Shown here: piece after piece, positions 1-35,712 of the stretch | Layout of the letters: each line of letters starts with the position of its first letter | Position numbering within the stretch: position 1 is the stretch's first letter | From: Flavobacteriales bacterium | Lineage (GTDB): Bacteria; Bacteroidota; Bacteroidia; Flavobacteriales_F; PHOS-HE28 | Length of the DNA: 35,712 bases | Assembly (NCBI GenBank): GCA_020437905.1 | Contig: JAGQVN010000070.1 | Location: 1 to 35,712 of the forward strand | Reading direction: 5' to 3' | Made by a program: the position numbers and the translations under genes | Notes under the pieces: model-generated | The model's database searches: none | Told to the model about the DNA's origin: nothing | The model's input: the letters and a program-made list of their open reading frames with translations, nothing else

Positions 1-1
1 G

Positions 2-433
2 ATCCAGCTCGTGGCGGCCGTAGGTGCCATGTTGTTCGTTCGTCTCAGTGCGCGATTGGGCAATCTGAGAGCACTGGCATTAGGTGCTGCTTTCTGGACA
101 CTATTATGTGTAATGGCCTATCGGGTCGAGTTCGCAGGGCAGTTCTATGCTCTGGCGGCTGCCGTCGGATTGGTCATGGGTGGGAGCCAGGCCCTATCGC
201 GCTCCACCTATTCCAAGTTCCTGCCGGAGACCATGGACCACGCAAGCTATTTCAGTTTCTATGATGTGAGCTACTACGTCGGTACCGTGCTAGGCACCCT
301 AGCCTATGGGCTGGTCTACCAGATCACCGGCGATCTTCGGAACACGATCGTAGCCATCGGTTTGTTCTTTGTCCTGGGCCTTGTGCTCCTGCTGCGCGTT
401 CCACGCGAGGAGCAGATGGTCATGGCTGCCTGA
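2..433 (+). CDS. UMF1/Atg22-like MFS transporter, C-terminal part (cut by window edge)
   Basis: This is the last 143 residues of a transporter whose beginning lies outside the window; the frame is open from base 2. It is strongly hydrophobic, with about four to five membrane segments. The stretch GGSQALSRSTYSKFLPE, followed by a FYDVSYYVGTVLG-type loop, matches the conserved C-terminal half of UMF1-family MFS proteins (related to yeast vacuolar effluxer Atg22), where an S/Q-rich loop precedes an F-x-F/Y-YDVS motif. The substrate of bacterial members is not established, so none is assigned. It would act in the inner membrane. The lhgO gene starts 21 bp after its stop but has its own -7-like element, so co-transcription is possible but not required. 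Confidence 0.8.
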   Translation: MQLVAAVGAMLFVRLSARLGNLRALALGAAFWTLLCVMAYRVEFAGQFYALAAAVGLVMGGSQALSRSTYSKFLPETMDHASYFSFYDVSYYVGTVLGTLAYGLVYQITGDLRNTIVAIGLFFVLGLVLLLRVPREEQMVMAA

Positions 434-440
434 ACCCCGG

Positions 441-448
441 TATCTTCG
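441..448 (+). promoter_or_regulatory. -7 element upstream of lhgO (TATCTTCG)
   Basis: Matches the Bacteroidota -7 consensus TAnnTTTG at 7 of 8 positions, counting the two free positions. It sits 6 nt before the lhgO ATG, so a transcript would be leaderless or nearly so. I see no clear -33 element. Confidence 0.45.
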
Positions 449-454
449 CACTAC

Positions 455-1678
455 ATGAACAGTGACTGGGATGTGGTGATCGTGGGTGGTGGCATCGTGG
501 GTGCCGCTACGCTGTACAAGCTTCAGCAGCGAGCACCTGACCTGAAGTTGTTGCTGCTGGAGAAGGAGAACGTACTGGCCGACCACCAGACCGGGAACAA
601 CAGCGGTGTCATCCACAGTGGCATCTACTACAAACCCGGCAGCTACAAGGCCAGGAATTGTGTGGAAGGTCGCCGGGAGCTCGTCGAATTCGCACGCGCG
701 CACAACGTGCCGCATGATGTGTGTGGCAAACTGATCGTTGCCTTCGATGCCGGTGAGGTCGCGCGCCTGGATAAGATCTGGTCCAACGGTACCGCCAATG
801 GCATCGAGGACATGGAGCGCATCGGCCCCGATCGGGTCAAGGAGATCGAGCCGTTCTGCGAAGGACTGGAGGCGATCCGTGTGGGTTGTACAGGTATCAT
901 CGATTTTCGCAAGGCCACTGAGACCATGGCACAGGTGGCACGTGCGATACAACCGGCCAGCGCATTGCGCTTGGGCGAGGCCTACCGCTCCGTGGAATTG
1001 GATGGCGAGATCAGCGTGGTCCACACGGAGAAGGGAAGCCACCGCGCCCGTGCCGTGGTGTATTGCGCAGGCCTGCAAAGCGATAGGCTGGCCAAGGCGG
1101 ATGGGGTCCGTTTCCCCGAACGCATCGTGGGCTTCCGCGGGGACTATTACGAACTGACCGACAAGGGGCATCCCAAGGTCAAACACCTGATCTATCCTGT
1201 TCCGGATCCCCGCTTTCCCTTCCTGGGCGTCCACTTCACTCGGATGACCGATGGGAACATCGAATGCGGTCCGAACGCCGTGTTCACGTTCAAGCGCGAG
1301 GGTTACGGGAAGCTGGATTTCGACCTGCGTGATACCGTGGACGCGCTGAGCTACAAAGGGACCTGGAGCCTTTTCCTGAACAACATGAGCTACGGCATCG
1401 ATGAGTATCGGCGGGCCTTCAGCAAAGCTTTGTTCCTGCGGACCTTGCAGCGCCTCATTCCGTCGCTTGAAGCCGATGACATCCGACCCGGACGCAGCGG
1501 GGTGCGCGCCATGTTGCTTGGGACAGATGGGGCCATGGTGGACGATTTCCGCATCGAACGACGCGGGAGCCACATCCATGTGCTCAACGCACCTTCACCG
1601 GCGGCCACAGCCTCGCTTGCGATCGGGAACACCATCGCTGAAAAGGCCATTGCTGAATTGGGACTTGTATCGGCCTGA
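455..1678 (+). CDS. lhgO: L-2-hydroxyglutarate oxidase (LhgO/YgaF family)
   Basis: An FAD-dependent oxidase of 407 residues that oxidises L-2-hydroxyglutarate to 2-oxoglutarate, in E. coli passing electrons to the membrane quinone pool. The Rossmann FAD-binding motif GGGIVG is at residues 11-16, with the ribose-binding acidic residue at E36. The family stretch HQTGNNSGVIHSGIYY covers about residues 44-59, and a C-terminal RPGRSGVRA segment belongs to the DAO fold. Length is close to the E. coli enzyme (about 420). The ATG at 455 is chosen because it starts directly before the FAD-binding strand and lies 6 nt after a -7 element. The enzyme probably removes L-2-hydroxyglutarate formed by promiscuous dehydrogenases. 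A long antisense open frame here is a shadow. Confidence 0.93.
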   Translation: MNSDWDVVIVGGGIVGAATLYKLQQRAPDLKLLLLEKENVLADHQTGNNSGVIHSGIYYKPGSYKARNCVEGRRELVEFARAHNVPHDVCGKLIVAFDAGEVARLDKIWSNGTANGIEDMERIGPDRVKEIEPFCEGLEAIRVGCTGIIDFRKATETMAQVARAIQPASALRLGEAYRSVELDGEISVVHTEKGSHRARAVVYCAGLQSDRLAKADGVRFPERIVGFRGDYYELTDKGHPKVKHLIYPVPDPRFPFLGVHFTRMTDGNIECGPNAVFTFKREGYGKLDFDLRDTVDALSYKGTWSLFLNNMSYGIDEYRRAFSKALFLRTLQRLIPSLEADDIRPGRSGVRAMLLGTDGAMVDDFRIERRGSHIHVLNAPSPAATASLAIGNTIAEKAIAELGLVSA

Positions 1679-1702
1679 GCCGCCTCCCCGAGAGCTTCCT
1701 GG

Positions 1703-2248
1703 TCAGCTTGCGATGCGATACTGGTCGTGGAAACTATCCCAATCCCAGATGAAGAAGCCCATCAGTTCCGATACGCGTTTCAGGATGATCGGGTCGGGAA
1801 CGCGCTGCTCGGCGAAATAAGGCTTCTGATGTTCGAACAGGTCGTACTGATGGAAAAGCGCCAGGCTCATGGCCCGCACCGTGTTCTTGCTGGGTTGGTT
1901 CAGGCGCGCCATCAGGTTGTTCAAGCGTGAGCAATGCTGCTCCACCTCACTGGTGCGTGCCTGGGTAGCTTGGGCGAACTTGGAGATCGACAGGGAGACC
2001 AAGCGACGGTCCTGTCCCGGCGGCAGCTGCCGTTTCAATTCCATCAGATTGCCCGCCAGCACGATCAAGGCAAAGGCCGTGGCATCCTCTGTTTCTATGC
2101 CGGGTTCGGTAACGAACTCCGGCGAGTCCTTCAACTCCGCAACAATGGCGGGGAATCCTTTGTCGATCAACTCGAGCAATGCGTTCACGAACACATTGGC
2201 CAGTTTCTCCTCCGTGATCTTCTTCTTTCCGAAAATCGTTGAGATCAT
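1703..2248 (-). CDS. conserved hypothetical helical protein
   Basis: A soluble protein of 181 residues from the ATG at 2248. An upstream in-frame start at 2290 would add 14 residues of poor character (MVPDLPHLRTDQAR), whereas the start at MISTIFGKKK fits better. There is no signal peptide or membrane segment. The sequence is mostly predicted helix, begins with a basic FGKKK patch and ends with an aromatic stretch (FFIWDWDSFHDQYR). I do not recognise a characterised family and assign no function. It is convergent with lhgO (24 bp between stops) and divergent from the DinB-fold gene at 2343, so it is probably monocistronic. Codon use looks like that of its neighbours. Confidence 0.8.
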   Translation of the reverse strand: MISTIFGKKKITEEKLANVFVNALLELIDKGFPAIVAELKDSPEFVTEPGIETEDATAFALIVLAGNLMELKRQLPPGQDRRLVSLSISKFAQATQARTSEVEQHCSRLNNLMARLNQPSKNTVRAMSLALFHQYDLFEHQKPYFAEQRVPDPIILKRVSELMGFFIWDWDSFHDQYRIAS

Positions 2249-2309
2249 GCGGGCTTGGTCGGTGCGAAGGTGGGGGAGGTCCGGCACCATGCAAAGGGCG
2301 GATCACGCT

Positions 2310-2317
2310 TATTTTTA
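2310..2317 (+). promoter_or_regulatory. possible -7 element for the DinB-fold gene (TATTTTTA)
   Basis: Matches TAnnTTTG except for the last base, in the AT-richest part of the 94 bp divergent gap. It is 25 nt before the ATG at 2343, which would leave a short normal leader. Confidence 0.35.
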
Positions 2318-2342
2318 ACACGGTTATCCACCCCAACTGTTC

Positions 2343-2813
2343 ATGACCGAAGCCATCCACCAGTTCGCGGACTATGACCGTTGGGCCACGGTGCGGCTTC
2401 TGGACCGTTCCATGGAACTCGGAGAGGGTCATTTGGATGCACCTGCGACCAGCAGTTTCGGCACGCTGCGCCTCACCTGGATGCACATCCGCGATGCCTG
2501 TCATGTTTGGTACTGTCGGCTGATCGGTCAGGTGCATCGGTGGCCCGCGGAAGAGAGTTCCGGTATGGAGAGCGTTCTCCGCTATGTGGATCCGTTCCAT
2601 AATCTGGTAGTTGGCATGGACCCGCGGGCACTCCAGCAGGTCGTTCGGTACAGCGATCTCGCTGGCAACGCTTACGAGCAACCGGCCTGGCAGCTGATCC
2701 TGCACTGCTTGAACCATTCCACCTTCCACCGTGGTCAGGTGGTTACGCAACTGCGGCAGCTTGGGCAGGACAGGATCCCGCGCACCGATCTGGTCGCCTA
2801 TCAGCGTACCTAG
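2343..2813 (+). CDS. DinB-fold (DinB/YfiT-like) metal-binding protein
   Basis: A 156-residue four-helix-bundle protein of the DinB/YfiT-like superfamily, whose members bind a divalent metal through three histidines; several are thiol transferases, others are uncharacterised. The likely metal ligands are H48 (in TWMHIRDACHVW), H125 and H129, the last two forming the typical H-x3-H-R-G-Q signature. The N-terminal FADYDRWA matches the usual first helix of the family. It is cytosolic, with no signal peptide. It stands alone: the upstream gene diverges, and purB ends 12 bp beyond its stop on the other strand. The substrate cannot be told from sequence. A second, more distant DinB-fold gene lies at 27648. 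Confidence 0.87.
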   Translation: MTEAIHQFADYDRWATVRLLDRSMELGEGHLDAPATSSFGTLRLTWMHIRDACHVWYCRLIGQVHRWPAEESSGMESVLRYVDPFHNLVVGMDPRALQQVVRYSDLAGNAYEQPAWQLILHCLNHSTFHRGQVVTQLRQLGQDRIPRTDLVAYQRT

Positions 2814-2825
2814 GATTAGAGCAGC

Positions 2826-4190
2826 TCAGGGCATCACCCGCCCGAGCAGGTCCAGACCGGTGTAGTTGTGTGGACTTAAGGCATGCAGCCGTGTCTTGAC
2901 CGCTTCCTCCACCTCCAAGGTTTCGATGAACGCTGCGATATCCTCCCGGCCTAACGTGGCCTTCCCACGGGTCAGGTCCTTCAGACGCTCGTACGGCTCA
3001 GGATAACCGGCGCGGCGCAGAATGGTCTGGATCCCTTCCGCGACCACTGCCCAGTTCGCTTCAAGCTCCCGCTGCAGGGTATCCTCACGGAGCACGAGCT
3101 TCCCCAGGCCCTTGGCGATCGCATCCACCGCGAGCAAGGTATGCGCGATCGGCACCCCGATGTTCCGGGTCACCGTGCTGTCGGTCAGGTCGCGCTGCAT
3201 TCTGCTGATGGGCAGCTTGGTGCTCAGGTGAGTGAACAGGGCGTTGGCCACGCCAAGATTGCCTTCCGCGTTCTCCAGATCGATCGGATTCACCTTGTGC
3301 GGCATGGCGCTGCTTCCCACCTCACCGGCTTTCGTACGCTGGCCGAAGCGTTCCATGCTGATGTACTGCCAAAGGTCGCGGCAGAGGTCCATCAAGATCA
3401 CGTTCACGCGGCGCATTCCATCGAACAGTGCGGCCATGTCGTCATAATGCTCGATCTGCGTGGTGAACTGCTGCCGATCGAGGCCGAGGCTCTTGATCAA
3501 ACCGTTCGCGAAGGCCACCCAATCCACCTCCGGATAGGCTGCATGGTGTGCATTGAAATTACCCGTGGCCCCACCGAACTTGGCGCTCATGGGCACCTCG
3601 CGCAAGAGCTTCAGTTGCCGGTCCATGCGCTCCACGAAAACCTGTATCTCCTTCCCCAGCCGGGTGGGGGAAGCCGGTTGACCGTGGGTCAGCGCAAGCA
3701 TCGGGACCCGGGCCCAGTCAAGCGCCAGTCCGTGTAATTGATCCCGGAGACCGATGAGCGCAGGTAGCAGGTCCTCGAACAGGAGCTCCTTCAGCATCAA
3801 AGGCAGCGCCGTGTTGTTCACGTCCTGGCTGGTCAGACCGAAGTGGATGAACTCCTTGTAGGCTGAAAGGCCATGCGCTTCAAGCTGTTCCTTCAGGAAG
3901 TATTCCACCGCCTTCACGTCGTGGTTCGTGGTCCGTTCGATCGCCTTCACGCGCTCGGCATCGGCCGTATTCAAGGACCCGCACCGCTTCGACCAGCCTT
4001 CCAGCTTGTCCTTCGGAATGTCCTTCAGCTCGGGTAAGGGCATCGCGCACAAGGCCCGGAAATAGGCTACTTCGACACGTATCCGATAGGTGATCAGGGC
4101 CTGTTCGGACACCCGGTCAGCCAAGGCAAGGGTCTTGTCGTGATAGCGGCCATCGATCGGTGAGATGGCGTTGAGCGGACTGAGCGACAT
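2826..4190 (-). CDS. purB: adenylosuccinate lyase
   Basis: PurB catalyses two steps of purine synthesis: release of fumarate from SAICAR, and from adenylosuccinate to give AMP. The 454-residue length equals the E. coli-type enzyme (456). The fumarase/aspartase superfamily signature SSAMPHKVNP is at residues 293-302, on the flexible loop carrying the catalytic serine, and LTHGQPAS supplies the likely catalytic histidine (H169). The N-terminus LSPLNAISPIDGRY is typical of PurB. The open frame extends 42 codons upstream, but that part is unlike the family and crosses the EI24 gene start. The ATG at 4190 fits both the protein family and a perfect -7 element 6 nt away. Together with purL it supplies purine synthesis, but the two are not in one operon. 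Confidence 0.97.
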   Translation of the reverse strand: MSLSPLNAISPIDGRYHDKTLALADRVSEQALITYRIRVEVAYFRALCAMPLPELKDIPKDKLEGWSKRCGSLNTADAERVKAIERTTNHDVKAVEYFLKEQLEAHGLSAYKEFIHFGLTSQDVNNTALPLMLKELLFEDLLPALIGLRDQLHGLALDWARVPMLALTHGQPASPTRLGKEIQVFVERMDRQLKLLREVPMSAKFGGATGNFNAHHAAYPEVDWVAFANGLIKSLGLDRQQFTTQIEHYDDMAALFDGMRRVNVILMDLCRDLWQYISMERFGQRTKAGEVGSSAMPHKVNPIDLENAEGNLGVANALFTHLSTKLPISRMQRDLTDSTVTRNIGVPIAHTLLAVDAIAKGLGKLVLREDTLQRELEANWAVVAEGIQTILRRAGYPEPYERLKDLTRGKATLGREDIAAFIETLEVEEAVKTRLHALSPHNYTGLDLLGRVMP

Positions 4191-4196
4191 GGCCCG

Positions 4197-4204
4197 CAAA
4201 GGTA
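4197..4204 (-). promoter_or_regulatory. purB -7 element (TACCTTTG)
   Basis: A full match to TAnnTTTG on the minus strand, ending 6 nt before the purB ATG, which supports the start at 4190 and predicts a leaderless or nearly leaderless mRNA. Confidence 0.6.
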
Positions 4205-4241
4205 CACGGACCGCCAGCTCCAGCAGGCGGGAAGGGCCGGT

Positions 4242-4249
4242 TAAATTCG
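4242..4249 (+). promoter_or_regulatory. -7 element of the EI24-domain gene (TAAATTCG)
   Basis: Seven of eight match to TAnnTTTG, 4 nt before the ATG at 4254. It shares the 63 bp divergent gap with the purB promoter. Confidence 0.5.
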
Positions 4250-4253
4250 TGCC

Positions 4254-5069
4254 ATGCATCAGGTCCTCGCCGGGGTGGAAGGCTTCATGAAGGCGGGTCG
4301 TTTCATGCTGAAGCACCGCATGGCATGGATGTTCCTGGTGCCGGTGCTATTGTGGATCGCGTTCGCCCTCGGTGTCTACGAGCTGACCCGGTCCTTGGTG
4401 GATGCCCTGGGGGAACGTGTTGCAGCCTGGTTCAGCCTGGAGCTTCCAGCACAGGAACGTGAAGGTCTTCAGGGCTTCTGGGACAGCTTGCTGCGATGGT
4501 TGTCTGGCTCGGGTGAACTACTTGTCCTGATTGTATTGAAGGTGGCCCTGTTCTTCCTCTTCGCCTTGGTGAACAAATACGCGGTGCTGGTTCTGCTGTC
4601 GCCACTGCTGGCCTACGCCAGCGAACGTGCGGAGCAGGTGCTTTCGGGAGTTGAGCGTCCCTTCCAGCTGGGACAAATGCTATGGGAGACCGGGCGCGGT
4701 GCTGCGATCGCGCTGCGCAATGGCGCTGTGGAGGTCTCCATCAATCTGGTCCTTTGGGTGGCGACCTTGTTCCTGCCTATCCTCGCACCTTTCACGGCTG
4801 CGCTGCTCTTCCTGGTCTCTGCATACTTCTACGGGTTCAGCATGTTCGATTACATCTTCGAGCGCAGGCGGACACCCATCGGACAGAGCTTTGCGGAAAT
4901 GAACAAGCGCCTGGGGATGGTGGTCGCCAACGGGGCCTTGTTCAGCCTGCTGATGAAGGTCCCGGTACTCGGTATCACCACGGCCCCGCTCCTCGCTGCG
5001 GTGGGTGCGGTCCTGGCCATATATAAGGAGGAACCTTCCCTCATCAGGGACGTTCGATCAATTCAATGA
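4254..5069 (+). CDS. EI24 / CysZ-like membrane protein
   Basis: An integral membrane protein of 271 residues with about four to six hydrophobic segments (for example around residues 23-42, 91-118, 165-200 and 225-250). The order of segments and the central NKYAVLVLLSPLLAYASERAE region resemble the EI24-domain family that includes the sulfate transporter CysZ. Bacteroidota members are mostly annotated only as EI24 domain-containing, and no cysteine-biosynthesis gene is nearby, so sulfate transport is not assigned. The hybrid kinase gene starts 9 bp after its stop on the same strand, so the two are probably co-transcribed from the element at 4242. Confidence 0.75.
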   Translation: MHQVLAGVEGFMKAGRFMLKHRMAWMFLVPVLLWIAFALGVYELTRSLVDALGERVAAWFSLELPAQEREGLQGFWDSLLRWLSGSGELLVLIVLKVALFFLFALVNKYAVLVLLSPLLAYASERAEQVLSGVERPFQLGQMLWETGRGAAIALRNGAVEVSINLVLWVATLFLPILAPFTAALLFLVSAYFYGFSMFDYIFERRRTPIGQSFAEMNKRLGMVVANGALFSLLMKVPVLGITTAPLLAAVGAVLAIYKEEPSLIRDVRSIQ

Positions 5070-5078
5070 GACCCTGAC

Positions 5079-7739
5079 ATGCACGGCAGCGAGACCCCTT
5101 GGTGGAATTCCCTGACCACGCGGACCACGCTGCTGTTCCTGGTGTTGTTGGTGACGAGTACCCTGCTTGCAGGTTTGTTGGTCTACCGCGGTGATCGGGA
5201 TGGTTTTGTAGAACAGGAACGCGCTGAGCTCGTGCAGGACCTCGACCTTGCGGAAGCGCGTATCAGCTCCTTCATCGAAACGCTTGGAGCGGATATTGAA
5301 TTCCTTTCCCGGAACGATCAGTTGACCCGCTTCGTAGCCACGGTCCATCAGGGCGATAGTCTCCGGTTCCTAGAGGATCGGGAGCGCGTCGCCCTGTTGT
5401 TCTCCAGTCTGATCCAGAGCCGGCCTTCGTACGCCCAGGTCCGGTTCATCGCGAACGATAGTGCCGGCATGGAGCTGGTTCGCTTCGACCGGAACGATGA
5501 ACGCGTGACCAGGACGGTTGGCGTGGAGCTCCAGTCCAAAGGGGGCCGCGAATACTTCAGGCAGATCATGCGAACACCTGCGGGACAGGTGTATTTCTCC
5601 CGGATCGACCTCAATAAGGAACGAGGTCGCGTTTCGAGACCCTTCATGCCCACACTTCGGGCCGCAGCCGCGCTTGTCGGCCAGAATGGCCAGGTACAGG
5701 GAGCGGTCGTCATCAATGCCGACCTCCGTCCCCTGTTCCAGAGCCTCGCGGCCCATATGCTTCCGCACCAAGGGGTCGTACTGGCACGCAGCGATGGTGA
5801 GCTGCTGCTGCATCCGGATACCTCGCTCACGTTCCGAAGCGAGTTCGGTGGGACGTCCAGGCTCGGTGATATGCTGGATACGACAGGTGTGTTCGAAACT
5901 GGGACCAAGATCATAGGTGATGAGATCTGGGCTGTCGATCAGGTGCATATCCCCGGAGGACCACCCCTGCTTCTCTGTACGACCACGGATACGGCTCCGT
6001 TCCTGGCCGAATTGCGATCGAGAAGGGCTCGGGCATTGACCATCACCAGCGCGGTGGCTGCTTTGTTCGCGGTGCTCGCCTTGTTCTTAGTGCGGACCGT
6101 GGTGGGTCCCCTGCGCGTGATCTCTCAACGCATTGGTTCGTTCGCAAATGGAGAGCCGGTCGCAGCGTTACCGGTGACTCGGAAGGATGAGGTCGGCGAG
6201 CTGGCTCGCAGCTTCCAACAGATGCAGCAGCGCATCGATCAACGGGTGAAGGAGGTGAAGGATGCACTTTCGAAGGCCAAGGACGCCGATCGCCAACGGC
6301 GGGATCTGGTGGCCAACATGAGCCATGAGGTCCGGACCCCGTTGAATGCCATACTGGGAATGAGCGATGCATTGGGATCTTCGGGGCTGTCCGAAGCGGA
6401 TGGAGAAAAGCTTTCGGTGATCCAGCGGTCGGCGAGCAGGTTGCTGGGCCTGGTGGACGATCTTCTTGTGCAGGCACGCTTGGATGCCGGTCGTATCGAA
6501 CTCAGGCCCCGATCCTTTGACCCCATGGAAGTATTGAAGGACCTGATGCAGGCGCACCGTCCGGGAGCTCAGCGAAAGGGCCTGGCCTTGCGGCTGGACG
6601 CAGCAGACATTCCAGAGCGGTTCGTCACAGACCCGCTTCGTCTGCACCAGGTCCTGGACAACCTGGTCGGGAACGCCATCAAGTTCACGACCAGAGGTCA
6701 GGTGGATCTTCGAGTAAGAAGCGGAGCGGATCCGACCACTCTGGAGATCATTGTCGAGGACACGGGGCCCGGCATCCCTGAGGATGCGCATCTGAAGGTC
6801 TTCGAGCGGTTCGAACATGCCCGGGATGAGGATGGTGCAGCTCCGGGGGCGGGTCTCGGGCTGGCGATCACCCGCCAGTTGGTGGCATCCCTGCAAGGAA
6901 CGATCGAGATGGAAAGCGAGGTGGGTCGAGGGACACGGTTCCGCCTGCTCCTCCCGGCGCTTCAGGAGGTCAGGCGAACCAGCTCGATCGTCCTGCCCGA
7001 CGACTTGACCGCTGGCATCCATGTGCTCTACGTGGAGGATGTGTATACCAACCGGATGCTGATGGAACAATTCGCGGAACGCTTCGGTTGGCAATTGACC
7101 GTAGCGGAGGACCCGGCCCAGGCCATCGCGAGCATTGGCCCCTTCGATCTGATGCTCATCGATCTGGACCTGGGTGAGGGCATGGGTGGGCATGAACTTG
7201 CCGCGAGGCTCAGGGGGTTGACGCGGTTCCGTCATACGCCGATGATCGCGGTCACGGCATTCACCGATCCGGATAAGGAATTGGAAGCGCTTAAGGCTGG
7301 GATGAACGACCGGATCACCAAACCGATCGACCGCGATAGGCTGTTGCGGAAAGCAGCGTTCTGGACCGATCGCTGGGTCGGGGATCATATGGAAGAACCT
7401 GATCTGAACGCCCTTGGCGCCCAATTCGATCACGACACGAACAGCATGCGCAAGGCTCTTCGGCAGTATCGGAAGGAGTTCGCCACGTGGCGCATTGAAC
7501 TGGAAAAAGCCTTACAGGCATCGGACCCGGACGAGCTCCAGCGGGTTCAACATCGTTTGACACCTCACTTCAAACTGCTCGGGTTGTCGCATTCACTGAG
7601 CATGCTGGCCGATCTGGACATTGATATCCGAAATGATGAGTTGCTGGATCAGCTTCAGGCAGCGTTCCTAAGTTGCGAACGGGCCTTCCTCAAGGCGATG
7701 TGCGAACTGGACGCTACAACAGGTCCAGGCGAGCCATGA
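5079..7739 (+). CDS. hybrid sensor histidine kinase (CACHE-like sensor, HAMP, HisKA, HATPase, REC, Hpt-like)
   Basis: A membrane-bound hybrid kinase of 886 residues. Order: membrane segment about 15-36; extracytoplasmic sensor about 37-312 resembling dCACHE_3/LuxQ-type sensors (SYAQVRFIANDSAGMELVRFD at 117-137 is diagnostic); second membrane segment about 319-340; HAMP about 341-393; HisKA with phospho-accepting H416 in NMSHEVRTP; HATPase with LDNLVGNAIKFT, DTGPGIP and GAGLGLAI; a receiver about 647-760 with D695 and K748; and a C-terminal helical tail about 775-875. That tail resembles an Hpt domain, with H825 in HRLTPHFKLLG aligning to the usual HxLKGxAxxLG. A complete internal phosphorelay is therefore plausible. 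The gene follows the EI24 gene by 9 bp and overlaps the LytTR gene tail to tail by 26 bp. The ligand is unknown. Confidence 0.92.
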   Translation: MHGSETPWWNSLTTRTTLLFLVLLVTSTLLAGLLVYRGDRDGFVEQERAELVQDLDLAEARISSFIETLGADIEFLSRNDQLTRFVATVHQGDSLRFLEDRERVALLFSSLIQSRPSYAQVRFIANDSAGMELVRFDRNDERVTRTVGVELQSKGGREYFRQIMRTPAGQVYFSRIDLNKERGRVSRPFMPTLRAAAALVGQNGQVQGAVVINADLRPLFQSLAAHMLPHQGVVLARSDGELLLHPDTSLTFRSEFGGTSRLGDMLDTTGVFETGTKIIGDEIWAVDQVHIPGGPPLLLCTTTDTAPFLAELRSRRARALTITSAVAALFAVLALFLVRTVVGPLRVISQRIGSFANGEPVAALPVTRKDEVGELARSFQQMQQRIDQRVKEVKDALSKAKDADRQRRDLVANMSHEVRTPLNAILGMSDALGSSGLSEADGEKLSVIQRSASRLLGLVDDLLVQARLDAGRIELRPRSFDPMEVLKDLMQAHRPGAQRKGLALRLDAADIPERFVTDPLRLHQVLDNLVGNAIKFTTRGQVDLRVRSGADPTTLEIIVEDTGPGIPEDAHLKVFERFEHARDEDGAAPGAGLGLAITRQLVASLQGTIEMESEVGRGTRFRLLLPALQEVRRTSSIVLPDDLTAGIHVLYVEDVYTNRMLMEQFAERFGWQLTVAEDPAQAIASIGPFDLMLIDLDLGEGMGGHELAARLRGLTRFRHTPMIAVTAFTDPDKELEALKAGMNDRITKPIDRDRLLRKAAFWTDRWVGDHMEEPDLNALGAQFDHDTNSMRKALRQYRKEFATWRIELEKALQASDPDELQRVQHRLTPHFKLLGLSHSLSMLADLDIDIRNDELLDQLQAAFLSCERAFLKAMCELDATTGPGEP

Positions 7740-8394
7740 GCTGTTGACGATAGGTTGCGCTCACCGGGATGAGCTCGCCACCGACGAGCAGGTCCTGCGT
7801 ATCCAGTTTGACAACATGGGCCAGGTTCACCAGGTAACTACGATGTACACGTACGAAGTTGGAAGGCAGCTTCTTCTCCAGGTCCTTCATGTTCATCAAA
7901 CTGCTTACCTCTCCATTTCGCTGCACGAAGACGACATGGTTCGATTCACTTCGCACGAAGAGCACGTCACTGAGGTCCACCTGAACGATCTCGCTCCCGG
8001 AGCGAACAAAGACCCGATCGGATGATCTGGTGCCCGGTGGCATGGGGCCTTGTGCGAAGATCTTGTTCCAGGCCTGTTTGAAACGCTCGAACGAGACCGG
8101 TTTGATCAGATAATCCCGGACATCGAACTGAAAGGCTTCCAATGCGAAGGCCGGATCGCCGGTCACGATCACCACGGGACAGTTCGGCTTTTCTGCTTCA
8201 AGCAGGGCTCTTCCGTCCATGCCGGGCATGTCCAGGTCCAGGAGCAACAGCGCGGTGCCGCCCCAGCGCAGCGACCCGATCGCTGCGGTGCCATCACCAA
8301 CGAGCAGTACCTCGCTGTCCGGAGCGAGTTTCCGGCAATGGTGAGCCAGCTGCTGAGCGGTCAGGGGGTCGTCGTCCGCAATGACGATGCGCAT
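7714..8394 (-). CDS. LytTR-family response regulator
   Basis: A DNA-binding response regulator of 226 residues. The receiver (about 1-120) has the acidic pair in ADDDP (residues 6-10), phospho-acceptor D53 in LLLLDLDMPGMDG, and the conserved lysine in DYLIKP. The LytTR DNA-binding domain (about 125-226) has the typical pattern ILFVRSESNHVVFV, then MKDLEKKLPSNFVRVHRSYLVN, then GGELIPVSATYRQQL. It faces the hybrid kinase gene, and their 3' ends overlap by 26 bp. That position makes the kinase a plausible partner, although most LytTR regulators pair with LytS/His_kinase-type sensors, so this is inference. A -7-like element lies 4 nt before the start. Confidence 0.94.
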   Translation of the reverse strand: MRIVIADDDPLTAQQLAHHCRKLAPDSEVLLVGDGTAAIGSLRWGGTALLLLDLDMPGMDGRALLEAEKPNCPVVIVTGDPAFALEAFQFDVRDYLIKPVSFERFKQAWNKIFAQGPMPPGTRSSDRVFVRSGSEIVQVDLSDVLFVRSESNHVVFVQRNGEVSSLMNMKDLEKKLPSNFVRVHRSYLVNLAHVVKLDTQDLLVGGELIPVSATYRQQLMARLDLL

Positions 8395-8398
8395 GGTG

Positions 8399-8406
8399 CC
8401 AAGTTA
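8399..8406 (-). promoter_or_regulatory. -7 element of the LytTR regulator gene (TAACTTGG)
   Basis: Seven of eight match to TAnnTTTG on the minus strand, 4 nt before the ATG at 8394. Confidence 0.45.
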
Positions 8407-8536
8407 GGAGGACGCATCCGCTCGTTCGCATGTCGGACCGGCCGATCCGCATGACAGGAAGGCCAATTCACATGGCCACCCTTTCATGGCGTTCAGGGTC
8501 CTGATAGTTTCACAAGCCATCCAAAGACCTTGGACT

Positions 8537-10069
8537 ATGCGCCGTTCCTTACGTATGCTCGTATTTCTGGTCCTCATCACATTCATCGGTTTCTTCGCTG
8601 CCTTGACCGGTTTCCAGGTCGGACAGGCACAAGGACCCGATCGGCCGGGTGTGGATCTCCACATGTACCAGGGGCGCCCCATGGTGGCGGCGGACTATGA
8701 TCCCGACTACGACTATGGATTGGGGGATGGTCACATCAGCAAACTGGAGCCATATCCGGAGTGCGACAAGGGATACAGGACCCCCTTCGACCTGTGGAAA
8801 TATGCAGGTCGGGGCGCTTCCAGCTATACCACCACGGAACTTCCCATGCCATGGGACGAATGGCTGAAGATGAACCGCGACCGGAAGCCGGATCTGATGA
8901 AGGACGTTCGGGAATACATGAGCGGACGCTACGACTTCAGCGGGACCACCATTCCCGGAGTGATGATGAGCGGAGGCAGGAAACCTGTGATGGCTGGTCC
9001 TGTGGCCCGTTTACCCAAGGGTATCAAGACCTGGGAGGAACTTGCCGATATGGGCCCGGACAAGATCCGCAAGGAAGGGATCTTTCCGTACGTCCCGCTG
9101 GCGCATCCATTGCACAGCACGGCCCACATGGTCTTTCCGGAGAACTGGCTCGTGAACCATCCTGAGCATCGGAGGATCGACGTGGACCACGACTTCCCGG
9201 ACGCCTACCTGCCCGAGTTCCCGCCACCCTTGTTCCTGACCACGCACAAGGAACTCGGCGACGTTTCCAAGGGAGAGGAGATCACGATCGGTAACTATTT
9301 CGAAATGTTCGATGGTCTGCTGACCCCGGAGCAGATGGAAGGATTGAAGGAACTGCTTAGGCCTTCACCGACCACCTGGTTCAATCACACCACCCACCGT
9401 GTTACCGCAGAAGCCAGCGCGGGTGTTTCGTGCATGGCGTGCCACGTGAACGGCCACACCAATGGGGCCTTCGAGCTTGCACCTGACAGCCGCCCGAACC
9501 TGGCCCGCCTGCGCATGGATACTCCGAGCATGCGGGGCAACTACAACATGATGCAGCTGTCCTCCAAACGCAGCATCCGGAGCATGGACCACTTTGCAGA
9601 GGTGGAAGAGTATTTTGACGGCGACCAGAGCATTGCCGCTGCCATCGGTCCGCGTGCGCATCAGAAGCAGGTGGCCAACCGGATGGGCGACTTCAATGGG
9701 ATCATCGACTTCCCGCCTGCTCCGAAGTTGGACCCACTTGGCCGCTTGAAGAAGGACAAGGCTAACGAAAGCGAGTTGCGCGGCGAGGCGCTGTTCCAGG
9801 GCAAGGCGCAGTGTTCCCAATGCCATTACGGCCCGGCGTTCACCGATGATTACATGCACGACCTGCAGGTCGAACGCTTTTACTCGGGTCGCCCGGAAGG
9901 ACCCATCAAGACCTTTGCGCTGCGCGGTATCAAGGATTCTCCGCCCTACCTCCACGACGGTCGCCTGCCCACCTTGGATGACACCGTGGAATTCTTCAAC
10001 CTGGTCCTCGAACTCGACCTGACCGCTCAGGAAAAGGACGATCTCGTGGCTTATCTCCTTTGCCTATGA
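8537..10069 (+). CDS. di-haem cytochrome c peroxidase-like protein with long N-terminal region
   Basis: A 510-residue exported c-type cytochrome. The start at 8537 gives a short basic N-terminus and one hydrophobic segment (about 6-26), a signal peptide or anchor; an in-frame ATG at 8486 would add 17 residues before it. Two haem-binding motifs are visible: CMACH at 299-303 and CSQCH at 426-430. Around the second, the sequence FALRGIKDSPPYLHDGRLPTLDDTVEFFN follows the pattern of bacterial di-haem cytochrome c peroxidases/MauG proteins. Typical CcpA enzymes have about 330 residues; here some 270 extra residues, rich in Asp, Tyr and Pro, precede the first haem motif and match nothing I recognise. 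Activity on peroxide is therefore not certain. The next gene overlaps its stop (ATGA). Confidence 0.82.
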   Translation: MRRSLRMLVFLVLITFIGFFAALTGFQVGQAQGPDRPGVDLHMYQGRPMVAADYDPDYDYGLGDGHISKLEPYPECDKGYRTPFDLWKYAGRGASSYTTTELPMPWDEWLKMNRDRKPDLMKDVREYMSGRYDFSGTTIPGVMMSGGRKPVMAGPVARLPKGIKTWEELADMGPDKIRKEGIFPYVPLAHPLHSTAHMVFPENWLVNHPEHRRIDVDHDFPDAYLPEFPPPLFLTTHKELGDVSKGEEITIGNYFEMFDGLLTPEQMEGLKELLRPSPTTWFNHTTHRVTAEASAGVSCMACHVNGHTNGAFELAPDSRPNLARLRMDTPSMRGNYNMMQLSSKRSIRSMDHFAEVEEYFDGDQSIAAAIGPRAHQKQVANRMGDFNGIIDFPPAPKLDPLGRLKKDKANESELRGEALFQGKAQCSQCHYGPAFTDDYMHDLQVERFYSGRPEGPIKTFALRGIKDSPPYLHDGRLPTLDDTVEFFNLVLELDLTAQEKDDLVAYLLCL

Positions 10070-10548
10070 GCCTCGTTCGTTCGGTCTCCGTTCCTGTTGT
10101 GCGACTGCGCAAACTGCGGATGACGCCGCTCCTCTATCTGCGGCTCAGCATCGGCTTGTGTTTCCTCTGGTTCGGTGCGCTCAAGTTCGTCCCGGGTCTC
10201 AGTCCTGCGGAACTCCTCGCGGAGCGCACGATCGCCGCGCTCACGCTGGGGCTCGTATCGGGGAAGGTGGCCCTGACATTGCTGGCTCTTTTGGAGGTGG
10301 GATTGGGACTGGCGCTCATGACCGGATTCGGGGTGCGTTTGGCGCTCTGCGTATTGCTCGGACACATGGTCTGCACCTTGTCACCCATCCTCATCTTCCC
10401 GCATGAGGTCTTCACGCACGTGCCCTATGGCCTTACGCTGGTCGGGCAGTACATCATCAAGAACTTCGTGATCATGAGCGGCGCGTGGATCGTACTGAAG
10501 AGTTTGTCGGAGGGGCCGGCTGTTCAGGGAGCGGACTCACGCAGGTGA
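10066..10548 (+). CDS. DoxX-like small membrane protein
   Basis: A 160-residue protein with four hydrophobic segments (about 21-38, 57-80, 84-103 and 120-142), resembling DoxX-like proteins (LRLSIGLCFLWFGALKFVPG is the usual first helix with its FxxxKF motif). Its ATG overlaps the stop of the di-haem cytochrome as ATGA, so the two are likely translationally coupled and may work together at the membrane; a role in electron transfer or quinone chemistry is inference only. An in-frame TTG two codons earlier is a less likely start. The 3' end overlaps the GDYXXLXY gene on the opposite strand by 25 bp. Confidence 0.8.
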   Translation: MSLVRSVSVPVVRLRKLRMTPLLYLRLSIGLCFLWFGALKFVPGLSPAELLAERTIAALTLGLVSGKVALTLLALLEVGLGLALMTGFGVRLALCVLLGHMVCTLSPILIFPHEVFTHVPYGLTLVGQYIIKNFVIMSGAWIVLKSLSEGPAVQGADSRR

Positions 10549-11084
10549 TCTTCCACCGACCTTCCGCCGATGACCAAGTCCTCAATGACGCCTTTGCCCT
10601 CCCGCACGCGGACCAGGATGTACGCTTCCTCGGCCTGGTCGTCGCGCCGGGTGGCCATGTCCAGCAGGCTTTCCACCATGCCGCCCTTGCCTTCTTGTAG
10701 GTAGTAGCGGTCGAAGGGCAGTTCCACGCGGATCGTGCTGCTGTACACCGCTTCGATCCGGCATTCCACGTGGTCACCTTCGGGTGCTTCCTTGCTCAAT
10801 GCGGTGATGATCGCGTAACCAGAGGAGTCCATTCCCAGGGTGCCATAGACCGGGTCGTTCGCTCCGAAAAGCGCCGAGGTGTCGGCATCCTGGACGTTCT
10901 CTGCAGCGAGGTCCAGGATCACGTACTCCCCACGGAACGGGTCGCGCGGATCGATGGGCTGTACCTGGAAGCGATGGACGCTGCCGGTTGTTAGGGTTCG
11001 GTCATGGTCCCACAGGGCATGCCCTATTACGCCCCACTGAAGGACGAAGGCCATAGCGAGAATGATGAGGGTCCTATGCTTCAT
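10524..11084 (-). CDS. GDYXXLXY-domain protein
   Basis: A 186-residue protein with an N-terminal signal or anchor (hydrophobic about 7-25). Key patterns are PRDPFRGEYVILDL at about 46-60, fitting the (G)DYxxLxY-type core that names this family, and a C-terminal LPFDRYYLQEG. The family is of unknown function and is commonly found beside DUF2157/DUF4401 membrane proteins, exactly as here: its start overlaps the 3' end of the DUF2157 gene by 11 bp on the same strand, so they form one operon and are probably coupled in translation. Extracytoplasmic location is expected. Confidence 0.85.
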   Translation of the reverse strand: MKHRTLIILAMAFVLQWGVIGHALWDHDRTLTTGSVHRFQVQPIDPRDPFRGEYVILDLAAENVQDADTSALFGANDPVYGTLGMDSSGYAIITALSKEAPEGDHVECRIEAVYSSTIRVELPFDRYYLQEGKGGMVESLLDMATRRDDQAEEAYILVRVREGKGVIEDLVIGGRSVEDHLRESAP

Positions 11085-12363
11085 GGCTCCGTTTTCGGCG
11101 CATCATGCGCAGGTTGAGGCTCAGGATGGCCAGGCCCAGACCGATGAAGATGACCCCGCGCAGCGCATAGCTGATATCCAGATCAAAGAAGCGCATCAGC
11201 ACGGTGACCGCCACGATCGCGGCGCCCAGGTTCATGCGGCCCATGGACCCTTCCTTGATGCCCTGCAAGGCCAGGGATACGCCCAGTACCAGCAGGACCA
11301 GGTTCGTCATGAACTGCGCCAGCCCAGTATGCAAGGCACCCAAGGCAAGCACCAGCACAAATGCCACCAGGGCTTCCGGGAACAGGGAGCCGTTCCGCAG
11401 GTCGCGTCCTTTGAAGGAAAGCGCATAGGCATAGGCCCCGCAAGCGATCATCAGTCCCCAGGGGATCAGGTCGGTGCCTTGGGGTAGCGAGGTGCTGCTG
11501 TCCTCCCAGGGGAACTGCCAACTGAAAAAGAACAGGATCCCGAGCCCGGCCAGGCGTCCGATCCAACGGACCATGCCCAAGCGCATGACCCTTCCCGCAA
11601 GCAACGTAGCACACACCTCCGGGAGCAGGTAATAGGCCAGGGCCAGACCCAAGGGACCGAGGACATGCCAACGCTCGAAGTCCTCCCAGAACAGCTGGGC
11701 GATGATGCCCAGGGAAAGTGCTGAGAACGTTGCAGCCCAGCGGAAACGAGCCCCGTCGCCATTTTTCAGAGCCAGACTGCGAAGCGCCGGGATCCCGAGC
11801 AGCCAGCCGAGCAGGGCGTAGTAGGGCATGCCACCTGCGTCGAACAGATCCACACGGACCAACACGGCATACCAGGCAATGATGGCCATGTACAGCATCA
11901 GCGTGAACGCAGCGCGCATGGCATACAGCTGGACCAGGATCAGCAGGGCCCAAGAGTACAGAAAGCCTTCCAGGGAGCCCGGCAGGTGGTAGATCTGTGC
12001 AAGGAGCGACAGGGCGGCAGCTACGGCGAACGCAAGGAACAGGGAGGCCCCTTCGCGGAGCGCAACGCGGTCCTCCTGTTTGCGCAGGGCCAGGATACAC
12101 AGCACCTGACCGATGAGCATGGGTGTCAGCGCCAGGATGGTCCTCAGAGAGCGCGGCAGTTCGTCCCAGTTGTGGGCCACCACCAGGATCACACCGAGGC
12201 CTACGAGCAATGCGCCGACGACCCCGAACAACAATTGCCCCCGACCTTCGCGGTCCTGCTGGCTCTGACCGTAGCGTTCGCGGATGCGCGCAGCCTGGTC
12301 TTCGCCGATCAGCCCTTCACGGACCAGTTCAGGCAGTTCCTTCAGCAGCTGCGCCTTGGACAT
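11074..12363 (-). CDS. DUF2157 membrane protein
   Basis: A 429-residue polytopic membrane protein. A soluble N-terminal stretch (about 1-40, LPELVREGLIGEDQAARIRERYG) is the conserved DUF2157 start, followed by about eleven to twelve hydrophobic helices. The ATG at 12363 is preferred to a TTG three codons upstream because the family begins near MSKAQLL. Function is unknown. It is the first gene of a two-gene unit with the GDYXXLXY protein. The sequence GTACTTTG just upstream is a weak -7 candidate. The terminator of the S46 peptidase gene lies between it and that gene, so they are separate transcripts. Confidence 0.87.
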   Translation of the reverse strand: MSKAQLLKELPELVREGLIGEDQAARIRERYGQSQQDREGRGQLLFGVVGALLVGLGVILVVAHNWDELPRSLRTILALTPMLIGQVLCILALRKQEDRVALREGASLFLAFAVAAALSLLAQIYHLPGSLEGFLYSWALLILVQLYAMRAAFTLMLYMAIIAWYAVLVRVDLFDAGGMPYYALLGWLLGIPALRSLALKNGDGARFRWAATFSALSLGIIAQLFWEDFERWHVLGPLGLALAYYLLPEVCATLLAGRVMRLGMVRWIGRLAGLGILFFFSWQFPWEDSSTSLPQGTDLIPWGLMIACGAYAYALSFKGRDLRNGSLFPEALVAFVLVLALGALHTGLAQFMTNLVLLVLGVSLALQGIKEGSMGRMNLGAAIVAVTVLMRFFDLDISYALRGVIFIGLGLAILSLNLRMMRRKRSHEA

Positions 12364-12414
12364 GGATACCAAAGTACTCCGCCGCCCGCGAACGATGCGT
12401 CGCTGAGGAGCGCC

Positions 12415-12446
12415 AAAAAAGAAGGGCAGCCGTTGGGCCGCCCTTC
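12415..12446 (-). terminator. intrinsic terminator of the S46 peptidase gene
   Basis: Read on the minus strand, an 11 bp stem with one mismatch (arms 12436-12446 and 12421-12431, loop 12432-12435) is followed directly by six T (12420-12415). It starts 19 bp after the peptidase stop codon. This is the clearest rho-independent terminator in the window. Confidence 0.88.
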
Positions 12447-12465
12447 CGCTTGAGGTCGTTGCAGG

Positions 12466-14721
12466 TCAGTTCACCAACGTGGCCGGGCGGACCTCCTTTT
12501 CGGTCTCGCTGGTGGTCGCAGCTTCGGTCTTCGAAGCCTCCTCGACGGGCTTGGGACCCTTCACCACGGTCATCTCCTTCACCAGGTGGCCGGCACCCGC
12601 GAATTTGTCGATGGTCCAGAGCACATAGCGGATGTCCACGCTGATGGTACGCTGCAGTTCGGGCTCGAAGGCGATATCGCCGCTCATGGCTTCCCAGTTG
12701 CCATCGAAGGCAATGCCGATCAGTTCGCCGTACGCGTTCAGCACGGGGCTTCCGCTGTTACCACCGGTGATGTCGTTGTTGCTGATGAAGCAAGTGATCA
12801 GCTCGCCGTTCTCATCGGCGTACTGGCCGTAGTCGCGCTTCTTCAACAGCTCGTGCTGGCGTTCGGGCACGATGAACTCGTCGTTGGTCGGGTCCTCCTT
12901 TTCCAGGATGCCATTGGCGGTGGTGACATGCTTGTAGAACATGCCGTCGCCAGGGACGTAGCTGCCCACCACGCCGTACGTCAGGCGCATGGTGCTGTTC
13001 GCGTTCGGGTACCAGGCCTTGTTCGGGTCCTTTTCCCGCATGGCCGCCACCATCAGGCGGTAGCCCTTGTCGATGTCCTTCCCGGCCAGGTCCAGGGCGG
13101 GACCGAGGATCCCGCGGTAGTGGGACAGGCAGCTCTCCATGGTCTGGATCCCGAGGTCCTTTTCCATGGTCTTCAGGTTCGGCTTGGCCAGGAAGGCCTC
13201 CAACCGCGTCCTGTCGGTGAGCATGCTGGTGCTGAACAGCTTGGCTGCCCAAGCGTCGAAGTCGCCCTTGAACTTCTTTTCGATCGTGTTCATCACCGAG
13301 GGCTGCAAGTCGCGCTCCACGTCCTCGTGCATCATGCGGAACATGGCGGCTGTGACCTCCTGGTCGGTCGCGGGATCGTAATCCTTCCAGAACTCGTCGG
13401 CAGCAGCTTGGGCGCGGGCTACTTGTGCAGCGATCTTCTCACTGTCCTTCGCATCGGTGCGTAGCTGGTTCAGCAGGCCGAACAGGCGGAAACCCATCAC
13501 GACCATTTCACTTCCGAAAGCGGCCTCCTGCATATAGGTGGCGGACTTCTCGAACTTGCTCCGTTCGGTGTAACCCTGCTCCAGGAGGCTCACGATGTCC
13601 CCATACTTCTGTGTGCGGGTGGCATCGGCCTTTACCCAGGCCATCAGCTCGTCCTCCTGCTTCTTCTTTTTATCGAACACACGCAGGCGCTTCAAGCCCC
13701 GCTGCTGTCCGATGAAGTACTTCCAGTAGTTGCTCACGCTGGCATGCTTGCTGGCGTATTTCAAACGCACGGCATTGTCTGCGTCCATGTGTGAATCGTA
13801 GATATCCAGCTTCTTCCGGCGGATCTTCACGCGACTGGGCTGCTCCACGTCCAGGGCCAGTTTCACACCGTGGCTGCTCAGGAAGCGGTCGGTGCTGCCG
13901 GGATAGCCCATCACCATGGCGAAATCGCCTTCCTGCACACCGTTCAAGCTGACCGGGAAATGCCACTTCGGCTTGAAAGGAATGTTCCCCTCAGCGTATG
14001 GTGCAGGCTCACCATCGGGCCCGGTGTACACCCGGAACATGCTGAAGTCGCCGGTGTGGCGCGGCCACATCCAGTTGTCCGTGTCGCCGCCGAACTTGCC
14101 GATGGCGCTGGGCGGCGTGCCCACCAGCCGCACATCGTCGTAGGTCTTGTACACGAAGATGTAGAACTCGTTCCCTTCGAACATCACCTTGAAGGAGGCG
14201 CTCAGACCCTTGCCTTCGCCGGAGGCTTCCTGCTCCAACCCTTGGGCCAGTTCCTGGATCTTGGCCTCGCGCTCTTCCTCGCTCATGCCATCGCTCAGCT
14301 CCGCCAGGACCTTGTCGGTCACATCGTCGATGCGCTCAAGAAAGCTCACGCCGAAGCCTGCGGGAAGCTCGTCCTTGCGGGTCATGGCCCAGAAACCGTC
14401 GGTCAGGTAATCGTTCTCCACCGTGCTCAATCCTTGCACCGCATCGTAGCCGCAATGGTGATTGGTGAGGAACAGGCCTTCGGAGCTCACCATCTCTCCG
14501 GAACAGAAGCCGCCACCCAGGCGCACCACGGCGTCCTTCAGACCGCTCTTGTTGATGGAGTAGATGTCCTCGGCCGTCAATTTGAAGCCCAGTTTCTGCA
14601 TTTCGGCTTCATTCACCTGCTTCAACTTGGTCAGCAGCCACATGCCTTCGTGGGCATTGGCGCTGACGAGGAACAGGCATGCTGCGCTCAATAGCAGCAG
14701 TGTTCGTTTCATTGTCTTCAT
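12466..14721 (-). CDS. dpp7: S46-family dipeptidyl-peptidase, DPP7-type
   Basis: A 751-residue secreted or periplasmic peptidase that removes dipeptides from peptide N-termini, part of protein scavenging in Bacteroidota. A signal peptide ends near ANAHEG (about residue 23). Chymotrypsin-fold catalytic residues are visible: histidine in LTNHHCGYD (H88/H89) and serine S656 in GGNSGSP. The residue 18 after the catalytic serine is glycine (G674, in FDGNWE). In characterised enzymes this position separates DPP7 (Gly, prefers hydrophobic residues) from DPP11 (Arg or Ser, acidic), so a DPP7-like specificity is inferred. Usual length is about 710-720; the last 30 residues here are a Glu/Thr-rich tail. 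The frame runs 39 codons upstream, but the ATG at 14721 begins the signal peptide. Confidence 0.93.
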   Translation of the reverse strand: MKTMKRTLLLLSAACLFLVSANAHEGMWLLTKLKQVNEAEMQKLGFKLTAEDIYSINKSGLKDAVVRLGGGFCSGEMVSSEGLFLTNHHCGYDAVQGLSTVENDYLTDGFWAMTRKDELPAGFGVSFLERIDDVTDKVLAELSDGMSEEEREAKIQELAQGLEQEASGEGKGLSASFKVMFEGNEFYIFVYKTYDDVRLVGTPPSAIGKFGGDTDNWMWPRHTGDFSMFRVYTGPDGEPAPYAEGNIPFKPKWHFPVSLNGVQEGDFAMVMGYPGSTDRFLSSHGVKLALDVEQPSRVKIRRKKLDIYDSHMDADNAVRLKYASKHASVSNYWKYFIGQQRGLKRLRVFDKKKKQEDELMAWVKADATRTQKYGDIVSLLEQGYTERSKFEKSATYMQEAAFGSEMVVMGFRLFGLLNQLRTDAKDSEKIAAQVARAQAAADEFWKDYDPATDQEVTAAMFRMMHEDVERDLQPSVMNTIEKKFKGDFDAWAAKLFSTSMLTDRTRLEAFLAKPNLKTMEKDLGIQTMESCLSHYRGILGPALDLAGKDIDKGYRLMVAAMREKDPNKAWYPNANSTMRLTYGVVGSYVPGDGMFYKHVTTANGILEKEDPTNDEFIVPERQHELLKKRDYGQYADENGELITCFISNNDITGGNSGSPVLNAYGELIGIAFDGNWEAMSGDIAFEPELQRTISVDIRYVLWTIDKFAGAGHLVKEMTVVKGPKPVEEASKTEAATTSETEKEVRPATLVN

Positions 14722-14748
14722 GGTTCTGTGGTCTACAACAAGGGAGGG

Positions 14749-14756
14749 CAAATGTA
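14749..14756 (-). promoter_or_regulatory. S46 peptidase promoter, -7 element (TACATTTG)
   Basis: A full TAnnTTTG match on the minus strand, with a TTG about 16 bp further upstream as a possible -33 element. It is 27 nt before the ATG, so unlike many genes here this one would have a normal leader. Confidence 0.65.
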
Positions 14757-14896
14757 GCAGGAACGGGACCCCCAACGGGACGAACGGTGACCGAAGGTGC
14801 TTCGGGGGACGAACGCCTGCTCCATTGGCCTGCTTCACAGATCGTGCCGCGATCGCAGTAAGGTAAGGCGCTCCGGCGCTGTGGGCAGCTCTCGCC

Positions 14897-14934
14897 GGAC
14901 ATTGGGAATACGATCCTGGGCCCAGAATGTCCCG
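14897..14934. repeat. nested inverted repeat downstream of yidC
   Basis: An outer inverted repeat (GGACATT at 14897-14903, AATGTCC at 14926-14932) encloses the perfect palindrome CTGGGCCCAG (14916-14925). It begins a few bases beyond the yidC stop (minus strand) and could fold in RNA, but no T-run follows, so it is not a standard terminator. The rest of the 14757-14896 gap holds nothing I recognise. Confidence 0.4.
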
Positions 14935-14940
14935 GGTCGG

Positions 14941-16836
14941 TCAGCGCTTACGCTTGCGGGACTGCTGTTGTTGCTGCTTCTGAAGCTCCTCCAAGCGGGC
15001 CTGCCAGCGGCTCTTTTTCTTGGGGGTCTTCATGTTCACAAGCAGCTGAGCGCGCAGCTTCTCCTCGTCGATCAGCCAGTTCTTGAACACGGTCATCTGC
15101 AGGATGCTGATCACGTTGGCCAGCAGGTAGTAGTAGCTGAGACCACTGCTGAAGTTGTTCAGGAAGAAGAGCATCATGATGGGGAACATCCACATCATCA
15201 CCTTCATGCTCGGCATGCCCTGCTGTTGGGGCATCTGCTGTTGGTTCATCAACTGGTACACGATGGTGCTGGCGGCCATCAGCAGGGTGAAGAGGCTTAC
15301 GTGGTCACCGTAGAACGGGATCTCGAAGGGCAGGTCCAGGATGCTGTCGTAGCTGCTCAGGTCATCGGCCCACAGGAATTTCTCCTGACGCAGTTCGATG
15401 CTCGCAGGGAAGAAGCGGAACATCGCATAGAGGATCGGCATCTGGATCAGCATGGGCACACAGCCGCTCGCCGGGTTCACTCCCGCACGCCGGTACAGGT
15501 CCATGACCGCCTGTTGTTTCTTCAGCTGGTCGCCGTCCTTGTACTTCTCCGTGATGGCCTCCATCTCGGGCTTCAGCACCCGCATCCGCGCACTGCTCTT
15601 GAAGTTCTTATAGGTCAGCGGCATCAGCATCAGCTTGATCACTACGGTAAGGACCAGGATGATGAGGCCGTAGCTCCAGTTCAGGCCATCGAGCGAATTG
15701 AAGATCGGGATCACGATCCATCGGTTCATCCAACCGAAAATGCCCCAGCCCAGATCAATGATCTTGCTGAACTGGTCGATCTCCGTGCGGCGTAGCGTAC
15801 CGAAATGGTTCGGACCCAGGAAGAACCGCATCGGCACGTTCACCTTGGCGTCGGCCTCCTTCTCGAAAAAGAGCTTCGCGCTGTACTTCTTCGTGTGGGT
15901 CGTATCCTCCTCGTTCACGGCGATCCTCAGCTCCGCGCCATTGCCGGCGAAACCTTCCTCGCTCACCATGGCCACCGTGAAGAAGTCCTGCTTGAAGGCT
16001 ACCCAGTTGGTGCGTCCCTGAAGCAGCTTTTCGTCGTCGCCACTTTCGCTCAGGTAGTCGCGGTCGTCATTGAAGTACTTGTAGTACACCCCGCATTTCT
16101 GCCGCTCGGTGGGCAGATGTTTCTCCTTACCCAGGCCGAAGAGTTCCCAGCGGAAGAACAGGTTCCCCGGATCCACCGTGCTTTCCAGTCCCACGAGATC
16201 CAGGTCGGAGTGAAGGAAATACCCGGCACTGTCCAGCGTATAAGTGATGGCCAGGTAGCTTGCCGGATCCTCGGTCGGTGCTTTGAAGCGGACAGCATGG
16301 GTGCCGACCGGTTCTGCGGTGAAGTGCAGGTCCGCAGTGCTGAGGTCCAGGTTGCCCGTAAAGAAGCGGTACTCGAACTTGCCTTCCCCAGGGTCCTGAA
16401 GGAGCAGCGGACCGCCACGGTAGGTGGAGTAGTTCTTCAATCGGATCCGCTCGGGCCGAGCGCCTTTGCTGGAGAATGTCACTTCCAGGAGCTCGTTCTC
16501 CAAGGTGAATTCGTTCGGCTCTCCGAAACCGGCAGGGTGAAAGACACCGAAGCGACCACGACGCGCTACTTGCGCCAGGCTGTCCCGGTTCAGCGTATCC
16601 AGCTGAGCGCTGTCCAATTCCGCGATCAGCGCCTCGACCTCATTCTGCTGTTTGACGCTATCCAGTGCCTCGGCCTGGGCCTTTTTCTCTTCCACCACAG
16701 CACGTTGCACCTGCTCGATGCTGTCCTGCTGTTGCTGCATGCGCTGCAATTCCTCGGGGCTGGGCGCGGTCCACCACGTGTAGCCCACCAGGATGGCGGC
16801 GATCAGTACGAAACCGATGATGGTGTTCTTATCCAT
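14941..16836 (-). CDS. yidC: membrane protein insertase YidC
   Basis: YidC inserts and folds inner-membrane proteins, alone or with SecYEG. The protein has 631 residues, usual for Bacteroidota. An N-terminal helix (about 4-21, preceded by MDKNT) is followed by a Gln/Glu-rich stretch, the large periplasmic beta-sandwich domain (about 95-350) and the conserved five-helix core (about 365-585). The core holds the hydrophilic-groove arginine region in YKNFKSSARMRVLKPE and the GCVPMLIQMPILYAMF hairpin. The C-terminus is strongly basic (SRKRKR), consistent with ribosome contact. The frame continues 145 codons upstream, but MDKNTIIGF is the family start and a perfect -7 element lies 10 nt before it. 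pyrG is upstream on the same strand. Confidence 0.97.
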   Translation of the reverse strand: MDKNTIIGFVLIAAILVGYTWWTAPSPEELQRMQQQQDSIEQVQRAVVEEKKAQAEALDSVKQQNEVEALIAELDSAQLDTLNRDSLAQVARRGRFGVFHPAGFGEPNEFTLENELLEVTFSSKGARPERIRLKNYSTYRGGPLLLQDPGEGKFEYRFFTGNLDLSTADLHFTAEPVGTHAVRFKAPTEDPASYLAITYTLDSAGYFLHSDLDLVGLESTVDPGNLFFRWELFGLGKEKHLPTERQKCGVYYKYFNDDRDYLSESGDDEKLLQGRTNWVAFKQDFFTVAMVSEEGFAGNGAELRIAVNEEDTTHTKKYSAKLFFEKEADAKVNVPMRFFLGPNHFGTLRRTEIDQFSKIIDLGWGIFGWMNRWIVIPIFNSLDGLNWSYGLIILVLTVVIKLMLMPLTYKNFKSSARMRVLKPEMEAITEKYKDGDQLKKQQAVMDLYRRAGVNPASGCVPMLIQMPILYAMFRFFPASIELRQEKFLWADDLSSYDSILDLPFEIPFYGDHVSLFTLLMAASTIVYQLMNQQQMPQQQGMPSMKVMMWMFPIMMLFFLNNFSSGLSYYYLLANVISILQMTVFKNWLIDEEKLRAQLLVNMKTPKKKSRWQARLEELQKQQQQQSRKRKR

Positions 16837-16846
16837 CGGAAGGCGG

Positions 16847-16854
16847 CAAAGATA
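16847..16854 (-). promoter_or_regulatory. yidC -7 element (TATCTTTG)
   Basis: A full TAnnTTTG match on the minus strand, 10 nt before the yidC ATG. It would allow transcription independent of pyrG. Confidence 0.6.
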
Positions 16855-16937
16855 GACGGGGTGCGTGGGTAGGGCTGAAATGGGAAAGATGAAAGGTGGA
16901 ACACCCCATGCCGGGATCCTTTTTCGACCTTCCGCGT

Positions 16938-18623
<1,686 letters not shown>

Positions 18624-18633
18624 TCACGGGGTG

Positions 18634-18641
18634 TAAATGTA
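18634..18641 (-). promoter_or_regulatory. possible pyrG -7 element (TACATTTA)
   Basis: Matches TAnnTTTG except for the last base, with TTTC about 18 bp upstream as a weak -33 element. It lies 43 nt before the ATG, leaving room for a leader; I see no obvious attenuator in it. Confidence 0.4.
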
Positions 18642-18674
18642 ACCAGCTTTCGGGATCCGGAAAGCAGCCCTTGG

Positions 18675-20999
18675 TCAGAAGGACCAACTCAACCCAACGC
18701 TCGGTAGTATCGGCAACTGATCCACGCGTTCGTTGCGCGTCCGATCGTAATAGAAGATGTTCTCCCGGTTGTAGAGGTTGGTCACGCTGATGTCCAGGTC
18801 CACGGACGAATGCTCACTGAGGTCCCAGGTCTTGGTTAGGCCGAGGTCAAAGCGATGGTAGGCCGGTAGGCGGTTGGCGTTGAGGTCCCCGAACAGCAGG
18901 GTCAGGTCGCTGTTGGATGTGGTGTAGTCGCTACCGATGCCACCTGTGAACGGATTGCCCTGGATGTAGCCTTGGGTGGGTGTGAACGGAAAGCCCGATC
19001 CGAAATTCCACCGCGCGTTCACCTTCCAATTGTCGTGCCTGCCAAAAGCATAGCTCGCCACCAGGTTCACGTTGTGGCGACGATCCCAGATCGGGTTGTA
19101 CAACTGTTGGCCATCGAACCGTTCCACGAAGGTCAAGGAGTAAACGGTCCAGAAGAAAAGCCCATCACGCTCATACTTCAGCAGGATGTCGCCACCATAG
19201 GCCTGCCCAGTTTCAACGATGAAGTCCTTTTTCAACTCATCCGGCTCATCGGCGAAGTCGGGGGAATCATTGAAGATCTTGTTGCGGTTCAGGTTGGTCA
19301 CCTGACGGAAGTCCTTCAAGTATCCTTCGATATTGGCGGTAAGGAACCTGCCCATGTCCACCTCAAAGCCTGCTATGTAATGGTTGGCCCGTTGCAGGGG
19401 ATCTTTGATCTCGCGCACGGTCCCGTCTTGTTCGGTCAAGGTCTCAGGCAGGTTGTCCGGTGAGCTGAGGAAGCCGTAGAACAGGTTCACCACGTCCCGG
19501 TCGCTGTTGGCTGCCACCAGGTTCTGACTATATCGACCGGCAGACAATTTGAAACGGAAATTGTCGCTCACGTTCCATTTCAGCCCCAGCCTCGGTTCCA
19601 AATTGATCACGGCCAGGCTGGCATAGTAGTGGACATGCAGGCCCGGATCGATGATCACGCGCCCAAGCGTTTTCTTGAACCTCACGTAAGCGGCAAGTTC
19701 CGACGTGTTCTCGGACTGGGAGATCTGTTGACCACTGGAGTTGAAGAAGGAAAAATCCGTCCGGAAGCCGATCACTTCCATTCCGTAGCGCACCTCATCA
19801 TCGCCCAGGAAATATTTGAAATTCAGCCCCCCGTTGAACCCGGCGATCTCGCTGCTCCGAGGTGGCAGTCCGCTTTCGGAAAGTTCGATGCGGTAATTGC
19901 TAAAGGAGAAAATACCGTCGATGAGCACAGCACTACCTCCCGGCACGAGCACGAAATTGGTCCCGGCGCCCCAGTTGTTCCAGTTCAGATCGCTCACTGC
20001 CCGATACCTCACCCCATCCCGGAAATTGAAGCCGAACAGGTTGAACTTGCTGCCGTTCGCACCATTGAAGGACACCTTGCCGTAAGCATCAGTGAACGTG
20101 AAGGGAAGGCCCGCGGTGTCAACATACGTGTAGAATACCTTGCTGCTTTCATCCAGATAGCTGTGCCTGACATTGAGCAGGAAGGAGGACGAACCGGCAC
20201 CAGGTCCCGTCTGCTTCTTGAAAGGGCCTTCCAGCATGGCTTTACCAGCGAATGTGCTGGCACCGATCTTACCGGCCAGCCGGGTCTTGTTCCCGTCCCG
20301 GGTGGTGATGTCCATGACGCTGCTGATGCGGCCCCCGTGTTCGGCGTTGAACCCGCCGGTATAGATATCCGCGTTGCGGATGATGTCGTTGTCGAACACG
20401 CTGAACAGTCCAATGCTGTGGAACGGATTGTACAAGACCATGCCATCCAGCATGACCTTGTTCATGATGGGGGACCCTCCTCGAACATAGAGCTGGCCTC
20501 CCTGATCCCCGGTGAAGATCACTCCAGGTACGACCTGCAGGTACTGTGCCAGGTCCGACTCGCCACCGATGGCCGGTAAACGTTCGATCTGCTTGGGGTC
20601 GAGCTTCACCAGACCTGTCCGCACCTGGGACTGGGCCTCCTGCTTCTCTGCAGTGACCACGAATTCCCGCATCTGGATCACGGCTTTCTTCAAGTACAAG
20701 TTCTCGGTAAGGATCTTGTTGTTGGCTACCTCAACTTCCTTGGTGAGCGTATCGTAGCCCAGGTAGGTCACGCTCAGGGTGTAGCTGCCCGGTGGGATCT
20801 TCGAGATGGAATAATAACCGTTCACGTCCGTGGCTGCACCGATCGATGTGCCTTTCAGCACCACGTTGGTGAAGATCACTGGTTCACCGTTCTCCGCATC
20901 GTAAACGAAGCCCCGAATGGTACCGTTCTGTGCCATCATCAAGGAGCTCAGGACCAGGGCGGTCAGCAGGGAAAGAAGGCGGCTCAGCGGATGGTCCAT
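18675..20999 (-). CDS. TonB-dependent outer-membrane receptor with carboxypeptidase-regulatory-like domain
   Basis: A 774-residue outer-membrane receptor. A signal peptide (about 1-23, ending MMAQ) is followed by a CarboxypepD_reg-like beta-sandwich (about 26-110; GTIRGFVYDAENGEPV through GYYSISKIPPGSYTLSVTYLGYDTL), a plug domain (about 130-230; QVVPGVIFTGDQGGQLYVRGGSP) and a beta-barrel ending in WSF with the aromatic terminal residue typical of outer-membrane barrels. There is no SusD-like partner, so this is not a Sus-type polysaccharide locus, and the substrate cannot be told. The sequence does not suggest a siderophore class. It is transcribed alone from a -7-like element at 21028; pyrG follows 84 bp downstream on the same strand. 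Confidence 0.93.
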   Translation of the reverse strand: MDHPLSRLLSLLTALVLSSLMMAQNGTIRGFVYDAENGEPVIFTNVVLKGTSIGAATDVNGYYSISKIPPGSYTLSVTYLGYDTLTKEVEVANNKILTENLYLKKAVIQMREFVVTAEKQEAQSQVRTGLVKLDPKQIERLPAIGGESDLAQYLQVVPGVIFTGDQGGQLYVRGGSPIMNKVMLDGMVLYNPFHSIGLFSVFDNDIIRNADIYTGGFNAEHGGRISSVMDITTRDGNKTRLAGKIGASTFAGKAMLEGPFKKQTGPGAGSSSFLLNVRHSYLDESSKVFYTYVDTAGLPFTFTDAYGKVSFNGANGSKFNLFGFNFRDGVRYRAVSDLNWNNWGAGTNFVLVPGGSAVLIDGIFSFSNYRIELSESGLPPRSSEIAGFNGGLNFKYFLGDDEVRYGMEVIGFRTDFSFFNSSGQQISQSENTSELAAYVRFKKTLGRVIIDPGLHVHYYASLAVINLEPRLGLKWNVSDNFRFKLSAGRYSQNLVAANSDRDVVNLFYGFLSSPDNLPETLTEQDGTVREIKDPLQRANHYIAGFEVDMGRFLTANIEGYLKDFRQVTNLNRNKIFNDSPDFADEPDELKKDFIVETGQAYGGDILLKYERDGLFFWTVYSLTFVERFDGQQLYNPIWDRRHNVNLVASYAFGRHDNWKVNARWNFGSGFPFTPTQGYIQGNPFTGGIGSDYTTSNSDLTLLFGDLNANRLPAYHRFDLGLTKTWDLSEHSSVDLDISVTNLYNRENIFYYDRTRNERVDQLPILPSVGLSWSF

Positions 21000-21027
21000 T
21001 CAGCTCTGGGTCTCTCTGGAAAGGGCG

Positions 21028-21035
21028 CTAAGGTA
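21028..21035 (-). promoter_or_regulatory. -7 element of the TonB-dependent receptor gene (TACCTTAG)
   Basis: Seven of eight match to TAnnTTTG on the minus strand, 28 nt before the receptor ATG. Confidence 0.45.
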
Positions 21036-21099
21036 TCCCGATCGCCCGGACGTGCACAGCCGTTCATGTGATGAGCAATACCGCTGCTGGATCGATCAC

Positions 21100-22119
21100 C
21101 TAACGGTCCATCACTCGGACCAGCAATTCGTTCAAGAGCTCGCCGTCGCTCGCCATGTTGTTCCCGAAGCCCTTGGCCCGCATCTCGCAGTCCCGGAGCA
21201 GATGTTGCGCATGCATCAGCTGGTCCACGTCGTAGTTCCTGGCGGCGCGTTGATAATCTTTCAGGAAGAACGGGGGGACCTTCATCATGGAAGCCAATTC
21301 CGGAGCAGGCCGCTGCGCGTTCGTACGAGCGACCATCACTTTGGTCAAGTAACCGTTCAACACGCCCAGGGTCATCATCAGCGGATGGTTCTTCGGGTCC
21401 TGGGCGAAGTACTTCGCGATGCGCAGGGCCTTGGCCCGATCACGGTCGCCGATGGCATTCTGGAGCTCGAAGACATTGTGGTCCTTGCTGATACCCACAT
21501 ACCGATGGATGGTATCCGAACCGATGGACCCACCTTCAGGAGTGACCAGACACAACTTCTCGACCTCCCTGGCCACCTTGCTCAGGTCGCTGCCCAGGTG
21601 TTCACCCAGCAGCATGGCTTCGGCCATGCCCAGCTTCCGCTTGTGGAAGGCCGCATATTTCCGGATCCAATCCGGTAGTTGATCATCCCGCAGTTTGTCG
21701 CTGGCGAACACCACACCCTTCTTCGCCAATTCCTTCAACCACGACCGGCGGCCGTCCACCTTTTTGTACTTGTAGCAGATCACCAGGATGGTGGTCGGCG
21801 TGGGTGAACTGAAATAGCTGACCAGCTTGTCGAACACGTCGATCTTCCATGCGTTCGCCTCACGGAGCACGACCAACTGCCGCTCGGCCATCATCGGGAA
21901 CCTCAGGCATGCATCCTTCACCGTATCGGGGTCCGTGTCCTTGCCATAGAACACCGTCAGGTTGAAATCCCGTTCATGCTCTTGTAGGGCGTTCGCTTCG
22001 ATCTCGGCGGCGGTCCGATCGATGTAGAAGCTCTCCTCCCCGTGGAGCAAATAGACCGGTTTGAAGGCTCCGGCCCGGACATCGCGCTGGATCTTCTTGA
22101 ACTGTTCGATCGTACTCAT
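21100..22119 (-). CDS. holA: DNA polymerase III subunit delta
   Basis: HolA is the clamp-loader subunit that opens the beta sliding clamp. The 339-residue protein has the family start (FKPVYLLHGEESFYIDRTAAEIE, about 18-40), a degenerate nucleotide-binding fold, and the C-terminal collar region (PPFFLKDYQRAARNYDVDQLMHAQHLLRDCEMRAKG). Lengths of 330-345 are normal. Its ATG overlaps the stop of the AMP nucleosidase gene by 4 bp (ATGA), so it is the second gene of a two-gene unit and probably translationally coupled. No start other than 22119 fits. Confidence 0.95.
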   Translation of the reverse strand: MSTIEQFKKIQRDVRAGAFKPVYLLHGEESFYIDRTAAEIEANALQEHERDFNLTVFYGKDTDPDTVKDACLRFPMMAERQLVVLREANAWKIDVFDKLVSYFSSPTPTTILVICYKYKKVDGRRSWLKELAKKGVVFASDKLRDDQLPDWIRKYAAFHKRKLGMAEAMLLGEHLGSDLSKVAREVEKLCLVTPEGGSIGSDTIHRYVGISKDHNVFELQNAIGDRDRAKALRIAKYFAQDPKNHPLMMTLGVLNGYLTKVMVARTNAQRPAPELASMMKVPPFFLKDYQRAARNYDVDQLMHAQHLLRDCEMRAKGFGNNMASDGELLNELLVRVMDR

Positions 22120-22889
22120 TCGAACCGCATGTGCTTGACCGAACGCCCTTCATCCTTGATCTCGCGCAGGGATGCGATACCGAGCATGACGTGGTCCTGT
22201 GCGAACTGCTGGGTCACCACGTTGTCGCTTTTTCCGGTCTTCACGCCCCAGGGCACCATGGGCTGGTCGCTGACCAGCAACAAGGCGCCCGTGGGTATGC
22301 CGTTCGCAAAGCCAGTGATGAACAAGGTGGCGGTCTCCATGTCGATGGCCATGCACCGCAGGGTGCGCAGGTGTTTCTTGAACTCCTCGTCGTGTTCCCA
22401 TACCCGCCTGTTCGTCGTATACACCGTCCCGGTCCAGTAGTCTTTGTCATGGTCCCTGACCGCACCGCTCACCGCACGCTGGATCATGAAGGACGGAAGG
22501 GCAGGTACCAAGGGCGGGAGGTAATCATCGCTTGTACCTTCTCCCCGTATCCCGGCCAGTGGTAGGATCAGATCGCCGAGCGCGTTCTTCTTTTTCAAGC
22601 CCCCACACTTTCCCAGGAATAGGACCGCCTTGGGGTTCACGGCGCTTAGGAGGTCCATCATCGTCGCGGCGTTGGCACTGCCCATCCCGAAGTTCACCAT
22701 GGTCAGGTCCTCGCAGTTCGCCACTTGCATGGCTTTGTCGGTGGGCCCCAGCTTGGCACCGGTCTGCTCTCGAAAGATGTCGATGTAGTTGTCGAAGTTG
22801 GTCAGCAGGATATACTGACGGAACTCTTCCAGTGGAACCCCGGTGTAACGTGGCAACCAATTGCTGACGATCGCTTCCTTGCTATGCAT
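22116..22889 (-). CDS. amn: AMP nucleosidase (short Bacteroidota type)
   Basis: Splits AMP into adenine and ribose 5-phosphate. At 257 residues it consists only of the phosphorylase/nucleosidase fold and lacks the roughly 200-residue regulatory N-terminus of E. coli Amn (484), as is usual in Bacteroidota. Recognisable parts are MVNFGMGSANAATMM, the glycine-rich FLGKCGGLKKK, and MAIDMETATLFITGFANGIPTGALLLVSDQP, with the E residue expected to contact ribose. It is the first gene of a unit with holA. Its start codon lies inside the -7 element of the divergent HsdR_N-domain gene, only 8 bp from that gene's start, so transcription of the two may interfere. Confidence 0.92.
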   Translation of the reverse strand: MHSKEAIVSNWLPRYTGVPLEEFRQYILLTNFDNYIDIFREQTGAKLGPTDKAMQVANCEDLTMVNFGMGSANAATMMDLLSAVNPKAVLFLGKCGGLKKKNALGDLILPLAGIRGEGTSDDYLPPLVPALPSFMIQRAVSGAVRDHDKDYWTGTVYTTNRRVWEHDEEFKKHLRTLRCMAIDMETATLFITGFANGIPTGALLLVSDQPMVPWGVKTGKSDNVVTQQFAQDHVMLGIASLREIKDEGRSVKHMRFE

Positions 22890-22894
22890 CTTTG
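22887..22894 (+). promoter_or_regulatory. -7 element of the HsdR_N-domain gene (CATCTTTG)
   Basis: Seven of eight match to TAnnTTTG, 3 nt before the ATG at 22898. Its first three bases are the reverse complement of the AMP nucleosidase start codon. Confidence 0.45.
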
Positions 22895-22897
22895 TTC

Positions 22898-23380
22898 ATG
22901 GCTCGCAGGTTACCCGACCACCTTCAGCTCCCCGACCACGGCGTCAAAACTAAGCATGGCCCTGATGGTCTGTTGGTGTTCGACCCCGCCCGCCGGATGT
23001 GGGTGCGATGGACCCCGGAGGAATGGGTGCGCCAGCATTTTCTGAACTATCTGGTCCACGATCTCGGTTGTCCGCTTTCCCTGATCGCCATGGAGCGGAA
23101 GCTGGTGCTCAATGGGCTGACGAAGCGTTTCGACATGTTGGTCCATGGAACGGATGGCAAGCCTCTGGCATTGGTGGAGTGCAAGGCGCCGAACGTCGAT
23201 CTGGATCAGGGTGCCTTCGATCAGGCAGCGCGGTACAACAAGGTCGTCCAGGTGCCGCTTCTCATCGTTACGAACGGGCTGCGCCATTTTGCATGCTTCG
23301 TGGATCGCTCCACAGGGAGCTGGTCCTTTCTCGACCATTTGCCCGATCACGATCGGATGATGGCCTTCGGCAAGGCGTAA
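22898..23380 (+). CDS. stand-alone HsdR_N-domain (PD-(D/E)XK-like) protein
   Basis: A cytosolic protein of 160 residues consisting only of a domain like the N-terminus of type I restriction subunit R. The nuclease-like core is visible as RFDMLVHG followed by PLALVECKAP, fitting the D...ExK pattern of the PD-(D/E)XK fold. There is no helicase part and no hsdM or hsdS nearby, so it is not a restriction system. Small proteins of this kind are common in Bacteroidota, and as far as I recall often sit beside holA, as here; their role is unknown. The ATG at 22898 is preferred over a TTG two codons upstream. The S8 peptidase gene starts 9 bp after the stop but has its own -7 element. Confidence 0.88.
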   Translation: MARRLPDHLQLPDHGVKTKHGPDGLLVFDPARRMWVRWTPEEWVRQHFLNYLVHDLGCPLSLIAMERKLVLNGLTKRFDMLVHGTDGKPLALVECKAPNVDLDQGAFDQAARYNKVVQVPLLIVTNGLRHFACFVDRSTGSWSFLDHLPDHDRMMAFGKA

Positions 23381-23385
23381 CTTTG
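23378..23385 (+). promoter_or_regulatory. S8 peptidase -7 element (TAACTTTG)
   Basis: A full TAnnTTTG match that includes the stop codon of the preceding gene and ends 4 nt before the peptidase ATG. Transcription from it would be leaderless or nearly so. Confidence 0.6.
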
Positions 23386-23389
23386 AACC

Positions 23390-25987
23390 ATGCTACGTTT
23401 TAGCGTTTCGCTCTTGGCGTTCAGCCTGTTGGGGGTGTTCGCTCCGGGTCAGTCCGGTATCTTGGGAGGTGTCCAACTTCAACATTTTCTGAGCGCCGGT
23501 CATGGGGCCCATCCGGAATTGGACCTATTGCTGCGCGGACAGGTGGACTTGGTGTCCGTAGCCGTCGTGGATGCAGGAGGAAGGGTGAAGTGGTCGATGG
23601 AGGGGATCATCGGTGCGACCGTTCCGACCGAAGGTGTTCGAGCACTGTTTCGTGACGAACGGATCCAAGGTGTCGAGTTCAGTCTGTACCGGGGTAGTGC
23701 ATTGAACGATAGCATGCGCGTCAAGGCCCGTGTGGACAGGGTCCACGGTGGAGAGGCTCCGTTATTGCAAGCATACCAGGGACAGGGGGTCATTGTTGCG
23801 TTGATCGATGCCGGATTGGACCTCACCCATCCCGATTTCCAACTCGCGGATGGCAGGACCAGGGTCCTGAGGTACTGGGACCAGACCCTGCCAGTCGATG
23901 CACAGTTCACTCCGCAACCCTATGGTTACGGGCAGGCATTCGACAGTACCGCCATCAATGCTGGGGGGTGCCCATCCGTGGATCAGCCGGATTGGTTCGG
24001 CCATGGATCCACCGTCACTGGTACAGCGGCGGGGAACGGGCTGGCTAATGGGCGGCACAGGGGGGTCGCGCCGGAAGCCGACCTGATCATCGTGAGCAGT
24101 GATTTCGACCGTCCAAACTGGAAGGCCTCGGTGGCGGACGCAGTGGACTACATCCTGAACGAGGCGGATGCCTTGGGCATGCCAGTGGTCATCAATGCCA
24201 GTTTGGGCGATTACATGGGTAGTCATGATGGACTGGATGCTGCCGCTCTGTTCATCGATGACCGGCTTCAACAAGCTCCCGGCAGGGCCATGGTATGCGC
24301 GGCCGGGAACAGCCGCGGAGTGGCGAACTACCACCTGCGTGGTGCGCCGTCAGCGGATACGTCGTTCACGTGGTTCCGGGTCAACCAGAACAGCCTCTTC
24401 GGCTATCCTGCGCTGTACTTTGAGCTTTGGGCCGATACGGCCGAGATGCACCAGGTCCAGTTCGCGATGGGGGGCGATCGGATCGGAGGAGGGCGCTATC
24501 GGCTGCGTGGCAATACGCCTTTCCATGGCATTCAAGGCGTGCTTGGCCAGTTGATCACGGATACCCTGTGGTCCCTGTCCGGCAACCGGTTGGGGGTCGT
24601 TCAGTATTTCGCGGAGCTTCGTGGTGAGCAGTATCGGATGGACGTTTTCATGCCGGAACCGGACAGTATCAACGGGTATTGGTACCGGTTCATGACCGCA
24701 GGCACAGGAGGTTTCGATGTATGGAGCGGTACGGCCTTCGGAACCTCCCAGATCGTCGGGGGCGATTTCTCCAACTTCACGGAGTTCCCGGACAGTGCCA
24801 GGTATGGTCAGCCTGACACCTTCATGCGCACGGTGGACTCGTGGGCTTGTTCGGACAAGGTCATCACCGTGGCCAACTACCAGAACGAGTTGGCCTACTT
24901 CGATGTGAACAACAATTGGCTCACGTTCGCAGGAACAGAAGAGGAGCTCAGCCCGGGAAGCAGCAATGGGCCCACCCGTGATGGTCGGATGAAACCCGAT
25001 GTGGCAGCGACAGGCGACATCACGCTTTCTTCCGCCCCGCTGGACCTGATCCAGTTCTTTCTTGCGAACGATCCGGAAAAGGTGGCCCAGGGAGGCTTCC
25101 ATATCCGCGGAGGTGGGACTTCGATCGCATCCCCGGTGGTTGCCGGTACGGTTGCGCTCCTGATGGAGCGTTGTCCAATGATCGAAGGTCATCAGATCGT
25201 GTCCAGTATTCATGATGGGGCGAGGAACGACAGCTACACCGGTCCGGTGCCGAACGTGGATTGGGGATACGGCAAGTTGGATGCGTTCGCCACCCTGCTT
25301 GCGGCCGGTCCGGACATGTCCTTGGTGGCGGACACCACGATCTGCTCGGGTGATAGTGTGGCGATCGATGCACCGATGGGTCTCGTGGATCTCATCTGGT
25401 CCAACGGATCGACCATGCCGATGGTCTTTCAGAGCGCGAGCGGATCACTGTCGGTTGAAGGCACCAATTCAGCGGGTTGTTTCGGACGTTCGGATACGCT
25501 CGAGTTCATCGAGGTACCCACACCAGGGATACCAGTGATCATGCAGCAAGGTAATGTCCTCAGCACCGGACCTGCGACGTCCTATCAGTGGATGCTGGAC
25601 GGATCACCCGTCCCCGACGCGGATCAGCAGGAGTTGGAGGCCCTGACCTCGGGAACCTACCAGGTGATGATCGAAGATGAGAATGGCTGTTATGCCCTGA
25701 GCGATCCCCTGCTCGTGGTGGTGACGGGGACAGGGCTCATACAGGAGCAAGCGCGTTTCCGTGTCTGGCCTGTTCCGGCCGACCAGCAGCTTTGGATCGA
25801 GCTGGACAGGGAAGGGCCGGCTCGGGTTACGCTGATGACCATCGAGGGGCGAGCGGTGCGTTCGACAGAGGTCAGAGAAGGGAACGGAGCGATGTTGCTG
25901 GATGTTCAGCAGCTCGCTTCCGGTAGCTATCTGCTCGTGGTGGAGGTCCAGGGTGGACGGCGTTCGGTGCCGGTGATCATCCGATGA
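23390..25987 (+). CDS. secreted S8 (subtilisin-like) serine peptidase with T9SS sorting domain
   Basis: An 865-residue exported protease. A signal peptide (about 1-21) is followed by a pro-region-like stretch and a subtilase domain. The triad is complete: D140 (VIVALIDAGLD), H205 (WFGHGSTVTG) and S578 (GGGTSIASPVVAG), with oxyanion N307 in CAAGNSRG. About 130 residues between N307 and the serine form an inserted beta-rich (P/jelly-roll-like) segment, as in other Bacteroidota subtilases. Ig-like repeats follow (about 635-775), then a C-terminal T9SS type A sorting domain (about 785-865: RVWPVPADQQLWIEL through LASGSYLLVVEVQGG), predicting export through the type IX system. It probably degrades extracellular protein, complementing the S46 peptidase. 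It ends 13 bp from the convergent AstE-like gene. Confidence 0.95.
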   Translation: MLRFSVSLLAFSLLGVFAPGQSGILGGVQLQHFLSAGHGAHPELDLLLRGQVDLVSVAVVDAGGRVKWSMEGIIGATVPTEGVRALFRDERIQGVEFSLYRGSALNDSMRVKARVDRVHGGEAPLLQAYQGQGVIVALIDAGLDLTHPDFQLADGRTRVLRYWDQTLPVDAQFTPQPYGYGQAFDSTAINAGGCPSVDQPDWFGHGSTVTGTAAGNGLANGRHRGVAPEADLIIVSSDFDRPNWKASVADAVDYILNEADALGMPVVINASLGDYMGSHDGLDAAALFIDDRLQQAPGRAMVCAAGNSRGVANYHLRGAPSADTSFTWFRVNQNSLFGYPALYFELWADTAEMHQVQFAMGGDRIGGGRYRLRGNTPFHGIQGVLGQLITDTLWSLSGNRLGVVQYFAELRGEQYRMDVFMPEPDSINGYWYRFMTAGTGGFDVWSGTAFGTSQIVGGDFSNFTEFPDSARYGQPDTFMRTVDSWACSDKVITVANYQNELAYFDVNNNWLTFAGTEEELSPGSSNGPTRDGRMKPDVAATGDITLSSAPLDLIQFFLANDPEKVAQGGFHIRGGGTSIASPVVAGTVALLMERCPMIEGHQIVSSIHDGARNDSYTGPVPNVDWGYGKLDAFATLLAAGPDMSLVADTTICSGDSVAIDAPMGLVDLIWSNGSTMPMVFQSASGSLSVEGTNSAGCFGRSDTLEFIEVPTPGIPVIMQQGNVLSTGPATSYQWMLDGSPVPDADQQELEALTSGTYQVMIEDENGCYALSDPLLVVVTGTGLIQEQARFRVWPVPADQQLWIELDREGPARVTLMTIEGRAVRSTEVREGNGAMLLDVQQLASGSYLLVVEVQGGRRSVPVIIR

Positions 25988-26000
25988 TCCTGCTTGCGGT

Positions 26001-26978
26001 TCAGTAACCGAGGTGGAACAATGCGTCACCCTGGTTCACCACGGGTGCCGTGTTCACGCAGAACAGGGTGCCATCAAAGGGAGCCTTCACTTGCTTGGCC
26101 ATTTCACCATACGGATCCGTGATGAGCCCCAGGATCATGCCTTGGGACACCTTGCTGCCGTTCTCCATCATGGGGTGAAAGAGGCCGCTGTGGCCAGCTC
26201 TCACCCACCGCGATCCCGTGATCATGGAAGTACCTTGTGTCAGGTCCGAGGTGCCTGACCACAGGCCCAGGTGCTCCATGATCCGGGTGATGCCCCGGTG
26301 GGCCACCCTGATCGCATCGTGGTCAAGGCTCTGCGCCTTGCCTCCTTCGAAAAGCAGGTAGGATCGGCCTTGCTGATGGAGCATCTCCCGGATGGAGCGG
26401 GGGCGAACGGGTGCTTGAACGATCAACGGTGCGTCGAACACCCGGGCCAGTTCCAACGACCTTTCATCATCCTCCGTGAAACGGATATGGGGCAGATTAT
26501 AGCGCTGGGCGGAACCAGAGTGCAGGTCGATGGTTAGGTCCACTGCCGGTAGGACATCCTTGGCCAGTGCGTGGGCCAACCTGCTCGCCAGCGATCCCTT
26601 CGGCGAACCCGGGAAATAGCGGTTCAGGTCCCTGCCGTCGGGCAGTTGTCGCTTCATGTTCAAGAAGCCGAACACGTTGAACACCGGTATGGCCACCAAC
26701 GTACCTTTCTCGATCGGCCGGGTGCCCACATCGTTAAGGATCCTCCGTACGGTATCAATGCCGTTCACTTCATCCCCATGCACCCCGGCGAGCAGGAGCA
26801 ATACCGGTCCATCGGCCATGCTGCGATGCACCACCACGGGGATGTTCACCGAGGTCCTGGTGTACAGCCGGGCTACCTGCAGGTCCAGCGTGAGCTGCTC
26901 TCCAGGGCGGACACTTTCCCCCAGGATACGGACCAGCGCACAGCTGTCACCTTGGTCGAAGGGAACGTCTCGTTCCAT
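26001..26978 (-). CDS. AstE/AspA-like metallo-hydrolase (succinylglutamate desuccinylase/aspartoacylase family)
   Basis: A 325-residue zinc hydrolase of the M14-related AstE/AspA family. Zinc ligands are expected in GVHGDE (H67, E70) and in DLTIDLHSG further on; the C-terminal segment GVHP-like HSGLFHPMMENGSKVSQGMILG resembles the beta-barrel tail found in many members. It is not in an arginine-succinyltransferase operon and no ast genes are near, so the true substrate is unknown; many Bacteroidota members are simply annotated by family, and a deacylase or carboxypeptidase role is equally possible. It diverges from the Crp/Fnr gene across 44 bp that contain two back-to-back -7 elements. Confidence 0.86.
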   Translation of the reverse strand: MERDVPFDQGDSCALVRILGESVRPGEQLTLDLQVARLYTRTSVNIPVVVHRSMADGPVLLLLAGVHGDEVNGIDTVRRILNDVGTRPIEKGTLVAIPVFNVFGFLNMKRQLPDGRDLNRYFPGSPKGSLASRLAHALAKDVLPAVDLTIDLHSGSAQRYNLPHIRFTEDDERSLELARVFDAPLIVQAPVRPRSIREMLHQQGRSYLLFEGGKAQSLDHDAIRVAHRGITRIMEHLGLWSGTSDLTQGTSMITGSRWVRAGHSGLFHPMMENGSKVSQGMILGLITDPYGEMAKQVKAPFDGTLFCVNTAPVVNQGDALFHLGY

Positions 26979-26985
26979 GACGAGG

Positions 26986-26993
26986 CGAAAATA
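26986..26993 (-). promoter_or_regulatory. -7 element of the AstE-like gene (TATTTTCG)
   Basis: Seven of eight match to TAnnTTTG on the minus strand, 7 nt before the ATG at 26978. Confidence 0.45.
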
Positions 26994-27009
26994 GACCGGG
27001 GTACTTCGA

Positions 27010-27017
27010 TATCTTCG
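27010..27017 (+). promoter_or_regulatory. -7 element of the Crp/Fnr regulator gene (TATCTTCG)
   Basis: Seven of eight match to TAnnTTTG, 5 nt before the ATG at 27023. The same octamer precedes lhgO. Confidence 0.45.
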
Positions 27018-27022
27018 ATCGT

Positions 27023-27589
27023 ATGCATCAGGTCCGCGCTGCGATCTCCCGGTATGTGGAATTGAGCGATCGGGCGTGGTCCGCGTTCGAGCCCAAATGG
27101 AAGCGATTCGAATTCCAAAAGGGGGAACTGGTCAGCCAGGCGGGACGTACCGAGGACCGGTTCGGTGTCATGGTCGAAGGTGTGCACAAGTTGTATCACC
27201 TGCACGAGGGCGTCGAGCATATCGTGGGCTTCAGCTATGATGGAAGCTGGACCGGTGTTTATGATTCGTTCGTGGCCCAACGACCTGCCCGGTTCGAGCT
27301 GGTCTCCCTGGGATCTTCCGCCGCGTACATGATCGGTTACAGGGACCTTCAGGAAGCATACGATCATGTCCCAGGGATGGACCGCTTCGGGCGCCTTATC
27401 CTGGAAGAGCTTCTCCTCGGACGGGCAACACGGGAGATCGAACAACTATCGCTAAGCGCAGAGGATCGTTTCCTGCGCTTCATGGAGCGCAGTGCTCATT
27501 TGCTCCAGCTTGTCCCTCAAAAGGACATTGCCTCGTACCTGCGGATGACCCCGGAAACGTTCAGCCGGTTGAGGGCCAAGGCGGTTTGA
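27023..27589 (+). CDS. Crp/Fnr-family transcriptional regulator (cysteine-free, FNR-type recognition helix)
   Basis: A 188-residue regulator: cNMP-binding-like beta-barrel (about 20-115), dimerisation helix (about 118-140) and a helix-turn-helix (about 163-186). The recognition helix reads TPETFSRLRA, so E178, S181 and R182 give the E-x-x-S-R pattern that in E. coli FNR contacts TTGAT half-sites. The protein contains no cysteine, so it cannot bind an FNR-type iron-sulfur cluster. The residues that bind cAMP in CRP (RGE-x6-RT/S) are also not seen, so the signal is unknown. It ends just after the recognition helix, as short Bacteroidota members often do. A perfect FNR-type box begins 9 bp after its stop. 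Confidence 0.92.
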   Translation: MHQVRAAISRYVELSDRAWSAFEPKWKRFEFQKGELVSQAGRTEDRFGVMVEGVHKLYHLHEGVEHIVGFSYDGSWTGVYDSFVAQRPARFELVSLGSSAAYMIGYRDLQEAYDHVPGMDRFGRLILEELLLGRATREIEQLSLSAEDRFLRFMERSAHLLQLVPQKDIASYLRMTPETFSRLRAKAV

Positions 27590-27598
27590 GAAGGTTTC

Positions 27599-27612
27599 TT
27601 GATCCAGATCAA
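27599..27612 (+). promoter_or_regulatory. perfect FNR-type operator (TTGATCCAGATCAA)
   Basis: A 14 bp site matching TTGAT-N4-ATCAA at every position. Its centre (27605.5) lies 34 bp before the middle of the -7 element at 27636-27643, about 41-43 bp before the expected transcription start, the class II activator position. It lies between the Crp/Fnr gene and the DinB-fold gene. Confidence 0.7.
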
Positions 27613-27635
27613 TGGTCGGAGGTGTCAGCCCCCGA

Positions 27636-27643
27636 TACGTTTG
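27636..27643 (+). promoter_or_regulatory. -7 element of the second DinB-fold gene (TACGTTTG)
   Basis: A full TAnnTTTG match, 4 nt before the ATG at 27648. No TTG lies at the usual -33 distance; the FNR-type box occupies the region just upstream, as expected for an activator-dependent promoter. Confidence 0.6.
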
Positions 27644-27647
27644 CGGC

Positions 27648-28238
27648 ATGAGGAACTATGCGAGCGGTAAATTGCTGAACGACTTGGAAGCCAGACTGAA
27701 CGATCAGCTTCAGCGGTTGAATGAATGGGCCGGATACCCGGAGCAGGAACTTGTGGCAAGACCGGCTCCTGGAAAGTGGAGCGTAGTGGAGATCGTGGAG
27801 CATATGTCGCTCAGCAGTGAACATTACCTGAAAGGGCTGCAGCGCGCGTACGCCGACCCCAGGTCCCGATTCGTACGCGCGGAGCAGTACAAGGCTGGGC
27901 CGCTCGGTGAATGGTCGGTCCGATCCATGGATCCCGGTGTAGAAGGGCGTATCCGAATGAAGATGCGCACGATGGACCGCTTCGTGCCGAAGGCCGATCT
28001 GGACAAGCCACGGGAGGTTTTTCAACGGTTCAGGGGTATTCTGAACGGGTTCCTGGCCTTGTTGCCCCAGGCTCGTGAAATGGGGATCCAGGGTCCCCGG
28101 ATCGTGAGCACATTGGGCCCTGTCCTCAAGTTCAGGATAGGTGATGCGCTAAGGTTCCCTGTGGCCCATCAGCAAAGGCACATGCTCCAGATCGCGCGCA
28201 CATTGGAGCAACTGGGAGGGGGCGGTTCCCCGCCCTGA
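27648..28238 (+). CDS. DinB-fold protein, probable target of the neighbouring Crp/Fnr regulator
   Basis: A 196-residue protein of the DinB/YfiT-like superfamily. Likely metal ligands are H52 (in EIVEHMS) and the H174-x3-H178 pair in VAHQQRHMLQ; the PGKWSVVEIVEHM stretch is typical of the family. There is no signal peptide. An in-frame ATG at 27612 would put the start inside the FNR-type box, whereas 27648 lies 4 nt after a perfect -7 element and gives the normal first helix, so it is preferred. Its substrate is unknown. The promoter layout suggests activation by the regulator encoded just upstream. It converges on the amidohydrolase gene (28 bp between stops). Confidence 0.86.
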   Translation: MRNYASGKLLNDLEARLNDQLQRLNEWAGYPEQELVARPAPGKWSVVEIVEHMSLSSEHYLKGLQRAYADPRSRFVRAEQYKAGPLGEWSVRSMDPGVEGRIRMKMRTMDRFVPKADLDKPREVFQRFRGILNGFLALLPQAREMGIQGPRIVSTLGPVLKFRIGDALRFPVAHQQRHMLQIARTLEQLGGGGSPP

Positions 28239-28266
28239 TCGCTACGCCAGAATTGAATGAGAGCGT

Positions 28267-29898
28267 TCAGTACACCTTTTCGCCATTCACGAAGGTGGCC
28301 TGGACCTCCACGGAACCGATCTGGTCCGGACCCACGTTCAACAGGTCATGGTCCAAAATGACCAGGTCGGCGAGCTTGCCTGGCTCCAGGGACCCGAGGT
28401 CGGCCTCCCGGAACAGGGAGATGGCGTTCCAGATGGTCATGCCACGCAGCGCTTCCTCCCTGGTCAAAGCCTCCTCCAACCGGAACCCGTCGACAGGATC
28501 GCCGTGGGCGTCCTGCCTGAACACGGCTGATCGGAACGTTCCCAGGGGATCGATCGCTTCCACCGGAAAATCCGTTCCAAGCGCGAGCAGTCCGAGTTGC
28601 TCCATGAGCGAACGGTAGGCGTATGCACCGTTCATCCGATCTGCACCCAATCTTGCTTCGGCCCACGGGGCATCGCTTGTGGCATGCGTGGGCTGCACAC
28701 TCGGGATCACTCCCCACGCAGCGAACTGGTCCCTGTCGGCCGGGTCCACGACCTGTGCGTGTTCGATCCGCCAACGCCTATCGTTGCTTCCTTTCAAGCG
28801 CGTTCCATAGATATCCAGCATCAGCTTGTTGGCTGAATCACCGATGCAGTGTGTCGCCATCTGAAAACCATGGTCAATGCACCATTCGGCCACTTCCGAC
28901 AAGTGCTCCCGTGAGCGAAGCTGAAGCCCGAAGTGTTCCGGCTTATCGTGATAGGGCTCCTTGAGCAGGGCACCTCGCGACCCCAGGGCGCCGTCCGCGT
29001 AGACCTTGATGCACCTGACGGTCAGCCGTTCTTCGTTCACCATACCGACCTGGGCATAATGTGCGAGTGCCTCTGGGCTCTCTGAGACCATGGCATGGAC
29101 CCTCACTTTCAATTCACCTGTCCCCTGCATGGATCGGATCAGTTCGATCGTGCCGATATCCAGCCCGGCGTCGCAAACGGATGTCAGTCCGGCCTGGAAC
29201 ACAGCTTGCTGTGCATGGAGCAAGGCGGTCCGCTTCGTGGTCTCGTCAGCCTCCTCCATGATGGTCTCGAATATGGCCACGGCGTTGTCGAGCAGCAGAC
29301 CGGTCAGTTGATCGTCACGTTCCACGAGCAGACCGCCTTCAACATGGTCTCCTGCGGCCAGACCCACCCGGTCCATGGCAGCCTGGTTCACGACCGCGGC
29401 ATGCCCATCCACGCGTTGCAGAAGCACGGGTCTGTCAGGGAACAACCGATCCAGTTCCGTCCTGTCGGGGTCCGTGACCTCGGGCCAATCGTTCTGGTCC
29501 CAACCGCGTCCGATGATCCATGTCTTTTCCGGATGTGCATGCGCGAAATGTTGAGTCCTCTCCAATACTTCGTCCCAATCCGAGGTCCCCACCAGGTCGA
29601 CCTTCTGGGCGTTCAGACCATAACCGTAGAAATGACAGTGGGCATCGATGAACCCGGGATAAACATGTGATCCTGCGGCATCATAATAGGAACGCCCCTT
29701 GTACTTGTTCAGGATCTGATGTTCCGGCCCAAGCTCAAGTATCCTTCCATCACGGATGGCCATGGCCTGGAACAGGTCGTTCCCAGCATCCATGGTATGG
29801 ATCACGGCATTGTGTATCACCAGGTCCGCCTTCTCGGAACGATAGGTGCATCCGATCATCGTAAAAAGTGTCGACCAAAGGGCCCAATGAGACCTCAT
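28267..29898 (-). CDS. YtcJ-like amidohydrolase, probable lipoprotein
   Basis: A 543-residue metal-dependent hydrolase of the Amidohydro_3/YtcJ type. A short N-terminus with a hydrophobic stretch ends in MIGC (C17), a plausible lipobox, so the enzyme is probably a periplasmic lipoprotein. Metal-binding H87 and H89 lie in PGFIDAHCHFYG; further family marks are VDGHAAVVNQAAMDRVG, ADGALGSRGALL, HCIGDSANKLMLD and LGTDFPVEAIDPLGTFRSAV. Substrates of this family are largely unknown. Its ATG overlaps the stop of the upstream membrane-protein gene by 4 bp (ATGA), so they form an operon and are probably translationally coupled. Confidence 0.92.
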   Translation of the reverse strand: MRSHWALWSTLFTMIGCTYRSEKADLVIHNAVIHTMDAGNDLFQAMAIRDGRILELGPEHQILNKYKGRSYYDAAGSHVYPGFIDAHCHFYGYGLNAQKVDLVGTSDWDEVLERTQHFAHAHPEKTWIIGRGWDQNDWPEVTDPDRTELDRLFPDRPVLLQRVDGHAAVVNQAAMDRVGLAAGDHVEGGLLVERDDQLTGLLLDNAVAIFETIMEEADETTKRTALLHAQQAVFQAGLTSVCDAGLDIGTIELIRSMQGTGELKVRVHAMVSESPEALAHYAQVGMVNEERLTVRCIKVYADGALGSRGALLKEPYHDKPEHFGLQLRSREHLSEVAEWCIDHGFQMATHCIGDSANKLMLDIYGTRLKGSNDRRWRIEHAQVVDPADRDQFAAWGVIPSVQPTHATSDAPWAEARLGADRMNGAYAYRSLMEQLGLLALGTDFPVEAIDPLGTFRSAVFRQDAHGDPVDGFRLEEALTREEALRGMTIWNAISLFREADLGSLEPGKLADLVILDHDLLNVGPDQIGSVEVQATFVNGEKVY

Positions 29899-31208
29899 GT
29901 TCCGGATCTGTTGAAGTTGAAAGGCCTGACGGTGCTGCTTTGCACATCACTGAACGCAAGCACAGCGATCACGACAAAGGGTAACAAGGGTGTCCGATAA
30001 CGGACCACGGCACCCATGACAGGCGTGGTATACCCGATCATCAGGGATAGCAGCAGCACAAAGGAGAGGCAATAAAGCACCAGCGCAAGATCGACCTCCG
30101 CAAGCGAACGCCGCCTGCGAAGGATGAGCACCACCAAGGCCAACAGAGCGATCGTTTCCATGCCCGCCATGGCTCCCAACAGCCCATCGGTCGCGGTATG
30201 TATCGGACCGAACAAGGTGATGTACAACGCATGTGGTGCGGCTTTTACGAAGCTCCAGATGTCGGGCCTGAGCGAGACAGGATCAAGGAAGCTCCCGCTG
30301 TCCATGCTCTGGGCAAGTCCGATGAAGTCGCGATGCTTCCAGTACAGGACCTCCAATACGTTGAACCCGGGGATGATGTACTGGACATTCAGCGCGATCA
30401 ATGCGAAAAGAGCAAGGACCCCGGCAAAACGCGGAAATACCCGCCCCCGGGACCGTCGACACCAGTACAAGGCCAGAAGCCCCGGTATCATGCTGACGAG
30501 CACATAGAACTTCAAGAAGAACAGCAGTGTGGTGCAGAGGAGAACGATGAGTGCACCTCTCAGGTCCGGCCCGTTCCGCATCCATCGGAATACCTGCATG
30601 ACGAGAGATCCCAAAGCAAAGAAGAGCAGACTTTCCTTGATCACCCCGCTACCCCAGAAGAGCACCGATGGAATGAAGAAGAGCGCCGCACCAACACCGT
30701 ATTCCTTGCCAGGCATCTGGGGGGCAATGGCCTTGTACAAGGCCGTGAGCCCGATCAACGAAAGTGCACACGCGAAAACCGTGTGCACATGCAAGCTGCC
30801 GAAGGAGATCAGCCTGACCAAGGCATTGAACCGGATCATGGTATGCGAATCGTTGTACAGGTTGCCTTCGTATTCCCTGAACCAGTTGTTCATGTGGACA
30901 TAGTAGGTGTCCGTGAAATACTGGGTATCGTTCCCGATGCCCAGGAGCATTCGCAGGTAGTCCATCGGACGCTCGGGAAGGGCGCTGAACATCACCGCAC
31001 TATCATCAAAATACTTGTACAGATCGGCCGTTGCCCTGTCCGTGTAGAGGTAGGTGTAGACATACCACAGTGCCGTTCCCGACAAAGCCTTCAGGAGGAA
31101 TACCCATGGCAGCACATTCCCGAAATGGTCGTCCCGAAAGAAGGTCACCTGCCGCATGCCCCAGAGGAGCAGAAGCAGAAAACCCATGGCCAGCAGGGCA
31201 TCGAGCAT
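29895..31208 (-). CDS. polytopic membrane protein (possibly GT-C/polymerase-like)
   Basis: A 437-residue integral membrane protein with about ten to twelve hydrophobic helices. A hydrophilic segment after the second helix (about 60-125, rich in D, Y and N: DLYKYFDDSAVMF through YNDSHTMIRFNALVRL) lies where GT-C glycosyltransferases and EpsG/O-antigen-polymerase-like proteins carry active-site loops, and IPSVLFWGSGVIKESLLFF resembles a segment seen in such proteins of Bacteroidota. I cannot place it in a named family with confidence. It is the first gene of a two-gene unit with the amidohydrolase, diverging from purL, with a -7-like element 7 nt before its start. Confidence 0.78.
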   Translation of the reverse strand: MLDALLAMGFLLLLLWGMRQVTFFRDDHFGNVLPWVFLLKALSGTALWYVYTYLYTDRATADLYKYFDDSAVMFSALPERPMDYLRMLLGIGNDTQYFTDTYYVHMNNWFREYEGNLYNDSHTMIRFNALVRLISFGSLHVHTVFACALSLIGLTALYKAIAPQMPGKEYGVGAALFFIPSVLFWGSGVIKESLLFFALGSLVMQVFRWMRNGPDLRGALIVLLCTTLLFFLKFYVLVSMIPGLLALYWCRRSRGRVFPRFAGVLALFALIALNVQYIIPGFNVLEVLYWKHRDFIGLAQSMDSGSFLDPVSLRPDIWSFVKAAPHALYITLFGPIHTATDGLLGAMAGMETIALLALVVLILRRRRSLAEVDLALVLYCLSFVLLLSLMIGYTTPVMGAVVRYRTPLLPFVVIAVLAFSDVQSSTVRPFNFNRSGT

Positions 31209-31215
31209 GAAGTGC

Positions 31216-31223
31216 CGAATTTA
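31216..31223 (-). promoter_or_regulatory. -7 element of the membrane-protein/amidohydrolase unit (TAAATTCG)
   Basis: Seven of eight match to TAnnTTTG on the minus strand, 7 nt before the ATG at 31208. Confidence 0.5.
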
Positions 31224-31273
31224 TCACTCGCCCTTCCTTGCGACCCTTCCGTGCCGAACTGCGCACAACGCGT

Positions 31274-31281
31274 TTTCTTTG
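31274..31281 (+). promoter_or_regulatory. purL -7 element (TTTCTTTG)
   Basis: Seven of eight match to TAnnTTTG, 7 nt before the ATG at 31289. I see no purine riboswitch or operator in the 80 bp divergent gap. Confidence 0.4.
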
Positions 31282-31288
31282 TCCTCCC

Positions 31289-33559
31289 ATGAAGAAGGTA
31301 TCACCTGCCGCACGAAACAAGGAAGTGCGACCCGATGCAGACCTCGAGGTAGCCCGGAAGTTGGGTCTCCTGCCTGAGGAATTCGACAAGATCCAGGAGA
31401 TACTGGGAAGGCCCCCGAACTTCACCGAGCTGAGCGTGTTCAGCGCGATGTGGAGCGAGCATTGTTCGTACAAGAACTCGATCAGCCTGCTGAAGACCCT
31501 GCCAAGGAGCGGTCCAAGGATGCTTGCGGAAGCCGGTGAAGAGAACGCAGGTCTGGTCGATATCGGGGATGGTTGGGCCTGCGCGTTCAAGATCGAAAGC
31601 CATAACCACCCGAGTGCGATCGAACCCTATCAGGGTGCTGCCACGGGTGTGGGTGGCATCAATCGGGACATTTTCACCATGGGCGCACGTCCCATCGCAC
31701 AGCTGAATTCGCTGAGGTTCGGCGATATCACCAAGGACGCAACGGCACGCTGGCACATGCGGGGTGTCGTCAAGGGGATCGGAGACTACGGCAACGCGTT
31801 CGGTGTACCCGTGCTCGGTGGAGAGGTGTACTTCGATCCGTGCTACGCCACCAATCCATTGGTCAATGCGATGAGCGTAGGGATCGTGCGCACTGACCGG
31901 GTCATCAGCGCCACGGCCCATGGAACCGGCAATCCCGTGTTCATTGTCGGCAGTGCAACGGGCAAGGATGGCATTCACGGAGCTTCCTTCGCCAGCAAGG
32001 ATATTTCGGACAGCAGCGTGGAGGACCTGCCCGCTGTACAGGTCGGGGATCCCTTCATGGAGAAACTGCTGCTCGAGGCATCCTTGGAACTGGCGGCAAC
32101 GGATGCGCTGATCGGCATGCAGGACATGGGCGCAGCAGGCATTACGTGCAGTACCAGTGAGATGAGCGCCAAGGGTGGTTGCGGCATGGACATCCACCTG
32201 GACAAGGTCCCTACCCGGCAGGAGGGAATGCGCGATTGGGAGATCCTGCTCAGTGAAAGCCAGGAACGCATGCTCGTGGTGGTGAAAAAGGGCAGGGAGA
32301 AGGACGTGAGTTCCATCTTTGAGAAATGGGACCTCAATTGTGTCCAGATCGGGGAAGTCACCGAGGGTGGCATGCTGCGCTACTTCATGAGCGGAAAGCT
32401 TGTCGCAGAGGTCCCCGCTGAAAGCTTGGTGCTGGGAGGCGGAGCACCGGTCTACCACAGGGAGCGGAAAAGACCCGCATATCTGGATAGCGTGGATGCA
32501 TACGACCCGTCATCCATTCCCGAACCCGATGCGCTCGGACCGATCGCCCTGAGCTTGCTTGCTTCGCCCAATATTGCTTCTAAAAAGTGGGTCAGTGAAC
32601 AGTATGACACCATGGTCCGCACCAATAACCTGGGTACGAACGACCCCAGTGATGCAGGGCTTGTGTTGATCAAGGAGACCAACAAGGCGTTGGCCGTCTC
32701 TGTGGATTGCAATGCACGATATGTTCACGCCGATCCCTACAGGGGGGCCATGATCGCAGTGAGCGAGGCAGCCCGCAACATCGCCTGTTCAGGTGGCCAG
32801 CCATGTGGGGTGACGAATTGCTTGAATTTCGGGAACCCGTATGACCCCGAGGTCTATTGGCAGTTCGCCGAGGCCATCCGGGGCATGGGGGAAGCGTGTC
32901 GGGCTTTCGATGCGCCGGTTACGGGTGGCAACGTGAGCTTCTACAATCAGACCGTGACCTCCGATGGTGGAACGACCCCTGTTTTTCCCACACCTACGAT
33001 CGGTATGCTCGGTATCGTTCCCGATGTCAGCAAGCGCATGGGTATGTCCTTTCGGAAGAAGGGCGATCTGATCTTCCTGCTTGGCAAGAGCACGGATGAT
33101 CTGGCAAGCAGTGAGTACCTGGTCAGGCATCATGGTGTGAAGCATTCACCGGCCCCTTATTTCGACCTTGCCGAAGAGACCCGTCTGCATACCATGCTGC
33201 TCATCCTGATACGGAAGCAGCTCATCAATGCAGCTCACGACATCAGCGAGGGGGGTGTGTGGACAGCACTGGTGGAAATGGCCCTGCACCGGCAGCTGGG
33301 CTTCGACGTAGTTACGGATTCGGAGACCAGAACGGATGCCTTCCTTTTTGGCGAAGGGCAGGGGCGAGCATTGGTCAGCGTGGATGAGGACGAGGAGACC
33401 GAGTTCCTTGACCTCATGTCTGCGAGCGAGGTGCCATGCGTCTTGCTGGGCCATGTCACCAAGGGAAAGCTCGTGGTCGATGATGAACATTTTGGGTCCA
33501 TTGAGGAGATCACGGCCATCTATGAGGGGGTCCTGCCGGCGGCATTGGACCCCAGCTGA
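31289..33559 (+). CDS. purL: phosphoribosylformylglycinamidine synthase subunit PurL
   Basis: The synthetase subunit that converts FGAR to FGAM in purine synthesis. At 756 residues it is the small type (B. subtilis PurL 742), which needs separate PurS and PurQ; neither is in this window. Hallmarks: [20 protein letters not shown] near residue 50, [48 protein letters not shown] and the second half with [13 protein letters not shown]. The open frame begins at 31238, but [10 protein letters not shown] at 31289 is preferred because the extra 17 residues are unlike the family and a -7-like element lies 7 nt before it. mtgA follows 29 bp after the stop and may be co-transcribed. Confidence 0.96.
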
Positions 33560-33588
33560 TCGATCCTCGCTGGTCCGACCTCTTGTGC

Positions 33589-34338
33589 ATGGCTACCTTG
33601 GGCCCGGGCATGGTCATTTTCCGATCTCTTGCAACCACCCTGATCTGGGGCATGGTCGTTACCATCCTTTGGGTGGCCGTCCTGGGTGTTTTCGATCCCC
33701 CGGTCACCTGGACCATGCTCGAGCGCTGGGTCCAGCACGGAAGCCTGCAACGACCTTGGTATGATGCCGATGAGATCGCATCCGTGGTCCCTATCGCATT
33801 GGTCGCGGCCGAGGACCAGCGGTTCATGGAACACCATGGTTTCGATCTTGAAGCATTGCGAAAAGCGGCGGAACACAATGCTTCCAAAAGGAAGGGTCGC
33901 CGACTGAAGGGAGGCAGTACCATCAGCCAGCAGACGGCTAAGAACGTTTTCTTGTGGCAGGGCAGGACCTACTTGCGAAAAGGGATCGAGGTCTGGTTCA
34001 CGGCGGTCATGGAGCTTCTGTGGAGCAAGGAACGTATCATCACCGTGTACATGAACGTGGCGGAGACCGGGAAAGGCAGGTTCGGTGTGGGAGCAGCAGC
34101 GGCCCACTGCTTCCATGTACCACCGTCAAGGCTCACCCGGGAGCACGCTGCGTTGATCGCGGTCGTGCTGCCATCGCCGCAACGGTCCGATTGCATCAGG
34201 CCAACGAAGTACCTGCTTGGTCGCAGGTCATGGGTGCTGCGGCAAATGGCCCAGCTTGGTGATGTGTTCGCGGAACCGCCCGCTAGGAAGAAGAAGAGAA
34301 CAACCCCGAACAGTGGAAAGCAAGGAAAGAAGGGATGA
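33589..34338 (+). CDS. mtgA: monofunctional biosynthetic peptidoglycan transglycosylase
   Basis: A GT51 glycosyltransferase that polymerises lipid II into glycan strands at the inner membrane. Length 249, usual for MtgA (about 230-245). One N-terminal membrane helix (about 13-35) is followed by the catalytic domain with the first GT51 motif AAEDQRFMEHHGFD (catalytic E75), GGSTISQQTAKN, and ERIITVYMNVAETG. There is no transpeptidase domain. The C-terminus is strongly basic (RKKKR...KQGKKG). The ATG at 33589 is preferred over a TTG two codons upstream. Its 3' end overlaps the proposed start of the SDR gene by 26 bp. Confidence 0.95.
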   Translation: MATLGPGMVIFRSLATTLIWGMVVTILWVAVLGVFDPPVTWTMLERWVQHGSLQRPWYDADEIASVVPIALVAAEDQRFMEHHGFDLEALRKAAEHNASKRKGRRLKGGSTISQQTAKNVFLWQGRTYLRKGIEVWFTAVMELLWSKERIITVYMNVAETGKGRFGVGAAAAHCFHVPPSRLTREHAALIAVVLPSPQRSDCIRPTKYLLGRRSWVLRQMAQLGDVFAEPPARKKKRTTPNSGKQGKKG

Positions 34339-35035
34339 GTGGGTCATTGTGACCGGCGCCAGCCGCGGCATCGGCAGGGAAGTGGTCCTGGACCTGGTCA
34401 GGTCCTACCCGGTCTCCGTCCTGGCCGTGGCCAGGGACCGCGCTGCCCTGGAGGATCTGCAGCAGGCGATCGGTCCCGATACGGAAGGACTCCGGATCCT
34501 CGCAGCAGACCTTGGCACGGACGCGGGGGTGCACGAGGTGATCGCCGTTGGTCGGGAGCTTCCTATCCGTGCATTGGTGAACAATGCCGGGGCCTTCGAT
34601 CGAAGAACGATCGGGGATTGGAGCAGGCACGGCCTTGAAAAGCTGTTTCACGTGAATGCATTCGCCCCCCTGTTGCTGGCCCAGGGATTACGGGATCGGT
34701 TCCTGGCAGCACCCATGGGGCATGTGCTCAACATCGGCAGCATGGGGGGCTTCCAGGGAAGTGCCAAGTTCGCCGGTCTGTTGGGGTACAGTTCTAGCAA
34801 GGCGGCCTTGGCTGGGATCAGTGAATGCCTCGCAGAAGAACTGGCCCCGTATGGGGTCGCATGCAATTGTCTGGCATTGGGTGCCGTGGACACCGAGATG
34901 CTCCGTGCGGCCTTCCCGGACTTCACTGGAGGCACCAGTGCCGAGGCGATGGGCGCATACATTGCCCGGTTCGCCATGGAGGGCCAGCAGCAGTACAATG
35001 GGAAGGTCTTGCCGGTCTCCCGCTCGGTGCCCTGA
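34313..35035 (+). CDS. short-chain dehydrogenase/reductase (SDR)
   Basis: A 240-residue classical SDR oxidoreductase. The cofactor motif TGASRGIG is at 14-21, NNAG at 90-93, and the catalytic set is S143, Y159 and K163 (YSSSK). Substrate and cofactor preference cannot be told. No ATG lies in frame near the motif: the only suitable start is GTG at 34313, inside mtgA (26 bp overlap). An ATG at 34335 that overlaps the mtgA stop as ATGA is in the wrong frame and reaches a stop after five codons. The upstream frame stays open to 34217, so a longer protein cannot be fully excluded, but those residues are an out-of-frame copy of mtgA coding sequence. The gene is probably in the purL-mtgA unit. Confidence 0.88.
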   Translation: MESKERRDEWVIVTGASRGIGREVVLDLVRSYPVSVLAVARDRAALEDLQQAIGPDTEGLRILAADLGTDAGVHEVIAVGRELPIRALVNNAGAFDRRTIGDWSRHGLEKLFHVNAFAPLLLAQGLRDRFLAAPMGHVLNIGSMGGFQGSAKFAGLLGYSSSKAALAGISECLAEELAPYGVACNCLALGAVDTEMLRAAFPDFTGGTSAEAMGAYIARFAMEGQQQYNGKVLPVSRSVP

Positions 35036-35054
35036 ATTATTTTTTGGTCACCCC

Positions 35055-35084
35055 TTGCAGGAATGAAATAAGGCCTTACATTTG
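35055..35084 (+). promoter_or_regulatory. rRNA promoter P1 (TTG-N19-TACATTTG)
   Basis: TTG at 35055-35057 and a perfect TAnnTTTG at 35077-35084, separated by 19 bp, the canonical -33/-7 arrangement of Bacteroidota. Confidence 0.8.
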
Positions 35085-35103
35085 CACCCGCTTTCGAGCA
35101 AAA

Positions 35104-35115
35104 CGTTCTTTGAAG
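35104..35115 (+). promoter_or_regulatory. boxA-like element, copy 1 (CGTTCTTTGAAG)
   Basis: Resembles the rRNA antitermination boxA (E. coli TGCTCTTTA), bound by NusB/S10 in RNA. It lies 20 bp after the P1 -7 element and is repeated exactly at 35288-35299. Confidence 0.5.
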
Positions 35116-35179
35116 CATCCCTGAGAGGGGGGGTAGGAAGGGTCGAAAAGGGGTGTTCAAAAAACTCCTGACCCAAAGC

Positions 35180-35210
35180 TTGCCGGATAATTTCGGTTGA
35201 GTTAATTTTG
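35180..35210 (+). promoter_or_regulatory. rRNA promoter P2 (TTG-N20-TAATTTTG)
   Basis: TTG at 35180-35182 and a perfect TAnnTTTG at 35203-35210, spacing 20 bp. A further TAATTTCG (35188-35195) inside the spacer is a weaker -7 match. Confidence 0.75.
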
Positions 35211-35287
35211 CCCTCCCTTTGATGGAAGGTTTTCCACTTGGGGGTGTTGATGACGTCTGTGGTCCGGGGTCTACCCGGAAAACATAG

Positions 35288-35299
35288 CGTTCTTTGAAG
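35288..35299 (+). promoter_or_regulatory. boxA-like element, copy 2 (CGTTCTTTGAAG)
   Basis: An exact 12 bp copy of 35104-35115, downstream of P2 and about 87 nt before the 16S 5' end, a usual place for boxA in an rRNA leader. Confidence 0.6.
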
Positions 35300-35324
35300 T
35301 ATTGTCCATTCTGAGAACAGCAGA

Positions 35325-35359
35325 AGGTCCTCTTGATCGAAGATCGAGAAGAAAGACCT
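35325..35359 (+). other. rRNA leader hairpin
   Basis: An inner stem (35332-35338 with 35342-35348, one G-U pair, loop GAA) lies within an outer 5 bp stem (35325-35329 with 35355-35359). It may take part in rRNA processing or antitermination; the full processing stem would need the 16S 3' flank, which is outside the window. Confidence 0.4.
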
Positions 35360-35385
35360 CGTCGAGCCAATACGATCGAACACTT

Positions 35386-35712
<327 letters not shown>

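Follow-up and report, generated by a model that had tools for sequence, protein, structure and literature searches.

A solo Crp/Fnr-type regulator with an adjoining FNR-type operator, predicted to activate a DinB-family gene in Flavobacteriales

The FNR protein of E. coli combines the Crp/Fnr fold with a recognition helix of the E..SR type, the box TTGAT-N4-ATCAA and an operator placed near -41.5. FNR proper is defined by an N-terminal cysteine cluster that, together with one internal cysteine, ligates a 4Fe-4S cluster. Cluster-less relatives of the DNR/FixK type in Proteobacteria recognise an FNR-type box without the 4Fe-4S cluster and control denitrification or microaerobic regulons. Bacteroidota have many solo Crp/Fnr regulators. 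One of the same group has been solved by structural genomics, the Cytophaga hutchinsonii cyclic nucleotide binding regulatory protein (PDB code 3dn7); its helix reads TPEYLSEIRKK and its record gives no function, ligand or operator. A 2025 study of the superfamily, the text of which never mentions Bacteroidota, describes the base-contact residues as largely conserved (PMC12531629). Our literature searches found no description of the operators reported below and no paper that assigns operators to Bacteroidota solo Crp/Fnr regulators.

The locus considered here lies in a stretch of 35,712 nucleotides from a Flavobacteriales bacterium (GCA_020437905.1, contig JAGQVN010000070.1), referred to as the window, and its parts are listed in Table 1. 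The regulator shares box, helix, fold and operator position with E. coli FNR but lacks the N-terminal cysteine motif and the Fe-S cluster, adjoins and presumably serves one enzyme gene, and faces a Bacteroidota sigma-A promoter with a TAnnTTTG -7 element. DNR/FixK-type proteins control regulons, whereas the predicted target here is one local gene. Our reading, to which we give a probability of about 0.85, is that the regulator is a dedicated local class II activator of the YfiT-like DinB gene (dinB), acting through the box that lies beside it. Class II activation is of a known kind; the new elements, as far as the literature found allows, are the locally arranged cassette, the operator it contains and the switch in recognition described below.

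Table 1. Parts of the regulator-dinB locus, in window coordinates
Feature	Position	Strand	Remarks
Putative -7 element of the regulator gene, TATCTTCG	27010..27017	+	Predicted by reading the sequence
Solo Crp/Fnr-type regulator, cNMP_binding fold and C-terminal HTH	27023..27589	+	188 aa; PF00027, E=1.7e-6
Regulator codon 67, ATC (Ile)	27221..27223	+	Cys in 28/29 orthologs
Recognition helix, residues 177-187 (E178, S181, R182, R184)	27551..27583	+	Invariant among orthologs; helix in AF2 model
Putative operator, TTCTTGATCCAGATCAA	27596..27612	+	TTGAT-N4-ATCAA core 27599-27612, centre 27605.5
dinB promoter -7 element, TACGTTTG	27636..27643	+	Perfect TAnnTTTG; no TTTG at -33
DinB_2-family (YfiT-like) protein	27648..28238	+	196 aa; ATG 27648; PF12867, E=1.8e-11

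The regulator and its sensor domain

Members of the Crp/Fnr superfamily carry an N-terminal cNMP-binding β-roll, a long dimer helix and a C-terminal helix-turn-helix. The window regulator belongs here, with a PF00027 match above the cut-off and an AF2 model (pLDDT 94) that in Foldseek matched GlxR, CRP, FNR and 3dn7. The best match in the profile search, over the full length, was again 3dn7 (E=1.5e-29), the nearest solved sequence relative, whilst DNR (3dkw) was matched only remotely in sequence (profile E=0.0007). The preliminary description had noted an open reading frame with the FNR-type contacts E178, S181 and R182 and no cysteine, and the translation of the gene confirms it. Both marks of FNR-type DNA recognition are present by sequence, the E..SR helix, which with R184 is invariant in the orthologs, and a TTGAT-N4-ATCAA site, which is kept at all 34 loci.

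The absence of cysteine had been taken to mean the absence of an oxygen-sensing cluster, and this claim has to be divided. The N-terminal cysteine motif of the FNR iron-sulfur cluster is missing from the window regulator and from all orthologs checked, and the NCBIfam search gave no FNR match; FNR-type oxygen sensing is out because no ortholog has the motif. The lack of cysteine itself does not extend to the relatives. Their regulators contain one to four cysteines, mostly at positions 25, 38, 67 and 77, and since Cys67 is present in 28 of the 29 readable orthologs, where the window copy has Ile67, the cysteine-free state is on this alignment a private trait of that copy and does not define the regulator-box-dinB unit. 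His61 is likewise kept in 28 of 29. With respect to cAMP, CRP uses the Arg-Ser pair of a phosphate-binding cassette to contact the ligand; in the alignment, judged by eye, the arginine of this cassette is variable and the serine is replaced by proline (RPAR, KPAR, TPSR). A ligand or modification felt by the cNMP-type β-roll, and not an FNR oxygen cluster, would set the activity of the regulator, and Cys67 could take part in sensing in most relatives. We note that one regulator ortholog (L012, genome G043) has an in-frame TAG at codon 23, with dinB and a box of one mismatch still in place.

The box and the dinB promoter

The comparison set comprises 45 genomes of the family to which the window genome belongs. 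An ortholog of the regulator (53-64% identical) and dinB are both present in the same 34 genomes and both missing from the same 11; the two genes are adjacent in 30 of the 34. The perfect palindrome announced in the preliminary description is found in the window as TTGATCCAGATCAA, starting 9 bp past the regulator stop in the gap of 58 bp that separates the genes. Failure of relatives that keep both genes to conserve the box had been named beforehand as a refuting result, and every one of the 34 dinB promoters (29 once similar ones are removed) retains it, with the consensus TTCTTGAT-N4-ATCAAG and zero to two mismatches. Regulator, class II box and DinB target thus form a conserved unit, as had been proposed. 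On the left side TTCTTGA never varies, nor does TCAA on the right; the base after the latter is G in 33 of 34, the window copy with T being the sole exception. Mean pairwise identity is 95% over the motif compared to 32% over the spacer.

Taken by itself within the window the box is not compelling by chance estimate. A window scan allowing one mismatch gave 2 matches against 0.8 expected, and the 3.15 Mb genome holds four perfect TTGAT-N4-ATCAA boxes, the other three being inside coding sequence. What places the box beyond chance is that box and spacing together are conserved in 34/34 dinB promoters, and that the pattern of box, 26 or 27 bp and TTYG gave 40 matches in the 45 genomes against a single control match. 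In the window genome the scan for boxes ahead of a -7 element, which had been suggested as a check, returned this pattern at the dinB promoter only. A degenerate box with exact spacing matched at two further places (L322 and L323), the first of which is not a convincing promoter on inspection.

Four loci in which the genes are separated allow box and regulator gene to be told apart. Regulator and dinB are parted by a MazF/PemK-like gene in G044 and G041 and by approximately 1.5 kb in G014, and in G036 the two genes are on different contigs. In each case the box and -7 element stand ahead of dinB and not behind the regulator gene; the box belongs to the dinB promoter. This bears on whether the palindrome could have arisen by accident or act at the RNA level, perhaps as a weak terminator or as a stem of the regulator mRNA. 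It is self-complementary, it follows the regulator stop closely, and one perfect box in a window of this size is not rare enough to exclude accident. The separated loci, however, refute an RNA-level role unless they are misassembled; no T tract follows the palindrome, its bases are conserved in identity and not by compensatory change, and its position is locked to the -7 element. We regard this explanation as having practically no chance of being correct. The toxin-type MazF/PemK-like insert is on the opposite strand in both genomes (L010 in G044, L019 in G041).

The distance from the box centre to the last G of TTTG is 37.5 bp in the window. Over the 34 promoters the corresponding distance to the end of TT[T/C]G is 37.5 bp in 29 and 36.5 bp in 5, set against a TTYG background elsewhere of 0.1 per offset. 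The sigma-A element TAnnTTTG of Flavobacterium psychrophilum occupies -12 to -5 (PMC9723704), and with the start taken from that consensus the predicted +1 in the window is 27648, the A of the dinB ATG, and the box centre is at -42.5. The preliminary description had expected a centre some 41-43 bp before the start and a perfect -7 without a -33 element ahead of the DinB gene, and both hold. A centre near -41.5 and the lack of a -35-type element, again relative to a start derived from the F. psychrophilum consensus, mark a class II promoter. TT[T/C]G precedes the ATG by exactly 4 nt in 20 of the 34 promoters and by 5-8 nt in the rest, so the dinB mRNAs are predicted to be leaderless or nearly so. 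A second perfect -7 element, TAACTTTG, occurs in the window at 23378-23390, exactly 4 nt from the ATG at 23390 of a large secreted protease-like gene, and on this basis leaderless mRNAs may be common in the window genome.

These features suggest a sequence of events. The regulator, a local member of the Bacteroidota solo Crp/Fnr group, would bind as a dimer to the palindrome that closely follows the regulator gene, where the centre of the site falls near -42.5 in the dinB promoter, just upstream of the would-be -33 element. From there it would recruit sigma-A RNA polymerase to a promoter with only a -7 element, giving class II activation and a leaderless or nearly leaderless message. Judged from sequence, the box is very probably bound by the window regulator and, given binding, activation would be strongly favoured over repression. 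Transcription of dinB by read-through from the regulator gene across the intergenic gap could also occur. Autoregulation of the regulator gene was considered and rejected; a search of 30 orthologous loci, with up to one mismatch allowed, gave no box close to the start of the regulator gene, and the gene's own -7 element has no operator at class II distance.

Related cassettes and a change in recognition

The scan of genome contigs identified 48 homologous regulator loci, with approximately 29-38% identity, in Flavobacteriaceae, Roseivirga, Saprospiraceae, Lewinella, Chitinophagales, Balneolaceae and others. No conserved TTGAT boxes are found beside these 48 distant homologs; the DNA downstream contains a TTGGT palindrome instead. 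In 39 of them TTGGT-N4-ACCAA lies nearly always 2-6 bp, in a few cases 13-22 bp, past the regulator stop; at two further loci this box, spaced in the same way, is situated at a greater distance downstream. Between the box centre and the G of TTTG there are precisely 36.5 bp in 38 of the 39, the remaining one having TTTA at that place; on the F. psychrophilum scale this distance puts the box centre at -41.5 in most of these relatives. The order is regulator stop, palindrome, -7 element and one enzyme gene, encoding a SnoaL/NTF2-like protein, an α/β-hydrolase (haloalkane-dehalogenase-like) or a DinB_2 protein. On these comparisons the dinB unit does not stand alone: its layout recurs across Bacteroidota in a homologous group that differs in half-site (TTGGT) and in recognition helix.

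The precision of this layout is relevant to whether the regulator might repress dinB from the box and release it on a signal. Crp/Fnr proteins can repress, some activators of the family also do so, and the box abuts the dinB promoter. A fixed centre at -41.5 or -42.5, the missing -33 element and the exact phasing (38/39 and 34/34) are nevertheless the signature of class II activation, and a repressor site need not hold one-base precision across Bacteroidota. We consider repression improbable and retain class II activation.

The recognition helix of the TTGGT group reads D-P/S/A-T/S-N-F/L/Y-S-K as opposed to T-P-E-T-F-S-R in the window's family; E178 becomes asparagine, R182 becomes lysine and S181 is unchanged. 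The change is of note since both positions contact bases and are described as conserved throughout the superfamily (PMC12531629). The family of the window also has paralogs of both kinds. Four of the N..SK kind (L265-L267 and L269) have TTGGT at 36.5 bp before an α/β-hydrolase gene, with one mismatch in the L265 box, whereas in the E..SR paralogs L288-L291 a SnoaL-like gene is preceded by TTGATCTGGATCAA and by a second half-site, CTTGAT, the implied centre of which is at 37.5 bp. The G044 genome contains both kinds. In G009 a TTGAT site stands at class II distance before an α/β-hydrolase gene whose family is elsewhere preceded by TTGGT. Half-site and recognition helix therefore appear to co-vary, E..SR with TTGAT and N..SK with TTGGT. 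In four SnoaL-type cassettes (L072, L094, L095 and L096) a perfect box is accompanied by a degenerate second site 23 bp downstream, a CTTGAT half only, at the class II distance, in a tandem arrangement.

The tree unites the N..SK regulators in a single clade (support 100/99) next to that of dinB, with the E..SR regulators of the SnoaL cassettes in a clade apart. TTGAT is thus probably ancestral, with a single switch. We caution that the co-variation rests on few independent changes, as E/R to N/K is one event in the tree; TTGAT is nonetheless common to two separate E/R clades. It also counts against the proposed reading that many other E..SR paralogs in the family genomes lack such a box at their side. 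Target types change several times inside the N..SK clade, which suggests that the cassette accepts different target genes.

Could the box be real yet be the site of a different Crp/Fnr protein in the cell, the neighbouring regulator being merely linked? The window genome encodes three further PF00027 proteins, one of which (L003) has an E..SR helix. Against this, box and dinB occur only alongside an ortholog of the window regulator (34/34 as opposed to 0/11), other Crp/Fnr proteins exist in genomes without that ortholog, and the co-variation of the adjacent palindrome with the recognition helix argues against a different binder. Among the other E..SR paralogs examined, those of the L003 type included, none has a perfect box adjoining it. 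Another binder is accordingly an unlikely alternative to the adjoining regulator. Further TTGAT sites at class II distance occur in relatives, at L233/L069 (G001, G002), L253 (G037) and L257 (G044), ahead of a small membrane protein, an ECF-sigma-like gene and a second membrane protein; these are possible extra regulon members.

Across the phylum the palindrome alone is not enriched, CTTGGT-N4-ACCAAG being matched in 51 of 296 genomes, about the level of the reversed control. Box and -7 element at fixed spacing were matched in 41 of 395 genomes with a sizeable control count, a modest excess, from which it follows that a minority of genomes carry the cassette. We lean towards a view of the dinB unit as one branch of a Bacteroidota-wide 'plug-in' cassette, in which a solo Crp/Fnr activator and its self-adjoining operator at -41.5 or -42.5 would serve one enzyme gene (DinB, α/β-hydrolase or SnoaL/NTF2-like), and in which one code switch, from E..SR/TTGAT to N..SK/TTGGT, would let both forms coexist in G044 without cross-talk. 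If this is correct, the DNA immediately after each such regulator gene reveals its operator, so that site, position and target can be predicted; a natural substitution of two residues in DNA recognition is open to testing, and the cassettes offer paired sensors and promoters to a phylum in which genetic parts are scarce.

The DinB protein and neighbouring genes

PF12867 is found in all 19 members examined, placing the enzyme in the DinB/YfiT (STL) superfamily, and the histidine triad (His52, His174 and His178) is invariant in DinB members. The nearest fold is that of YfiT (PDB code 1rxq); a sequence search of the PDB for DinB relatives gave none. With YfiT and the bacillithiol S-transferase-like (DinB/STL) proteins the enzyme shares the DinB_2 family, the four-helix fold and the histidine triad, at approximately 15% identity to YfiT. 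The product would have a His3 metal site and may be of thiol-transferase or detoxification type; from fold and triad we put a detoxification-type role at even odds. The superfamily is described as including bacillithiol transferases (PMC5815605). BshC, of bacillithiol synthesis, was not found in the window genome (92.5% complete) and is present in 42 of the 45 family genomes. Thiol use by the DinB enzyme is a lead, not a result.

A role of the locus in anti-phage defence was considered and set aside, there being no PADLOC match. A divergent AstE/AspA-type deacylase gene (window 26001-26978) lies about 45 bp upstream of the regulator, and such a gene also adjoins the regulator in at least one relative (L091).
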